From the NCBI RefSeq assembly GCF_003612015.1, contig NZ_RARB01000004.1, positions 1-64,000 of the forward strand: a stretch of 64,000 nucleotides of DNA, read 5' to 3'. The stretch's first letter is position 1, and each line of letters starts with the position of its first letter. Positions 1-64,000 of the stretch are shown here, one piece after another. A program made the position numbers and the translations under genes. Origin of the DNA: Pantoea piersonii (GTDB lineage: Bacteria > Pseudomonadota > Gammaproteobacteria > Enterobacterales > Enterobacteriaceae). The notes beneath the pieces were generated by a model that did not search any database, was not told the origin of the DNA, and saw only the letters and a program-made list of their open reading frames with translations.

Positions 1-108
1 TTAGCGCGGCGGTCCCACCTGACCCCATGCCGAACTCAGAAGTGAAACGCCGTAGCGCCGATGGTAGTGTGGGGTCTCCCCATGCGAGAGTAGGGAACTG
101 CCAGGCAT
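1..108 (+). rRNA. rrf: 5S ribosomal RNA, 3' part
   Basis: The first 108 bases match the enterobacterial 5S rRNA from about nucleotide 13 to its 3' end, including the block GACCCCATGCCGAACTCAG and the final TGCCAGGCAT. About 12 bases of the 5' end lie left of the window, which would restore the usual 120 nt. It is the end of an rRNA operon reading toward metA, and a strong terminator follows 12 bases later. Confidence 0.97.
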
Positions 109-120
109 CCATACAGAAAA

Positions 121-148
121 GCCCCCTGCTGACGCAGGGGGCTTTTTT
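121..148 (+). terminator. rRNA operon terminator
   Basis: A nine-base GC-rich stem (GCCCCCTGC with GCAGGGGGC) closes a TGAC loop and is followed by six T. It is a textbook intrinsic terminator placed just after the 5S rRNA 3' end. Confidence 0.93.
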
Positions 149-312
149 ACGTCTGTCGATCGCTGAAATTTATCTCTCAATATGCTTTAACCTGCCTTTT
201 TATCACCTGATTTTTGCCTCTTACGCTCTGTTTGCCGTTTTTAGCTGAAACATTTTCATTTATCGCATGAAGACTCGACATCATCATGTCGCCAGGTTAT
301 GGTTGGGCATCT

Positions 313-336
313 GGATGTCTAAACGTATATACGGTT
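313..336 (+). promoter_or_regulatory. MetJ operator: three tandem MET boxes
   Basis: Three adjacent octamers, GGATGTCT, AAACGTAT and ATACGGTT, resemble the MET box consensus AGACGTCT. The array ends 20 bases before the metA start codon. MetJ with S-adenosylmethionine is known to repress metA through such arrays. The exact promoter elements were not resolved. Confidence 0.65.
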
Positions 337-355
337 GTGAAGAGGAAAGCCGCAC

Positions 356-1285
356 ATGCCAATCAGGGTTCCCGACGAATTACCGGCAGTAAATTTCTTG
401 CGTAATGAGAACGTCTTTGTGATGACCTCATCGCGCGCCAGTGTTCAGGAAATCCGTCCGTTAAAAGTTCTGGTGCTCAATCTGATGCCGAAAAAGATCG
501 AGACGGAAAACCAGTTCCTGCGACTGCTCTCCAACTCGCCCTTACAGATCGACATACAGCTGCTGCGTATCGACAGCCGCGAATCGCGCAATACGCCGAC
601 GGAGCATCTCAACAACTTTTACTGCAACTTTGATGATATTCAGCACGATAACTTTGACGGGCTGATTGTCACTGGCGCGCCGCTTGGTCTGGTAGATTTT
701 AACGATGTCGCTTACTGGCCGCAGATCCAGCGCGTGCTGCACTGGGCGAAAGAGCATGTAACCTCAACGCTTTTTGTCTGCTGGGCAGTGCAGGCGGCGC
801 TGAATATTCTTTACGGCATTCCCAAGCAGACGCGTCAGAACAAACTGTCGGGCGTGTATGAACATCATATTTTGCATCCCCACGCACTGCTGACGCGCGG
901 CTTTGACGATAACTTTCTCGCGCCGCATTCGCGCTATGCCGATTTCCCGACGCAGCTGATCGCGGATTATACCGACCTGGAGCTGTTCGCCGAATCTGAG
1001 CAGACCGGCGCCTATCTGATGGCCAGTAAAGACAAACGTCTGGTTTTTGTTACCGGCCATCCTGAATATGACGCGCTCACTCTGTCTGGCGAATACCACC
1101 GGGATTACGAGGCGGGCCTGCAGCCGGAAGTGCCCTTTAACTATTTTCCCCAGGACAATCCGGAACTGCCGCCGCGCGCGACCTGGCGCAGCCACGGCAA
1201 CCTGCTGTTCTCCAACTGGCTAAACTATTATGTTTACCAGATTACGCCATTCGATCTGCGCCGCATGAATCCTACGCTGGAGTAA
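356..1285 (+). CDS. metA: Homoserine O-succinyltransferase
   Basis: Makes O-succinylhomoserine from homoserine and succinyl-CoA, the committed step of methionine synthesis in the cytoplasm. The 309-residue product has the family's usual length. Cys142 (in [10 protein letters not shown]) is the acyl-enzyme nucleophile. His235 and Glu237 (in VTGHPEYDA) complete the catalytic triad at the same numbers as in E. coli MetA. The ATG is preceded by AGAGGAA nine bases upstream. A MET-box array just upstream indicates repression by MetJ. The next gene, metH, catalyses the last step of the same pathway on the same strand, but the 130-base gap and a small hairpin suggest separate transcription. Confidence 0.97.
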
Positions 1286-1323
1286 TCTGGTAGCAGGATC
1301 GTTCGCAAAAGTTTTTACGTCCC

Positions 1324-1344
1324 AGCCGCGTATTCGTCGCGGCT
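1324..1344 (+). terminator. Weak hairpin after metA
   Basis: A seven-base stem (AGCCGCG with CGCGGCT) and seven-base loop lie 38 bases after metA. There is no run of T, only TCCTCCCTT, so it may be a leaky stop or an RNA-stabilising hairpin. Confidence 0.25.
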
Positions 1345-1418
1345 TCCTCCCTTATGAAAGTTATGCCAGTATGACGCGCTGGTATTTTAGCCAGCAGACT
1401 GAGCTGAATGAGGCAAGA

Positions 1419-4400
1419 GTGAGCAACAGAATCGAAGCGCTGCATCAGCAGCTCGCGCAACGCATCATGGTGCTGGACGGCGGCATGGGCACCATGATCC
1501 AGAGTTATAAACTGGACGAGCAGGATTTTCGCGGCAGTCGTTTCGGCGACTGGCCCTGCGATCTTAAAGGCAACAACGATCTTCTGGTGCTCAGCAAGCC
1601 CGAGGTGATCCGCGAGATCCACCACGCTTATCTGGAAGCGGGCGCGGATATTCTGGAAACCAATACCTTCAACGCCACCCGGATCGCCATGGCGGATTAC
1701 CAGATGGAAGCGCTGTCGGCAGAGATTAACTACGAAGCCGCCCGGCTGGCGCGAGCCTGCTGCGACGAATGGACGGCGAAAACGCCGCATCGTCCACGCT
1801 ACGTCGCTGGCGTGCTTGGCCCAACCAACCGCACCTGTTCGATCTCACCGGACGTGAACGATCCCGCTTACCGCAACGTCACCTTCAACCAGCTGGTAGA
1901 GGCGTATCGCGAATCGACGCGCGCGCTGGTTGAGGGCGGCGCGGATATCATCATGATCGAAACGGTGTTCGATACGCTAAACGCCAAAGCGGCGATCTTC
2001 GCCGTGCAGACCGAGATGGAAGCGCTGGGCGTCAATCTGCCGCTGATGATCTCCGGCACAATTACCGATGCCTCAGGCCGTACGCTCTCCGGCCAGACGA
2101 CGGAAGCCTTCTACAACTCGCTGCGTCACGCCGAACCGCTGTCGTTTGGCCTCAACTGCGCCCTTGGCCCGGATGAGCTGCGCCAGTATGTGGCGGAGAT
2201 GTCGCGTATCGCCGAATGCTACGTCACGGCGCACCCCAATGCCGGGCTGCCCAATGCCTTTGGCGAATACGATCTTGATGCCGACGTGATGGCCGACCAG
2301 ATTGGCGAATGGGCGCGCGCCGGTTTCCTCAACATTATCGGCGGCTGCTGCGGCACCACACCGCAGCATATTAAGGCGATGGCGGATATTGTCGCAGGCG
2401 TTGCGCCGCGCAAACTGCCTGAGCTTCCGGTCGCCTGTCGCCTCTCCGGGCTTGAGCCGCTCAACATCAGCAGCGAGACGCTGTTCGTCAACGTAGGCGA
2501 ACGCACCAACGTCACCGGCTCGGCTAAGTTCAAGCGACTGATCAAAGAAGAGAAGTACAACGAAGCGCTGGAAGTCGCGCTGCAGCAGGTACAGAGCGGC
2601 GCGCAGGTTATCGATATCAATATGGATGAGGGAATGCTCGACGCCGAAGCGGCGATGGTGCGTTTCCTTAACCTGATCGCCGGCGAGCCGGATATTGCGC
2701 GCGTACCCATTATGATCGACTCCTCTAAGTGGGAAGTGATCGAGAAAGGCCTGCAGTGTATTCAGGGCAAAGGCATCGTTAACTCGATCTCAATGAAAGA
2801 GGGCGAGGAGATCTTTATCCACCATGCGCGACTGGTACGCCGCTACGGCGCGGCGATGGTGGTAATGGCCTTTGATGAGACGGGCCAGGCAGATACGCGC
2901 GCGCGCAAAATCGAGATTTGCCGCCGCGCCTATAAAATCCTTACCGAGCAGGTCGGCTTCCCGCCGGAAGATATTATCTTCGACCCGAATATCTTTGCGG
3001 TCGCCACCGGTATCGATGAGCACAACAACTACGCGATGGACTTTATCGGCGCCTGCGAAGATATCAAGCGTGAACTGCCGCATGCGATGATCTCCGGCGG
3101 CGTCTCTAACGTTTCCTTCTCCTTCCGCGGCAACGATCCGGTGCGCGAAGCCATTCACGCCGTGTTCCTCTATTACGCTATCCGCAACGGTATGGATATG
3201 GGGATTGTCAACGCCGGGCAGCTGGCGATTTATGACGATCTGCCTGCCGAACTGCGCGACGCGGTAGAGGACGTGATTCTCAATCGCCGCGCTGACGGCA
3301 CCGAGCGTCTGCTTGAGCTGGCGGAGAAATATCGCGCCAGCAAAGGCGACGGTGCAGAGGATAAGCAGCAGGCGGAATGGCGTAGCTGGGACGTGGTGAA
3401 GCGTCTGGAGTACTCGCTGGTTAAAGGCATCACCGAATTTATCGAGCAGGATACCGAAGAGGCGCGTCAGGCATCAGCGCGTCCCATTGAGGTGATTGAA
3501 GGCCCGTTAATGGCGGGAATGAATGTGGTAGGCGACCTGTTCGGGGAAGGGAAGATGTTCCTGCCGCAGGTGGTAAAGTCGGCGCGCGTCATGAAGCAGG
3601 CGGTGGCTTACCTTGAGCCCTATATTCAGGCCAGCAAAGAGGCGGGCCGCAGTAACGGCAAAATCGTGCTGGCCACGGTCAAAGGCGACGTGCATGACAT
3701 CGGTAAGAATATTGTCGGCGTTGTGCTGCAGTGTAATAACTACGAGATTATCGACCTCGGCGTGATGGTGCCGAGCGACAAGATCCTGAAAACCGCCATA
3801 GAGCAGAAGGCGGATATTATCGGGCTGTCGGGTCTCATCACGCCGTCGCTGGATGAGATGGTCAACGTCGCGAAAGAGATGGAACGTCAGGGCTTTACGC
3901 TGCCGCTGCTGATTGGCGGCGCGACGACCTCAAAGGCGCATACCGCCGTGAAGATCGAGCAGAACTACAGCGGCCCGACGGTCTACGTGCAGAATGCCTC
4001 GCGCACCGTCGGCGTGGTGTCATCGCTGCTGTCGCCGACGCTGAAAGAGGATTTCGTGGCGCGTACGCGTAAAGAGTATGACACCGTGCGTATTCAGCAC
4101 GCGCGTAAAAAACCGCGCACGCCGCCGGTTTCGCTACAGGTGGCGCGCGATAACGCGGTCCGTATCGACTGGGAAAGCTATACGCCGCCATCGGCGCATC
4201 GTCTCGGCGTCAGCGAGATATCGGTTGGCATCGATACGCTGCGCAACTACATCGACTGGACGCCGTTCTTTATGACCTGGTCGCTGGCGGGCAAATATCC
4301 GCGCATTCTTGAAGATGAAGTGGTAGGCGAAGAGGCGAAGCGTCTGTTTGCCGACGCCAACGCTATGCTGGACAGCCTCAGCGCGCAAAAAACGCTGACG

Positions 4401-5102
4401 CCGCGCGGTGTGGTGGGCATCTTCCCGGCCAACCGCGTCGGGGACGATATTGAGATTTACCGCGATGAGAGCCGTCGCGAGGTGATTGCCGTCAGCCATC
4501 ATTTGCGCCAGCAGACGGAGAAAACCGATTTCCCCAACTACTGTCTGGCGGATTATGTCGCGCCGAAGTCGAGCGGCAAGGCGGACTATCTGGGCGCTTT
4601 CGCCGTGACCGGCGGCCTTGAGGAGGACGCACTGGCGGAGGCGTATGACGCGCAGCACGACGATTACAACAAGATCATGGTTAAAGCGGTGGCCGATCGT
4701 CTGGCCGAAGCCTTCGCCGAGTATCTGCATGAGCGGGTGCGTAAGGTGATCTGGGGCTTCGCCGCCCATGAGAACCTGAGCAACGATGAGCTAATCCGCG
4801 AAAATTATCAGGGCATTCGTCCCGCGCCGGGCTATCCGGCCTGTCCGGAGCATACCGAGAAAGCGGCCATCTGGCAGCTGCTGGATGTGGAAACCCATAC
4901 CGGCATGAAGCTCACCGAATCCTTCGCCATGTGGCCTGGCGCGTCGGTTTCAGGCTGGTACTTCAGTCATCCCGACAGCCGCTATTTCGCAGTGGCGCAG
5001 ATACAGCGCGATCAGGTGGAAGATTACGCTGCGCGTAAAGGTATGGCGGTAAGCGAGGTAGAGCGCTGGCTGGCGCCGAACCTGGGATATGACGCGGATT
5101 AA
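1419..5102 (+). CDS. metH: Cobalamin-dependent methionine synthase
   Basis: Transfers a methyl group from 5-methyltetrahydrofolate to homocysteine through enzyme-bound cobalamin. The GTG at 1419, with TGAGG six bases upstream, gives 1227 residues, the E. coli length. The reading frame is open further left, but those codons have no family counterpart. Four modules are visible. The homocysteine/zinc barrel is at about 1-330, with zinc ligands Cys247, Cys310 and Cys311. The folate barrel is at about 350-620. The cobalamin cap and binding domain is at about 650-895, with cobalt-ligating His759 in DVHDIG. The S-adenosylmethionine reactivation domain runs from about 900 to the end. All key residues checked fall at the E. 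coli numbers. Confidence 0.97.
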
Positions 5103-5175
5103 AAAGGGTGCTGGAAGCGGGCAACGGTAGCCGGTCGTAAAGTCGCTCAAGGCATTCCTGCTCGCTCCGCGCAGA

Positions 5176-5201
5176 GACGCACCTCATCTCTGAGGTGCGT
5201 C
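5176..5201. repeat. Perfect inverted repeat between metH and yjbH
   Basis: GACGCACCTCA and its exact complement are separated by TCTC, giving an 11-base-pair hairpin in the 204-base gap between two convergent genes. No T run follows on either side, so it is probably not itself the terminator. It could be one unit of a dispersed intergenic repeat, but no second copy was found in this window. Confidence 0.5.
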
Positions 5202-5230
5202 CTTGAACGGGCCAGCGCGCTGCGTTGTTC

Positions 5231-5250
5231 AAAACGCGCCTGGCGTTTTT
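5231..5250. terminator. Bidirectional terminator between metH and yjbH
   Basis: AAAACGC pairs with GCGTTTT around a GCCTG loop and is flanked by T on the + side and A on the left. This would give U tracts in both directions, fitting the convergent metH and yjbH. Confidence 0.5.
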
Positions 5251-5306
5251 AGCCCTGGCGCGTTCTGCTCCTTTCAGCCGCTTTAGCTGCGGTGCCCTCT
5301 GCCTGA

Positions 5307-7397
5307 TTAGTTAAAGCGCGCGTCGCGATCGGACGTCAGGTCATAAAGCTGATATTTGCGGCCCAGCATCTGTCCGCCGTCACGCGTCAGCGGCACCCAG
5401 TTGACCTGCGCGCGGCCGCGCGTCGGCGTAACGGTAAAGAGATCCAGTGGAATCGACAGATAGAAACCTTTGGTGAAATCCCCTTCGCCATACTGCTCTG
5501 ACGACACGTTGGTTTTGGTGGCATAGACGCCAACCATTACGCCGCTGTCGAAGCGCTTCGAAACGTCAAGCGTGACGCCCTTATCCTTCGCCAGATACTG
5601 TCCGACGCTCGCCTTCACCAGCAGATCCTGCATAAACCACGGCCGCCAGTAAGCCGTAACATGGCCAGTCGGCGCCTTGTAGTTGGTGAACTGCATCATG
5701 TTGTCCCAGTCGCGCTGGCGCACATAGTTGGCGTCAACGCCAAAGGCCCAGTTGCTGTCGACCGGACGGTAGAGCAGCTCGCCGCCGACGCCGCCATACA
5801 TCGTCTCAAGGTAACCGCCGTACATCTGGCCGTAAAAGCCGTTGCCGAGGTAGCCCATGTAGTTGGCCTGCAGATCGTTTACGTAGACGTTATTCTCGAC
5901 ATAGTCGCGGATATGGGTACGCACGCGCGGCAGGGTGGAGTCGGCGGGCGCGCCGTTATAGTTGAACTTGTCGTAGTTATTGGCGAGGTTGCCGAACAGG
6001 CTGCCGCCCACCAGCAAATGATCGGTAAACCAGTAATCCAGGTTGCCCATCACGCCGACCTGATACATGTAAAAGCTTTCCGGTCCGCCGACCGACTGGT
6101 TCAGCACCGGCGACAGGCTGTAGTTGAGCCGCTCTTTACGAATAAAGAATCCCTGCTCGGTCTCGCCCGCATCGACCGGGTTTTCACGCGTCTGGCGCAG
6201 CGGCTGCTCCTGGCCGAGCGGATAACCTTCCAGCTGATTGCGCAGGCTGCTTACGTCGGTGCGCGTCGTTACCTGCGGCATATTGAAACGCGACTCGGTG
6301 ACCTCGATGGTATCGATGCCTGCCGGCAGATTATTCATGATGATGCGGTTGGCGCGATCGACCCCTTCGCGCGTGTCACGATATTTGGTCTGCTCGCCGG
6401 AGACAAACAGCGTGCTGCCCCTGGTCTGAATGCGCGGCCCGTTCAGCCCGGCGTTGTACTTCAGGTCGGTCAGCTGGCTGGCGACGACGGTCGGCTCCAG
6501 CATGCGCTCCTGCGGATGAGGGCGGTAATCGGGCTTCGCGCTGTCAATATGCGCCTGATGCAGGTCGTTGAAGTTGGTGCGCACCGTCACGCCGAACATA
6601 AAGGTATTGCCGCGTTCATAGCTGGCGTTGATATCAGCCCAGTCGGTGACGCGGTAAATCGCGCCGACGTTGACCTTGCTGCGCTGGTCGAGCCTGCCAG
6701 CGAAATCATCCTGATAGTTGTTGCCTTCATACTCCAGCTTAAGGCGCAGCGGCTGCCACGGCGTCTGATACTCTACGCCGCCGAAGAGCGCCGAGGGGCC
6801 GTGAAACATCTGCGAGCCGTTGATGGAGCCCGCTTCGCCCACGCCAGGACGCTGACAGTAGCTGTCGCTGTAAGAGCAGAAGGGGTTTTTAACTGTGCCG
6901 CTGTTGCCGAGGTAGCCCCAACCGAGTCCGAGCGTAAAGTCGAAAGGTCCCCAGGCTTTGCTCGCCACCAGATATTCACTGTCGAACAGGCCGGTGCCGC
7001 CGAGATCGCGCGTGCCGAAAGCAACTTCCGGCAGCCAGTAGCTCTCTTTCAGCAGGCGCAGCTTGAGGTCGAACGCCTTGTCTTTATAGCTCTGGTTGCC
7101 GCTGAAACTCTCTACGGCGCTGTAGCGACGCGTGCGGACGTCGGTATAACGCACCGTAGTCTCCAGCCAGGGCAAGAGCTGCAGCGAGGCGGAGTAGTAG
7201 CGGTACTGATCGTTGTCGCGGAAGTTAAGGCTGAATTCCCCCTCGCGCGCCATACGCGCGGTCGGCACCTGCAGCAGGCCGACGCCGCCGAAATCTGACT
7301 GCGACGGACCCACCGGATCGGGAAAGGTATCGGCCTGCGCCTGGCACGCGGCGGCCACGGAAACAGCCAGCAGGCTGAAAAGAAGTCGTTTATTCAT
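5307..7397 (-). CDS. yjbH: YjbH-family outer-membrane polysaccharide protein
   Basis: Large beta-rich envelope protein of the YjbH/GfcD family, the last gene of the yjbEFGH operon linked in E. coli to Rcs-controlled exopolysaccharide production. The 696 residues match the usual length of about 698. The N-terminus ([20 protein letters not shown]) is a signal peptide. Cleavage may follow AQA or occur at the Cys as a weak lipobox. Many alternating aromatic segments fit a barrel. The ATG at 7397 overlaps the yjbG stop as TGATG, indicating translational coupling. An in-frame GTG one codon earlier is an alternative start. The biochemical role of this family is not established. Confidence 0.9.
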
Positions 7398-8134
7398 CAC
7401 TCTGGCACCCGGTGAGTCAGAACAGAAATCATGCGCTGGTTTAAATCGTCATACGCGTCAGGCAGGCTCCATGAGGAGAAGCCAAGCCAGATAATGCTGC
7501 CGGGCGCGACCTCGGTATGACGCTGGTTCCAGTAAGCCACCGGCACGCGCTGCGTCTCACCGGCGGGTGAGATCACCGTGGCGTAGCTGTTTTCCGCACC
7601 GGAAAGATGCTCGTGTCCCGCCAGATAGCCGCGTACCGTCTGGCCGGGCTGCCAGCTGACCTTGCCTGCGCCGCTTAGCGCGCCCAGCAGCCATACGCTG
7701 TCGGACTGCGGCGTCAGCCAGAGATCGTAACGACCCTCAAGACGACGGTTGGCATCGGCATGCAGGCGTATCCAGTCGGGATCGAGCGAGACGGACTGGC
7801 GACCCGTTACCGCGATCGCGCTGAGCTGGCGTACGACTTCGCCGATGGCGGCGGCGCGATCGCCGCTGCTTTGCGCCTGCCAGGCGCGCAGATCCGCCAG
7901 CGTTTGCTGCTGCTGTCGCTGCGCGATCGCGCTGGCGTTTCGTTCGGCAATTACCGCGCCGTCCCACCAGGCTTTGTCGATAAGCGCAGGCTGCGTCACC
8001 AGCTGCGCCAGGTTCTGTACGTTGTCGAGCGTGGCGCTGCCCTGCGCGGTATGCACCGTCACCTGTCCCGCCGCCCACGCGGCGCTGCTGCCAGCCAGCA
8101 TCAGCCCGACCAGCAAAGAGAGTGTTGTTTTCAT
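7397..8134 (-). CDS. yjbG: YjbG/GfcC-family periplasmic polysaccharide protein
   Basis: Encodes 245 residues with a clear Sec signal peptide ([20 protein letters not shown], cleavage near AWA-AG). It belongs to the YjbG/GfcC family, whose E. coli group-4 capsule member is periplasmic. It lies inside the leftward yjbEFGH operon. Its start overlaps the yjbF stop by four bases (ATGA) and its own stop overlaps the yjbH start, so the three genes are probably translationally coupled. Family membership is assigned from sequence likeness and operon position. No catalytic residues are recognisable, and a structural or export role is inferred. Confidence 0.9.
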
Positions 8135-8778
8135 GATTTCGCCGGCTTCAGAAGGGTAGTGGCAACAGGGAAGTCGTCCGCAGCCAGCATCTGGCGCGCC
8201 TGCACCACTTCGCCGCTGCTGTTATCGATCCAGAAGGTGTTTTCCCAGGCGCGACCAGTGGCCGCGATGCGTGCCTGCTCGGTCCAGACGCGACAGGCGA
8301 CGCGGCGACCCGCCAGCGTCAGCACCTCGTCTGTGCCGCGCGCAAAGCGGGAACTCACGGTAGCGGCGCGCGTCTTGCCGTTTTCGGTCCACTGCACGAT
8401 ACGCGTCCAGTTAGCGCCGTCGCGCAGATGCAGCGCGTCCGCCAGCGGGTCCTGCGGCAGATTACTGACCTGCTGCAGGTTATCCGGCAGGCCCAGGGTT
8501 TTCACCAGGCGGCCGTGTCGGGTCACCAGCATGGCGTTATCCTGAGTAATCCACTTCTGCTGGCCGTTTTCGTTATAGCCCAGCACGACGAAAATCTGTG
8601 GACCTTCATTAATACGGGCATAGAGGCTGGCATAGGGCAGATCGGCGATCTGCTGGTCGGTTTTAACCACGTCATCGGGGCCAGACACCGCCATCATGAC
8701 GGTCTGTTCCAGCCCTTTTTGCGTCTGCGTGCAGGCCTGCAGCAGCAGGCAAGCCAGCAAAAAAGGAAGTTGGCGCAC
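8131..8778 (-). CDS. yjbF: YjbF/GfcB-family lipoprotein
   Basis: The 215-residue product starts at a GTG (8778), with CAGGGA seven bases upstream. Although the frame is open further upstream, this start places a lipoprotein signal at the N-terminus (RQLPFLLACLLLQAC, lipidated Cys after LQA) and gives the family length of about 212. It is the YjbF/GfcB member of the yjbEFGH operon, expected to be anchored in the envelope. An intrinsic terminator lies between yjbE and this gene, so yjbFGH probably depend on readthrough and are expressed less than yjbE. The overlap with yjbG is four bases. Confidence 0.9.
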   Translation of the reverse strand: MRQLPFLLACLLLQACTQTQKGLEQTVMMAVSGPDDVVKTDQQIADLPYASLYARINEGPQIFVVLGYNENGQQKWITQDNAMLVTRHGRLVKTLGLPDNLQQVSNLPQDPLADALHLRDGANWTRIVQWTENGKTRAATVSSRFARGTDEVLTLAGRRVACRVWTEQARIAATGRAWENTFWIDNSSGEVVQARQMLAADDFPVATTLLKPAKS

Positions 8779-8806
8779 TGTATGTCCCTGTAAAAGAAGC
8801 CAAAGC

Positions 8807-8835
8807 AAAAAATAACCACACGACTGTGTGGTTAT
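8807..8835 (-). terminator. Internal terminator/attenuator between yjbE and yjbF
   Basis: Read leftward, a ten-base perfect stem (ATAACCACAC with GTGTGGTTAT) with a four-base loop is followed by six T. It sits 16 bases after the yjbE stop and 28 bases before the yjbF start. It would favour yjbE mRNA over the downstream genes. Confidence 0.85.
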
Positions 8836-8851
8836 GTTTAAAGGTGCTACA

Positions 8852-9100
8852 TCAACGAGTGGTGCTCGTTGTCGTCGTGGTTGTTGTACCGGTATTCGCA
8901 CCGTCACCACCGCCAGAGGCAGCGATGCCGACACCGACTAATGCGCCGAGCGCGCCGATACCGACAGCGGTTGAAGTGCCGGCGGAGATTGCTCCCGCCT
9001 GCGCACCCGCTGCGGCACCCGCTTCTTCCGGAGCGGCAAAAGCCACGGAATGCGCTGCGACGTATAGTACGGCTGCTCCGGCAACCATGATTTTTTTCAT
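8852..9100 (-). CDS. yjbE: YjbE, small secreted Ala/Gly/Thr-rich protein
   Basis: An 82-residue product, close to the 80 residues of E. coli YjbE, and the first gene of yjbEFGH. The signal peptide (MKKIMVAGAAVLYVAAHSVA, cleavage near AFA-AP) precedes a low-complexity Ala/Gly segment with GIGALGALVGVGIAASGGG, then a tail of nine threonines interrupted once before the terminal TTR. The start is supported by CAGGA upstream. Composition is unlike the neighbouring enzymes, but the gene order and terminator make it a convincing gene. Its molecular role is unknown. A surface or periplasmic role in exopolysaccharide production is inferred from the operon. Confidence 0.88.
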   Translation of the reverse strand: MKKIMVAGAAVLYVAAHSVAFAAPEEAGAAAGAQAGAISAGTSTAVGIGALGALVGVGIAASGGGDGANTGTTTTTTTSTTR

Positions 9101-9153
9101 ACAGCTTGTCCTGCATTGAGTGAATGAAGGATGTACCCATTTCGGGCGTGTTC

Positions 9154-9182
9154 AGTATAGGGCAACAAATTACCAGAGTTCA
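9154..9182 (-). promoter_or_regulatory. Candidate yjbE promoter
   Basis: On the minus strand a TATACT hexamer (9159-9154) resembles a sigma-70 -10 element. A weak -35 candidate, TGAACT, lies 17 bases upstream. Transcription would start some 45 bases before the yjbE ATG. Confidence 0.4.
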
Positions 9183-9567
9183 GCGTGGGAAAAAGCGGTC
9201 GAAACGGCCCCCCTGTTTTGGCTAAAAAGGAGACTAAACAGCAATAACCCCTTTTTTCTTCTTAATATTTACGGCAGGACGGAATTAATTGCTGTCATGG
9301 AATTACATGCAAAGCGTTTTTTACTTTTTTAGTAATAAATGGGACTGAAACGCTATTATCAGATTTTACCTGGCGAGCTAAAAATAAAATTCCTTTTAAA
9401 AACAGGAGGAAGGGGAGAGGTGAAGGGGAAATAAGGGCCATTTTAAACGCGAGAGGGACTGGCTTTTTAACTGCATCTTCAGAGCAATCTCAACTCAATT
9501 TAAGAATTATCCCGTCTGGCTTGCGCATATTATCAGCCAAAAAGCGTTTATTTTCTTCGCCGCGGCA
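9183..9567. other. AT-rich noncoding stretch between yjbE and pgi
   Basis: No supportable reading frame is present. The only motif noted is TAAGAATTATCCCG at 9501-9514, which matches 10 of 14 positions of an RcsAB-type box (TAAGAATATTCCTA as remembered). It lies about 400 bases upstream of yjbE. The remainder is AT-rich and probably holds upstream control sequence for the operon. Confidence 0.4.
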
Positions 9568-9592
9568 ATAAAAAGGCGGCCGTATGGCCGCC
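9568..9592 (-). terminator. pgi terminator
   Basis: Read leftward, GGCGGCC pairs with GGCCGCC around ATAC and is followed by TTTTTAT. It starts 20 bases after the pgi stop codon. Confidence 0.85.
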
Positions 9593-9612
9593 ATAAAGAG
9601 ATTCAGTGCTAA

Positions 9613-11259
9613 TTAGCGCCAGGACTTATAGCGATTAATTAAGCCATTGGTGGAACTGTCGTGGCTGTTAATCTCCGCGCTGTTTTCCAGCTCAGGCAGA
9701 ATACGGTTAGCCAGCTGTTTGCCTAACTCTACGCCCCACTGATCGAAGGTGAAGATATTCAGGATAGCGCCCTGAGTGAAGATCTTATGCTCGTAGAGCG
9801 CAATCAGCGCGCCGAGGCTATAGGGTGTAATCTCGCGCAGCAGGATCGAGTTAGTCGGGCGGTTACCTTCGAACACCTTGAACGGCACAATGTGCGCGAC
9901 GGACTCAGCAGATTTACCCGCATCGGTAAACTCTTTCTCTACCACGTCGCGTGACTTGCCGAACGCCAGCGCTTCGGTCTGGGCGAAGAAGTTAGAGAGC
10001 AGCTTCTGATGATGGTCCGCCAGCGCGTTATGGGTGATAGCCGGCGCGATAAAGTCGCAAGGAACCAGCTTAGTGCCCTGATGGATCAGCTGATAAAACG
10101 CGTGCTGACCATTGGTGCCCGGCTCGCCCCAGATAATGGGGCCGGTCTGGTAATCCACCGGATTGCCGTCGCGATCGACGTACTTACCGTTAGATTCCAT
10201 ATTGCCCTGCTGGAAGTAGGCCGCGAAACGATGCATGTACTGATCGTAGGGCAGGATCGCTTCGGTCTCGGCGCCGAAGAAGTTGTTGTACCAGATGCCA
10301 ATCAGCGCCAGCAGCACCGGCAGGTTCTGCTCAGCTGGCGTCGTGGAGAAGTGCTGGTCCATCGCATGCGCGCCGCTCAGCAGCTGTTCGAAGTTATCGA
10401 AGCCGATAGAGAGGATAATCGACAGGCCGATGGCCGACCACAGCGAGTAGCGTCCGCCGACCCAGTCCCAGAACTCAAACATATTGGCCGTGTCGATGCC
10501 AAATTCGCCCACCGCTTTCGCATTGGTCGAGAGCGCGGCGAAGTGCTTCGCGACATGCTGCTGATCGCCAGCGGTTTTCAGGAACCAGTCGCGCGCGCTA
10601 TGGGCGTTGGTCATGGTTTCCTGGGTGGTAAAGGTTTTTGACGCCACTAAAAACAGCGTGGTTTCCGGGCTGAGATCTCTCAGGGTTTCCGCGATATGCG
10701 TGCCGTCCACGTTAGAGACGAAGTGCATATTCAGGTGGTTCTTATAAGGGCGCAGCGCCTCCGTCACCATAAACGGGCCGAGATCCGAACCGCCGATGCC
10801 GATATTCACCACGTCAGTGATCGCTTTGCCGGTATAGCCTTTCCATTCGCCGCCGATAATGCGCTCTGAGAAGTGCTTCATCTTCTCCAGCACCGCGTTG
10901 ACTTCCGGCATCACATCTTTGCCGTCTACCAGAATCGGCGTGTTGCTGCGGTTGCGCAGCGCAACGTGCAGCACGGCGCGATCTTCGGTGCGGTTGATCT
11001 TCTCGCCGGAGAACATCGATTTAATTGCGCCGCTCAGGTCGGTCTCTTTCGCCAGCGCCTGCAGTTTGTCCAGCGTTTCCTGGGTGATGCGGTTTTTCGA
11101 GAAATCCACCAGCATCTGGTCGTCAAAGGTGGCGGAGAATTTAGCAAAACGATCGGCATCCTGAGCGAACAGCTCGGCGATAGTCACCGATTTCATCTGT
11201 TCAAAATGCTGTTGCAGCGCTTTCCAGGCTGCGGTTTGGGTCGGATTGATATTTTTCAT
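9613..11259 (-). CDS. pgi: Glucose-6-phosphate isomerase
   Basis: Interconverts glucose 6-phosphate and fructose 6-phosphate in glycolysis and gluconeogenesis. The 548 residues match the E. coli enzyme (549). Family signatures are present: [15 protein letters not shown] in the middle, GSDLGPFMV in the sugar-phosphate-binding N-terminal half, the catalytic Glu segment GNMESNGK and the catalytic His segment [15 protein letters not shown]. It is transcribed leftward as its own unit, with an intrinsic terminator directly after the stop. lysC diverges on the other side beyond a long riboswitch leader. Confidence 0.97.
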
Positions 11260-11626
11260 GGCAACACTCTTGTTGATTTAAGAACCGTCATTCCATCGTG
11301 GGTAACCACACCCATATAGCGTTTCAGTATGACAACAGTGTCCACTGAAAGGAAAAATTTTGTCGGCGTTATCACCTTTGCGCCTGGCGTCAGCAACCTC
11401 CGCGCCTGAAAACGCGCGCCGCTTCAGCCTGTCGCTGCGGGGGTTTTTCAGACCCGGCGGCGCGTATTGTGCCGCGAACTTAGCGTCTGAACCTTGTGCC
11501 GAATCAGAATAAACTGGTCCCGGGCGGGCCATTTAACGCTCAGAGCGCAGCAAATCGCCGACAGACGTAGACAGCAAGCTTATGACCCGGTATTTTTATG
11601 CGGCTACTTGCGCACCCGTGCGCAAG

Positions 11627-11811
11627 CCAGAAGAGGCGCGTCGCCCAGGCAGTGTGTTGGAGGAACCGTATCCGGGGATAACACATCAGGGGGAGCGACG
11701 CCGAGGTGGTCAACACACGGAGTGTTGCCTGTCGGCTGCAGGGGCTGAATCCCCTGGGTTGTCACCAGAGGCGTCCACAGTCGGTCGCTTCGCAAGGTGA
11801 AGTGCTTCTGG
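11627..11811 (+). promoter_or_regulatory. Lysine riboswitch aptamer (L box) of lysC
   Basis: The outer P1 helix is CCAGAAG (11627-11633) with CTTCTGG (11805-11811). Inside are strongly conserved enterobacterial lysC-leader blocks: AGAGGCGCGTCGCCCA, GTTGGAGGA, GATAACAC, GGGGGAGCGACGCCGAGG, and GGGGCTGAATCCCCTGGGTT with GTCACCAGAGGCGTCC. The leader lies about 115 bases before the lysC start, as in E. coli. Lysine binding lowers lysC expression in the known family. Open frames across this leader are coincidental. Confidence 0.93.
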
Positions 11812-11852
11812 GTGACTCGTCTCCTGATCTTGTCTGCCCAATTCTGCTCTTC

Positions 11853-11919
11853 CCTTGTGCCAAGGCTGATACAATGTCTCCCGTCCCATACACGCGGGAG
11901 AAGATAACCTGACACGAGG
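11853..11919 (+). promoter_or_regulatory. Ribosome-site sequestering arm of the lysC riboswitch
   Basis: CCTTGTGCC (from 11853) can pair, allowing G-U pairs, with GACACGAGG (11911-11919), which contains the lysC Shine-Dalgarno sequence. In the E. coli leader the equivalent segment hides the ribosome-binding site when lysine is bound. Control here is therefore expected to act at least partly on translation. Confidence 0.65.
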
Positions 11920-11925
11920 TCGTAC

Positions 11926-13278
11926 ATGTCTCAAACTCTGATCGTGGCGAAATTTGGCGGCACCAGCGTTGCCGATTTCGATGCTATGAACCGCAGCGCC
12001 GATGTGGTGCTGGCCAATGCTGACACGCGTCTGGTGGTGCTCTCCGCATCAGCGGGCGTGACCAACCTGCTGGTTTCGCTGGCGGAAGGCCAGGAGCAGG
12101 CGCAGCGCGCTTACCTGCTGGACGAGATTCGCCGCATCCAGTATGCGATTGTCGAGCGTCTGCAAAATCCCGCCGTTATCCGTGATGAAATCGACCGCAT
12201 GATCGAAAACATCACCATGCTTTCCGACGCCGCCTCGCTGGCGACCTCTAACGCCCTAACCGACGAACTGGTCAGCCACGGCGAGCTGATGTCTACGCTG
12301 CTGTTCGTGGAGATCCTGCGCGAGCGTCAGGTCGAAGCGGAGTGGTTCGACGTGCGTAAAGTGATGCGCACCAATGACCGTTTCGGTCGCGCCGAGCCGG
12401 AGATCGCGACGCTGGCCGAGCAGGCCGCCGCGCTGCTGAAGCCGCGTCTGGATCAGTCGCTGGTGATCACCCAAGGCTTTATCGGCAGCGAGCAAAAGGG
12501 CCGCACCACCACGCTGGGGCGTGGCGGCAGCGACTATACCGCTGCGCTGCTGGGCGAAGCGCTGAAAGCGGCGCGCGTGGATATCTGGACCGACGTGGCG
12601 GGTATCTATACCACCGATCCGCGCGTTGTCCCGTCCGCCAAGCGTATCGACGACATTACCTTCGAAGAGGCGACCGAGATGGCGATCTTCGGGGCAAAAG
12701 TGCTGCATCCGGCGACGCTGCTGCCTGCGGTGCGCAGCGACATCCCGGTGTTTGTCGGCTCCAGCAAAGATCCGGCTGCTGGCGGCACGCGCGTCCATCG
12801 CGAAACCGCCAACCCGCCGCTGTTCCGCGCGCTGGCGCTGCGTCGTCGCCAGACGTTGCTGACGCTGCACAGCCTGAACATGCTGCACTCGCGTGGTTTC
12901 CTCGTTGAAGTGTTCACTATTCTGGCGCGCCATAATATTTCCGTCGATCTGATCACCACCTCGGAAGTGAGCGTGGCGCTGACGCTCGACACCACCGGCT
13001 CGACCTCAACCGGCGACAGCCTGCTGACCCAGGCGCTGCTGACGGAGCTCTCGTCGCTCTGCCGCGTCGAGGTGGAAGAGAATCTGGCGCTGGTGGCGCT
13101 GATCGGCAATAACCTTTCCAGAGCGCGCGGCGTCGGCAAAGAGGTCTTCGGCACGCTTGAACCCTTTAACCTGCGTCTGATTTGCTACGGTGCCAGCAGC
13201 TACAATCTCTGCTTCCTGGTGCCGGGCGAAGATGCGGAGAGCGTAGTGCGCGCGCTGCATAAAAACCTGTTTGAATAA
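11926..13278 (+). CDS. lysC: Lysine-sensitive aspartokinase III
   Basis: Phosphorylates aspartate, opening the pathway to lysine, threonine and methionine. The protein has 450 residues (449 in E. coli). The kinase motif KFGGTSV lies at residues 9-15, and the amino-acid kinase segment TTTLGRGGSDYTAALL comes later. The C-terminal third contains two ACT regions that bind lysine as feedback inhibitor. The start is fixed by GAGG eight bases upstream and by the conserved MSQTLIVAKFGG beginning. Expression is controlled by the lysine riboswitch directly upstream. The gene is not linked to other lysine genes here. Confidence 0.96.
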   Translation: MSQTLIVAKFGGTSVADFDAMNRSADVVLANADTRLVVLSASAGVTNLLVSLAEGQEQAQRAYLLDEIRRIQYAIVERLQNPAVIRDEIDRMIENITMLSDAASLATSNALTDELVSHGELMSTLLFVEILRERQVEAEWFDVRKVMRTNDRFGRAEPEIATLAEQAAALLKPRLDQSLVITQGFIGSEQKGRTTTLGRGGSDYTAALLGEALKAARVDIWTDVAGIYTTDPRVVPSAKRIDDITFEEATEMAIFGAKVLHPATLLPAVRSDIPVFVGSSKDPAAGGTRVHRETANPPLFRALALRRRQTLLTLHSLNMLHSRGFLVEVFTILARHNISVDLITTSEVSVALTLDTTGSTSTGDSLLTQALLTELSSLCRVEVEENLALVALIGNNLSRARGVGKEVFGTLEPFNLRLICYGASSYNLCFLVPGEDAESVVRALHKNLFE

Positions 13279-13527
13279 CGATCCGCCCGGCGGGATCGGA
13301 TCTCTCTGGTGCGATCCACCGCCTTTTAGCGCATAAGCCAGCGTATCTCCGACACTATCTTGCGGATCGGCAGCAGTCGATCCGCATTTTCCTTTCTGGC
13401 TCTTACTCCGCCTTACGCTCCGATAACGAAATGTTATGATCCCGGTCCGCCGACGCACCCGTTCCTGCGTCGCGTTTCTCTGTGGCATCTGCTTAAAAAC
13501 ACAACATTCGAAGAAGGAAGTCCGGCT

Positions 13528-14445
13528 ATGCTCGCCAAATTAACCCGTCTGTTTCCGCTCTGGGCCGTGCTGCTCTCCGCCGCCGCCTGGTATTCGCCCG
13601 GCGTCTTTCTCGGCATCGGGCCCTGGGTCACCTGGCTGCTGATGCTGATTATGTTTAGCATGGGCGTAACGCTTAATATCGACGATTTTAAACGCGTGCT
13701 GGTGCGCCCGGCACCGGTGATCGCGGGCACCTTTTTGCACTATCTGGTGATGCCGCTCGCCGCCTGGGGGCTGGCGAAGCTGTTCCACATGCCGCCCGAT
13801 CTCTCTGCGGGCATGATTCTGGTGGGTAGCGTGGCCAGCGGCACCGCCTCGAACGTGATGATCTATCTGGCGAAGGGCGACGTCGCGCTTTCGGTGACTA
13901 TCTCCTCGGTTTCCGCGCTGGTGGGCGTTTTCGCCACGCCACTGCTGACGCGTTTCTATGTCGACACGCATATTCAGGTGGATGTCGTGGGCATGCTGCT
14001 CAGCATCGTGAAGATCGTCGTGATCCCGATTGGCCTGGGGCTGATCATTCACCACAGCCTGACCGGTCTGGTGCGCCGCGTGGAGCCTTACCTGCCCGCT
14101 TTCTCCATGATCTGCATTCTTTTGATCATCAGCGCCGTGGTGGCGGGCAGCCAGGGTTTTATCGGATCGGTCGGGCTGGTGGTCATCGCCGCCGTGGTAC
14201 TGCACAACGCCATCGGTCTGCTGGGCGGCTACTGGGGCGGCAAGCTGTTCGGCTTTGACGAGTCGACCTGCCGCACGCTGGCGCTGGAGGTAGGGATGCA
14301 GAACTCCGGTCTGGCGGCGACGCTGGGCAAACTCTACTTCTCGCCGCTGGCCGCGCTGCCGGGTGCGCTCTTTTCAGTCTGGCATAACCTTTCCGGTTCG
14401 CTGCTGGCTGGATACTGGTCAGGCAAACCGATCGACAAGAAGTAA
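13528..14445 (+). CDS. panS: PanS-like bile acid:sodium symporter family transporter
   Basis: A 305-residue integral membrane protein of the BASS family with about ten hydrophobic segments. It closely resembles PanS, a Salmonella transporter that can bring ketopantoate or pantoate into the cell for coenzyme A synthesis. The assignment rests on remembered sequence similarity ([40 protein letters not shown]). AGAAGGAAG lies seven bases before the ATG at 13528. The frame is open upstream but without family support. The gene stands alone between lysC and yjbB. The substrate could differ from that of Salmonella PanS. Confidence 0.8.
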
Positions 14446-14450
14446 TTCAG

Positions 14451-14472
14451 CGGGGGCCGCGCGCCCCCGTTT
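14451..14472. terminator. Hairpin between panS-like gene and yjbB
   Basis: CGGGGGC pairs with GCCCCCG around CGCGC and is followed by TTTC. It sits in the short gap of two convergent genes and probably serves the rightward one. Confidence 0.55.
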
Positions 14473-16112
14473 CACTCATAATCCCGCTCGTCCTCCGGCT
14501 GCTCCAGCACCGTATAGGCCACGCTACACAGCAGTGAATTCAGGCGCTTCATATCCCCCAGCAGTCCCAGATGCAGCGAGCTGGTCTCAATGCTCTGGAC
14601 GTTCTTCTGATGCAGCCGCTCGACATGCGCATGCGAGAAGCGGCGAATCAGAATGCGGAAGCGATGTTTAGCGCGGCGCAGCCGTTTCGCGCTGGTGATG
14701 TCGCGGGAAAGAAAAACCGACAGGCTGAGGCGCAGGTTCGCCAGCAGCTGTTCGTGCAGCGTTTCTAACTCCTGTATGCCTTCCGGGGAGAAAGCGCGGC
14801 GCGGCATCAGCGCCTTATCCGCGACGTCGGCGCTCATGCGCTCAATAATGTCGCCCGCCTGCTCCAGGTTTAACGACATTTCAATAATTTCGCCCCAGCG
14901 GCGCGAATCCTCTTCCGACAGATCCTCTTTCGGCATACGCGCCAGGTAGAGCTTGATGGCGGTATAGAGCACGTCCACATCATCATCCAGCCGCCGCACC
15001 GTACGCTCTTCGCGTACTTCGCCGTGCACCACCTTGCTGAACGCCTCCAGCATCATTTCCAGCACGTCGCCGATGCGCAGCGCCTCGCGCGCGGCGTTGA
15101 CCAGCGCCAGGGCAGGCGTATCCAGCGCGCTGCGGTCAAGGTGGCGCGGTTTGAGCGTCATATCCGCTTCGGCATCATCGCGGATCAGACGAGTACAGAG
15201 CCGCGCCATCGGTTCGGCGAAGGGCACCATAACCAGGCAGCGGATCAGGTTGTAAAAGACGTGGAAGAAGATCACCAGCTCTTCGTCATTGACCGGCATC
15301 TTATCCAGCCAGGGCGCCAGCAGATTGACAAAGGGCAGCATCGCCAGCGAGCCGAGCAGCTTAAACAACAGGCTGCCGAGCGCCACCCGTTTGCCTGCGG
15401 CATTGGAGCCGCTGGCGTTGAGCATCGCCAGCAGACCGCTGCCGAGATTAGCGCCGATTACCAGACAAAGCGCCACTTTAAACGAGATGACGCCTGCAGC
15501 AGACAGCGTAGCGGTAATCAGCACCGCCGCCAGGCTGGAGTAGCTGATAATGGCGAACAGCGCGCCGATCAGCGCATCCAGCATGATATCGCCGGTCAGG
15601 CTGGAGAAGAGTACCTGCACGCCCGCCGCCTGGGTAATAGGCCTGGCGGCGCTGACAATCAGCTGCAGCGCCAGCAGAATCAGTCCCAGCCCAATGCTGG
15701 CGCGGCCCATCTGCCCGACGCGCGTCTGCTTGCGCGACAGAAAGAAGATGACGCCGAAAAAGATAAACAGCGGCGACAGCCAGGAGAGATCGAAGGTCAG
15801 GATACGCGCCATGATGGCGGTGCCGACGTCGGCGCCCAGCACCACGACCAGCGCAGGCGCCAGGCGCATTAGCTTCTGCGCCACGAAAGAGGTGACCAGC
15901 AGCGTGGTGGCGTTACTGCTCTGCACCAGCGTCGTCACGCCGATGCCCGCCAGAAACGCCATGGGTTTCTTTTCAATGCTGCGGCTGAGCACGCGGCGCA
16001 GATCGGCACCGAAGACGCGCATAATGCCGGAGCGCACGATATGGGTGCCCCAGACCAGCAGGGCGACGGCAGAGAGAAGATTGAGCAAGGTCAACACGTC
16101 ACGCCACTCCAT
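14472..16112 (-). CDS. yjbB: Sodium/phosphate cotransporter YjbB
   Basis: The 546-residue protein has an N-terminal half of repeated membrane segments with the Na/Pi-cotransporter signature (GIGVTTLVQSSNATTLLVTS) and an inverted-repeat second copy (GANLGSGLLAM). The C-terminal 200 residues form a PhoU-like helical domain. E. coli YjbB (about 543 residues) promotes phosphate export when overproduced, so a role in phosphate balance is likely. The gene is convergent with the panS-like gene. psiE, a phosphate-starvation gene, starts 270 bases away on the other strand. Confidence 0.92.
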   Translation of the reverse strand: MEWRDVLTLLNLLSAVALLVWGTHIVRSGIMRVFGADLRRVLSRSIEKKPMAFLAGIGVTTLVQSSNATTLLVTSFVAQKLMRLAPALVVVLGADVGTAIMARILTFDLSWLSPLFIFFGVIFFLSRKQTRVGQMGRASIGLGLILLALQLIVSAARPITQAAGVQVLFSSLTGDIMLDALIGALFAIISYSSLAAVLITATLSAAGVISFKVALCLVIGANLGSGLLAMLNASGSNAAGKRVALGSLLFKLLGSLAMLPFVNLLAPWLDKMPVNDEELVIFFHVFYNLIRCLVMVPFAEPMARLCTRLIRDDAEADMTLKPRHLDRSALDTPALALVNAAREALRIGDVLEMMLEAFSKVVHGEVREERTVRRLDDDVDVLYTAIKLYLARMPKEDLSEEDSRRWGEIIEMSLNLEQAGDIIERMSADVADKALMPRRAFSPEGIQELETLHEQLLANLRLSLSVFLSRDITSAKRLRRAKHRFRILIRRFSHAHVERLHQKNVQSIETSSLHLGLLGDMKRLNSLLCSVAYTVLEQPEDERDYE

Positions 16113-16321
16113 AACCGTCAGGCTAAAAAGCAGCAGAGAGCCAGCCTGACGGTAAGAGCAATCTGCAAAGAGAGCCGTCGGGCGGGGCGCAATTTTTCCT
16201 GAGTTTTAAGGGACCTGCGCACGCTGCCGACTCTTTAACTGTAGACCAGTTCTCTGAGGCAGGAGGGGGATAAATGCTGGCTTCTTAACCGCAGCGGCCG
16301 CAAGGCCAGAGCAGGGAATCT

Positions 16322-16337
16322 TGTGATCTGCATCACA
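16322..16337. promoter_or_regulatory. CRP binding site upstream of psiE
   Basis: TGTGATCTGCATCACA is a perfect match to the CRP palindrome TGTGA-N6-TCACA. It lies 50 bases before the psiE start. In E. coli psiE is known to be under negative cAMP-CRP control and positive PhoB control. No PhoB box could be identified with confidence here. Confidence 0.85.
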
Positions 16338-16386
16338 TTACAGCATGATGGCGATCTTTTACGGAAAGCCATTATGGAGGCCAGTT

Positions 16387-16797
16387 ATGAACGTTAAACC
16401 CACCGGCGGTCAGTACATCGCATTGGCGCTGCAATGGGTGCTGAATCTGGGACTGCTGGCGCTGGCGGTGATTCTGGCGGTGTTTCTTGGCAAAGAGACG
16501 CTGCACCTTGCTAACGTGTTGCTGAACACCGGCGAGCAGGCGTCGTCCTATCTGCTGATTGAGGGAATTGTGATCTATTTCCTCTACTTCGAATTTATCG
16601 CCCTGATCGTGAAGTACTTCCAGTCGGGCTATCACTTTCCGCTGCGCTATTTTGTCTATATCGGCATTACGGCGATTATCCGGCTGATTATCGTCGATCA
16701 CAAAAATCCCTTCGATACGCTCTGCTACTCCGGCGCCATTCTGATTCTGGTCGTGACGCTGTGGCTGGCCAACAGTAACCGCCTGAAGCGCGAATAA
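16387..16797 (+). CDS. psiE: Phosphate-starvation-inducible membrane protein PsiE
   Basis: The ATG at 16387, preceded by TGGAGG at six bases, gives 136 residues, equal to E. coli PsiE. The frame continues upstream without family support. Four hydrophobic segments are visible, and the core [18 protein letters not shown] is nearly identical to the E. coli protein. It is an inner-membrane protein of unknown biochemical function belonging to the phosphate-starvation response. The perfect CRP palindrome overlapping the upstream region suggests carbon-source control. ubiC follows 70 bases later and may be a separate unit. Confidence 0.92.
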
Positions 16798-16866
16798 ACG
16801 TCGCCAGGTGTGCCCGCCGCGCCTCTGCGCTACACTGTTGCCCTCAAAATTGACGGGAGTGGTGAT

Positions 16867-17379
16867 ATGTCGCAAGAGGCGCTCAGCTTATTACGCGCGC
16901 TCAACTGGCTGCCATCCACGCATCCGACGCTGACCGCGCCGCTGCTGGACTGGCTGATGGAAGAGGACTCCATGACGCGCCGTTTCGAGCAGCACTGTCA
17001 GGAAGTGACGGTGCGGCCGATGCGCGAAGGTTTTATTAACGCCGATGAGCTTACCGATGAAAGGGCGCTTCTGCCTGACGATACGCGCTTCTGGCTGCGC
17101 GAGATCGTGCTGTGCGGTGACGACGAGCCCTGGCTGATTGGCCGCACGCTGGTGCCGGAGAGCACGCTCAACGGCCCGGAGCAGATGCTGCAACAGCTGG
17201 GAACGCGCCCGCTTGGCCGCTATCTCTTCTCCTCTTCGACCTTAAGCCGCGACTTTATCGAACCCGGCAGCGTCGGCGCGCTCTGGGGACGGCGCTCGCG
17301 GCTGCGGCTGTCGGGCAAGCCGCTGCTGCTGACGGAACTGTTTTTACCTGCCTCGCCGCTCTATCGCGACCTGGCCTGA
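16867..17379 (+). CDS. ubiC: Chorismate pyruvate-lyase
   Basis: Removes pyruvate from chorismate to give 4-hydroxybenzoate, the ring precursor of ubiquinone. The start at 16867 gives 170 residues (165 in E. coli). The longer frame from 16810 adds residues with no counterpart. The C-terminal region is diagnostic: [16 protein letters not shown], then [20 protein letters not shown]. The N-terminal third is more diverged than the rest. ubiA begins 12 bases after the stop, so the two genes supply consecutive steps from one transcript. Confidence 0.95.
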
Positions 17380-17391
17380 GGAAGATTTAAC

Positions 17392-18276
17392 GTGCAAAAG
17401 AGCGTAGAGATGAGCAAGTTTCAGGCCTATAGCCGCCTGATGCGTATTGATAAACCGATCGGCACGCTGCTGCTGCTGTGGCCGACGCTGTGGGCGCTGT
17501 GGCTGTCGGATATGGGCGTTCCGCCGTTCCGGGTGCTGGTGGTGTTTGTGCTTGGCGTCTTTGTGATGCGCGCGGCGGGCTGCGTCATCAACGATTTTGC
17601 CGATCGCAAGGTCGACGGTTTCGTAAAGCGTACCGCCGGTCGTCCGCTACCCAGCGGCGCGGTGAGTGAGAAAGAGGCAAAAATCCTGTTTGTGCTGCTG
17701 GGGCTGCTGGCGTTCGCGCTGGTCCTCACCATGAACCTGATGACCATCCTGCTTTCGCTGGGCGGTCTGGCGCTGGCGTGGTCTTATCCCTTTATGAAGC
17801 GCTATACCCATCTGCCGCAGGTGGTGTTGGGCGCAGCGTTCGGCTGGGCGATCCCTATGGCCTGGGCGGCGGTTAGTAAGTCCTTACCGCTAGAATGCTG
17901 GCTGGTGTTTCTGGCTAATATCTGCTGGACCGTCGCCTATGATACGCAATACGCGATGGTGGATCGCGACGACGATATTAAAATCGGCGTCAAATCAACG
18001 GCGATCCTGTTTGGCCGTTACGACAAGCTGATTATCGGCCTGCTGCAGTTTGCAACCCTGGGTTTGCTGGCGCTGGTCGGTTCGCTGATGCAGCTTAACG
18101 CGCTGTTTTACTGGTCGCTGCTGGGTGCCGCCGTGCTGTTTGTTTACCAGCAAAAACTTATTGTCCACCGTGAGCGCGACGCCTGTTTTCAGGGATTCCT
18201 TAACAATAACTATGTCGGGCTGGTGATCTTTATCGGCGTGGTACTGAATACGCCGCCGTTCAGCCAGCTGTTTTAA
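17392..18276 (+). CDS. ubiA: 4-hydroxybenzoate octaprenyltransferase
   Basis: Membrane prenyltransferase that attaches the polyprenyl tail to 4-hydroxybenzoate, the product of the gene just upstream. The protein has 294 residues from the GTG at 17392, with GAGG about nine bases before it. An internal ATG at 17410 is an alternative, giving 288 residues. Both aspartate-rich magnesium/diphosphate motifs are visible: NDFADRKVD and [12 protein letters not shown]. About eight hydrophobic helices alternate with them. The conserved entry segment [20 protein letters not shown] confirms the family. Confidence 0.96.
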
Positions 18277-18282
18277 AAGCAA

Positions 18283-18306
18283 AAGGGCGACAATTTTGTC
18301 GCCCTT
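18283..18306. terminator. Hairpin directly after ubiA
   Basis: AAGGGCGACA pairs perfectly with TGTCGCCCTT around ATTT, six bases after the ubiA stop. Rightward it is followed by CGAG rather than T. Leftward it has TTGCTTTT. The same stem sequence recurs at 18466-18489, beyond the palindromic element. Confidence 0.55.
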
Positions 18307-18330
18307 CGAGTTTGCTGGCAAGGTGCCCAT

Positions 18331-18437
18331 GCGGGAGAGAGGGCCCGATCGCAAAGACGCAAAAGCGGCATCCCTGCCAGCTCGGCCCGCGACATCCTTG
18401 TCGCGGGACGCTTTGCTCTTCGGGCCCTCTCTCCCGC
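18331..18437 (+). repeat. 107-bp palindromic intergenic element, copy A
   Basis: Perfect 18-base terminal inverted repeats (18331-18348 and 18420-18437; GCGGGAGAGAGGGCCCGA) enclose an inner nine-base-pair hairpin at 18386-18407 (CCCGCGACA, TCCT, TGTCGCGGG). A second copy lies in opposite orientation at 60480-60587. By hand alignment the two differ at roughly 13 positions plus one single-base gap. It has no coding capacity and sits between convergent ubiA and plsB. It resembles ERIC-type elements in size and fold but not in the sequence remembered for ERIC. Confidence 0.88.
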
Positions 18438-18460
18438 CGACTAGACTCATCAGCTGCCTG

Positions 18461-18490
18461 AAAAAAAGGGCGACATCTCTGTCGCCCTTT
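18461..18490 (-). terminator. plsB terminator
   Basis: Read leftward, AAAGGGCGACA pairs with TGTCGCCCTTT around four bases and runs into seven T. It lies 22 bases after the plsB stop. Its stem duplicates the hairpin after ubiA. Confidence 0.8.
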
Positions 18491-18511
18491 GCTTTATCTG
18501 CCTGCGGCTAT

Positions 18512-20935
18512 TTACTCATGCGCGACTGCGCTTTCGATAGTTAACCGCACATCGCTGGTCACCAGATCGGCCAGAATATGCCAGGCGGCCTGAGTACGCT
18601 CGACGTCGGCATCGCCGGTATCGCTGATATAGCCCTCATCACGCAGCGTCAGCACCAGCGTAGTAAATACAGCCTTATCGAAAAACTCCGGCGCGTTAAT
18701 GCCGTGCAGCACCGAAAGACGCTGCGCCAGCATACGGCTCTCTTTCTCCAGCGTGCCGCGGTTGATGGTCGGCTTCGCGCTGAGGATAGAGAAAGTAATG
18801 GCGTAACGTTGCAGCGTCTCGCGGATGCCTGCGGCCAGCAGCTGCAGCGTGCGGTAGCGCGCCGCGGTGTGGCGCAGCTGTCCATCCTGCAGGGTAATCA
18901 GGCCCTGACGCGCCAGCTCCTGACACAGCGCGCTCAGCAGCGCCGGCAGCGCGTCGATTTCCCAGCGCAGGAACAGTTCGCTTTTCAGCATCGGGTAGAT
19001 CAGACGGACCTGGCGCAGCAGCTCGGCTTCGCTCAGGTTCGGATGCTGCTGAATAATGGCGGCAATCAGCGACGGCATCACCAGCATATGGTGAATATTG
19101 TTGCGGTAATAGGTCATCAGCACCGCCTGCTCGCGCGGCAGAATGATGATGTCGCCGATATTATCCTGTTCAGTTTCGAACTTATTCATGCTCATGGCAT
19201 GGTTCAGCAGCTCTTCCGCTGAAAGCGGCGGCACCGTCGATTCCGGAGAATAGGGCACGTTACGCAGCAGCTCGATGTAGCACTCAAGCTGCTCGATCAA
19301 CTGCTCGCGCGTCAGCGAACGCTGGCGTGAGGCGAGCAGCGCGGTAACGCACAGGTTCATGGCGTTGGCGGCGCCCGCTTCGTTGATGCGCACCATCAGG
19401 CGCGCCGCGATATCGTTCACCGTCGGCGTCAGCCAGCTGGGACGTTGCGGTTCAATCGGGTCGATAGCGTCGCGCCACTCCGGCACCTGCTTGTTCAGGT
19501 AGTTCACCAGCGGCAGCGGTTCGCCGAAGTTAACGTAGCCCTGACCCAGATTGCGCAGCTTACGCAGACCGCGCACCATCTGCATAAAGCCTTCTTTCTC
19601 TTTCGCCGCGCCGCGTAGCTCTTTGGCGTAAGTGCCCACTTCCATAACGTGCTCATAGCCGATATAGATCGGCACCAGCGTAATCGGACGTTTGCCGCCG
19701 CGCAGCATCGCCTGCAGCGTCATCGCCAGCGTGCCGGTTTTGGGGTCGAGCAGACGGCCGGTACGTGAGCGCCCACCCTCAACGAAATATTCGACCGAAT
19801 AGCCGCGGCTAAACAGCTCGCCGAGATATTCGCGGAATACGGTGGCGTAGAGTTTGTTGCCTTTAAAGGTGCGACGAATAAAGAATGCGCCCAGGCGGCG
19901 GAAAATCGGCCCGGCGGGCCAGAAGTTAAGGTTGATACCTGCGGCGATATGCGGCGGCACCAGGCCCTGATGATAAAGCACATAGGAGAGCAGCAGATAA
20001 TCCATGTGGCTGCGATGGCAGGGCACATAGACAATCTCATGGCCATCTTCCGCCAGCTGGCGCACGCGCTCGCCGCCGTTGACGTTGATGCCCTGATAGA
20101 GACGGCTCCAGAGCCAGCCCATCACGCGATCGGTCACGCGGATCGCCTCATAAGAGAAGTCCGCGGCGATCTCTTCCATCATCTCGACAGCGTTCTGCTG
20201 CGCCTTCTCATGAGAGAGCTTTTTACTGCGCGCTTCTTCTTCCACCGCTTTTTCAATCGCTTTGGACTGCAGCAGCTTGTTGAAGAGATCCTGTCGCGCC
20301 GGCAAACGTGGGCCGACCGCCGCTAACCGCTGACGCGCAAAGTGAATGCGCGCCACGCGCGCCAGTTTCTGCGCGATAGATTTATCGGTGCCGTGCTGCG
20401 TCGCCATCCAGCGCAGCGAGACGGTCGGGGAAAAGCGCACAAAGCTGTCGCGGCCGTGCCAGACGATGGCGAAAAACTTCTCTACGCCGTTAAGCTCGCG
20501 CAGGTGCGGCGTATCGTCGCCCTGAACTTCACGACCTGGCGCACGGCCGAACATCACCGATACCGGCAGCATCTGGATATCCAGATGTGGATTATTGCGG
20601 TGCAGATCGAGATATTCGTGGAAAATTTTCACCGATTCCGTGTTCGGCCCGAAAGCGGGGAACACGCGCGGGCCATTGTGAATAAACACGTGGCGCGGCA
20701 GCAGCGTGCCGTCAATTTCCAGCGGCACCAGCGGATCGGGCAAATTATGCTTCAGACACTGCTGACGCAGCGTCAGCAAATCCGCCTTGGAATCGTATGG
20801 CAGCACGTACATAATCGGCCGCGTCGGATCGAGTCCATGTTCGGAAACGGGATCGGCCGGAATAGCCTTAGTTTTTACCAGAACGGAAAGTGGTAAATTC
20901 AACAATTTATAATAGAGTTTACGCCAACCTGACAT
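18512..20935 (-). CDS. plsB: Glycerol-3-phosphate 1-O-acyltransferase
   Basis: Inner-membrane enzyme that adds the first acyl chain to glycerol 3-phosphate in phospholipid synthesis. The start chosen ([16 protein letters not shown]) gives 807 residues, the E. coli length. An ATG three codons upstream (20944) sits closer to the AAGAGG ribosome site and cannot be excluded. The acyltransferase motif HX4D is visible as [10 protein letters not shown]. The glycerophosphate-binding block [11 protein letters not shown] and the segment [16 protein letters not shown] follow. It diverges from dgkA, which recycles diacylglycerol into the same lipid pathway. Confidence 0.95.
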
Positions 20936-21062
20936 AGACAACATGAAGCCTCTTGTTAGCAAAGCGCCGCAAGCATATCAGAAAGTGCTGCGAAGATCTG
21001 TGTGGTGCCAAACGCACCTGGCCCAGACATTGACGTCAAACAACTAAAAGGGTTCCCTCGCA

Positions 21063-21431
21063 ATGGCAAGTAATACCACCGGTTTGCTCAGGATTGTGAA
21101 AGCGGCAGGCTACTCCTGGCAAGGACTGCGCGCCGCATGGCAGCATGAGGCCGCGTTTCGTCAGGAAGCCACGGCCGCCATCATCGCCGTTATTATCGCC
21201 TGCTGGCTGGATGTCGATACCGTCGCGCGCATTCTGATGATCGGATCGGTGGTGCTGGTGATAATCGTCGAGATCCTTAACAGCGCGATTGAAGCGGTGG
21301 TCGATCGCATTGGTCAGGAGCGTCATCCGCTGGCCGGACGGGCGAAAGACATGGGCTCGGCCGCCGTCTTGCTGGCTATCATACTGGCGCTGTTTGTCTG
21401 GATCGCGCTGCTTTGGTCCCATTTGCGCTAG
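21063..21431 (+). CDS. dgkA: Diacylglycerol kinase
   Basis: Small trimeric inner-membrane kinase that phosphorylates diacylglycerol released during membrane-derived oligosaccharide synthesis. The 122 residues equal the E. coli length. The signature [15 protein letters not shown] is intact, and three transmembrane helices follow an amphipathic N-terminus. AAGGG precedes the start. lexA begins 106 bases downstream behind its own SOS promoter, so dgkA is probably a separate unit despite the same direction. Confidence 0.96.
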
Positions 21432-21492
21432 GCTTTCCACAATTGCCCAAATGGCTGTTATTTCCCTGGGTTTTGGTTTTCATTTCGCCAAT

Positions 21493-21531
21493 ACCTGTAT
21501 ATACTCACAGCGACTGTATAAACAACCAGGG
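21493..21531 (+). promoter_or_regulatory. Two tandem LexA (SOS) boxes of lexA
   Basis: CTGTATATACTCACAG (21495-21510) fits CTGT-N8-ACAG, and CTGTATAAACAACCAG (21514-21529) is a second, slightly weaker box. Both sit just before the lexA ribosome site. The arrangement matches the doubly operated, self-repressed E. coli lexA promoter. Confidence 0.93.
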
Positions 21532-21537
21532 GGCGGG

Positions 21538-22152
21538 ATGAAAGCATTAACCACCAGGCAGCAACAGGTTTATGACCTGATTCGCGACCATATCAACCAG
21601 ACGGGCATGCCGCCGACGCGTGCGGAAATCGCCTCGCAGCTGGGGTTCCGTTCCCCCAACGCCGCCGAAGAACATCTGAAAGCGCTGGCACGTAAAGGCG
21701 TTATCGAGATCGTCTCCGGCGCATCACGCGGCATTCGCCTGCTGATGGAAGAGGAAGAGTCTAACGGGCTGCCGTTGATCGGCCGCGTCGCCGCCGGTGA
21801 ACCGCTGCTGGCGCAGGAACATATTGAAACGCATTACAAAGTTGATCCCGACCTGTTTAAGCCTTCTGCTGATTTTCTGCTGCGCGTCGCAGGAATGTCG
21901 ATGAAAGATATCGGCATTATGGATGGCGATCTGCTGGCGGTACATAAAACGCAGGATGTGCGTAACGGCCAGGTCGTAGTGGCGCGCATCGATGACGAAG
22001 TCACGGTAAAGCGCTGGAAAAAGCAGGGCACCGTGGTGCATCTGCTGCCGGAAAACAACGACTTCGAGCCGATTATCGTTGATACCCGCACGCAGTCGCT
22101 AACCGTTGAAGGTCTGGCGGTGGGCGTGGTGCGCAACGGCGAGTGGCTCTGA
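21538..22152 (+). CDS. lexA: SOS repressor LexA
   Basis: Repressor and self-cleaving serine protease of the DNA-damage response. The ATG at 21538 after GGGGGCGGG gives 204 residues (202 in E. coli). The winged helix-turn-helix occupies about residues 1-70 ([15 protein letters not shown]). The cleavage bond Ala86-Gly87 lies in GRVAAGEP. The catalytic dyad is Ser121 and Lys158, each shifted by two from E. coli. The frame is open far upstream across the operator but without family support. dinF follows after 109 bases, as in the E. coli lexA-dinF operon. Confidence 0.97.
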
Positions 22153-22163
22153 CCGGTTGCCTT

Positions 22164-22194
22164 CAGACGCCTGCATCGTTTCGTCAGGCGTCTG
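22164..22194 (+). other. Hairpin in the lexA-dinF gap
   Basis: CAGACGCCTG and CAGGCGTCTG form a ten-base stem with an 11-base loop. No T run follows, so it may adjust rather than block readthrough from lexA into dinF. Confidence 0.4.
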
Positions 22195-22261
22195 TACGAT
22201 AAGCTGTTAAAGCGCTCTCAGTGCGGTTAACGCCGCTCCTTTCTGTTTTACGTTTTCAGGC

Positions 22262-23596
22262 ATGGACCGGCTGATGCGTCTCTTCTCTACAGACGACCGA
22301 CACCTCTGGCGGCTGGCGCTGCCGATGATCCTTTCTAACATTACCGTGCCGCTGCTCGGCCTGGTGGATACCGCCGTTATCGGCCATCTCAACAGTCCGG
22401 TTTACCTTGGCGGCGTGGCGATTGGCACCACCGCCACCAGCTTCGTCTTTATGCTTTTCCTGTTTCTTCGCATGAGCACCACGGGCTTTACCGCTCAGGC
22501 CTTTGGCGCACGCGACCCGCAGGCGCTGGCGCGAGCATTGACGCAGCCGCTGCTGATGGCGCTGCTTGCTGGCGGACTGTTTGTGCTGCTGCGCGATCCG
22601 TTAAGTTCGCTGGCGAGTCGGCTGGCGGGCGGCAATCCGCAGGTGCTGGAACAGGCCGCGCTCTTCATTCATATCCGCTGGCTTAGCGCGCCGGCGACGC
22701 TGGCGAACATGGTGATCCTCGGCTGGCTGCTGGGCGTGCAGTATGCCCGCGCGCCGGTTGTGTTGCTGGTGGTGGGCAACGCGGTAAATATCCTGCTCGA
22801 TCTCTGGCTGGTGCCGGGGCTGAAGTGGGGCGTCGCGGGCGCGGCGACCGCAACGGCGGTGGCGGAATATGTCACGCTGGCGGTAGGGCTGGCGATGGTG
22901 TGGCGCGTGCTGAAAATACGCGGCATCTCCATGGCGGTGCTGAAACAGAGCTGGCGCGGCGATATTAGCCGTCTGCTGCGTCTCAATCGCGACATCATGC
23001 TGCGCTCGCTGCTGCTGCAGCTCTGCTTTGCTTCGCTCACCCTGATCGGCGCGCGTCTGGGTCCTGAGATCGTCGCCGCTAATGCCGTTCTGCTGATGTT
23101 TATCACCTTTACCGCCTATGCGCTCGACGGTTTCGCCTACGCGGTGGAAGCTGTCTCTGGCGAAGCCTACGGCGCGCGCGACGGCGACAGGCTGCTGGCT
23201 GTATGGCACGCCGCCTGTCGTCAGGCAGGAATGGTGGCGCTGGCGTTCGCGCTGATTTACGCGGCGAGCGGCGAAGCTATAGTGGCGACGCTCACCTCGC
23301 TGGATTCGCTGCGGCAGCAGGTGGATCGCTATCTGTTCTGGCAAATCATCCTGCCGCTGGCGGGGGTGTGGTGCTATTTGCTGGACGGCCTGTTCATCGG
23401 CGCAACGCGCGGGCGAGAAATGCGTAACAGTATGGCGGTTGCCGCGCTCGGCTATTTCCTGACGCTGCTGACCTTGCCCTGGCTGGGTAACCACGGTTTA
23501 TGGCTGGCGGTGACGGTCTTTCTCGCGCTGCGCGGCGTCTCGCTCTGGCTAATCTGGCGGCGTGAATGGCGTCTAAACCGCTGGTTTAGCTGCTAA
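22262..23596 (+). CDS. dinF: MATE-family efflux protein DinF
   Basis: Multidrug and toxin extrusion family membrane protein, 444 residues with 12 hydrophobic segments. Its N-terminal part (LWRLALPMILSNITVPLLGL, then VDTAVIGHL) is almost identical to E. coli DinF. It is co-oriented with lexA and likely transcribed from the SOS promoter, which explains the damage-inducible name. The start at 22262 lies very close to CAGG. An ATG four codons downstream (22274) with GGACC upstream is a reasonable alternative. The transported substrate is unknown from sequence. Confidence 0.93.
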   Translation: MDRLMRLFSTDDRHLWRLALPMILSNITVPLLGLVDTAVIGHLNSPVYLGGVAIGTTATSFVFMLFLFLRMSTTGFTAQAFGARDPQALARALTQPLLMALLAGGLFVLLRDPLSSLASRLAGGNPQVLEQAALFIHIRWLSAPATLANMVILGWLLGVQYARAPVVLLVVGNAVNILLDLWLVPGLKWGVAGAATATAVAEYVTLAVGLAMVWRVLKIRGISMAVLKQSWRGDISRLLRLNRDIMLRSLLLQLCFASLTLIGARLGPEIVAANAVLLMFITFTAYALDGFAYAVEAVSGEAYGARDGDRLLAVWHAACRQAGMVALAFALIYAASGEAIVATLTSLDSLRQQVDRYLFWQIILPLAGVWCYLLDGLFIGATRGREMRNSMAVAALGYFLTLLTLPWLGNHGLWLAVTVFLALRGVSLWLIWRREWRLNRWFSC

Positions 23597-23776
23597 TTAG
23601 CCTCTGCGCTCGCGTCTGTTTTACGGCTCGTTAAACAGATTATTCTGTAATTATCCCGCAGTTGCCGATTCGTCTACTATAATTACCTTACAACAGCGCG
23701 ACACAGCAGCGCTTTGTATTGTCGTACTGCCATTACATGGTGGTATGTAAAACTAAGGATGACGTGGAGGTCTGAA

Positions 23777-23989
23777 ATGAATAAAGACGAAGCGAGTGGT
23801 AACTGGAAGCAGTTCAAAGGCAAATTCAAAGAAAAATGGGGCAAGCTGACCGACGATGATATGCAGGTTATCGAAGGTAAACGCGATCAGCTTGTCGGCA
23901 AAATTCAGGAACGCTACGGTTACGCTAAGGATGAGGCAGAGAAAGAAGTCTCAGACTGGGAAACCCAGAACAAAGATTACCGCTGGTAA
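23777..23989 (+). CDS. yjbJ: CsbD-family stress protein YjbJ
   Basis: A 70-residue hydrophilic helical protein, nearly identical to E. coli YjbJ (69 residues), with the CsbD core NWKQFKGKFKEKWGKLTDDD and GKIQERYGYAKDEAEKEV. TGGAGG is placed correctly before the ATG at 23777. The longer frame from 23714 is not supported. Family members are abundant in stationary phase and osmotic stress, and no enzymatic activity is known. It stands alone between dinF and the convergent zur. Confidence 0.94.
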   Translation: MNKDEASGNWKQFKGKFKEKWGKLTDDDMQVIEGKRDQLVGKIQERYGYAKDEAEKEVSDWETQNKDYRW

Positions 23990-24017
23990 TCTCCCCGTTC
24001 AGCTTTTGTCTGAACGC

Positions 24018-24037
24018 CCGGCACAGGGAGGTGCCGG
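24018..24037. terminator. Hairpin between yjbJ and zur
   Basis: CCGGCAC pairs with GTGCCGG around AGGGAG in the short gap between two convergent genes. The T content downstream is only moderate (TTACCCTCTTTTCCC), so termination strength is uncertain. Confidence 0.45.
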
Positions 24038-24559
24038 TTACCCTCTTTTCCCGCGTTTTTTCCCTTCTGTCTCATGGTCATGATCGCAGCTATCGTGCTC
24101 CATGCAGGCTTCTACCTCAGCACAGTCCACACAAAGCCCATGCGCCTCAATCACGCTATGTCGCAGCACAAAGCGCGCTTCGCCAGCGAGATCGTCAATA
24201 ATCTTCTCTACACCCTGCGCCTGTTTCTCCGTCACCGCCGCGCAGCGATCGCATACCAGCATCACCGAGGTATGGGCGGGCGCTTCAAAGTGATGGCAAA
24301 TGACATAACTGTTGTTTGACTCTACGCGGTGAATAAAGCCCTGTTCCAGCAAAAAATCGAGCGCGCGATAGACCGTCGGCGGTTTCGCCTGCGGCTCGCT
24401 GGCGCGTAACTGGTCCAGCAGGTCATAAGCGCTAATCGATCCATGCTGCGCAGCCATCAGACGTAACACTTCGGCGCGCTGCGCTGTCAGGCGCACCCCG
24501 CGTTGCAGGCAGAGTTTTTCAGCCTGGGTCATGATTTGCTCGGGCGTCATTGTCGACAT
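24038..24559 (-). CDS. zur: Zinc uptake regulator Zur
   Basis: Fur-family zinc-responsive repressor, 173 residues (171 in E. coli). The winged-helix domain spans about 1-85, with the recognition region AKPPTVYRALDFLLEQGFIH. The metal-binding C-terminal half has the Cys pair CDRC and a second pair CVDCAEVEAC. A His/Asp-rich tail (CDHDHETEGKK) follows. GGAGAAG precedes the ATG. A Zur-like operator lies 23 bases upstream of the start codon, suggesting self-regulation or control of the divergent gene. Confidence 0.94.
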   Translation of the reverse strand: MSTMTPEQIMTQAEKLCLQRGVRLTAQRAEVLRLMAAQHGSISAYDLLDQLRASEPQAKPPTVYRALDFLLEQGFIHRVESNNSYVICHHFEAPAHTSVMLVCDRCAAVTEKQAQGVEKIIDDLAGEARFVLRHSVIEAHGLCVDCAEVEACMEHDSCDHDHETEGKKRGKRG

Positions 24560-24581
24560 GGTGCTTCTCCGCTAAAAACGA

Positions 24582-24600
24582 GATGTTATTTTATCACACT
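24582..24600. promoter_or_regulatory. Candidate Zur operator upstream of zur
   Basis: GATGTTATTTTATCACACT closely resembles the E. coli znu operator core ATGTTATAATATCACAC, with two differences over 17 bases as remembered. It overlaps a possible -10 (TAAAAT) on the zur strand. Whether it acts on zur or on the divergent barrel gene 400 bases away is not shown by sequence. Confidence 0.55.
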
Positions 24601-25005
24601 AAAATCGCTTGCGCTGGAGTTGCGGTTGTTATCTCTTCTTTGCTGATTTCCAATTAAATATCAATAAATTAAATAGGTATTCAGCGACCAGCTATACCGC
24701 AAAGCGGCTTAGCAGTGCCAGCCTTACTGAGATATAAAGCAACAAAATTAACGATTCGCTTTACAACTCACCAGGTTAAGCACTAATGTTCATGAGGCCT
24801 TAAGAAACCGCTGGCCTTAATACCCTTTTTTAACTATCCCGCTAAATAATAAAAGCGCCGATTTGTAGCTAAAACATCCAATCCGGCGAATAACAGTGCT
24901 GTTTCGACTGAATTCACAGCAATGAACCGTTAGCCGCCGTTCACAATAGCGCTAACGACAAATTCCGATGATGAATGTTTTCCTGATCAAGGTGATGGCA
25001 GACAA
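24601..25005. other. AT-rich noncoding stretch between zur and the barrel gene
   Basis: No reading frame, repeat or RNA-like structure could be supported in these roughly 400 bases. It presumably contains the promoter of the rightward gene. Base composition is clearly lower in GC than the flanking genes. Confidence 0.4.
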
Positions 25006-26256
25006 ATGGCGAACAAAACCACCCGGCGCTCCGCGCTTTTATATCCTGCTGTTTTAAATGCGCTTTTTATCTCCTCTTCCGCAATGGCTGCGGGTACCTG
25101 GTATGACGCGCGTAACGACGCGATGGGCGGTACAGGTGTCGCTTCCTCTACGTGGAGCTCAGCCGTACTGGCGAACCCGGCGCTGATGACGCGCGCGCAG
25201 CCGGATGATAATGTCGGCATCATTTTCCCGTCTGCGGGCTTGCAGATTACTGATAAAGACAAGATGGTCGACAAAGTCGATGACATCAGCGATACCGTTG
25301 ATCGCTATCGTGACGTGATTAATGGCCTGACCTTCCGTGACTATCTTAACGGCTACCCGCAGTTGAAGACGGCGTCAAAAGACGTAGCGAATCAGCTGCG
25401 CGATCTGCGCGGCAATAAGGCTAACGCCACGGCGGGCGTCGCGCTGGCAGTAACCGTACCCAATGAAACCTTGCCATTCGCCTTTATCACCAAGGCTTAC
25501 GGCACGGTGCACCTGCGCGCCAACGTGGCGCAGAGCGACATCGCCTATCTTGACGGTGTGGCGAACGGTACAGTGATTCCCGTGCCGGGCGATCAAAATA
25601 ACTTACGCTCCAGCGCAAACGGACTCGCGGCACTGGTAACTGATTATGGCATCTCCGTGGCGCATGAATTCAACGTGGCGGGCCATCCGGTTTCGCTGGG
25701 CGTTACGCCGAAGATCCAGAAAACCTGGCTCTATAACTACACCGCCAGCATCTATAACTACGATAAAAACGACCTCAACGGCAGCCGCTACCGCAACGAT
25801 AATACTGGCTTCAACATCGATGCCGGTTTAGCGACGCCGCTGGGCGACAACTGGACGCTGGGCGTCACCGGGCAGAACCTGGTATCGCGCGATCTGAAGA
25901 CCAAAGAGACCAACGGCTATCGCGATACCTATCAGATCCGTCCGCTGGTGACCTCTGGCCTGTCATGGACCGGCGGTCCCTTTACCGCTGCGCTGGATGT
26001 AGACCTGACCGAAACCAAGCGTTTCAAATCGGAAGAGAGCAGCCAGTACGCTGGGATTGGCGGTGAATATCGCGTGCTGGACTGGCTGGCGCTGCGCGCC
26101 GGTTACCGCGCGGATATGAAATCCAACGATGAAAACGTCTTTACCGCGGGTTTCGGCCTGGCGCCGTTCAACAACAAGGTCCATCTGGATCTGGCGGGCT
26201 CGGTGGGCGACAACAACACCTGGGGTGCGATGATGCAGCTCGGTTTTAACTTCTGA
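25006..26256 (+). CDS. TraF-family (TraF_2-type) outer-membrane barrel protein
   Basis: A 416-residue exported protein with signal peptide ending at SSSAMA. The mature start (GTWYDARNDAMGGTGVASS) is typical of the family annotated as conjugal transfer protein TraF in plasmid-free genomes. That name reflects a domain model, not a conjugation role. The remainder alternates short polar loops with amphipathic strands and ends in GAMMQLGFNF, a terminal Phe typical of outer-membrane barrels. A FadL-like passive transporter is one possible role. It stands alone, with no transfer genes nearby. A Zur-like site lies far upstream. Confidence 0.75.
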   Translation: MANKTTRRSALLYPAVLNALFISSSAMAAGTWYDARNDAMGGTGVASSTWSSAVLANPALMTRAQPDDNVGIIFPSAGLQITDKDKMVDKVDDISDTVDRYRDVINGLTFRDYLNGYPQLKTASKDVANQLRDLRGNKANATAGVALAVTVPNETLPFAFITKAYGTVHLRANVAQSDIAYLDGVANGTVIPVPGDQNNLRSSANGLAALVTDYGISVAHEFNVAGHPVSLGVTPKIQKTWLYNYTASIYNYDKNDLNGSRYRNDNTGFNIDAGLATPLGDNWTLGVTGQNLVSRDLKTKETNGYRDTYQIRPLVTSGLSWTGGPFTAALDVDLTETKRFKSEESSQYAGIGGEYRVLDWLALRAGYRADMKSNDENVFTAGFGLAPFNNKVHLDLAGSVGDNNTWGAMMQLGFNF

Positions 26257-26280
26257 TCAGCGTTTCCAGCCCTCTGTAAA

Positions 26281-26303
26281 CCGGGCGACGCAGAGTCGCC
26301 CGG
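26281..26303 (+). terminator. Hairpin after the barrel gene
   Basis: CCGGGCGAC pairs perfectly with GTCGCCCGG around GCAGA, 24 bases after the stop. The T run is absent (CATCCTGTT), so it may be a weak terminator or an mRNA 3'-end protector. Confidence 0.5.
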
Positions 26304-26366
26304 CATCCTGTTAATGTGTTATCCTTGCGCAGATTATCATCACCCTTAACGGATTTTCTGCGCTTC

Positions 26367-27362
26367 ATGAGCAACTCTTTTTCCCCGCAACGTTTTTCCA
26401 TCGCGCCAATGCTCGACTGGACCGACCGACACTGTCGGTATTTTCATCGCCAGCTGACCGGCGATGCGCTGCTGTACACCGAAATGGTGACGACCGGCGC
26501 CATTATTCACGGCAAGGGCGACTATCTGGCCTACAGCGAGGCGGAGCATCCGGTTGCGCTGCAGCTCGGCGGCAGTGACCCGGCGGCGCTGGCGCAGTGT
26601 GCGAAACTGGCGGAGGCGCGCGGCTACGATGAGGTAAACCTCAACGTCGGCTGTCCTTCCGATCGGGTGCAAAATGGTCGGTTCGGTGCCTGCCTGATGG
26701 CGGAAGCCTCGCTGGTGGCCGAATGTATCGACGCCATGCGCCAGGTCGTTTCGATTCCGGTGACGGTAAAGACCCGTATCGGCATTGACGAGCAGGACAG
26801 CTACGCCTTTCTGACTGACTTTGTCGGCACCGTGGCGCAGCGCGGCGGCTGCGACACTTTTATTATCCATGCGCGCAAAGCCTGGCTCTCCGGCCTGAGT
26901 CCTAAAGAGAACCGCGAGATCCCGCCGCTCGACTATCCGCGCGTCTACCAGCTGAAGCGTGACTTTCCGCAGCTGACTATTGCTATTAACGGCGGCGTAA
27001 AGTCACTGGAAGAGGCGAAAACCCATCTGCACTATCTCGACGGCGTGATGATGGGGCGTGAGGCCTACCAGAATCCAGGCCTGCTGGCGCAGGTAGACCG
27101 CGAGCTGTTTGGCCGCGACGCGCCGGCTGTCGACCCGGTGGCGGTGGTGCGCAGCATGTATCCCTATATTGAGGCGGAGCTGGCGAAGGGCACTTATCTG
27201 GGCCATGTCACGCGTCATATGCTGGGTTTATTCCAGGGCATCCCAGGCGCGCGCCAGTGGCGTCGCCATCTGAGCGAGAATGCGCATAAGCCGGGCGCAG
27301 ACGTACGCGTGCTGGAAGCTGCGCTGGCGCTGGTGGCGGATAAAATCCCACAGGAAGCGTGA
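26367..27362 (+). CDS. dusA: tRNA-dihydrouridine(20/20a) synthase
   Basis: Flavin enzyme that reduces uridines 20 and 20a in the D loop of tRNA with NADPH. The ATG at 26367 gives 331 residues. A GTG at 26316 would add 17 residues without family likeness. The FMN barrel starts at [17 protein letters not shown]. The catalytic Cys is in [14 protein letters not shown]. The segments [20 protein letters not shown] and [13 protein letters not shown] are highly conserved in DusA. No strong ribosome site is visible, so the start is less certain than the identity. Confidence 0.94.
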
Positions 27363-27384
27363 CGGCTTTTCACTACATAAAAAG

Positions 27385-27409
27385 ACCAGCCTGAGCGCTG
27401 GTTTTTTTT
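27385..27409 (+). terminator. dusA terminator
   Basis: ACCAGC pairs with GCTGGT around CTGAGC and continues into a tract of eight T. It lies 22 bases after the dusA stop. Confidence 0.88.
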
Positions 27410-27488
27410 ACGCCATAAATCGGCGAATTTCACTATGAGCAAGACTTTGTCTCAGAGGTATTTATAATAAAATCAACAGATTATATTG

Positions 27489-27503
27489 TGGCACGCTTCT
27501 TGA
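27489..27503 (+). promoter_or_regulatory. Sigma-54 promoter of pspG
   Basis: TGGCAC followed after five bases by TTGA fits the -24/-12 consensus (TGGCAC-N5-TTGC), with a single mismatch in the last base. It lies 49 bases before the pspG start. E. coli pspG is known to be sigma-54 dependent and activated by PspF. The upstream PspF sites were not resolved. Confidence 0.82.
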
Positions 27504-27551
27504 AATAACCTCATGAAATAAAAGTGTAGAACTAACAAGAGGAGTAACGAA

Positions 27552-27818
27552 GTGGAAATTTTATTCGTGCTGGGCTTTTTTCTGATGCTGCTGGTGACCG
27601 GCGTCTCGCTGCTGGGCGTGCTGGCGGCGCTGGTGGTTGCCACGGTGGTCATGTTTGTCGGCGGCCTGTTTGCGCTTGTAATCAAATTGTTGCCATGGCT
27701 GGTGCTGGCGCTGGTTGCCGCCTGGGCTTATCGCGCCTTTTCTGGCGATGGTCGTGAGCGTGCACGCCGCAGGCTACGCCGCAAAATCAGCAAGTTAGAG
27801 CGACGTCGCGGCTATTAA
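27552..27818 (+). CDS. pspG: Phage shock protein G
   Basis: Small inner-membrane effector of the phage-shock response, 88 residues starting at a GTG with GAGGAG seven bases upstream. The first 60 residues, with two to three hydrophobic segments (FVLGFFLMLLVTGVSLLGVL and VIKLLPWLVLALVAAWAYRA), match E. coli PspG. The C-terminal tail differs and is unusually Arg-rich ([20 protein letters not shown]). The sigma-54 promoter directly upstream supports PspF-driven, envelope-stress expression, separate from dusA. Confidence 0.92.
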   Translation: MEILFVLGFFLMLLVTGVSLLGVLAALVVATVVMFVGGLFALVIKLLPWLVLALVAAWAYRAFSGDGRERARRRLRRKISKLERRRGY

Positions 27819-27960
27819 TTGCGGAGGCGATCACAGACTGAAAGATTGCTTATGCCAGTTTTGCAATTAAACATATTTTTTACTTATGTTTTCTGCCAGG
27901 ATGTTCGCCGTTGAGTCGACATGAATTCATCGCCGCTGTCCCTACACCAGCGCGAACGAT

Positions 27961-27992
27961 AAAAAGAAAAGGGGCTTCCTTCGGGAAGCCCC
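27961..27992 (-). terminator. qorA terminator
   Basis: Read leftward, GGGGCTTCC pairs with GGAAGCCCC around a CGAA tetraloop and is followed by TTTTCTTTTT. It begins 16 bases after the qorA stop. Confidence 0.9.
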
Positions 27993-28007
27993 GTTTGCAT
28001 TCTGGAA

Positions 28008-28991
28008 TCAGGGAATCAGCAGGCTGGAGCCTTGCGTGCTGCGGTTTTCCAGCGAACGATGCGCTCGCTCCGCCTCTTTCAGCGGGAATTTCTGCTGTTC
28101 CGGCACCTCAACCTTGATTGCGCCGCTGGCCAGCAGCGAGAAGAGATCGTTGCTGGCGTGCTCCAGCTCTTCGCGGTTGGTGATGTAGCCGTAAAGCGAT
28201 GGGCGCGTCACAAACAGCGAGCCTTTCTGATTAAGGATGCCGAGATTCACGCCGGTGACCGGGCCGGAAGCATTACCAAAACTCACCATAAGCCCCTGAC
28301 GACGCAGCGAATCCAGTGACGCTTCCCAGGTATCTTTACCCACTGAGTCATACACGACCGCCACTTTTTTGCCGTTAGTCAGCTGGCTGACGCGTTCAGC
28401 GATGTTCTCTTCACGGTAGTTAATGGTCGCCCAGGCGCCTGCCTCTTTCGCCAGCTTAGCCTTTTCCGCCGACCCGACAGTGCCGATCAGGTGCGCGCCA
28501 AGCGCTTTCGCCCACTGGCAGGCGATCAGGCCGACGCCGCCCGCCGCCGCGTGAAACAGAAACGTTTCGTCCGGCTTCACCTGATAGGTCTGGCGCAGCA
28601 GATAGTGTACGGTCAGGCCCTTCAGAAAGCTGGCGGCGGCCTGCTCAAAGCTAATGGCGTCCGGTAACGGCATCAGGCGATCTTCCGCCACGTTGTGCAG
28701 TTCGCTATAGGCGCCCAGCGCTGCCTGGCAATAGACCACGCGGTCGCCCGGCTTAAAGCGCGTCACCGCGCTGCCGACGCGCTTTACCACGCCCGCGGCT
28801 TCGGTGCCGAGACCCGAAGGCAGAGCAGGAACCGGATAAAGTCCGCTGCGCACGTAGGTGTCAATGAAGTTAATGCCGATGGCGCGATTCTCCACCTGCA
28901 CTTCGTGTTCAGCAGGATCGGCAGGATCGACGTCCACCCATTGCAATACCTCAGGCCCGCCCTGCGCGGTAAACTGAATACGCTTTGCCAT
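28008..28991 (-). CDS. qorA: NADPH:quinone oxidoreductase (zeta-crystallin type)
   Basis: Cytosolic medium-chain dehydrogenase/reductase without catalytic zinc that reduces quinones with NADPH. The 327 residues equal E. coli QorA. The N-terminal GroES-like domain contains NFIDTYVRSGLYP. The Rossmann nucleotide-binding motif is AAAGGVGLIACQWAKALG. The start is conserved (MAKRIQFTAQGGPEVLQW). It diverges from dnaB, with fewer than 100 bases between the start codons, and ends at its own intrinsic terminator. Confidence 0.95.
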   Translation of the reverse strand: MAKRIQFTAQGGPEVLQWVDVDPADPAEHEVQVENRAIGINFIDTYVRSGLYPVPALPSGLGTEAAGVVKRVGSAVTRFKPGDRVVYCQAALGAYSELHNVAEDRLMPLPDAISFEQAAASFLKGLTVHYLLRQTYQVKPDETFLFHAAAGGVGLIACQWAKALGAHLIGTVGSAEKAKLAKEAGAWATINYREENIAERVSQLTNGKKVAVVYDSVGKDTWEASLDSLRRQGLMVSFGNASGPVTGVNLGILNQKGSLFVTRPSLYGYITNREELEHASNDLFSLLASGAIKVEVPEQQKFPLKEAERAHRSLENRSTQGSSLLIP

Positions 28992-29086
28992 TTTTACTCC
29001 TGTGATTGTTCAATATGAGGCGTGAGAGGCGCGTCGCCATAAGGTATACTGGCGCGTCCCCTCAGAAGATCGGTATTGCATTCACT

Positions 29087-30493
29087 ATGGCAGGAAATAA
29101 ACCCACCAACAAATCGAACGACACGCCCGACCGGCAGCTGGAAGGTATCAAAATGCCGCCGCATTCGATTGAAGCGGAGCAGTCGGTGCTGGGTGGGTTG
29201 ATGCTGGATAACGAACGCTGGGATAACGTCTCCGAGCGCGTCGTGGCGGAAGATTTTTTTAACCGTTCGCATCGTCTGATTTTTTCCGAGATGCAGCGCC
29301 TGCTGGAAGCGGGCCAGCCCATCGACCTCATCACGCTGTCGGAGTCGCTGGAAACGCGCGGCGAGCTTGAAATGGCGGGCGGATTCGCCTACCTGGCGGA
29401 ACTGGCGAAAAATACCCCCAGCGCGGCGAACATCGGCGCTTATGCGGACATCGTGCGCGAACGCGCGGTAGTGCGCGAGATGATCTCGGTGGCGAATCAG
29501 ATCGCCGACGCCGGTTACGATCCTCAGGGACGCAACAGCGACGAACTGCTCGACTTCGCTGAATCCAACGTCTTTAAAATCGCCGAGTCGCGCGCCAGTA
29601 AAGATGAAGGGCCGAAAAATATTCAGGAAGTGCTGGAAGCCACGGTTTCGCGCATTGAATCCCTTGTCTCGACGCCGCACGACGGCGTAACCGGCGTCGA
29701 TACCGGCTATCAGGATCTGAATAAAAAGACCGCCGGCCTGCAGCCGTCAGATCTGATTATCGTTGCGGCGCGTCCGTCGATGGGTAAAACCACCTTCGCC
29801 ATGAACCTGTGCGAAAACGCCGCGATGCTGCACGACAAGCCAGTGCTGATTTTCAGCCTGGAGATGCCCAGCGAGCAGATTATGATGCGTATGCTGGCGT
29901 CGCTGTCGCGCGTAGACCAGACGCGCATCCGTACCGGCCAGCTTGACGATGAAGACTGGGCGCGTATCTCCGGCACCATGGGTATCCTGCTGGAGAAGAA
30001 AAATATGTATATCGACGACTCTTCCGGCCTGACGCCGACTGAAGTGCGTTCGCGCGCGCGACGCGTTTTCCGCGAGAACGGCGGGTTGAGCATGATCATG
30101 ATCGACTACCTGCAGCTGATGCGCGTGCCGTCGCTCTCCGATAACCGCACGCTGGAGATCGCCGAAATCTCCCGCTCGCTCAAGGCGCTGGCGAAAGAGC
30201 TCAACGTACCGGTCGTGGCGCTGTCGCAGCTGAACCGCTCGCTGGAGCAGCGCGCCGATAAGCGCCCGGTTAACTCCGACCTGCGTGAATCAGGCTCTAT
30301 CGAGCAGGACGCCGATCTGATTATGTTTATCTACCGCGACGAGGTTTATCATGAAAACAGCGACCTTAAAGGCATCGCAGAGATCATTCTGGGTAAGCAG
30401 CGTAACGGCCCTATCGGTACGGTTCGCCTGACCTTTAACGGCCAGTGGTCGCGCTTCGACAACTATGCCGGCCCGGCTTACGACGACGAATAG
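29087..30493 (+). CDS. dnaB: Replicative DNA helicase
   Basis: Hexameric helicase that unwinds DNA at the replication fork and interacts with DnaC and primase. The ATG at 29087 (MAGNKPTNKSND) gives 468 residues (471 in E. coli). The open frame to 29006 has no family counterpart. The N-terminal domain begins at PPHSIEAEQSVLGGLMLDNE. The RecA-like domain carries Walker A ARPSMGKTTF and Walker B SMIMIDYLQLM. The C-terminus FNGQWSRFDNYAGPAYDDE is conserved. In E. coli alr and tyrB follow. Here an Lrp-type regulator and a YitT gene replace alr. Confidence 0.96.
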   Translation: MAGNKPTNKSNDTPDRQLEGIKMPPHSIEAEQSVLGGLMLDNERWDNVSERVVAEDFFNRSHRLIFSEMQRLLEAGQPIDLITLSESLETRGELEMAGGFAYLAELAKNTPSAANIGAYADIVRERAVVREMISVANQIADAGYDPQGRNSDELLDFAESNVFKIAESRASKDEGPKNIQEVLEATVSRIESLVSTPHDGVTGVDTGYQDLNKKTAGLQPSDLIIVAARPSMGKTTFAMNLCENAAMLHDKPVLIFSLEMPSEQIMMRMLASLSRVDQTRIRTGQLDDEDWARISGTMGILLEKKNMYIDDSSGLTPTEVRSRARRVFRENGGLSMIMIDYLQLMRVPSLSDNRTLEIAEISRSLKALAKELNVPVVALSQLNRSLEQRADKRPVNSDLRESGSIEQDADLIMFIYRDEVYHENSDLKGIAEIILGKQRNGPIGTVRLTFNGQWSRFDNYAGPAYDDE

Positions 30494-30503
30494 CCTCTCT
30501 TTT

Positions 30504-30528
30504 CGGCATGCACAATCTGTGCATGCCG
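30504..30528 (+). terminator. Hairpin after dnaB
   Basis: An 11-base perfect stem, CGGCATGCACA with TGTGCATGCCG, closes on a three-base loop 10 bases after the dnaB stop. There is no T run, so intrinsic termination is uncertain. Confidence 0.45.
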
Positions 30529-30616
30529 CCTCGCATCATCAGAAAATAGTGTTGGACAACCTCGCCTTTAATCGGGTTATCTGTATCACAGCGCATGTTT
30601 AAGCACTGGAAGCAGC

Positions 30617-31108
30617 ATGACTCACGTAGACGATTACGACCTGAAAATACTGACCTTATTACAATCCAACGGCCGCTTAACCAACCAGGAGCTGAGCGAT
30701 TTAGTTGGCCTGTCGGCATCGCAATGCTCGCGACGCCGCATCAATCTTGAACAGGCGAATTTAATCCTCGGCTATCACGCGCGTCTTTCGCCCGATGCGA
30801 TTGGCCTGGGCATGGTCGGTCTGATTGAGGTGCGGCTGATTAACCACACCGCTGAATATGTCGATAGCTTTCACCGCATGGTAGAGCAGGAGGAGGCGAT
30901 CGTCGACGCGTACAAAACCACCGGCGACGCGGATTATCTGCTGAAAGTGGCGGTAGCCGACCTCGCTTCGCTGAGCGCGCTGATAAGCCAGCTGGTGGCG
31001 GGCCATCAAAGCGTGTCTCATGTGAAAACATCGGTGGTGTTAGGTCGTTTGAAAGAGAATGGCCTGATGATGCTCCCCGAGCGCAAAGTGCGCCAAAAGA
31101 GTGCATGA
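30617..31108 (+). CDS. Lrp/AsnC-family transcriptional regulator
   Basis: A 163-residue regulator. An N-terminal helix-turn-helix lies at about residues 5-55 (LKILTLLQSNGRLTNQELSD, then VGLSASQCSRRR). A C-terminal RAM/ACT-like domain follows (VDAYKTTGDADYLLKVAVAD), which in this family binds amino acids and mediates oligomerisation. It lies in the position occupied by alr in E. coli. The YitT-family membrane gene is 240 bases downstream in the same direction and is a plausible target, but that is inference. Several TGCA-containing segments fill the gap between them. It is too diverged from Lrp and AsnC themselves to assign a ligand. Confidence 0.88.
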   Translation: MTHVDDYDLKILTLLQSNGRLTNQELSDLVGLSASQCSRRRINLEQANLILGYHARLSPDAIGLGMVGLIEVRLINHTAEYVDSFHRMVEQEEAIVDAYKTTGDADYLLKVAVADLASLSALISQLVAGHQSVSHVKTSVVLGRLKENGLMMLPERKVRQKSA

Positions 31109-31348
31109 TGTGCTTATTTGGTGCATCCGGACGCCATTTATGCAAAAGATACGCACAATATCCTGAATTTGTGCATGGGTTGACGGCCTGGCCGTAAAAC
31201 GTGCGCAAAACCACGCAACAAAAGCGCCTTAGTTATCAACTGGATAATCACTGGCACCTGCCGAAGGCAGCAACGGGCTGACGGTATGGTGCGTTTTTTG
31301 CATCTGAGCGGTACGTTTTTTTCGGCTTTGACTGCAATGAGATGACCC

Positions 31349-31963
31349 ATGGATAACGTCGTAGAACCTACCCGAATACCTCATTCGCGCATTGAAGATG
31401 CGCTGGCGATTTTGCTCGGCACGCTGATGGTCTCTTTCGGCGTCATTATGCTAAAGCAGGCGGGCGCGCTGACCGGCAGTACCGCCGGCATCGCATTTTT
31501 AATCAGCTATCTGTCGCCGCTCTCTTTCGGCAGCGCCTTTTTTCTGATCAACCTGCCGTTTTACTGGCTGGCGGTGCGCCGCATGGGATGGGAATTCACG
31601 CTGAAAACCTTCTGCGCGGTGGGGCTGGTATCGCTGTTTACCCATCTGCACCCGCTGTTCGTCCACTTTTCCGCGCTCAATCCCTTTTATGCGACACTGT
31701 TCGGTAACGTGATCATGGGCATTGGGTTTATAGTGTTGTTTCGACACAAAGCCAGCCTGGGCGGAATAAATATTCTGGCGCTGTGGCTGCAGGATCGCAT
31801 CGGGCTACGCGCCGGGAAACTGCAAATGGCCGTCGATACCTGCGTTGTGCTGGCGTCGCTGTTTGTCGTCAGCGTACCGATGCTGCTGGCGTCGGTAGCG
31901 GGCGCAGTGATCCTTAATCTGATTATCGCCATGAACCATCGTCCCGGACGGTACATGGTTTAA
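31349..31963 (+). CDS. YitT-family membrane protein
   Basis: A 204-residue integral membrane protein with about five hydrophobic helices and the YitT signature segments LKQAGALTGSTAGIAFLISY and LFRHKASLGGINILALWLQD. The family is widespread, and its function is not established. A transport role is often supposed. It begins 240 bases after the Lrp/AsnC-type gene and ends 49 bases before tyrB, so it sits inside a segment that in E. coli holds only alr. The start ATG lies within GAGATGACCCATG, with a modest ribosome site. Confidence 0.87.
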   Translation: MDNVVEPTRIPHSRIEDALAILLGTLMVSFGVIMLKQAGALTGSTAGIAFLISYLSPLSFGSAFFLINLPFYWLAVRRMGWEFTLKTFCAVGLVSLFTHLHPLFVHFSALNPFYATLFGNVIMGIGFIVLFRHKASLGGINILALWLQDRIGLRAGKLQMAVDTCVVLASLFVVSVPMLLASVAGAVILNLIIAMNHRPGRYMV

Positions 31964-32011
31964 TGCTGCATACACCTCTGTTTTTTACGACCACTCATGG
32001 AGATCTGCACC

Positions 32012-33205
32012 GTGTTTCAAAACGTTGATGCCTACGCCGGCGATCCGATTCTGTCGCTGATGGAAACCTTCAAACAGGATCCGCGCACAAATAAAGTGAA
32101 CCTCAGCATCGGCCTCTACTACGACGAGCAGGGCATCATTCCTCAGCTCCAGGCGGTCGCCGCCGCGGAAGAGCAGCTGAAGGCTGAGCCGCAGCAGGCG
32201 TCGCTTTATCTGCCGATGGAAGGCCTCAACGCGTACCGCAACGCCATTGCGCCGCTGCTGTTCGGCGCGGAGCACCCGATGCTGAAAGCGGGCCGTATCG
32301 CGTCGATTCAGACGCTGGGCGGCTCCGGCGCGCTGAAGGTCGGTGCAGATTTCCTCAAGCGTTACTTCCCCAATTCCGGCGTCTGGGTCAGCGATCCGAC
32401 CTGGGATAACCATGTGGCGATCTTTACCGGCGCGGGCTTTGACGTTAACCACTACCCGTGGTACGACGCAGAGACCAACGGCGTCAAATTCGACGCCTTC
32501 CTCGCCGCGCTGCAGGCGCTGCCGAAGCAGAGCATCGTGCTGCTGCATCCCTGCTGCCACAACCCGACCGGCGCCGATCTGACTGACGCGCAATGGGATC
32601 ACGTCGTTGAGGTGCTAAAAGCGCAGGAGCTGATCCCGTTCCTGGATATCGCCTATCAGGGTTTCGGCGCAGGGATGGAAGCGGATGCCTATGCGATCCG
32701 CGCTATCGCCGCAGCGGGTCTGCCGGCGCTGGTCAGCAACTCCTTCTCGAAAATCTTCTCGCTGTATGGCGAGCGCGTCGGCGGCCTCTCTGTGGTGTGC
32801 GACAGCGCCGACGAAGCCGGGCGCGTGCTCGGCCAGCTGAAAGCCACGGTGCGCCGCAACTACTCCAGCCCGCCGAACTTCGGCGCGCAGGTGGTGGCGC
32901 GCGTGCTGAATGACGATGCGCTGAAAGCCAACTGGCTGGCCGAAGTGGAGGCGATGCGCCTGCGTATTATCGCCATGCGTAAAACGCTGGTGGATGTGCT
33001 CAGCACCGCGCTGCCTGGCAAAAACTTCGACTATCTGCTGAAGCAGCGCGGCATGTTCAGCTATACCGGCCTTAGCGCGCAGCAGGTGGAGCGGTTGCGC
33101 AATGAGTTCGGCATCTATCTGGTGGGCAGCGGCCGTATTTGCGTCGCCGGTCTCAACAGCAATAATGTGCAGCAGGTGGCGCAGGCGTTTGCCGCGGTAA
33201 TGTAA
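32012..33205 (+). CDS. tyrB: Aromatic-amino-acid aminotransferase
   Basis: Pyridoxal-phosphate enzyme that completes tyrosine and phenylalanine synthesis and also acts on aspartate and leucine. The start is the GTG at 32012, giving [20 protein letters not shown] and 397 residues, the E. coli length and start type. The in-frame ATG at 31997 overlaps the GGAG ribosome site and is rejected. The cofactor lysine is in [28 protein letters not shown] and [12 protein letters not shown] are other family hallmarks. No clear TyrR box was found upstream. A tandem hairpin array and an intrinsic terminator follow the gene. Confidence 0.95.
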
Positions 33206-33228
33206 TCGCGCGGATGAGATCTGCAAGC

Positions 33229-33354
33229 GGGTGAGCACCCGACGCGTAAAGCGTCCCGCGACTGAGACAGAAGCGCAGAACATTCGCCCGGCGACGGGCG
33301 CGCCTCAGGGATAAGAGGCGTATCTGCGCGGGTCGCGCTGGCCGGGAGGCCAGC
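33229..33354. repeat. Tandem array of five short hairpins after tyrB
   Basis: Within 126 bases five consecutive inverted repeats can be read: GGGTG/CACCC at 33229, GACGC/GCGTC at 33241, CGCCCG/CGGGCG with a GCGA loop at 33285, CGCCTC/GAGGCG at 33301 and GCTGGCC/GGCCAGC at 33337. The segment shares the 12-mer AAAGCGTCCCGC with the palindromic element copy at 60480-60587. It has no coding capacity. It may be a decayed mosaic of intergenic repeats. Confidence 0.6.
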
Positions 33355-33396
33355 CTTCGCGTCACTGCGGTCGAACCCCCTCTCTTCAGTAAACTG

Positions 33397-33428
33397 AAAC
33401 CCTCAGCTCAGGCTGGCGGTTTTTTTTT
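33397..33428 (+). terminator. tyrB terminator
   Basis: AAACC and CAGC pair with GCTG and GGTTT around TCAG, with a two-base internal mismatch. Nine T complete the signal. Confidence 0.7.
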
Positions 33429-33495
33429 GCCTTCAGGTTTACCTTTCCACGACTTATTGCACACTTAAACGGTGTAACCAATTCAGGAAAAAGGC

Positions 33496-33918
33496 ATGTG
33501 GCATCAACAAACGCTTACGCTGGGTGAGAAACCCCGCGGCTTTCATCTGGTCACCGAAGAGATCCTCGGTCAAATCCCGGCGCTGGGGCAGGTGCAGACC
33601 GGCCTGCTGCATCTGCTGCTGCAGCACACCTCAGCATCGCTGACGCTGAATGAAAACTGCGATCCCACGGTGCGTAGCGATATGGAAAATCATTTTATGC
33701 GTCACGTTCCGGAAGAGGCGCCTTACCAGCATGATTACGAAGGCCGCGACGATATGCCGGCGCATATCAAATCTTCCATGCTGGGCGTATCGCTGCTGCT
33801 GCCGGTCCAGCGCGGCAAGCTGATGCTGGGCACCTGGCAGGGTATCTGGTTAGGGGAACACCGCATTCACGGCGGCGCGCGGCGCATTGTCGCCACTTTA
33901 CAAGGGGAGTCGAAATGA
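33496..33918 (+). CDS. yjbQ: UPF0047-family protein YjbQ
   Basis: A 140-residue single-domain protein of the YjbQ/UPF0047 family (138 residues in E. coli). Conserved segments include [40 protein letters not shown] and the C-terminal [16 protein letters not shown], which supply the metal-binding His residues seen in family structures. Weak thiamin-phosphate-synthase-like activity has been reported for E. coli YjbQ. Its physiological role is unclear. The start follows GGAAAAAGGC. Its end overlaps yjbR by four bases, so the two are co-translated. Confidence 0.92.
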
Positions 33919-34250
33919 ACACGTCAGATCTACTGACTTACTGTATGAACAAACCGGACGCGGAGCAGAGCGTTCACAGCGACTGGAAAGCGACGCAAAT
34001 CAAAAGCGGCGGCGTACTGTTCGCCATGGTGCATGAGGTAAACGGACGTCCGGCGGTGTCGCTCAAAACCACGCCTGCGCTGGCGGAGCTGCTGCGCGAG
34101 GAGCACAGCGACGTTTTCCCCAGCGAGCATCTCAATAAGACGCACTGGAGCACGCTGCTGCTGGACGGGTCGCTGAAGGATTCGCAAATCTACTATCTGG
34201 TGGATGCTTCTTATCAGCAGGCGGGCGCTACCCGGGCGGCGGGCGTCTGA
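33915..34250 (+). CDS. yjbR: MmcQ/YjbR-family protein
   Basis: A 111-residue protein of the MmcQ/YjbR family, beginning inside the yjbQ stop codon (ATGA overlap) and preceded by GGGGAG. The family fold is a small double-wing DNA-binding-like domain. Conserved features seen are the N-terminal [20 protein letters not shown] and the central segment with [19 protein letters not shown]. No enzymatic activity is known. Pairing with yjbQ, as in E. coli, is the main support for identity. The product is slightly shorter than the E. coli protein (about 118). Confidence 0.92.
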
Positions 34251-34255
34251 AAGAA

Positions 34256-34278
34256 GCGCGCGGCGTTGCGCCGCGCGC
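34256..34278. terminator. GC-rich hairpin between yjbR and the dehydrogenase
   Basis: GCGCGCGGCG and its exact complement CGCCGCGCGC flank TTG. It sits between convergent genes. There is no proper T run on either side, so strength is uncertain. Confidence 0.5.
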
Positions 34279-34288
34279 CTGGTTGCCG

Positions 34289-35353
34289 TTACGCCGCCGC
34301 TTCGTCGCGCAGCGTATTGATATCAATAACAAAGCGATATTTCACGTCGCTTTTCAGCATACGCTCATAGGCTTCGTTGATCTGATTCATCGCGATCATT
34401 TCGATATCAGAAGTGATGCCGTGCTTGCCGCAGAAATCGAGCATCTCCTGCGTTTCGGCGATGCCGCCGATCAGCGAACCGGCAATGCTGCGGCGTTTCA
34501 TGATCAGGTTAAAGACCTGCGGTGCCGGGTGATCGTGCTCCGGCGCGCCAACCAGCGTCATATTGCCGTCGCGCTTCAGCAGGGCGATAAACGGGTTGAG
34601 ATCGTGCTGCGCCGCCACGGTGTTCAGAATGAAATCAAAGCTGTTAACGTGCTGCGCCATCTGGTCCGCATCTTTCGATACCACAACCTCATCCGCGCCC
34701 AGGCGCTTGCCATCTTCAATTTTTGACGGCGAGGTGGTGAACAGCACGACATGCGCGCCCATCGCGTGCGCAATCTTCACGCCCATATGGCCGAGGCCGC
34801 CGAGGCCGACGATGCCCACTTTCTTGCCCGGGCCGACGTTCCAGTGGCGCAGCGGCGAATAGGTGGTGATGCCTGCGCACAGCAGCGGTGCGACGCCCGC
34901 CAGCTCCAGGTTTTCCGGCACGCGCAGCACGAAGTTCTCATCGACAACGACCGACGTTGAGTAACCGCCGTAGGTGACGTCGCCGGTTTCGCGATCCTGT
35001 CCGTTATAGGTGCCGACAAAGCCGACCTCGCAATATTGCTCCAGCCCTTCCTGACAGCTCGGACAGCTGCGGCAAGAGTCGACCATACAGCCGACGCCGA
35101 CCAGGTCACCTGGTTTGTATTTGCTGGCGTGATCGCCGACCGCAGTTACGCGGCCAACGATTTCATGTCCCGGCACGACCGGAAAAAGGGTGTTTTTCCA
35201 CTCGTTGCGGGCCTGGTGCAGGTCAGAGTGACAAACGCCACAGAACAACACTTCAATCTGTACATCATGCGCGCGCAGCTCGCGCGGGGTGTAATCGAAC
35301 GGTGCTAGTCTGGATTTCGCGTCCTGAGCGGCATAGGCGTGCGTAATATTCAT
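34289..35353 (-). CDS. Zinc-dependent NADP(H) alcohol/aldehyde dehydrogenase (YahK-like)
   Basis: A 354-residue medium-chain dehydrogenase similar to E. coli YahK and other cinnamyl-alcohol-type enzymes, which reduce a broad range of aldehydes. The catalytic zinc region is CGVCHSDLHQ with PGHEIVGRV. Structural zinc cysteines follow in CRSCPSCQEGLEQYC. The Rossmann motif is GLGGLGHMG. The ATG at 35353 with CTGGAG upstream is preferred to the longer frame, whose first 39 residues are unrelated to the family. It is a single-gene unit between convergent yjbR and tandem uvrA. The substrate is not readable from sequence. Confidence 0.9.
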   Translation of the reverse strand: MNITHAYAAQDAKSRLAPFDYTPRELRAHDVQIEVLFCGVCHSDLHQARNEWKNTLFPVVPGHEIVGRVTAVGDHASKYKPGDLVGVGCMVDSCRSCPSCQEGLEQYCEVGFVGTYNGQDRETGDVTYGGYSTSVVVDENFVLRVPENLELAGVAPLLCAGITTYSPLRHWNVGPGKKVGIVGLGGLGHMGVKIAHAMGAHVVLFTTSPSKIEDGKRLGADEVVVSKDADQMAQHVNSFDFILNTVAAQHDLNPFIALLKRDGNMTLVGAPEHDHPAPQVFNLIMKRRSIAGSLIGGIAETQEMLDFCGKHGITSDIEMIAMNQINEAYERMLKSDVKYRFVIDINTLRDEAAA

Positions 35354-35548
35354 GGTGTCTCCAGGTTCGTTGTGTCGTGAGAATAATGATGAGTGCGGCG
35401 CGCAGGGCGCCCGGCAAGAGGGCGAGGCCAACGGGGCGCGCCAATGAGGAACGCTTAAAAGGATAGTCACAGAACGCCAGCGCGGCTATGCCTATACATG
35501 CCTGAATCTTGCCTGATTCTGTTTTTATCGGATGGAATATGCAGTATG

Positions 35549-35572
35549 AAAAAGGCCCGCTTGCAGCGGGCC
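35549..35572 (-). terminator. uvrA terminator
   Basis: Read leftward, GGCCCGC pairs with GCGGGCC around TGCAA and is followed by TTTTT. It starts 45 bases after the uvrA stop. Confidence 0.85.
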
Positions 35573-35616
35573 TGAGAGGTTTAACGCAATGTCAGTGTAG
35601 CACTGCTGACAGCGAA

Positions 35617-38445
35617 CTATTTCGTCAGCAGCGGCTTCAGGAAGCGCGCGGTATGCGATTTTTCACACTCCGCCACGGTTTCCGGCGTGCCGGCGACAAG
35701 GATCTCGCCGCCGCCGCTGCCGCCTTCCGGACCCAGATCGACAATCCAGTCGGCAGTCTTGATCACGTCAAGGTTATGCTCAATCACCACGATGGTGTTG
35801 CCCTGATCGCGCAGCTGATGCAGCACTTCCAGCAGCTGGGCGATATCGGCGAAGTGCAGGCCGGTGGTGGGCTCATCCAGGATATAGAGCGTCTGGCCGG
35901 TGCCGCGTTTCGACAGCTCGCGCGCCAGCTTAACGCGCTGTGCTTCGCCGCCGGAAAGGGTGGTAGCCGACTGGCCGAGACGAATATAAGAGAGGCCCAC
36001 ATCCATCAGGGTCTGCAGCTTACGCGCCAGCGCCGGGACGGCGTCAAAGAACTCGCGCGCCTCTTCGATGGTCATCTCCAGCACTTCGTGGATGCTCTTG
36101 CCTTTGTATTTGATCTCCAGCGTCTCGCGGTTATAGCGCTTGCCTTTGCACTGATCGCAGGGCACATAGATATCGGGCAGGAAGTGCATCTCTACCTTCA
36201 GCACGCCGTCGCCCTGACAGGCTTCGCAGCGGCCGCCGCGCACGTTAAAGCTGAAGCGGCCCGGATTATAGCCGCGCGAACGCGCCTCCGGCACCCCGGC
36301 GAACAGCTCGCGCACCGGCGTAAAGATACCGGTGTAGGTCGCCGGGTTAGAGCGCGGCGTACGGCCGATCGGGCTCTGATCGATATCGATCACCTTGTCG
36401 AAGTGCTCAAGTCCGTTGATCTCACGATAAGGGGCCGCTTCGCCAGTGGTTGCGCCATTCAGATGGCGCTGCGCGATTGGGAACAGCGTATCGTTAATCA
36501 GCGTCGACTTACCTGAGCCGGAGACGCCGGTGATACAGGTAAACAGACCGACCGGCAGTGTCAGCGTCACGTCTTTAAGGTTATTGCCGCGCGCGCCGCT
36601 TAGCTTCAGCGTCTTCGTCGGATCGCCTTTCACACGCTCCTTCGGCACCGCAATCTCTCGCTTGCCGCTGAGGAACTGGCCGGTCAGCGACGCTTCCACC
36701 GCCATAATCTCGTTAACCGTACCTTCCGCCACGATCTGGCCGCCGTGCACGCCTGCGCCGGGACCGATATCGATCACATGGTCGGCTGCACGGATAGCGT
36801 CTTCGTCATGTTCGACCACAATCACGGTGTTGCCGAGATCGCGCAGATGGATCAGCGTGCTGAGCAGACGTTCGTTGTCGCGCTGGTGCAGGCCGATAGA
36901 CGGCTCATCCAGCACATACATCACGCCCACCAGGCCCGCGCCGATCTGGCTCGCCAGACGGATACGCTGCGCTTCACCGCCGGAAAGCGTCTCTGCGGAG
37001 CGTGACATCGACAAATAGTTCAGGCCGACGTTAACCAGGAAGCTCAGGCGATCGCCGATCTCCTTCAGCACCTTTTCAGCGATTTTGGCGCGCTGGCCGC
37101 TCAGCTTGAGGTTGCGGAAGAAATCCATCGCGTGGCCGATGCTCATATCTGAGATGGTCGGCAGATTGGTGTTTTCTACAAAAACATGACGCGCTTCGCG
37201 ACGCAGACGGGTGCCGTCGCAGGTGGCGCAGGCGCGATTGCTGATAAATTTCGCCAGATCTTCGCGTACCGCGGCGGATTCCGTTTCTTTGTAGCGACGC
37301 TCCATATTATGCAGCACGCCTTCAAACGGATGGCGACGCACAGAGGTGTCGCCGCGATCGTTGATGTACTTAAACTCGATGCTCTCTTTGCCGGAGCCGT
37401 ACAGGATCACCTGGCGCGCTTTATCGTTCAGGGTGTTGAACGGCGCTTCGACGTCGAAATCGAGGTGCTCGGCCAGCGAGCGCAGCATCTGGAAGTAATA
37501 GAAATTACGGCGATCCCAGCCGCGGATCGCACCGCCAGCCAGCGAAAGCTCGCCGTTTTGCACCACGCGATCGGGATCGAAATATTGCTGTACGCCAAGG
37601 CCGTCGCAGGTAGGGCAGGCGCCGGCCGGGTTATTGAACGAAAAGAGACGCGGCTCCAGTTCGCGCATGCTGTAGCCGCAGATCGGGCAGGCAAAGTTAG
37701 CGGAGAAAAGCAGCTCTTCCGCGCTCGCGTCATCCATATCGGCGACGATCGCTGTCCCGCCGGAGAGATCCAGCGCGGTTTCAAAGGATTCAGCGAGGCG
37801 GGTCGCCAGATCTTCGCGTACTTTGAAGCGATCGATCACGACTTCAATGGTGTGCTTTTTCTGCAGCTCCAGCTTCGGCGGATCGGAAAGATCGCACACT
37901 TCGCCGTCGATACGCGCCCGGATGTAGCCCTGCGCCGCAAGATTTTCCAGCGTTTTGGTATGTTCGCCCTTACGGTCTTTCACCACTGGCGCCAGCAGCA
38001 TCAGGCGACGGCCCTCTTCCTGGGCCAGCACATTGTCCACCATCTGGCTCACGGTCTGCGCCGCCAGCGGCACGTCATGATCCGGACAGCGCGGCTCGCC
38101 GACGCGGGCGAACAGCAGACGCAGATAGTCGTGGATCTCGGTGATGGTGCCGACCGTAGAACGCGGGTTGTGTGAAGTGGATTTCTGCTCGATAGAAATA
38201 GCGGGCGACAGACCTTCGATATGGTCGACGTCCGGCTTCTCCATCAGAGAAAGAAACTGACGCGCATAGGCAGAGAGCGACTCTACGTAGCGGCGCTGAC
38301 CTTCCGCATAGAGCGTATCAAACGCCAGAGAGGACTTACCGGAGCCTGAGAGGCCGGTGACCACTATGAGTTTGTCGCGAGGGATGATCAGGTTGATGTT
38401 TTTCAAATTATGGGTGCGGGCACCACGAACTTCGATCTTATCCAT
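35617..38445 (-). CDS. uvrA: Excinuclease ABC subunit A
   Basis: Damage-recognition ATPase of nucleotide excision repair that loads UvrB. The 942 residues match the family (940 in E. coli). It has two ABC ATPase modules: Walker [11 protein letters not shown] at 31-40 and a second [10 protein letters not shown] near 640, with signatures [14 protein letters not shown] and [14 protein letters not shown]. Zinc-finger cysteines appear as CPICGYSM with CPTC, and CEACQGDG with CDQC. The gene diverges from ssb across a shared LexA box, matching the known SOS-controlled uvrA-ssb arrangement. Confidence 0.97.
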
Positions 38446-38526
38446 TCACCTTTCCCGGATTGAGCAGCACGCCCCGTGCCTGACGGACACGATTAGCGTA
38501 AACAGGGTATTATGGCACAAAAAATA

Positions 38527-38546
38527 GACTGATTAAATATCCAGTA
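38527..38546. promoter_or_regulatory. LexA (SOS) box between uvrA and ssb
   Basis: GACTGATTAAATATCCAGTA contains CTG-N10-CAG with an AT-rich centre, the LexA operator pattern. It lies 84 bases before the uvrA start and 124 before ssb, as in the E. coli divergent promoter region. Confidence 0.85.
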
Positions 38547-38670
38547 TTTTTTGTGTTTTGGGTGTAAAATGAGCGCTTCTGCGAGCCGGCTCTAAAGTGG
38601 GATCGCATAGCAGGACGTGATAGAATTGATCGTTTAGACTCTTAGCATTAACTCATCGGGAGAGAGCAAC

Positions 38671-39219
38671 ATGGCCAGTCGTGGCGTAAATAAAGTGATT
38701 CTTGTCGGGAATCTGGGTCAGGATCCGGAAGTGCGCTACATGCCGAATGGTGGCGCGGTTGCCAACATTACGCTGGCCACGTCGGAAAGCTGGCGTGACA
38801 AGCAGACCGGTGAAAATAAAGAGATCACCGAATGGCACCGCGTCGTGCTGTTCGGCAAGCTGGCGGAAGTCGCTGGCGAATATCTGCGTAAAGGTTCTCA
38901 GGTTTATATCGAAGGTCAGCTGCGCACCCGCAAATGGCAGGACCAGGGCGGCCAGGATCGCTATACCACGGAAGTCGTGGTCAACGTCGGCGGCACCATG
39001 CAGATGCTGGGCGGACGTCAGCAGGGTGCTGGCGCTGGCGGCGCGCCGATGGGCGGCGGTCAGGGCGGCGGCAACAATAACGGCTGGGGTCAGCCACAGC
39101 AGCCGCAGGGCGGCAACCAGTTCAGCGGCGGCGCGCAGTCGCGTCCTCAGCCGCAGAGCGCCCCGGCGAGCAACAACAACGAACCGCCGATGGACTTCGA
39201 CGACGATATTCCGTTCTGA
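38671..39219 (+). CDS. ssb: Single-stranded DNA-binding protein
   Basis: Coats single-stranded DNA in replication, repair and recombination. The 182 residues (178 in E. coli) comprise an OB-fold at about 1-110, beginning [21 protein letters not shown] flexible Gly/Gln/Pro-rich linker is followed by the acidic protein-interaction tip [15 protein letters not shown] precedes the ATG. It is divergent from uvrA over a LexA box and ends at an intrinsic terminator that overlaps the 3' end of the next leftward gene. Confidence 0.97.
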
Positions 39220-39247
39220 TCCTCTTTGGGTCGGCACTGTCTCTCAG

Positions 39248-39272
39248 GCCCCGCTCAGGCGGGGCTTTTTTT
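39248..39272 (+). terminator. ssb terminator
   Basis: GCCCCGC pairs with GCGGGGC around TCAG and is followed by seven T. The signal overlaps the last codons of the convergent hydrolase gene. Confidence 0.93.
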
Positions 39273-39797
39273 CGTCTTCCGTTCAGGCGGAGAAGCCCAG
39301 CCTGACACTATCTCCGCCGTACTGAGCACCTGCGGCACATTGCCCGGCAGCGACAGGCCTGCCCAGATCTCGTTATGCTGTCCAGTCAGTTGCTCCGCGC
39401 TGACGCAGGTGCGATTCGCCGTAGTATGCGCATCGGCGGCGACGGTAATGCGATAGCCCAAACTCGCACCGACCTTAATCGTGGTATCGACGCAGTAATC
39501 GGTCGCGCAGCCGCAAATAACAAAAGCGTCGGCTTTCAGCCGCGCCAGCGTGGCGGCCAGCCCGGTTTGCCAGAAGCTGTCGCAGGTGGTTTTAGTAACG
39601 AAAAAACTACCGGCGGGCTGATGCAGCTCCGGCAGCAGTTCAAACGCCTGCGTCCCGGGCTGCATCTCGCCTTCGCGGTGCGTAATAAAGACTGTACTGT
39701 CAGCCGCCGCGGTCAGCTGATTGATCCGCGCCGCGCATCCGGCACGATCGAAGCGCGGCGTAGCGAAAACACCGTTTTGCATATCCCACCACCACAA
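39255..39797 (-). CDS. Isochorismatase-family cysteine hydrolase, apparently frameshifted at the N-terminus
   Basis: A 180-residue product of the isochorismatase-like hydrolase family. The Asp-Lys-Cys triad is readable as Asp5 (WWWDMQNG), Lys69 (FVTKTTCDSF) and Cys102 (CATDYCVDTT). The only start in this frame is a TTG at 39797. An ATG at 39813 begins MTQRAVVVV in the neighbouring frame. Removing one G from the GGG at 39785-39787 would join the two as MTQRAVVVVDMQNGVF, the usual family N-terminus. The gene may therefore be a fresh pseudogene, carry a sequence error, or still work from the TTG. Its last codons lie in the ssb terminator. The substrate is unknown. Confidence 0.65.
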   Translation of the reverse strand: MWWWDMQNGVFATPRFDRAGCAARINQLTAAADSTVFITHREGEMQPGTQAFELLPELHQPAGSFFVTKTTCDSFWQTGLAATLARLKADAFVICGCATDYCVDTTIKVGASLGYRITVAADAHTTANRTCVSAEQLTGQHNEIWAGLSLPGNVPQVLSTAEIVSGWASPPERKTKKSPA

Positions 39798-39936
39798 CGG
39801 CTCGTTGGGTCATCACTTTCTTCTTTCTGTTCTGCGCTTCAGTTTCACCGCGCCGCGGCGAAATGGCAAAACTGTTTTGCAATCCGCCCGCCATCGCTGG
39901 CATGCTGAAAGCCTGTCTGATAACGAGGAGATTGAG

Positions 39937-40764
39937 GTGGAGGGCGTTCCGGCTATTTTTCCCTGCGAAAAAGATCGCGCGCAGTTTCGCCAGTTTGATG
40001 AGCTGCCCGGCGTCGAGCTTTATCAGGCACATATCTCCCGCTATGCCTTCGAGCCGCATATGCATGAAGCCTTCGGCATCGGCACCATCGAGTCGGGCGC
40101 GCAGCGGTTCCGCTATCGCGGTGCGCAGTACACTGCGCCGACGCATTCGCTGGTGATGATGAATCCAGATGAGCTGCACACCGGCGAGTCGGCCTGCGAA
40201 GAGGGCTGGCGTTATCAGATGATCTATATCCACCCTGACGACATGAGGCAGCTCACCGGCGATGGCGGCTGGTGGTTTAGCGAAGCGCTGCGCACCGATT
40301 CACGGCTGGCGCTGCCGTTATCGCAAACGCTGGCGGCGCTGTGGCAGGCCGATAGCCCGCTGGCGCGGCAAAGTCTGTTAGGTGAAGTGCTGGCGCAGCT
40401 GCGGCCGCTGGCGCGCATGGCGGAAAGAGGCAAGGAAGAGGGAGGGCATCGCTTCGACCAGGTGCGTGATTATCTGCGCGACAATCTTGCCGAGCCGGTA
40501 AGGCTGGAGGAGCTGGCGGCGCTGGCCTCGCTTTCGCCATGGCATTTCCTGCGCGCTTTCCGCGCGCATTTTCACGTTACGCCGCATCAGATGCTGATGG
40601 CGTATCGGTTATATGAGGCCAAGCAGCTGCTGGCACGCGGCCTGCCGGCGGCCAGCGTGGCGGCGAGCGTCGGCCTGAGCGACCAGGCGCATCTGACGCG
40701 CGCCTTCGCTCAGCGTTACGGCATTACGCCGGTGCGCTATCAGAAACAGGTGCGTGGCGCTTAG
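39937..40764 (+). CDS. AraC-family transcriptional regulator with cupin sensor domain
   Basis: A 275-residue regulator starting at a GTG (39937), with GAGGAG six bases upstream. The longer open frame lacks similarity. The N-terminal half is an AraC-type cupin (ISRYAFEPHMHEAFGIGTIE, then a RYRGAQY segment). The C-terminal hundred residues hold two helix-turn-helix motifs (LEELAALASLSPWHFLRAFR and VAASVGLSDQAHLTRAFAQR). The EamA-type exporter gene starts 80 bases downstream on the same strand. Regulators of this shape often control an adjacent exporter or a divergent gene, so either that exporter or the adjoining hydrolase may be its target. Confidence 0.88.
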   Translation: MEGVPAIFPCEKDRAQFRQFDELPGVELYQAHISRYAFEPHMHEAFGIGTIESGAQRFRYRGAQYTAPTHSLVMMNPDELHTGESACEEGWRYQMIYIHPDDMRQLTGDGGWWFSEALRTDSRLALPLSQTLAALWQADSPLARQSLLGEVLAQLRPLARMAERGKEEGGHRFDQVRDYLRDNLAEPVRLEELAALASLSPWHFLRAFRAHFHVTPHQMLMAYRLYEAKQLLARGLPAASVAASVGLSDQAHLTRAFAQRYGITPVRYQKQVRGA

Positions 40765-40844
40765 GGCGAACCGCAATCTGCTACAAGATTTTTCCCCGCT
40801 TTTTCCGCCACACTTCCTTATGCACTTTAATAAAGGAAGAGACG

Positions 40845-41804
40845 ATGTTAGCTGGCGTGTTGTTTGCCCTTGCCGCAGGGCTGATGTGGGGACTGATTTT
40901 TGTCGGGCCGCTGCTGGTGCCGGACTATCCGGGCGCGCTCCAGTCTGCCGGACGCTACGTCGCGTTTGGTTTGATCGCCTTGCCGCTGGCCTGGTTTGAT
41001 CGCCACCGTCTGCGCAAGCTGCTCTCTGCCGACTGGCAGGAGGCGCTAAAGCTTTCGCTGGTGGGTAACCTCCTTTATTACACCTTTCTCGCCAGCGCGA
41101 TTCAGCGCACCGGCGCGCCGGTATCCACCATGATTATCGGCACGCTGCCGGTAGTGATGGCGATTACCGCCAATCTCTGTTACGGCCACCTTGAGGGACG
41201 CCTGGCCTGGCGCCGGCTGACGCCAGCGCTGCTGGCGATCGGCGCAGGTCTGGTGTGCGTAAATATTGCCGAGCTGCGCGGGCAGAGCGGCGGCTGGGAT
41301 GTGATGCGCTACCTGAGCGGCATTGCACTGGCGGTGCTGGCTGTGGCGTGCTGGACCTGGTATCCGCTGCGCAATGCGCGCTGGTTACGTACCCATCCGC
41401 AGCATAAACCGGCCACCTGGGCGACGGCGCAGGGGATTGTGACGCTGCCGCTGGCGCTGGTTATGTATGCGGTGGTAAGCGCACAGCTGGCGTGGCAGAG
41501 CCCGACCTTCGCGCTGCCGTTTGGCCCGCAGCCGCGGCTGTTTCTGCCGCTGATGCTGGTGATTGGGCTACTTTGCTCCTGGCTCGGCGCGCTCTGCTGG
41601 AATGCTGCCAGCCAGCGGCTGCCTACGGTATTTATGGGACCGCTTATCGTATTCGAAACGCTGTCAGGCCTGCTGTGGACCTTTCTCTGGCGACAAAGCT
41701 GGCCGCCGCTGTTGACGCTGACGGGCATCTTCTGCCTGATCCTCGGCGTGCTTTGGGCGATGCGTATTAAGCCTGAACCGTTGCTGACATCAATTGAGCA
41801 GTAA
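40845..41804 (+). CDS. EamA-family (DMT) membrane transporter
   Basis: A 319-residue inner-membrane protein with ten hydrophobic segments arranged as two EamA repeats. Conserved family segments are ALAAGLMWGLIFVGPLLVPD at the start, LYYTFLASAIQRTGAPVSTM in the first repeat and FMGPLIVFETLSGLLWTFLW in the second. AAAGGAAGAG precedes the ATG. It follows the AraC-type regulator closely and probably exports a metabolite or amino-acid-like compound under its control, but the substrate cannot be read. A short hairpin 77 bases after the stop may end the transcript. Confidence 0.88.
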   Translation: MLAGVLFALAAGLMWGLIFVGPLLVPDYPGALQSAGRYVAFGLIALPLAWFDRHRLRKLLSADWQEALKLSLVGNLLYYTFLASAIQRTGAPVSTMIIGTLPVVMAITANLCYGHLEGRLAWRRLTPALLAIGAGLVCVNIAELRGQSGGWDVMRYLSGIALAVLAVACWTWYPLRNARWLRTHPQHKPATWATAQGIVTLPLALVMYAVVSAQLAWQSPTFALPFGPQPRLFLPLMLVIGLLCSWLGALCWNAASQRLPTVFMGPLIVFETLSGLLWTFLWRQSWPPLLTLTGIFCLILGVLWAMRIKPEPLLTSIEQ

Positions 41805-41880
41805 TCTCCCACTCTGTCGCGCAATTAAATAGGTGCTGACCCGCTGATTTCACACTGTTTTAGGAATAATGCGCAGAGCG

Positions 41881-41904
41881 GAGCGGCAAATTTTGCCGCT
41901 CTTT
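41881..41904 (+). terminator. Hairpin after the EamA transporter
   Basis: GAGCGGCA pairs with TGCCGCTC around AATTT and is followed by TTTAGCTAA. It is a moderate terminator candidate. Confidence 0.6.
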
Positions 41905-42059
41905 AGCTAATTAGCCGCTAAAGCCGAACGGCGAATCGCCATAAAAAGCGATCAAGATCTCATTTTTTTCGCCCGCGCGTTGGCGCTCATCGACTTTGTC
42001 CGGCGGAAATTCTTCTCTCTGACGGCTTATATTCCACCTTAAAGAAGCATTAAGGCTTT

Positions 42060-42263
42060 GTGAGTGGCGAGCAATTCGCCACTTTACTGCATATTTATCG
42101 CGTACCGCTGCGTTTTTATTGGCGTTTGGTCCTGAGAATGGCGTCTGATAAACCACCGTTTTTTCCAGAAATGGTCAGGCTATTAAGAATAATTCCCAAT
42201 GAAGGAAATTACGAAACTTTAGCCGGGGCGATCTTTAAAGTGATTTATCTTATATGTGATTAA
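42060..42263 (+). CDS. Small orphan reading frame, unknown function
   Basis: A 67-codon frame from a GTG with TAAGG four bases upstream, ending 39 bases before a strong intrinsic terminator. The product is basic and aromatic-rich (LLHIYRVPLRFYWRLVLRMA, then a C-terminal AIFKVIYLICD). I do not recognise a family. The first codons overlap an eight-base hairpin (AGTGGCGA/TCGCCACT at 42063-42083) that could affect initiation. Base composition is lower in GC than the flanking core genes, consistent with the accessory segment. The terminator is the best evidence that something is transcribed here, and it could be an RNA rather than a protein. Confidence 0.35.
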   Translation: MSGEQFATLLHIYRVPLRFYWRLVLRMASDKPPFFPEMVRLLRIIPNEGNYETLAGAIFKVIYLICD

Positions 42264-42302
42264 CCCGGAATAAGAAAAGCGATAAGCATTGATAAACCAT
42301 TC

Positions 42303-42330
42303 TGCCAGGAAAATTCCTGGCATTTTTTTT
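42303..42330 (+). terminator. Strong intrinsic terminator in the accessory region
   Basis: TGCCAGGA pairs with TCCTGGCA around AAAT and is followed by eight T. It has no recognised gene in front of it except the 67-codon frame. Confidence 0.88.
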
Positions 42331-42379
42331 ACGGTTCGCTTATTTGCGGCTGATTAAATATTCTTCGCTGGATGTAAAC

Positions 42380-42616
42380 TTAGTACCACCATTTCTTGCG
42401 GTAACCGAAGCGTGAATTAGAACGGCCGTTCAGCGCGGCTTAATAGAAAACCAGGGCTTTAGCGCCGGGCATTAACGAGTCTGATGAAAAGTAAGAAGCA
42501 CCAATCTCATCGAAATGAGATTGGGCGAGAGGAGAAGTAGCGAGAAATGCGAGACTTTTGCTGGTGCTTATCAATATTACCGCAAAAAATGAAAATCGAT
42601 CCGTTGGCAAACTCAT
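42380..42616 (-). pseudogene. Relict leftward reading frame interrupted by one stop
   Basis: From an ATG at 42616 the minus strand encodes 58 residues (MSLPTDRFSFFAVILISTSK at the start, SSDSLMPGAKALVFY at the end). There is one TAA at 42440-42442, then 19 further residues in the same frame ending GRSNSRFGYRKKWWY. No ribosome site is visible. Within it lies a perfect ten-base hairpin, CCAATCTCAT/ATGAGATTGG, with a CGAA loop at 42501-42524. I do not recognise the protein. It may be a decayed gene tail, or the DNA may be conserved for another reason such as an RNA. The segment between it and the transposase remnant shows nothing else. Confidence 0.3.
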
Positions 42617-42728
42617 CAGGAATGCATGGAGCGAAAATTAAAGCCACGAATGGTATCTTAAAGTGTCATCATCTCTTCTGGTAAGAACAATCTCAGCGCT
42701 AAGTCAGTTTAAGGCAGTATTATTGGTT

Positions 42729-43124
42729 TTATCGATTTTCCGATCCTGACGGGTAGTGGTAAACGCTGCGGCTAATATCGAGCAGGCGGCAGCTGCGGCG
42801 CGTGCCGATGTCGAAAGTGCTCTGCAGGAAGTTGACCGCCTGGCGCTTTTCGTTAGTGGTAAAGAAGTTCTTCAGTACGCTTTGCAGCATCTCCTTATCT
42901 GAGTTGAGCGTTTGCAGTTCACGGGTAAGTGCTTGTAGTTTATCCTCTAACTCCTTGATTCTTCTTCCTTCCTCTGAGGAAAGGCCGGAAAATTTCTTTT
43001 TCCAGCTATAGAAGGTGGCCTCAGAGATCCCCAGCTCGTCACAAATCTCCCTGACTTTAACCCCTGATTCAGAAGCTTTAATGGCATTTGTGATTTGCTC
43101 TTCGCTATATCGTGACTTTCTCAT
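42729..43124 (-). pseudogene. IS3-family transposase remnant (OrfA joined to the start of OrfB)
   Basis: The first 90 residues are a complete IS3-type OrfA. They comprise a helix-turn-helix (MRKSRYSEEQITNAIKASES, then ICDELGISEATFYSWKKK) and a leucine-zipper-like helix (LEDKLQALTRELQTLNSDKE). The frame then continues without a break into the beginning of OrfB (KRQAVNFLQ, then RRSCRLLDISRSVYHY) and stops after SGSENR. The DDE catalytic domain is missing, and no terminal inverted repeats were found. This is therefore a truncated element or a retained DNA-binding fragment. It directly precedes the flippase/ATP-grasp unit on the other strand and marks this region as a site of transfer. Confidence 0.85.
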
Positions 43125-43649
43125 AAATGCTCTTACCTTTCTTATCGATTAATGGATGAGATGTACTGTATTAATATCTGGCACTGTAAATAATCTATTA
43201 ATGCAGTATTAAAGTGCGCGATTAGAATTGCGTGGGTTAAATTAAGATATTTAGAATAAATATCATCATGGGATAAATCTTATTTTATTCTTATCGGATG
43301 GGCGCACCTTCCTGGTCAGGGATTTTTGTTATAGATTCTTCCCATCCCAAATACGAAAAATTTCTACGTACATTTGATATTTAGCATAACGTGCTTGCTA
43401 AATTCTCAGGGAAATGGCTTGTGAATGGGGTCTGTTTTCCGTGTGAAATCGATTCCAGATTAGCCCTTCTGAGCCAAATTTAATCAGAATTATCCTGAAA
43501 ATATTCACCGAATCGTGTTCTGATTCTCATTTTTCGGACCAGCCTGGTTTGAAATCTTTAAATAACGCCAGGCCCACTGAGCGCTTGTTAATTCGTTACA
43601 GGGATGTTGTACCGAAGCGGTTGAAGTAAGTAATGCAAAGGATGAGTCA
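43125..43649. other. AT-rich noncoding region upstream of the flippase gene
   Basis: These 525 bases contain no supportable gene. The stretch is AT-rich compared with the flanking core genes and must hold the promoter of the flippase/ATP-grasp pair. I looked for, and did not find, an ops/JUMPstart element (GGCGGTAGCGT) of the kind that precedes many enterobacterial polysaccharide operons. Confidence 0.45.
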
Positions 43650-44906
43650 ATGAAATTAAGCGTAATGTCTAATGCCGCCTGGATGATGTCTGAGAAGATC
43701 GTCTCGGTTTTTGGCGTCATATTTGTGACCTCCTACGTGGCGAAATCATTCGGGCCAACCGTATTCGGCCAGATGGCGTTTTCTACCTCTTTATTTTCAA
43801 TGGTCCAGACCGTCGCCATCTTCGGTACCGAGACTATCTTGTTTAAGCGGATCAGCAAAAGCGCGCCGAAAGGACTGCGCCTGATGAACGTGGCGCGTAC
43901 CCTGCGCATGATTTTACTGCTGCTCACCGCGGTGCCGGTGCTGGCCTGGGTGTGGTTCACCATGCCGCAAAATTTCCTCGCTTTCACTCTGGCGTCATTC
44001 GTCGCCTCGGTATTCGTTACCCAGGACACCTTCAGCGTTTACAACAACGCCCGTCTCGCTTCCCGGCTTAATACCGTGGCGAACTCGCTCGGCATGCTGT
44101 TGAGCTTCGGCATCAGCTTCACTATCGCCTGGCTGCGCCTTAATCCGGCATGGCTGACGCTCTCTATCGTGGCCGTAACGCTGGTGCCTTACGTTATCAA
44201 GCGCTACAACTTCTACCGCGAAACACAGGATGTCGCGCCGCCGCAGGAGAAACGCAGCGCTTATCTGCGCTATCTGATGTATGCCGGTCTGCCGCTGGCT
44301 ATTTCCAGCATTTTTATTTCAGTGCAGGTTAAAGCCGCGCAGATGTTTTTAGCCGGCATCGCTTCGGCAAGCGATCTCGGGCTGTTTGCGGCGGCCAACA
44401 CTATCGCGGCTTCGTGGATTTTTATCCCCGTGGCGCTCATAACTTCATGCTTCACTGAAATTTTCAGGGAACGCGGCGAAGTGGCTATTAAGCTGGCAGC
44501 GCGGCTCAATGGCTATGTCATGGGAGTATCACTGATGATGCTGCTGGTCATCGCGCTGTTCGGCGAGAAAATCATCATCGCTTTGTATGGTTCAGAATAC
44601 ACACAGTCAGGAAGTCTCATTACGTTGTTGTCAATGGCGACCTGCTTCTCCGCCATGGGCACAGTAGCCTACCGCTACATGGTGAAAGAGGGTGGTTTCA
44701 ACTATCTGTTGAAGAAAATCATCTGCCTGATGGTGATCAGCCTGCCGCTTTCGTGGTGGCTGATCCAGGGCTACGGCATTATGGGCGCCGCCTGGAGCGT
44801 CTTTGTGTCGGAACTCTTGTCCCTTACCGTAATGAATTACTTCTTCAAAAACGGCGTCATTCAAAGAATTCAAGTTTCCTCACTCAACTACAAAACCTAC
44901 AAATGA
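43650..44906 (+). CDS. Polysaccharide/oligosaccharide flippase (Wzx-like, MOP superfamily)
   Basis: A 418-residue inner-membrane protein with about 12 hydrophobic helices of the polysaccharide-biosynthesis flippase family, which moves lipid-linked glycans across the membrane. The typical N-terminus (NAAWMMSEKIVSVFGVIFVT, then AKSFGPTVFGQMAFSTSLFS) and the central amphipathic loop with KRYNFYRE are present. AAGGATGAG precedes the ATG. It overlaps the ribosome site of the following ATP-grasp gene, so the two form an operon. No glycosyltransferase, polymerase or ligase lies nearby, so its glycan must come from elsewhere or the locus is a remnant. Confidence 0.88.
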   Translation: MKLSVMSNAAWMMSEKIVSVFGVIFVTSYVAKSFGPTVFGQMAFSTSLFSMVQTVAIFGTETILFKRISKSAPKGLRLMNVARTLRMILLLLTAVPVLAWVWFTMPQNFLAFTLASFVASVFVTQDTFSVYNNARLASRLNTVANSLGMLLSFGISFTIAWLRLNPAWLTLSIVAVTLVPYVIKRYNFYRETQDVAPPQEKRSAYLRYLMYAGLPLAISSIFISVQVKAAQMFLAGIASASDLGLFAAANTIAASWIFIPVALITSCFTEIFRERGEVAIKLAARLNGYVMGVSLMMLLVIALFGEKIIIALYGSEYTQSGSLITLLSMATCFSAMGTVAYRYMVKEGGFNYLLKKIICLMVISLPLSWWLIQGYGIMGAAWSVFVSELLSLTVMNYFFKNGVIQRIQVSSLNYKTYK

Positions 44907-44914
44907 GGTCAGAT

Positions 44915-45865
44915 ATGTTTAAGTTGAAAGATGAACTCAGAAGAAGTGTGCAGTACTTCATTAAGAAGATGCCCTGGGCATACCAGGACCGCATTTACTA
45001 CTTCCATAAGTTCAGAAAATTGCCCAATCTGCGTCAGCCCAAAGTTTTCAACGAAAAGGTGCTGTATCGCAAATTCGTCTATGGCGACTACCAGATTTAC
45101 GGCCGCCTTTCAGACAAGTATTCGGTGCGCGACTATATCGCCGAAAAGATTGGCAACGAATACCTGATTCCGCTGGTGCACGAGACTACCGATCCGGCGT
45201 CGCTGAATAGCCTGCCATGCTGGAAGGGCACGGTGATCAAGCCGAATCACGCCTCCAATATGGTGGAGATTCTGCTGGAAGAGCCGGATGCGCTGCGCAA
45301 ACAGCAGATTATCAACAGCTGCTATAAGTGGCTGAAGACCGACTTCGCTAACGAGGCGCGCGAGATCCACTATCGCTATATCAAGCCGCGCATTCTGGTC
45401 GAGCAATATATCGGCGACGGCAAAACGGCGCCCATCGACTACAAGTTTCATATGTTCAACAAGCGCGACGGCCGCTTTGAATATGTGTTGCAGGTGATCT
45501 ACAACCGCTGCCAGCCGCAGCTGTCGATGAACTTCTACGTCAACAATCTGACCGAAGCTTTTCACAAGATTCGCGACACCGGCCTCGACGTGACGAAAAT
45601 CGCCGAGTCGCTGCAGCACGCGCTCGATCTGAGCAAGAAGCTGGCGAGTGATTTCGACTATGTGCGCGTTGACTGGTATATCCATGAGGGCCACATCTAC
45701 TTCGGCGAACTGACCTTTACCCCGGGCGCCGGTCTGGTGACAGGTCTGGATCGCGGGCTTAATCAGATGATGGGAGATATGTGGATTCAGGATCGCCGCG
45801 GCACGCAGAGACCGGGCGTTTCGGTGCAGGATGTTAATATTCCTGCGCTGTTGAAGAAAGTTTGA
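44915..45865 (+). CDS. TupA-like ATP-grasp protein
   Basis: A 316-residue protein of the TupA-like ATP-grasp family. The named relative, TupA of an alkaliphilic Bacillus, takes part in making teichuronopeptide, where amino acids join uronic acid sugars. The ATG at 44915 follows GAGGTC that overlaps the flippase stop codon. Readable motifs are FNEKVLYRKF near 45, the nucleotide-binding KPNHASNM at 109-116, DYKFHMFN near 187 and the magnesium-binding segment DWYIHEGHIYFGELTFTPG near 265. It probably joins an amino acid or similar group to a glycan carried by the flippase partner. The substrate is not known. A bidirectional terminator follows. Confidence 0.88.
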   Translation: MFKLKDELRRSVQYFIKKMPWAYQDRIYYFHKFRKLPNLRQPKVFNEKVLYRKFVYGDYQIYGRLSDKYSVRDYIAEKIGNEYLIPLVHETTDPASLNSLPCWKGTVIKPNHASNMVEILLEEPDALRKQQIINSCYKWLKTDFANEAREIHYRYIKPRILVEQYIGDGKTAPIDYKFHMFNKRDGRFEYVLQVIYNRCQPQLSMNFYVNNLTEAFHKIRDTGLDVTKIAESLQHALDLSKKLASDFDYVRVDWYIHEGHIYFGELTFTPGAGLVTGLDRGLNQMMGDMWIQDRRGTQRPGVSVQDVNIPALLKKV

Positions 45866-45880
45866 GTCACACAGCAAAAT

Positions 45881-45907
45881 AAAAAACCCCGCTTCGCGGG
45901 GTTTTTT
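45881..45907. terminator. Bidirectional terminator between the ATP-grasp gene and yjcB
   Basis: A CCCCGC/GCGGGG stem around TTC is flanked by six A on the left and six T on the right, giving a U tract in both directions. It ends both convergent transcripts. Confidence 0.93.
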
Positions 45908-45919
45908 ATTGGCTGGATA

Positions 45920-46201
45920 TTAAGGCATCGGCCAGTCGGGCGGCGTCTGGCTCATTACCTGGATAAAGGTGTCTTTGGTAACCAGCATAAAGTGCTGCAC
46001 GTTTTCCATGCTCAGCGAGATGCCCAGCAGACCCATAACAAACCAGCAGGTCATACCGAGACCGAGGCCGCCGCACATAAACGCCATCACATGATGGCTG
46101 CTCTGGCGGAATTTGATTTTAAGGGTGCTGGCAAAAAACATCATAATTGCGCTGAGCAGTTCCCAACGCATGACAATCAAGCTGGTGGTTATCGTCGCCA
46201 T
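45920..46201 (-). CDS. yjcB: Inner-membrane protein YjcB
   Basis: A 93-residue membrane protein of the same length as E. coli YjcB, with matching landmarks: the N-terminus MATITTSLIVMRWELLSAIM, a central TCWFVMGLLGISL helix and the C-terminus MSQTPPDWPMP. Two or three hydrophobic helices are visible. The function is unknown. In E. coli it lies directly after ssb. Here 6.7 kb of accessory DNA separates the two, which dates the insertion relative to the conserved order. A perfect CRP palindrome lies 110 bases upstream. Confidence 0.92.
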   Translation of the reverse strand: MATITTSLIVMRWELLSAIMMFFASTLKIKFRQSSHHVMAFMCGGLGLGMTCWFVMGLLGISLSMENVQHFMLVTKDTFIQVMSQTPPDWPMP

Positions 46202-46310
46202 CGACTTAAGCCTCTGAATCTAAGTGATTATCCCTGACAGTTACTGGACATCACCGGCGACGAAAAGCGAGGTCAGGGAAAGGCTTTCCGTCGTCAAAAA
46301 GAGTGTAATG

Positions 46311-46326
46311 TGTGACCTGAGTCACA
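46311..46326. promoter_or_regulatory. CRP binding site upstream of yjcB
   Basis: TGTGACCTGAGTCACA is a perfect TGTGA-N6-TCACA palindrome, 110 bases before the yjcB start and 142 bases past the soxS stop. Activation of yjcB by cAMP-CRP is the simplest reading. Confidence 0.8.
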
Positions 46327-46435
46327 TTATATCACTGGATTTGAATTTATGAACAAAATTTGTACCTGGTATGGTAGAGAAATTTTTATCGAAACGTCGA
46401 AGAGAAAACCGGGGCGTAAAGCGGGAAGGAAAAGA

Positions 46436-46460
46436 GAAAAGGTGCGCCCGTTAAGGGCGC
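46436..46460 (-). terminator. soxS terminator
   Basis: Read leftward, GCGCCC pairs with GGGCGC around TTAAC and is followed by a T-rich tract (CTTTTCTCTTTTCC). The stem is short, so strength is moderate. Confidence 0.6.
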
Positions 46461-46467
46461 CTGAGGC

Positions 46468-46893
46468 TTAGCAAATCGGGCAGCATTCGCCGGTGGTGCG
46501 CTGAGTAAAACTGGCCGCAGCTTCGCTACAGTCGAAGTTCACCCTACGCGGACGCTGGAGCGCCTGACGGCGCATAAAATGGCGATAGGCGGTCGGGGTC
46601 TGGGAAAACTGACGGCGGAACACGCGGGAAAAGGTCTGCTGCGAGTCATAGCCATACTGCATCGCGATATCAAATACCGGCCGTTGCGTCTGGCGCAGCG
46701 CTTCTGCCGCCAGCGTCAGGCGACGTTCGCGAATGTATCCACCCAGCGTCTGTTTCGTCACGGTACGGAACATACGCTGCAGGTGCCACTTTGAATAACC
46801 TGATTTAGCCGCCACTTCATCGATCGACAGCGACTTATCCAGGTTTTGATCGATCCAGTGCGTCAGGGAGTGAATGATCTCTTCTTGCATCAT
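46468..46893 (-). CDS. soxS: Superoxide response regulator SoxS with C-terminal extension
   Basis: AraC/XylS-type activator of the superoxide regulon. The first 106 residues match E. coli SoxS (107 residues), with both helix-turn-helix motifs (IDEVAAKSGYSKWHLQRMFR and FDIAMQYGYDSQQTFSRVFR). Here the frame continues for about 35 residues, ending SFTQRTTGECCPIC, with Cys122, Cys137, Cys138 and Cys141. AGGA lies seven bases before the ATG at 46893, and a second ATG follows immediately. Its promoter contains the SoxR box shared with divergent soxR. The extension is unusual and may be a C-terminal readthrough into former spacer or a functional tail. Confidence 0.93.
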   Translation of the reverse strand: MMQEEIIHSLTHWIDQNLDKSLSIDEVAAKSGYSKWHLQRMFRTVTKQTLGGYIRERRLTLAAEALRQTQRPVFDIAMQYGYDSQQTFSRVFRRQFSQTPTAYRHFMRRQALQRPRRVNFDCSEAAASFTQRTTGECCPIC

Positions 46894-46938
46894 AATCTCG
46901 TCCTTTAGTCCTGAGGGATTCGTTATTTAACGGAGGCG

Positions 46939-46969
46939 AGTATAATTCCTCAAGTTAACTTGAGGTAAA
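46939..46969 (-). promoter_or_regulatory. soxS promoter with SoxR box
   Basis: Read leftward, a -35 TTTACC (46969-46964) and a -10 TATACT (46944-46939) are separated by 19 bases, the overlong spacer typical of MerR-type control. The spacer is filled by the perfect 18-base palindrome CCTCAAGTTAACTTGAGG (46948-46965), identical to the E. coli SoxR operator as remembered. The soxR start lies 11 bases beyond. Confidence 0.95.
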
Positions 46970-46976
46970 GAGCCAG

Positions 46977-47462
46977 ATGAAAAAAGATCGCAACTACCCG
47001 AAACCGGTTTTAACGCCGGGCGAAGTCGCGCGCCGTAGCGGCGTGGCGGTCTCTGCGCTGCATTTCTATGAGAGCAAAGGGCTGATTTCCAGCACGCGCA
47101 ACGGTGGCAATCAGCGGCGTTACAGCCGTGACGTACTGCGGCGCGTCGCCATTATCAAGGTTGCTCAGCGCATCGGCATACCGCTCGCGACGGTCAGCGA
47201 CAGCCTGATGCATATTCCCGCCAACAAGCGTATGTCGACGCAGGAGTGGAACGCCCTGACGCAGCACTGGCGCGAGGAGCTGGATAAGCGCATTGAAACC
47301 CTGACGCGCCTGCGCAACGATCTCGACGGCTGTATCGGTTGCGGCTGTCTATCGATGCGCGACTGTCCGCTGCGCAATCCCGGCGACCGGCTGGCGCAGC
47401 AGGGCTCTGGCGCAGTGCTGCTTGATCCCGAACAGGATGAGAAAGGCGAGCCGCCGCGCTAA
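46977..47462 (+). CDS. soxR: Redox-sensing activator SoxR
   Basis: MerR-family sensor that activates soxS when its [2Fe-2S] cluster is oxidised by redox-cycling compounds. It has 161 residues (154 in E. coli). The N-terminal winged helix ([20 protein letters not shown]) is followed by a dimerisation helix and the cluster ligands Cys119, Cys122, Cys124 and Cys130 ([12 protein letters not shown]), at the same numbers as in E. coli. The start lies 11 bases from the operator, so the soxR message begins within or next to the SoxR box. It diverges from soxS. Confidence 0.97.
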
Positions 47463-47509
47463 AGATGCTGGAAGCTATACTTGCCTGAGACGCATAACAG
47501 GAGTGCTCT

Positions 47510-48175
47510 ATGATTACCGTCCATCATCTTGAGCGGTCGCGCTCGCACCGCGTGCTGTGGCTGCTGGAAGAGCTGGAAGTGCCTTACCAAATCAAACGCT
47601 ATCAGCGCGAGGCATCGATGCTGGCGCCGGAAGCCCTGAAAAAAGTGCATCCGCTGGGCAAGTCGCCGGTGATTACCGACGGTAATCAGGTGATTGCCGA
47701 ATCGGGCGCCATTCTCTCTTATCTGGAAGGCAAATATGACAGCGAGCAGCGGCTGGCGCCCACCGATGAGCAGGCGCGTCTGCAGGCAACCTACTGGCTG
47801 CACTACGCCGAAGGCTCGCTGATGCCGCTGTTGCTGATGAAGCTGGTATTCGGCCGTCTGGGGCAGGCGCCGGTGCCCTGGCTGCTGCGTCCGGCGGGCG
47901 CGGCGCTGGGCAAAGGTATTCAGAAAGCCTGGCTTGATAAGCAGCTGGTGCCGCATCGCCAGATGATTGAGCAGCATCTGGCTGCTCACCCCTGGTTTGC
48001 CGGCAAGCGCTTCAGCATTGCCGATATCCAGATGAGTTTTCCGCTGCTGGCGATGCAGTCGCGTGGCGGCCTGGCCGATATGCCCGCCACGGCAGCATGG
48101 CTGGCTACCGTTCAGCAGCGCGCCGCCTGGCAGCGCGCCATCCAGCAGGGCGGCGAAGTGCTGCCGGGCGGCTGA
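47510..48175 (+). CDS. Glutathione S-transferase
   Basis: A 221-residue soluble enzyme with an N-terminal thioredoxin-like domain and a C-terminal all-helical domain. HHLERSRSHRVLWLLEELEV contains the likely catalytic Ser. GKSPVITDGNQVIAESGAIL forms the glutathione-binding Pro and Glu-Ser region. The C-terminal helical half includes AGKRFSIADIQMSFPLLAMQ. It starts 48 bases after soxR on the same strand with AGGAG upstream. Linkage to soxRS suggests a role in oxidative or electrophile detoxification, which is inference. The substrate is unknown. Confidence 0.9.
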   Translation: MITVHHLERSRSHRVLWLLEELEVPYQIKRYQREASMLAPEALKKVHPLGKSPVITDGNQVIAESGAILSYLEGKYDSEQRLAPTDEQARLQATYWLHYAEGSLMPLLLMKLVFGRLGQAPVPWLLRPAGAALGKGIQKAWLDKQLVPHRQMIEQHLAAHPWFAGKRFSIADIQMSFPLLAMQSRGGLADMPATAAWLATVQQRAAWQRAIQQGGEVLPGG

Positions 48176-48374
48176 ACAGTGGAAAACGCCAGAAATATCA
48201 AAACGTAGCGCGGCGTCTGCCTTGATGCCGCCGTCGCACACGCCTTCGGGAACCGCCGCAAGCGCTCTGCTTTATCCTGAATTAAGGCGAGGAAGCGGTT
48301 GAAAATCGGCTGCCAAACGCCGGATAATCCCCTGCCTTTTTATCTGGCCGCATAGCGGACAGTTATTCGCCGCG

Positions 48375-48390
48375 AAGTAAACGTTTGCCT
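48375..48390. promoter_or_regulatory. Candidate PurR operator upstream of ghxP
   Basis: AAGTAAACGTTTGCCT matches 13 of 16 positions of the PurR consensus ACGCAAACGTTTGCGT, including the whole AAACGTTTGC core. It lies 98 bases before the ghxP start. The rest of the 312-base gap (48176-48487) shows no gene or clear structure. Confidence 0.65.
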
Positions 48391-48487
48391 GCCGCCTGTG
48401 GCGCCTTTGCGCCAGGGTGACAACCAGGGATCTTGCGGGCAACGACGCAGGGCTTTTTACACAACAAAAATTTCTTGAGGCTCAACT

Positions 48488-49837
48488 ATGTCATACGAAT
48501 CACGCTCGTCCGCTGGCAAGCTGGACGCCTGGTTCTCTGTTTCTGCACGCGGCAGCAGCATCCGGCAGGAAATCCTGGCGGGACTGACCACCTTCCTGGC
48601 GATGGTCTATTCGGTGATCGTGGTGCCCGGCATGCTCGGCAAGGCGGGCTTTTCGCCCACCGCCGTTTTTGTCGCCACCTGCCTGGTCGCCAGCGTCGGC
48701 TCTATCGTCATGGGGCTGTGGGCCAACCTGCCGCTGGCGATTGGCTGCGCCATCTCACTGACCGCCTTTACCGCATTCAGCCTGGTGCTCGGCCAGCACA
48801 TCAGCGTGCCGGTGGCGCTTGGCGCGGTCTTCCTGATGGGGCTGCTGTTCACCTTGATCTCCGTAACCGGCATCCGCGCCTGGATTCTGCGTAATCTCCC
48901 GATGGGCGTGGCCCACGGCACCGGCGTGGGGATCGGCCTGTTCCTGCTGCTGATCGCCGCTGACGGCATCGGACTGGTGGTGAAGAACCCTGCACCAGGC
49001 ATGCCGGTGGCGCTGGGCCACTTCACCTCGTTTCCGGTGATGATGTCGCTGCTGGGTCTGGCGGCGATTTTCGGGCTGGAGAAGCGTCGAGTGCCGGGCG
49101 GCATCCTGCTTACCATTATCGCTATCTCGATTCTCGGCCTGATCTTCGATCCCGCAGTAAAATTCCAGGGTCTGTTCGCCTTGCCGAGCCTGCGCGACAG
49201 TCAGGGGCAGTCGCTGCTCTTCAGCCTCGACATTATGGGCGCGCTACAGCCGATGGTGCTGCCGAGCGTGCTGGCGCTGGTCATGACGGCGGTGTTTGAC
49301 GCGACCGGCACCATCCGTGCGGTCGCTGGACAGGCGAACCTGCTGGATGAGAAGGGGCAGATCATTAACGGCGGGCGCGCGCTGACCACAGACTCCGTCA
49401 GCAGCCTCTTTGCCGGTCTGGTCGGCGCATCGCCAGCGGCGGTCTATATTGAATCCGCAGCCGGCACCGCGGCAGGCGGTAAAACCGGACTGACGGCGAT
49501 TGTGGTCGGCTTGCTGTTTCTGGTTATTCTGTTTATGTCGCCGCTGGCCTGGCTGGTGCCCGCCTATGCGACCGCGCCTGCGCTAATGTATGTCGGCCTG
49601 CTGATGCTCAGCAACGTGGCGAAAATCGACTTCGGCGACTTTGTGGATGCGATGTCCGGGCTGTTGACCGCGGTGTTTATCGTGCTGACCTGCAATATCG
49701 TCACCGGCATCATGCTCGGTTTCGCCACGCTGGTAGTGGGGCGCCTGTTCGCCGGAGAGTGGCGCAAGCTGAACCTCGGCACCGTCGTGATTGCCGCCGC
49801 GCTGGTGATTTTTTACGCTGGCGGCTGGGCGATCTAA
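48488..49837 (+). CDS. ghxP: Guanine/hypoxanthine permease
   Basis: Proton-driven purine permease of the AzgA/NCS2 type, 449 residues, the same length as E. coli GhxP (YjcD). Twelve or more hydrophobic segments are present. Highly conserved stretches include [40 protein letters not shown] (with the substrate-site Asp) and [26 protein letters not shown] precedes the ATG. A PurR-like box upstream suggests repression when purines are plentiful, consistent with a salvage transporter. A hairpin directly follows the stop. Confidence 0.95.
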
Positions 49838-49845
49838 CTGCTAAA

Positions 49846-49877
49846 CCGGGCGAGCGCCGTCTCGTCCGGAACTTTTT
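49846..49877 (+). terminator. ghxP terminator
   Basis: CCGGGCGAG pairs with CTCGTCCGG, with one G-U pair, around CGCCGT. AAC and then TTTTT follow. It begins nine bases after the ghxP stop. Confidence 0.65.
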
Positions 49878-49987
49878 CCTGAATTTCTGCCGCGCCGCAC
49901 GTGTGACTTGTCATTCTCTGCGCACTTTGCTTTACACTTTAGCGCTCACAACATTTTTTCTGACTTTACGATTCGCCTAAGGAAAGC

Positions 49988-51637
49988 ATGGAAATCTTTT
50001 TTACTATTCTCATCATGACGCTGGTGGTATCGCTCTCGGGGGTGGCCGCGCGCATATTGCCGTTCCAGATCCCGCTGCCGCTGGTGCAAATACTCGCCGG
50101 GGCGCTGCTCGCCTGGCCGACCTTCGGCCTGCATGTCGATTTCGACCCTGAACTTTTCCTTGTGCTGTTTATTCCGCCGCTGCTGTTTGCCGATGGCTGG
50201 AAGACACCGATCAGCGAATTCCTGCATCATGGCCGGGAAATTATCGGCCTGGCGCTGGTGCTGGTGCTGATTACCGTGGTCGGCATCGGTTATCTCATCT
50301 ACTGGATGGTGCCGGGTATCCCGCTGATCCCCGCCTTCGCGCTGGCAGCCGTGCTGTCGCCGACGGACGCCGTGGCGCTCTCCGGCATTGTCGGCGAGGG
50401 ACGTATCCCGAAAAAAATCATGTCGATCGTGCAGGGCGAAGCGCTGATGAACGACGCATCCGGCCTGGTTTCACTGAAGTTTGCCGTTGCGGTCGCGATG
50501 GGCACCATGGTGTTTACCTGGGGCGGCGCCAGCATCGAGTTTCTTAAGGTGGCAATCGGCGGTCTGATTGCGGGCGTTGCGGTGTGCTGGCTCTACGGGA
50601 AATCGCTGCGTCTGCTGAGCCGCTGGAGCGGCGACGATCCGGCGACGCAAACCGTGCTGCTGCTGCTGCTGCCGTTCGCCTCTTACCTTATCGCCGAACA
50701 CCTCGGTGTCTCCGGCATTCTGGCGGCGGTCGCGGCGGGCATGACGATTACCCGATCCGGCATTATCCGTCAGGCGCCGCTGGCGATGCGCCTGCGCGCC
50801 AACAGCGTCTGGCAGATGCTGGAATTCGTGTTCAACGGCATGGTGTTCCTGATGCTCGGCCTGCAGCTGCCGGACATTATCGGCACCTCGATTGACGCCG
50901 CTAACGCCGATCCCAACGTCGAGCTCTGGATGCTGTTTACCGACATTATCCTGGTCTACGGTGCGCTGATGGTGGTGCGTTTTGGCTGGCTCTGGATTAT
51001 GCAGCGTCTCAGCAAGCGCGTGCTGAAGAAAAAGCCGATGGAGTTCGCCAACTACTCGCTGCGCGAGCTGCTTATCGCCTCTTTCGCCGGCGTGCGCGGC
51101 GCGATTACGCTGGCGGGCGTGCTCTCTATTCCGCTGTTTCTCACTAACGGCCAGCCTTTCCCGGCGCGCTATGAGCTGGTGTTTATCGCCACCGGCGTGA
51201 TCCTGTTTTCGCTGCTGGTGGGCGTGGTGGTGCTGCCGCTGCTGCTGCGCGGCGTGGACGGCATCGATAAAGCCGGGCATCGTCGCGAGCTGCAAAATGC
51301 CCGCGCGGTAATGGCGAGCGTGGCGATCGAAAGCCTGCATAAAATGGAAGCGCGGCTGGAGAACGACACCGAAGAGAACATCGATCCCGAGCTGCTTAAA
51401 GAGGTAAGCCTGCGCGTGATCGGCAACCTGCGGCGCCGTGCTGACGGCAAGAGCGATCTGGAGCAGGCGCTGTTCGCCGAGAATCTGGAGCGTCGCTTCC
51501 GTCTGACCGCGCTGCGCGCCGAACGCGCCGAGGTCTATCATCTGCGCGCGACCCAGCAGATTTCCAGTGAGAGCATGCAGCGGCTGCTGCGCGATCTCGA
51601 CCTGCTGGAAGCGCTGCTGATCGAAAAAGAAGAGTAA
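49988..51637 (+). CDS. yjcE: CPA1-family sodium/proton antiporter YjcE
   Basis: A 549-residue inner-membrane antiporter, identical in length to E. coli YjcE. Family hallmarks are PPLLFADGWKTP, the ion-binding Asp region LSPTDAVALSGIV, the Asp in GEALMNDASGLVSLKFA, and FAGVRGAITLAGVLSIPLFL. About 12 helices are followed by a cytosolic helical tail rich in charged residues (from about 420). AAGGAAAGC precedes the ATG. It is convergent with the LysR gene, with only 14 bases between stop codons. The cation transported is inferred from family. Confidence 0.92.
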   Translation: MEIFFTILIMTLVVSLSGVAARILPFQIPLPLVQILAGALLAWPTFGLHVDFDPELFLVLFIPPLLFADGWKTPISEFLHHGREIIGLALVLVLITVVGIGYLIYWMVPGIPLIPAFALAAVLSPTDAVALSGIVGEGRIPKKIMSIVQGEALMNDASGLVSLKFAVAVAMGTMVFTWGGASIEFLKVAIGGLIAGVAVCWLYGKSLRLLSRWSGDDPATQTVLLLLLPFASYLIAEHLGVSGILAAVAAGMTITRSGIIRQAPLAMRLRANSVWQMLEFVFNGMVFLMLGLQLPDIIGTSIDAANADPNVELWMLFTDIILVYGALMVVRFGWLWIMQRLSKRVLKKKPMEFANYSLRELLIASFAGVRGAITLAGVLSIPLFLTNGQPFPARYELVFIATGVILFSLLVGVVVLPLLLRGVDGIDKAGHRRELQNARAVMASVAIESLHKMEARLENDTEENIDPELLKEVSLRVIGNLRRRADGKSDLEQALFAENLERRFRLTALRAERAEVYHLRATQQISSESMQRLLRDLDLLEALLIEKEE

Positions 51638-51642
51638 GCCGC

Positions 51643-51672
51643 GCGCCGCGCCTAAACTGACAGGCGCGGCGC
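51643..51672. terminator. Shared hairpin between yjcE and the LysR gene
   Basis: GCGCCGCGCC and its perfect complement GGCGCGGCGC flank a ten-base loop. The stem covers the last codons and stop of the LysR gene. Coding and terminator functions overlap. No T run is present. Confidence 0.5.
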
Positions 51673-52554
51673 TTCATCCGGCCAGTGTTCGCGACAGCAG
51701 GCGATCCAGGCCTGCGCGCTGCGCGACAGATAGCTTCCCTCCCGCCAGATCAATCCCAGACTCCACTTCAGATCCGACTCCAGCGGCAGCCACAGCAGCG
51801 ACTGCTTATCCAGCCGCTGACAGATCGGCTCCGGCAGAATCGCCAGCCCCATCTCCGCCTGCACCATCGCCGCAAGAAAATCCCACTGTCCGCTGCGCAC
51901 CGCGATATGCGGCGTGACGCCCAGTCGCTGAAATGCCTTCATCAGCTGACGGTTCAGAGAGAACTCTTCGTTGAAGATCAGCAGCGGATGCGACGCCAGC
52001 TCCGTCAGTCCGATATGGCTGCGGTTGAGCCAGACGGGCTGACGCGGCACCAGCACGCAGAGAGGATGATGCATCAGCGGCAGCGTATTAAGCGGCAGAT
52101 CGGGATCGACCGGCAGGGCGGTCAGCGCGATATCCAGACTGCCCGCCAGCACCGCCTGCTGCACCGTCAGCCCGCCAAACTCAGAAATTTTCAGCTCTAC
52201 GCCGGGATAGCGGCGGCGAAACGCCGAGATCGACCCGGCGATCTGCATGCCGACCATCGGCGGAATGCCGAGGCGCAGCTCGCCGGTTTTTAGCTGGTTA
52301 ATATCGCCGATCTCCGCCTCCAGCTGATGAAACTCCTGCAAAATCGCCAGGCCGCGCTGGTAGACTGCCTGGCCGCTGTCGGTAAGATGCAGCTTGCGGC
52401 CGTCGCGCAGCAGCAGCGTGCAGCCCAGCTCCTCTTCCAGCTGGCGCAGCATTTTGCTGATGGTGGGCTGCGTAACGTAGAGCTTCTCGGCGGCGCGGGT
52501 AAAACTCTGCTGGCGCACCACCTCGGTGAAGTAGCGTAAAGCGCGAACGTCCAT
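51652..52554 (-). CDS. LysR-family regulator (CidR-like)
   Basis: A 300-residue LysR-type regulator. The helix-turn-helix is near residues 18-37 (SFTRAAEKLYVTQPTISKML), followed by a periplasmic-binding-like effector domain with LRLGIPPMVGMQIAGSISAF. It diverges from the LrgA/LrgB pair with about 100 bases between start codons, the arrangement seen for CidR and cidAB in other bacteria, so it probably controls that pair. AGGGAA precedes the ATG. The effector cannot be read. In Bacillus-type systems it is acetate or pyruvate related. Confidence 0.88.
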   Translation of the reverse strand: MDVRALRYFTEVVRQQSFTRAAEKLYVTQPTISKMLRQLEEELGCTLLLRDGRKLHLTDSGQAVYQRGLAILQEFHQLEAEIGDINQLKTGELRLGIPPMVGMQIAGSISAFRRRYPGVELKISEFGGLTVQQAVLAGSLDIALTALPVDPDLPLNTLPLMHHPLCVLVPRQPVWLNRSHIGLTELASHPLLIFNEEFSLNRQLMKAFQRLGVTPHIAVRSGQWDFLAAMVQAEMGLAILPEPICQRLDKQSLLWLPLESDLKWSLGLIWREGSYLSRSAQAWIACCREHWPDEAPRLSV

Positions 52555-52657
52555 AACTATTCCCTTTTGGCATGACTGGAATGATTTTAATTCATTTTTT
52601 TCACCTTCTGTTGCGGATTTATACTAAGCGCCGGATTGCATTAGAGGAGAGAAGAAA

Positions 52658-53083
52658 ATGGCGTTAGCGCTCAGCCCGCAAAGAACGGGCAGGCTGCAAC
52701 GACTCTGGTTGCCGCTACAGCTGCTGCTGTATGTGGGCATGTTTATCGCCTGCGATCGCCTGGTGAGCTGGCTGCACCTGCCGCTGCCCGCCAATATCGT
52801 CGGTATGCTGCTGCTGCTGGCGCTTATCGTCACGCGCGTGCTGCCGCTGCGCTGGGTGAAAGCGGGTTCGCGCTGGCTGCTGGCGGAGATGCTGCTGTTT
52901 TTTATTCCGGCGGTAGTCGCGGTGGTGAACTACGGCGATCTGCTGCGCGTCGACGGCTGGCGTATCTGCGTGGTGATCGCGCTGAGCACTTTGCTGGTGC
53001 TGGCTTCCACTGCGCTGGTGGTCGATCGTCTCTATCGCTATGAAGTGGCGCGCGCGGCGCGCAGGCAGCAACGCGATGCGTGA
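52658..53083 (+). CDS. CidA/LrgA-family holin-like protein
   Basis: A 141-residue membrane protein with four hydrophobic segments and the CidA/LrgA core LHLPLPANIVGMLLLLALIV, followed by AEMLLFFIPAVVAVVNYGDL. Members were first linked to murein hydrolase export and cell lysis. Later work points to export of small carboxylates or handling of overflow metabolites. GGAGAG precedes the ATG. The last eight bases overlap the start of the LrgB gene, so the two are translationally coupled. The E. coli counterpart would be YohJ-like. Confidence 0.88.
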   Translation: MALALSPQRTGRLQRLWLPLQLLLYVGMFIACDRLVSWLHLPLPANIVGMLLLLALIVTRVLPLRWVKAGSRWLLAEMLLFFIPAVVAVVNYGDLLRVDGWRICVVIALSTLLVLASTALVVDRLYRYEVARAARRQQRDA

Positions 53084-53771
53084 TTTTATCCTTAGCCTGC
53101 TCTGCCTGGCGGTCACGCTGCTGATCTACTTTCTCAATAAACGTCTTTATCGCCGCTGGCGCACGCTGCTGCTAATGCCGCTGGTGGCGACTCCCTTGCT
53201 GCTGGTCGGGCTGCTGCTTATTACGCACGTCTCCTGGCAGGACTATATTGCCGAAAGCCACTGGCTGCTCTGGCTGCTTGGCCCGGCGACGCTGGCCTTT
53301 GCCGTGCCGGTGTATGAAAACATGGCGATTATTCGTCGCCACTGGCTCTCACTGAGCGCGGGGGTGCTGACCGCTACGCTGGTCGCGGTGTGCAGCTCAG
53401 TCTGGCTGGCGCGGCTGCTGACGCTGCCCGAGTCGATCCAGCGCAGCCTGGCGGTGCGCTCCATTACCACGCCGTTCGCGCTGGCGGCTGCGAAGCCCAT
53501 CGGTGGCCAGCCGGATCTGGTGGCGCTGTTTGTCGTTATTACCGGCGTGTTCGGCATGGCGGTCGGGGACGTCCTGTTCCTGCGCATCGCCATTCGCCAG
53601 GGCGTGGCGAAAGGGGCGGGATTCGGTGCGGCGTCGCACGGCGCAGGCACGGCGCGCGCTTATCAGCTCGGCGAGCAGGAGGGCGTCGTCGCCAGTCTGG
53701 TAATGATGCTTTCCGGCGTGGTGACGGTGGTGCTGGCGCCGCTTATCGGCCAGCTGATGTGGAGCGTCTGA
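53076..53771 (+). CDS. LrgB/CidB-family membrane protein
   Basis: A 231-residue membrane protein, the standard LrgB length, starting at the ATG at 53076 that overlaps the LrgA end by eight bases (ATGCGTGA). The longer frame from 53040 is a shadow of LrgA. Conserved stretches are ATLAFAVPVYENMAIIRRHW, SITTPFALAAAKPIGGQPDL and FGAASHGAGTARAYQLGEQE. It partners the upstream LrgA protein, and the divergent LysR gene is the probable regulator. E. coli YohK is the nearest named relative. The transported compound is uncertain. Confidence 0.9.
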   Translation: MRDFILSLLCLAVTLLIYFLNKRLYRRWRTLLLMPLVATPLLLVGLLLITHVSWQDYIAESHWLLWLLGPATLAFAVPVYENMAIIRRHWLSLSAGVLTATLVAVCSSVWLARLLTLPESIQRSLAVRSITTPFALAAAKPIGGQPDLVALFVVITGVFGMAVGDVLFLRIAIRQGVAKGAGFGAASHGAGTARAYQLGEQEGVVASLVMMLSGVVTVVLAPLIGQLMWSV

Positions 53772-53890
53772 AGAACGACCGCGCGCTGACGACATGTCTG
53801 TTTACGTAAAGGTTGCCAAATAGAGTTGTCAGAGGATTTCAGGCTGTTAACCTTTGCGCCGAAATTATTGTCCTTTCACGGAGTGGAATC

Positions 53891-54436
53891 ATGTTTAAGC
53901 AACTTGTTACCGGGAGCGCATTGGGTCTGGTGCTGCTGAGCGGCGCGGCGCAGGCTATCGAAGGCAGCGTGGATGTTGGCGAGCACAACACTAATCTGAA
54001 CGTCGGTCTGGGCACCACCTCGCCGGGCCTGTTCCTTAAAGGCAACTGGCTGCGCAGCGATCACGACGGCAGCACTTACGGTCTGGGACTGGGTTACAAC
54101 GTCGATATCGGCGGACTGCGTCTGGCGCCGACCGCCAAGACCATTTTCACCCATCCGGAAGATGGTAAAAATGGCTTCGCCGTGGCGCTGGGCGGCGGCG
54201 CACAGTACAGCTTCAACAATATGTGGGGCCTGTACGGCGAATACTACTACGCGCCGGAAGGTCTGACCGACCATCTCGACAGCTATCAGGAAGCCGCTGG
54301 CGGCCTGAGCTTCACCCCGATCTCCCTGGTTAACCTGCGCGTGGGTTATCAGTATATCGAGCTGAACAATAAAGGCGGCCGTAAAGATAACGTGCTGGTC
54401 GATGGCCCGTACGTCGGCGCTTCACTGCGCTTCTGA
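53891..54436 (+). CDS. yfaZ: YfaZ-family outer-membrane protein
   Basis: A 181-residue exported protein starting at the ATG at 53891 with ACGGAG upstream. The open frame to 53813 is unsupported. The signal peptide runs to GAAQA-IEG. The mature part shows alternating strands compatible with a small eight-stranded barrel and ends PYVGASLRF with a terminal Phe. Length and pattern match E. coli YfaZ (about 180). The function is unknown. It stands alone, not with its E. coli neighbours, so orthology is less certain than family. Confidence 0.82.
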   Translation: MFKQLVTGSALGLVLLSGAAQAIEGSVDVGEHNTNLNVGLGTTSPGLFLKGNWLRSDHDGSTYGLGLGYNVDIGGLRLAPTAKTIFTHPEDGKNGFAVALGGGAQYSFNNMWGLYGEYYYAPEGLTDHLDSYQEAAGGLSFTPISLVNLRVGYQYIELNNKGGRKDNVLVDGPYVGASLRF

Positions 54437-54455
54437 TTGGGTTCAGAGAAAAGAG

Positions 54456-54482
54456 AAAGGCGGCTGATGAGCCGCCTTTTTT
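54456..54482. terminator. Terminator between yfaZ and actP
   Basis: AAAGGCGGCT pairs with AGCCGCCTTT around GATG, with T continuing on the right. It lies between convergent genes and has T or A flanks for both directions. Confidence 0.88.
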
Positions 54483-54503
54483 ATTGTGTAGTACAGCGTA
54501 AAG

Positions 54504-56153
54504 TTAGTGCGATTTGCCCTGCGAAATCCCGATGCCGGTCTGCGAGCGAATAAACTGCGCCCGGAAGCGGCCGCGCTCCTGCGCGCCCTGCGGCGAATGA
54601 TCAGTTACGGAGAAGAGCCAGGTGCCGACAAAGGCGACGATCATCGAGAAGAGCGCCGGATACTCATAAGGATAAACCGGCGACGCGTGGCCCAGCACCT
54701 GTACCCAGACCGTCGGGCCAAGGATCATCAGCACTACCGCGGTGATCAGCCCGAGCCAGCCGCCGATCATTGCGCCGCGCGTGGTCAGCTTCGACCAGTA
54801 CATCGACAGCAGGATAATCGGGAAGTTACAGCTGGCGGCGATAGAGAAGGCGAGGCCGACCATAAAAGCGATGTTCTGCTTCTCAAACAGAATACCCAGC
54901 GCAATCGCCACTACGCCCAGCACCAGCACGGTAATCTTCGACACGCGCAGCTCTTCGCGCTCGGTCGCCTGTCCTTTGCGGATCACGCTGGCGTAGAGAT
55001 CGTGCGACACCGCCGACGCGCCCGCCAGCGTCAGGCCCGCCACCACCGCCAGGATAGTGGCGAAGGCCACGGCGGAGATAAAGCCGAGGAAGGTGCTGCC
55101 GCCGACCGCATTCGCCAGATGCACCGCCGCCATGTTAGTGCCGCCGATCAGCGCGCCGCTGGCGTCCTTAAAGGCGGGATTGGCGCCCACCAGCAGAATC
55201 GCGCCGAAACCGATAATAAAGGTTAGGAAGTAGAAGTAGCCCATAAAGCCGGTGGCCCAGAAGACGCTTTTACGCGCTTCGCGTGCATCCGCCACGGTAA
55301 AGAAGCGCATCAGGATATGCGGCAAGCCAGCGGTACCGAACATCAGCCCCAGCCCGAGCGAGAGCGCGGAGACAGGATCCTTCACCAGCCCGCCCGGCTG
55401 CATAATGGCCGCGCCTTTCGGATGGACCGCCATCGCCTGGGTAAAGAGGTTATTGAAGCTAAAGCCGACGGCCTTCATCACCATAACCGCCATAAAAGTG
55501 GCGCCGAACAGCAGCAGCACCGCTTTGATAATCTGCACCCAGGTAGTCGCCAGCATGCCGCCGAACAGCACGTAGAGCACCATCAGAATGCCGACCAGCA
55601 CCACAGCGACATGATAGTCGAGGCCGAACAGCAGCTGGATCAGCTTGCCTGCGCCCACCATCTGCGCAATCAGGTAGAGCGCCACCACCACCAGCGAGCC
55701 GCAGGCGGAGAGGGTGCGGATCGGCTTCTGCTGAAGGCGGTAGGAGGCGACGTCGGCGAAGGTGTAGCGGCCAAGGTTGCGCAGGCGCTCGGCGATAAGA
55801 AACAGGATCATCGGCCAGCCCACCAGGAAACCCAGCGAATAGATCAGGCCGTCGTAGCCGGAGGTGTACACCAGCGCGGAGATGCCCAAAAAGGAGGCGG
55901 CGGACATAAAGTCGCCTGCCATCGCCAGCCCGTTCTGGAAGCCGGTAATATTGCCCCCCGCCGTATAGTAGTCGCTGCGCGAGCGGGTGCGTTTCGATGC
56001 CCACCAGGTAATGCCCAGCGTAGCGGCGACGAAAACCACAAACATGATAATCGCCTGATAGTTAGTAGGCTGCTTCTGTACCGCGCCGGTCAGGGCGTCC
56101 GCCAGCGCGGAGGCAGGCAGCAGCGCCAGCAGCCAGAGAGAAAGACGTTTCAT
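54504..56153 (-). CDS. actP: Acetate/glycolate:cation symporter ActP
   Basis: Sodium:solute symporter family permease for acetate and glycolate, 549 residues as in E. coli. A cleavable signal-like N-terminus ([20 protein letters not shown]) precedes 13 or so hydrophobic helices. Signatures include [20 protein letters not shown] and [20 protein letters not shown]. Its start overlaps the yjcH stop by four bases (ATGA), so it is the third gene of acs-yjcH-actP, coupling acetate uptake with activation. Confidence 0.96.
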
Positions 56154-56479
56154 GGTGTCACCTCGCTGAGGATCTGCTTCGTCAGGCGATCGAACTCGCC
56201 GTTGGCGCGCCAGACATAAACGCCGGTCAGCACGAAGGAAATAACAATCAGTCCCACGCCAATGGGAATGCCGCGCGTGACGCTGGTGCCTGCGTGCAGC
56301 GGCGTGCCAAGCCAGCCGGGCGCAAAAGCGATCAGCAGAATAAAGCCGACGTAAAGCACCAGCATAATTAGCGACAGAATCAGGGCAAACCGCTGGCGTT
56401 TATGTACCAGCTCCTGAAAGCGTGGATGACGTTCAATCCGTTGATTGAGCGCCTCCTGAGTAGAAAGGGCGTCGTTCAT
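56150..56479 (-). CDS. yjcH: DUF485-family membrane protein YjcH
   Basis: A 109-residue membrane protein with two hydrophobic helices and the DUF485 core [20 protein letters not shown], then a [14 protein letters not shown] end, closely matching E. coli YjcH (104 residues). The ATG at 56479 has GGAG eight bases upstream. A GTG one codon earlier is possible. It always accompanies actP-type symporters and may assist their assembly, but its exact role is unknown. It lies between acs and actP and overlaps actP by four bases. Confidence 0.94.
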
Positions 56480-56588
56480 CACAGTTTCTCCAGAGGTTAT
56501 GCAGGCGGCAGCCTCACGTCGATGCGCGAGAAAGGCCCGGTCAATTATTTTTATGTGACTTCAGAAACACACTGCGTAAGGAAAGGGG

Positions 56589-56612
56589 GGCGGGAAGAAG
56601 AGAGTTCCCGCC
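56589..56612 (-). other. Hairpin in the acs-yjcH gap
   Basis: GGCGGGAA pairs with TTCCCGCC around an eight-base loop, 16 bases after the acs stop. There is no U tract (CCCCTTTCC). It may protect the acs message or reduce readthrough within the operon. Confidence 0.5.
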
Positions 56613-56627
56613 GGGAAGTAAAGGTAT

Positions 56628-58583
56628 TTAAGGCATTCGAATCGACTGCTTCTCCTCCAGCAGTTTGTCCACTACGCCGGGATCGGCCAGCGTTGAGGTA
56701 TCGCCCAGATTGCTGGTATCGCCCGCGGCGATCTTGCGCAGAATACGGCGCATAATTTTGCCGGAGCGGGTTTTCGGCAGCGAATCGGTCCAGTGCAGAA
56801 TATCGGGCGTAGCGATCGGGCCAATCTCTTTACGTACCCAGCTGCGCACCTCGCTGTAGAGCTCCGGCGAGGGTTCTTCGCCGTGGTTCAGCGTGATATA
56901 GGCGTAGATCGCCTGGCCTTTAATGCTGTGCGGGATGCCCACCACCGCCGCTTCGGCGATTTTTGGATGGGAAACCAGCGCGGACTCGATCTCAGCGGTG
57001 CCGAGGCGGTGGCCGGAGACGTTAAGCACGTCATCAACGCGGCCGGTGATCCAGTAGTAGCCATCTTCGTCGCGGCGCGCGCCGTCGCCGCTGAAATAGC
57101 AGTTTTTAAAGGTAGAGAAGTAGGTCTGCTCGAAACGCTCATGATCGCCGAACAGGGTACGCGCCTGGCCCGGCCAGGAGTCGGTGATCACCAGGTTGCC
57201 CTCGGCCGCGCCCTCCTGAGGATTGCCTTCGTTATCCATCAGCGCGGGCTGTACGCCGAAGAAAGGTTTGGTCGCGGAGCCCGCTTTTAGCTCGGTAGCG
57301 CCCGGCAGCGGCGTGATCATAAAGCCGCCGGTTTCTGTCTGCCACCAGGTATCGACAATGGGACAGCGGCCGTCGCCAATCTTGTTGTAGTACCACTCCC
57401 AGGCTTCCGGGTTTATCGGTTCGCCCACTGAGCCCATAATGCGCAGGCTTTTACGACTGGTGCCGGCAATCGCTTTATCGCCTTCCGCCATCAGAGCGCG
57501 GATCGCCGTCGGCGCGGTGTAGAGCAGCGTGACTTTATGCTTGTCCACCACTTCCGCCATGCGGCTCGGCTTCGGCCAGTTCGGCACGCCTTCAAACATC
57601 AGCGTCGTCGCGCCGCACGCCAGCGGCCCGTAGAGCAGATAGCTGTGGCCTGTTACCCAGCCGACATCTGCGGTACACCAGTAGACATCTTCCGGATGGT
57701 AATCGAAAACGTATTTGAAGGTGGTCGCCACATAAACCAGATAGCCGCCGGTGGTGTGCAGCACCCCTTTCGGCTTGCCGGTCGAGCCGGAGGTATAGAG
57801 GATAAAGAGCGGATCTTCAGCCTGCATCTCGGCGGGCGCGTGCTGCTCGCTCGCTTTATCCATTAAGTCAGCCCACCAGAGATCGCGGCCATCCTGCCAG
57901 TCAATCTGCTGGCCGGTGCGTTTCAGCACCACCACGTTTTTCACGCTGTTCACGCCGGGGTTTTTCAGCGCTTCATCGACGTTTTTCTTCAGCGGAATGG
58001 GACGTCCGGCGCGTACCCCTTCATCGGCGGTAATCACCAGCCTGGCGCTGGAGTCCACCACGCGTCCTGCGACCGCTTCCGGCGAGAAGCCACCAAAAAT
58101 CACCGAGTGCACCGCGCCGATACGCGCGCAGGCCAGCATCGCGACCGCCGCTTCCGGCACCATCGGCATATAGATCGCCACCACGTCGCCTTTTTTCACC
58201 CCCAGCGACAGCAGCACGTTGGCGAAACGGCACACCTGGTTATGCAGCTGGCGGAAGGTCAGGGTTTTGCTTTCGCTGGCGTCGTCGCCTTCCCAGATAA
58301 TGGCGGGATGATCGCCGCGCTTTTCCAGATGACGATCGAGGCAGTTGGCCGCCAGATTAAGCGTGCCGTCTTCATACCAGCGAATAGAAATATTGCCCGG
58401 CGCGAAAGAGCTGTTTTTCACTTTGCTGTAGGGCTTGATCCAGTCGAGAATTTTTCCCTGCTCGCCCCAGAACGCATCCGGGTCGCTGACGGATTGCTGA
58501 TACATTGTCTGATACTGCTCGGCAGTAATCAGCGCATTCGCAGCAATGCTGGCGGGTATCGGGTGTTTATGTTGTTGGCTCAT
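56628..58583 (-). CDS. acs: Acetyl-CoA synthetase
   Basis: Activates acetate to acetyl-CoA through an acetyl-adenylate. The ATG at 58583 with AAGGAG upstream gives 651 residues (652 in E. coli). The upstream extension of the frame is unrelated. Adenylate-forming motifs are [38 protein letters not shown] and [20 protein letters not shown]. The C-terminal [20 protein letters not shown] contains the lysine whose acetylation shuts the enzyme off. It heads acs-yjcH-actP. No perfect CRP site was found upstream, although E. coli acs is CRP dependent. Confidence 0.97.
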
Positions 58584-59133
58584 GGCGGATCTCCTTGAAG
58601 ATGTTAATAATATGTCAATCAAAGGTTAAGTGAAGCCTACGCCATCGCTTTGTTTCTTTTTTGCGCCACAGATCACGAGAGCAGACACAAGCGTGTAATC
58701 CTTTGCAAAATCGCGTGAACATTCTCCGTTATACCCCTGTCCGCCTGGTGAAAAATGCAGCAAACAAACCCGCCGCTATTTTGCGCAACGCTGCATAGCT
58801 ATGCGCGCAGTGTGAGAACTATTACTTTTCAGAACAGCAAGTTAGGGTTTTGATAACTAAACAGCATTTTATGCTATAAGAGTGGCTAATCTTTAACCGA
58901 AGACGCCAGGGGTTGCATTTACCACAGTGAAAATGGTACTTATCTCGCCCCTGCTCAGCAGGACTCAACCAGACGGCGTCTGAAAAAAGTACGGGAATTT
59001 TCGCATTTTCGTAGAGGACGCTGTCCTCAATAACCCTCTAATTTACCGGGCTTTTGCTCACTTCCCTGTGTGTATCCTTCTCTGCACCTTCGCAGCGTAG
59101 CAATAGGGGTTTTGACTGAGGAAATAACGCGTT
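58584..59133. other. Divergent control region between acs and gltP
   Basis: These 550 bases hold no supportable gene. They must contain the promoters of both acs (leftward) and gltP (rightward). Only half-matches to CRP (for example TGTGAGAACTATTAC near 58810) were seen. AGACGCC near 58903 could pair with GGCGTCT near 58975, with AAAAAA following, but the distance makes this weak as a leader structure. Confidence 0.4.
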
Positions 59134-60435
59134 ATGAAAGGTTTTAAAATAAGCCTGGCCTGGCAGATTCTGATTGCACTGGTGCTCGGCATCATCGCTG
59201 GTTCAGTGCTGCATAATCAGCCAGACGATCGTGAATGGTTAATCACCAACATTCTCAGCCCGGCGGGCGACATCTTTATTCACCTGATCAAGATGATCGT
59301 TGTGCCTATCGTGATTTCATCGTTGATTGTCGGCATTGCCGGCGTAGGCGATGCGAAGAAACTGGGACGTATTGGTGTCAAAACCATCGTCTATTTTGAA
59401 GTGATCACCACCCTTGCCATTGTGGTCGGCATTACGCTGGCTAACGTGTTTCAACCCGGCACCGGCATTGATATGTCAACGCTGGCAACGGTGGATATCT
59501 CTAAGTATGAAGCCACGACCGAAGCGGTGCAGAACGGGCCGCACAGCCTGGTCGCCACTATTCTGTCGCTGATCCCGCAGAATATTTTCGCCTCGCTGGT
59601 GAAGGGCGACATGCTGCCGATTATCTTCTTCTCGGTGCTGTTCGGCATGGGCCTGTCGGCGCTGCCGTCGGAGCAGCGCGATCCGCTGGTAAACATTTTC
59701 CGCAGCGTGTCGGAAACCATGTTTAAGGTGACGCATATGATCATGCGTTACGCGCCGGTAGGCGTCTTTGCGCTGATCGCTGTGACTATCGCCAACTTTG
59801 GTTTCGCCTCGCTGTGGCCGCTGGCGAAGCTGGTGCTGCTGGTGTATGCCGCGATTCTCTTCTTCGCTTTCGTGGTTCTCGGCGGCGTGGCGCGCTTCTG
59901 CAAGCTGCGCATCACGACCCTGATGCGCATCCTGAAAGATGAGCTGATCCTCTCCTACTCAACCTCCAGTTCGGAAACCGTCCTGCCGCGCATTATGCAG
60001 AAGATGGAGGCCTACGGCGCGCCGAAGGCGATCACCAGCTTTGTGGTGCCGACCGGCTACTCGTTTAACCTGGATGGTTCAACGCTCTATCAGAGTATCG
60101 CCGCTATCTTTATCGCGCAGCTTTACGGCATAGACCTGTCGCTGACCGATGAGATTATCCTGGTGCTGACGCTGATGGTGACGTCGAAAGGTATCGCGGG
60201 CGTGCCGGGCGTATCCTTTGTGGTGCTGCTGGCGACGCTGGGCAGCGTCGGCATTCCGCTGGAAGGGCTGGCCTTTATCGCGGGCGTCGACCGCATCATG
60301 GATATGGCGCGCACCGCGCTCAACGTTATTGGCAATGCGCTGGCGGTGCTGGTTATCGCCCGCTGGGAGAATCAGTTCGACGCCGAGCAGGCGAAAGCGT
60401 ACGAGCTGACGCTGCGTACGCAAACGGCGAACTAG
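59134..60435 (+). CDS. gltP: Glutamate/aspartate:proton symporter
   Basis: Dicarboxylate/amino acid:cation symporter (DAACS family) of the inner membrane, 433 residues (437 in E. coli GltP). Hallmark segments are the serine-rich stretch STSSSETVLPRIMQKME, the pore motif GYSFNLDGSTLYQSIAAIFI and the C-terminal substrate-binding helix DRIMDMARTALNVIGNALAV. The ribosome site GAGG lies about 12 bases before the ATG, a longer spacing than usual. Copy B of the palindromic element lies between the stop codon and the gltP terminator. Confidence 0.94.
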   Translation: MKGFKISLAWQILIALVLGIIAGSVLHNQPDDREWLITNILSPAGDIFIHLIKMIVVPIVISSLIVGIAGVGDAKKLGRIGVKTIVYFEVITTLAIVVGITLANVFQPGTGIDMSTLATVDISKYEATTEAVQNGPHSLVATILSLIPQNIFASLVKGDMLPIIFFSVLFGMGLSALPSEQRDPLVNIFRSVSETMFKVTHMIMRYAPVGVFALIAVTIANFGFASLWPLAKLVLLVYAAILFFAFVVLGGVARFCKLRITTLMRILKDELILSYSTSSSETVLPRIMQKMEAYGAPKAITSFVVPTGYSFNLDGSTLYQSIAAIFIAQLYGIDLSLTDEIILVLTLMVTSKGIAGVPGVSFVVLLATLGSVGIPLEGLAFIAGVDRIMDMARTALNVIGNALAVLVIARWENQFDAEQAKAYELTLRTQTAN

Positions 60436-60479
60436 CCCTTCTTTTGCCCTGACCATCAGGCGGCATCTAAAGCCGACAA

Positions 60480-60587
60480 GCGGGAGAGAAGGGCCGCAGA
60501 GCAAAGCGTCCCGCAACATGGATGTTGCGGGACGAGCTGCCAGGGATAGCGCTTTTTGCGTCTTTGCGATCGGCTCCTCTCTCTCGC
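60480..60587 (-). repeat. 107-bp palindromic intergenic element, copy B (inverted)
   Basis: The reverse complement aligns over its whole length with copy A (18331-18437). There are roughly 13 differences and one single-base gap. The terminal repeats are imperfect here. The inner hairpin (60510-60531) is CCCGCAACA, TGGA, TGTTGCGGG. Its sixth pair is A-T where copy A has G-C, a compensatory change. The element lies in the 3' untranslated region of gltP, before the terminator. Confidence 0.88.
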
Positions 60588-60610
60588 GTTAGCGCCTTGC
60601 TAACCAACGT

Positions 60611-60641
60611 AGGGTTCAGACAGCGTCTGAACCCTTTTTTT
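60611..60641 (+). terminator. gltP terminator
   Basis: AGGGTTCAGAC pairs perfectly with GTCTGAACCCT around AGC and is followed by seven T counting the last stem base. It lies after the palindromic element. Confidence 0.93.
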
Positions 60642-60697
60642 ATCCTGCAAGTATGATAAAAACGGGCCTGAATCAACTCTTTCCCGGAGCATGCCCC

Positions 60698-61597
60698 ATG
60701 ACTATCGACCTCAGCCAGCTCATTACCGAAGGCCGCAACCCGGCCAGTCAGAACATTGACGAACTCTCTACCGACGCGATGCTGCGCGTGATTAATAACG
60801 AAGATAAAAAGGTGGCGCTGGCAGTCGAAGCGATAGTGCCGCAGATTGCGCAGGCGGTTGACGCCATCGTTGCCGCTTTCGCACAGGGCGGTCGGCTGAT
60901 CTACAGCGGGGCAGGCACTTCCGGCCGTCTTGGCATTCTCGACGCCAGCGAATGCCCGCCCACCTTCGGCACGCCGCGCGGCCAGGTGGTGGGGCTGATT
61001 GCGGGCGGTCATAAGGCGATACTCCAGGCGGTGGAAAACGCAGAGGATAACCGCGAGCAGGGCGCGCAGGATCTGCGCGACATCCAGTTCAGCGCGAAAG
61101 ATGTGCTGGTGGGCATCGCCGCCAGCGGCCGCACGCCCTATGTGCAGGGCGCGCTGGAGTATGCCCGTTCGCTTGGCGCCACCACGGCGGCGCTGACCTG
61201 CAACCCCAACAGCGCCATGGCGCAGGCGGCGGAGATTGCGCTCACGCCGGTGGTCGGCCCGGAGGTGGTTACCGGCTCCTCGCGTATGAAAGCGGGCACC
61301 GCCCAGAAGCTGGTGCTCAATATGCTGACTACCGGCGCGATGATCCGCAGCGGCAAAGTCTACGGCAACCTGATGGTCGACGTGGAAGCCACCAACCAGA
61401 AGCTGGTGCAGCGACAGATCAATATCGTTATGCAGGCCACCGACTGCGACGAGGCGAGCGCCAGTCACGCGCTGGCGGCCTGCGGCGGCCACTGCAAAAC
61501 CGCCATCCTGATGCTGCTGGCCGGTATCGACGCCGCCGAAGCTCGCACGCTGCTCGCCAGGCACCAGGGTTTTATCCGTCGGGCCTTACAAGGCTGA
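60698..61597 (+). CDS. murQ: N-acetylmuramic acid 6-phosphate etherase
   Basis: Cleaves the lactyl ether of N-acetylmuramic acid 6-phosphate to give N-acetylglucosamine 6-phosphate in cell-wall recycling. The ATG at 60698 with CGGAG eight bases upstream gives 299 residues (298 in E. coli). The frame from 60653 crosses the previous spacer and is not favoured. A SIS domain is clear: [20 protein letters not shown], then [11 protein letters not shown]. The segment [20 protein letters not shown] is a family signature. No murP or murR neighbour is present. The gene stands between gltP and an Aer-type receptor, outside the usual E. coli mur recycling cluster. Confidence 0.95.
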
Positions 61598-61698
61598 GGA
61601 TCGATTATTAAAAAGAGCTAAACGATTATATGTACCCTGCTGGCGGGTTAATTGCTCGCCAGTCCGCTTTTTTAGCGGGGAAAATTAATTGCTGCCAC

Positions 61699-61726
61699 TA
61701 AAGCCAGGGTCTTTTGCTGCCGAAAA
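61699..61726 (+). promoter_or_regulatory. Candidate flagellar (sigma-28) promoter of the aerotaxis gene
   Basis: TAAA (61699-61702) and GCCGAAAA (61719-61726) resemble the FliA consensus TAAA-N15-GCCGATAA. The spacer is 16 bases, one longer than ideal, and the -10 has one mismatch. It lies 59 bases before the receptor start. Confidence 0.45.
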
Positions 61727-61784
61727 GATAAAAAAACATAACTGATAATCACCTTACTCTCAGCAGCTCTTTCAAGGACCCGCC

Positions 61785-63329
61785 ATGCGCAATAACCAGC
61801 CAGTCACTCAGCGCGAATTCGTGTTTGACGACCAGGCGACATTAATGTCGACCACCGATATCAACAGCTATATCACCTACGCCAACGACGCCTTTATTGA
61901 AGTCAGCGGTTTTACGCCGGAAGAGGTCAACGGACAGCCGCACAATATGGTGCGCCACCCCGATATGCCGCCAGAGGCGTTTGCCGATATGTGGGCGACG
62001 CTGAAGCAGGGCGAGCCCTGGTCGGCGCTGGTCAAAAACCGCCGTAAAAACGGCGATCATTACTGGGTGCGCGCCAATGCGGTGCCGGTCGTGCGCGACG
62101 GCAAAGTGCAGGGGTTTATGTCGGTGCGCACCAAGCCCGGCGAGGCGGAAATTCGCGCCACCGAGGCGCTCTATCGTGATTTCCGCGAAGGGCGGGCAAA
62201 GGGACGCCGCTTCCATAAAGGGCTGATTGTGCGTACCGGCTGGCGACGCGTCGGCTCGCTGCTGAAAACGCTGCCGCTGCGCTGGCGTATTCACCTGCCG
62301 CTGATGACGCTGCTGCCGCTGGCGGCGCTCAGCGCCGCGCTGCTCGGCATGACGCCCGCGTCGCTCGGCTGCTTTACCGGCGGCATGGCGATCCTGCTGC
62401 TGCTGACCAGCCTGTGGATGGAACAGCAAATTTCGCGGCCTGTTGAACGTATTTGCCAGCAGGCGCTAAGCGTGGCGACCGGTGCCAGCCATAAGGTCGA
62501 AGAGATGGAGCGCGTTGATGAAGTCGGAATGACGCTGCGCGCCGTCGGCCAGCTCGGCCTGATGTTTCGCTGGCTGGTGGATGACGTTAGCGGTCAGGCG
62601 ATTAACGTCCTCAGCGCCAGTGACGCTATCGCTAACAGCAACAACGAGCTGAGCCGTCGTACCGAACAGGCGGCCGCCAATGTGCAGCAGACCGCCGCCA
62701 CCATGAATGAAATGACCGCCACGGTGAAGAGCAACACCGAAACGGCGGGCGAGGTTAATACGCTCTCGGCGCATACCAGCCAGGCGGCGAGCAAGGGCGG
62801 CGAAGTCATGCAGGAGATGGTGAGCATGATGGCGGAAATCGCCGAAAGCTCGCAGCGCATCGCCAATATCACCAGCGTAATCGACGGCATCGCCTTCCAG
62901 ACAAATATCCTCGCGCTTAATGCCGCGGTGGAAGCGGCGCGCGCGGGCGAACAGGGCAAAGGCTTTGCGGTGGTGGCAGGAGAAGTGCGCAGCCTGGCGC
63001 AGCGCAGCGCGAAGGCCGCCAGCGAAATTAAAAGCCTGGTGGAAACCAGCGCCAGCCGCGTCCAGCTTGGCAGCAATCATGCCGACGCGGCGGGCCGCAC
63101 CATGCAGGATATTGTCGCGCAGGTGCAGAACGTCTCTTCACTGATTGCGCAGATCAGCGCCGCCACCGCCGAGCAGTCCACCGCGCTGGGCGAAATCTCT
63201 ACGGCGGTCGAGGATCTCGACGATATTACCCACCGCAACGCGGCACGGGTGCAGGAGAGCGCGGAGGCGTCGGGTCGTATGACGCATCAGGCTAACCGAC
63301 TGGTGGAAGCTATCAGCGTCTTCCGCTAA
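61785..63329 (+). CDS. aer: Aerotaxis receptor, PAS-containing methyl-accepting chemotaxis protein
   Basis: A 514-residue sensor resembling E. coli Aer (506). An N-terminal PAS domain with the Aer-type flavin pocket covers about 1-120 ([20 protein letters not shown] and RNGDHYW-like [15 protein letters not shown]). A membrane hairpin lies near 165-205 ([20 protein letters not shown]), then HAMP. The cytoplasmic signalling tip near 370-400 contains [20 protein letters not shown]. There is no periplasmic ligand domain, so it senses an internal redox signal. It ends in SVFR without an adaptation-enzyme docking pentapeptide. Its stop overlaps the convergent AraC gene by four bases. Confidence 0.92.
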
Positions 63330-64000
63330 GAGGCGACGCGGCTCTCATCTCGTCCGGCGCGCAGCGCGCCGGGCGGCTGGCCGACAATACGCTTAAAGGC
63401 GCGGCTAAAGGCCGCCAGCGAGCCGTAACCGAGCTGGAACGCCACTACCTCCACCGCCTCGCCGTTATTGACGATGCGCTGCACCGCCAGCCGCATACGC
63501 AGTTCGGTCAGGTAGCGCAGCGGCGTCATGGTCGTGGCGTTCTGAAAGCGCTCGGCAAATACCGAACGCGAGCAGCCCGCCACCCGCGCCAGTCTTTCAA
63601 CCGTCCAGCTCTCTCCTGGCTCGCGGTGCATCGCGGCGATCGCTTTGCTCAGACGCGGATCGCGCATCGCCTGCACCAGCCCGCTGCCCTGACCGCAGCC
63701 ATTCTCTACCCAGCCGCGTACGATCAGCGCCGCCACCACGTCCGCCAGCCGCGACAGGATACCGGCGAACCCGGCGTGCCGCGTGCGCGACTCGCGCTCC
63801 ATCGCGTCGAGAATGGGCTGGATCTCCGGGTACTTCGACAGCAGCGTGCTGACCAGCATGATATCCGGCATGGTGTTGATCAACGGCTGCATGCCGCCCA
63901 GCTCGAATTTCATGCAGGCGCTGAATAAAATCACGCTCTCCTCATCGTCGCAGGCGTCGGCGGGCGCGCCGATGGCGCACACGCTGTCGCAGATCGGCTT
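63326..64000 (-). CDS. AraC-family regulator, truncated by the right window edge
   Basis: At least 224 codons of a regulator whose beginning lies beyond position 64000. The frame is open to the edge ([16 protein letters not shown]). The C-terminal hundred residues hold two AraC helix-turn-helix motifs ([20 protein letters not shown] and [20 protein letters not shown], then VGQPPGALR). The visible N-terminal part ([20 protein letters not shown]) fits a cupin sensor of the kind common in regulators of short-chain dehydrogenase or exporter genes. Its TAG stop overlaps the TAA of the aerotaxis gene, tail to tail. Confidence 0.88.

Follow-up and report, generated by a model that had tools for sequence, protein, structure and literature searches.

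Our results support the view that a Wzx-like flippase and a TupA-like ATP-grasp protein, encoded side by side in Pantoea piersonii, form one functional unit. The two genes share a strand, their sequences co-vary, 29 extra pairs are found away from glycan clusters and plasmids carry further copies, which bears out the two-gene module that an earlier, sequence-only reading of this DNA had proposed. Their locus is a fixed core locus of Pantoea. By analogy with a characterised relative, the pair probably converts a uronic acid in a lipid-linked repeat made elsewhere to an amide, and its dedicated flippase exports the product. In what follows, the window means the whole stretch of 64,000 nucleotides that was analysed.

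The two genes and their setting

The features of the locus are as follows.
42729..43124, minus strand: conserved helix-turn-helix gene of the IS3 OrfA type (131 aa), transcribed away from the flippase (family scans, alignment, dN/dS)
43258..43290, no strand assigned: conserved noncoding block of 33 bp in the gap that separates the flippase from the IS3-like gene (alignment, mismatch counts)
43328..43337, plus strand: conserved extended -10-like element (by eye from the alignment; the computed scan did not list it)
43650..44906, plus strand: Wzx-like MOP/PST flippase, 418 aa (Pfam near-match, profile comparison, predicted fold)
44915..45865, plus strand: TupA-like ATP-grasp amidoligase, 316 aa (Pfam, conserved active-site residues, fold model)
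45882..45908, plus strand: hairpin resembling a terminator, flanked by A and by T, 3' of the ATP-grasp gene (by eye; the computed scan did not list it)
45920..46201, minus strand: yjcB, the right-hand boundary (gene calls and family scan)

The gene coordinates leave 8 bases between the flippase and the ATP-grasp gene, confirming the tight coupling that was noticed earlier. The earlier statement that ssb and yjcB are neighbours in E. coli also holds, as the two genes adjoin in K-12. In the window an araC-like, an eamA-like and the IS3-OrfA-like gene, followed by the pair, lie between them. The gap from eamA to the IS3-like gene (window 41805-42728) is AT-rich in the window and mostly 820-960 bp in the loci measured. 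The putative promoter element would give a 5' leader of about 300 nt. As had been noted before, a glycosyltransferase is absent from the pair and from the adjoining genes in the window, and the pair therefore falls outside the gtr-type seroconversion cassettes, which require one.

The ATP-grasp protein belongs to the Pfam family ATPgrasp_TupA (PF14305), which it matches with 109 bits against a cut-off of 25. The family takes its name from TupA of alkaliphilic Bacillus (teichuronopeptide). Residues D67, K68, E163, K177, D253 and E265 are invariant in 46 ATP-grasp sequences and K109 is found in at least 90%; these residues would bind nucleotide and metal. Judged by this conservation, the active site is intact. 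The closest named loci, with 98-99% identity in the ATP-grasp protein, belong to P. latae, 'Ca. P. deserta' and P. septica. Neither protein of the pair matched an NCBIfam family at E<=0.001, and a sequence search of the PDB with either as query returned nothing at E<=1.

The flippase scores 24.9 bits against Pfam Polysacc_synt, just under the cut-off of 28.2, which its relatives at loci L120 and L126 exceed. In the structure prediction of the pair, which the sequence-only reading had suggested as a check, the flippase has a MOP fold like that of WzxE, and the ATP-grasp model obtained low Foldseek TM-scores (0.33-0.44 among the 50 matches listed). An alternative function for the pair could be that the ATP-grasp protein makes a dipeptide-like compound, which the MOP protein exports as MATE pumps do. 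We regard this as quite unlikely. The flippase fold is closer to inward-facing WzxE (score 34.0) than to the best MATE protein (30.1), although outward-facing WzxE chains reach only 21-23. The flippase profile also matches WzxE, WzxC and RfbX weakly (18-23 bits, in a comparison set that held no MATE sequences). Furthermore, one relative of the flippase is an annotated wzx beside an amidoligase in an O-antigen cluster, and another lies between two GT2 genes. Profile-profile comparison with single E. coli proteins gave 67.5% for RfbX, 60.5% for WzxC, 5.9% for WzxE and 0.2% for MurJ, so that WzxE is not favoured by sequence.

Conservation in Pantoea and Erwinia

The ATP-grasp protein and the flippase are each matched in 60 of the 61 Pantoea-genus genomes (E<=0.001), and the sole genome without matches is 1.4 Mb in size. 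Uninterrupted, full-length primary copies of both genes are present in 55 of the 61, a count that takes in one ATP-grasp protein matched to residue 311 of 316. The sequence-only reading had placed the pair as an insertion in a variable site, and these counts overturn that part of it. In the Erwinia genus, by which we mean the genus in which both the Erwinia typographi genome and Winslowiella are placed, 26 of 37 genomes have an ATP-grasp match (E<=1e-10) and the remaining 11 have none. In every one of the 26, a match reaches 63% identity or more. Some Erwinia carry two ATP-grasp copies in tandem behind a single flippase (L085:4709-6951, L086:4678-6951), which share about 60% and 68% identity with the ATP-grasp protein of the window. 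Matches are rare in the wider samples. Among 394 genomes of the order there are 12 at E<=1e-20, five of them above 60% identity and all five from the same family, and among 369 genomes of the class there are nine at E<=1e-15, none above 39% except in the window's own genome.

The gene order is also constant. We fetched 69 loci from named records via the ATP-grasp protein. They comprise 65 loci of Erwiniaceae type, one from Pseudomonas matsuisoli and three distant ones (L105-L107) that were excluded from the counts. The type was called from gene order and identity, and a few records carry other names, such as Enterobacter. The flippase is found in all 65 Erwiniaceae-type loci, yjcB in 64 and the IS3-like gene in 62. 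A single full-length flippase match is present at 60 of these loci; there, flippase and ATP-grasp gene are 8 bp apart in 56, 7 bp apart in two and 18 bp apart in two.

The pair might be a relic that was acquired long ago, is retained because of where it lies and has no function today. At least one of its genes is broken or partial in five Pantoea-genus genomes (G030, G041, G044, G053 and G060), of which the first three are small, and in the Erwinia-genus genome G453 the ATP-grasp gene is interrupted by an internal stop. We nevertheless find this explanation very improbable, given the conserved active site, the uninterrupted pairs in 55 of 61 genomes and a median dN/dS of 0.066 for the ATP-grasp gene (19 of 231 sequence pairs usable) and 0.073 for the flippase (46 of 231).

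Recurrence of the pair at other sites

A second, distant pair of flippase and TupA-like genes is present in 26 of the 61 Pantoea-genus genomes, and two Erwinia-genus genomes hold three more. The two families are thus conserved together elsewhere, which bears on the co-occurrence survey suggested earlier. A test for shared flanking proteins assigns the 29 extra pairs to about 20 sites, a number that may be too high because the flanks are short. Both genes are full-length in 27 of the extra pairs, and in each of these the flippase precedes the TupA-like gene on the same strand, with a gap of -4 to +5. Pairwise distances of the two proteins are correlated (r 0.989; 0 of 2000 permutations). This high figure is largely carried by four divergent pairs; when they are removed, r is 0.693 and Spearman's coefficient 0.476 (23 pairs). 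For one representative per site we scanned 32 of the 40 immediate neighbours with Pfam, the other eight being short ORFs. Only one is a glycosyltransferase (L183), and three have no family.

Pairing is not obligatory, as is seen from the seven of 33 secondary TupA matches in the Pantoea genus that have no adjoining match to the window flippase family, and from a GT2-flippase-GT2 cluster without TupA in the window's own genome (L126:7878-11171), whose flippase is 36% identical to that of the window. Outside the family, P. matsuisoli (L094) carries the pair at 72% and 67% identity. It is flanked on one side by pilA (named by eye), an O-antigen-ligase-like gene and an IS200-like piece, and on the other by tRNA-Thr and nadC. 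Among the matches listed from the open-licence PMC literature, no paper deals with the pair in Pantoea or Erwinia.

Plasmids, phages and O-antigen clusters

A tblastn search with the ATP-grasp protein matched 135 of 72,556 plasmid records, all below 60% identity and 87 of them from Klebsiella. DNA of the window pair itself was not found in plasmids. The nine matches that we inspected were seven plasmids and two chromosome-size E. coli records filed as plasmids, and the latter pointed us to the O-antigen clusters described below. Two ColRNAI plasmids of Klebsiella (9.3 kb and 11.1 kb) carry flippase and amidoligase genes about 280 bp apart, and the ColRNAI-type amidoligase is found in six K. 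pneumoniae records. A Pantoea plasmid carries the pair, and a conjugative plasmid has a split flippase and an amidoligase near a Tn3 transposase. The amidoligase is accompanied by a more distant flippase-like gene in two of the inspected plasmids and has no partner matching the window flippase family in another. On a large conjugative Klebsiella plasmid, a different TupA-like gene (L209:6938-7840), lacking a match to that flippase family, lies beside a recombinase and a Tn3 transposase. Phages gave distant TupA matches in four of 50,697 records.

The same two families adjoin in the E. coli O46/O134 O-antigen cluster, where the amidoligase immediately precedes wzx, in the reverse of the window's gene order. 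Compared with the proteins of the window pair, its amidoligase shows 37% and its Wzx 28% identity. Here, unlike in the window, the two genes stand among glycosyltransferases and wzy, and ugd follows gnd. This arrangement occurs in 17 of 5426 genomes. In a second cluster type, with wzx and wzy of the O167 family (3 of 5426 genomes), the amidoligase lies among glycosyltransferases and does not adjoin wzx.

Host glycans and proposed function

The enterobacterial common antigen (ECA) cluster of the window's own genome has matches to wecA, wzzE, wecB, wecC, wecE, wzxE, wecF, wzyE and wecG; rffG, rffH and rffC were not matched within it. Its WzxE is 70% identical to the E. coli protein, which flips ECA lipid III, and is separate from the window flippase. 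The exopolysaccharide cluster contains WcaJ-, WcaK- and WcaL-like genes and a WzxC-like flippase of its own. As both clusters have their own flippases, the window flippase is additional to them. A gene past the exopolysaccharide cluster (L227) resembles, by eye, an ABC transporter for O antigen.

These clusters bear on the suggestion that the pair merely completes a glycan pathway elsewhere that has no flippase, that the ATP-grasp protein acts on something else and that their coupling is operonic convenience. The GT2-flippase-GT2 cluster does show that glycan genes are scattered in this genome. However, the ECA and exopolysaccharide pathways are not short of a flippase, and the recurrence of the two genes as a pair, together with their co-variation, speaks against mere convenience. 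We therefore consider this explanation unlikely.

We prefer the reading in which the pair modifies a lipid-linked uronic acid. ECA contains ManNAcA and the exopolysaccharides of Erwiniaceae often contain GlcA; since both pathways are present, both are candidate substrates. The likeliest would be ManNAcA of ECA or a GlcA-bearing repeat of a Wzx/Wzy exopolysaccharide. In the cytoplasm, the ATP-grasp protein would use ATP to activate the uronic-acid carboxylate of an undecaprenyl-linked oligosaccharide that a different gene cluster makes. The activated carboxylate would be joined to a small amine, such as an amino acid, an amino alcohol or its phosphate. The dedicated Wzx-like flippase would then carry the altered repeat unit to the periplasm, where the host pathway would polymerise or ligate it. 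We infer the chemistry from one characterised TupA-like relative; the substrate, the amine and the order of the steps are likewise inferred. That relative is the TupA-like ATP-grasp domain Cj1438C, which is reported to amidate GlcA of the C. jejuni capsule (PMC11800379, PMC12409886), with serinol phosphate or ethanolamine phosphate as amines (PMC12409886). The likeness to this HS:2 capsule enzyme is drawn from its described family and activity. Its domain is fused to a GT2 inside the capsule cluster, whereas the window enzyme is free-standing, has a flippase partner and is without a glycosyltransferase. The earlier idea that a lipid-linked glycan is modified and then flipped thus finds its best reading as amidation of a lipid-linked uronic acid, by analogy with Cj1438C. 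The added group may be an amino acid or peptide, as that reading proposed, but Cj1438C is reported to use the phosphate of an amino alcohol. Counting against the amidation reading are the unpaired relatives, the dependence of the co-variation figure on four divergent pairs, the low TM-scores of the ATP-grasp model, the wider gap in the ColRNAI plasmids, the reversed order in O46/O134, the separation in the O167-type cluster and the 11 of 37 Erwinia-genus genomes with no match.

Other known systems share some features of the pair. The Bacillus TupA serves a Gram-positive cell-wall polymer, unlike the window pair in its enterobacterial setting, and we know of no flippase paired with it. The gtrABC seroconversion cassettes are likewise small, lie off the main cluster, alter a lipid-linked glycan and include a flippase, but they combine a glycosyltransferase with a glucosyl carrier where the window pair combines an amidoligase with a Wzx-type flippase. 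So far, Wzx flippases and amidoligases have been described within full glycan clusters. A free-standing pair of them, fixed in one genus and present at about 20 other sites and on small plasmids, would change surface charge and antigen compactly, without new glycosyltransferases. More tentatively, and as less likely than not, we suggest that flippase and TupA form a general portable system, which amidates the uronic acid of a lipid-linked, host-made glycan and supplies a flippase able to handle the altered charge. If this is true, amidation of a core glycan (for example ManNAcA of ECA, or the exopolysaccharide) would extend across Pantoea and most Erwinia, and plasmid copies would alter the host surface in one step. 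The proposed chemistry also predicts an amidated uronic acid in the E. coli O46/O134 O antigen.

The IS3-like gene and the conserved noncoding block

The sequence-only reading took the gene next to the pair for a transposase remnant; it proves to be an IS3-OrfA-like gene that is conserved and evolves under purifying selection. Its 131-aa product has the OrfA helix-turn-helix and also matches the start of an NCBIfam IS3 transposase model, so that it perhaps includes the start of OrfB; a catalytic transposase domain was not matched in Pfam. Three results speak against a degrading, multi-copy or variably placed IS3 element: a single match per genome (E<=1e-25) in 57 of the 61 genomes of Pantoea and 34 of the 37 of the Erwinia genus, the constant position in 62 of 65 loci and a median dN/dS of 0.053 (127 of 630 sequence pairs in the usable range). 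Copies at 35 other aligned loci are 73-99% identical to that of the window, with 69 invariant columns. In the order sample, six of 394 genomes have the gene, the sixth as a partial match of 53%. The protein probably binds DNA and has been domesticated.

In eight Erwinia-genus genomes the IS3-like gene is present where the ATP-grasp protein has no match, and no flippase was matched in the 12 kb around it at these loci (L160-L167). The gene is thus resident at the site and independent of the pair, and a role as pair-specific regulator is weakened. At five of these loci (L163-L167) it adjoins yjcB directly.

The IS3-like gene is separated from the flippase by 511-558 bp at 61 of the 62 loci for which this distance was taken, and by 496 bp at L055. 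The 33-bp block within this gap differs from the window block by no or one mismatch in 40 of 63 pair-bearing sequences and by 3-11 in the other 23. An RcsAB box in the conserved block, sought by its consensus, scored at best 12 of 14, which is not evidence, as 200 of 500 intergenic shuffles also reach 12. The block marks the presence of the pair only in part: L163-L167 have a chance-like 14-16 mismatches, but the other three of the eight pair-less loci retain it within the pair-bearing range (L160-L162, with 10, 7 and 7 mismatches). At these three loci yjcB, too, is largely or wholly missing, which suggests that the pair was deleted there; the block can therefore be regarded as no more than a possible site for control of the pair.
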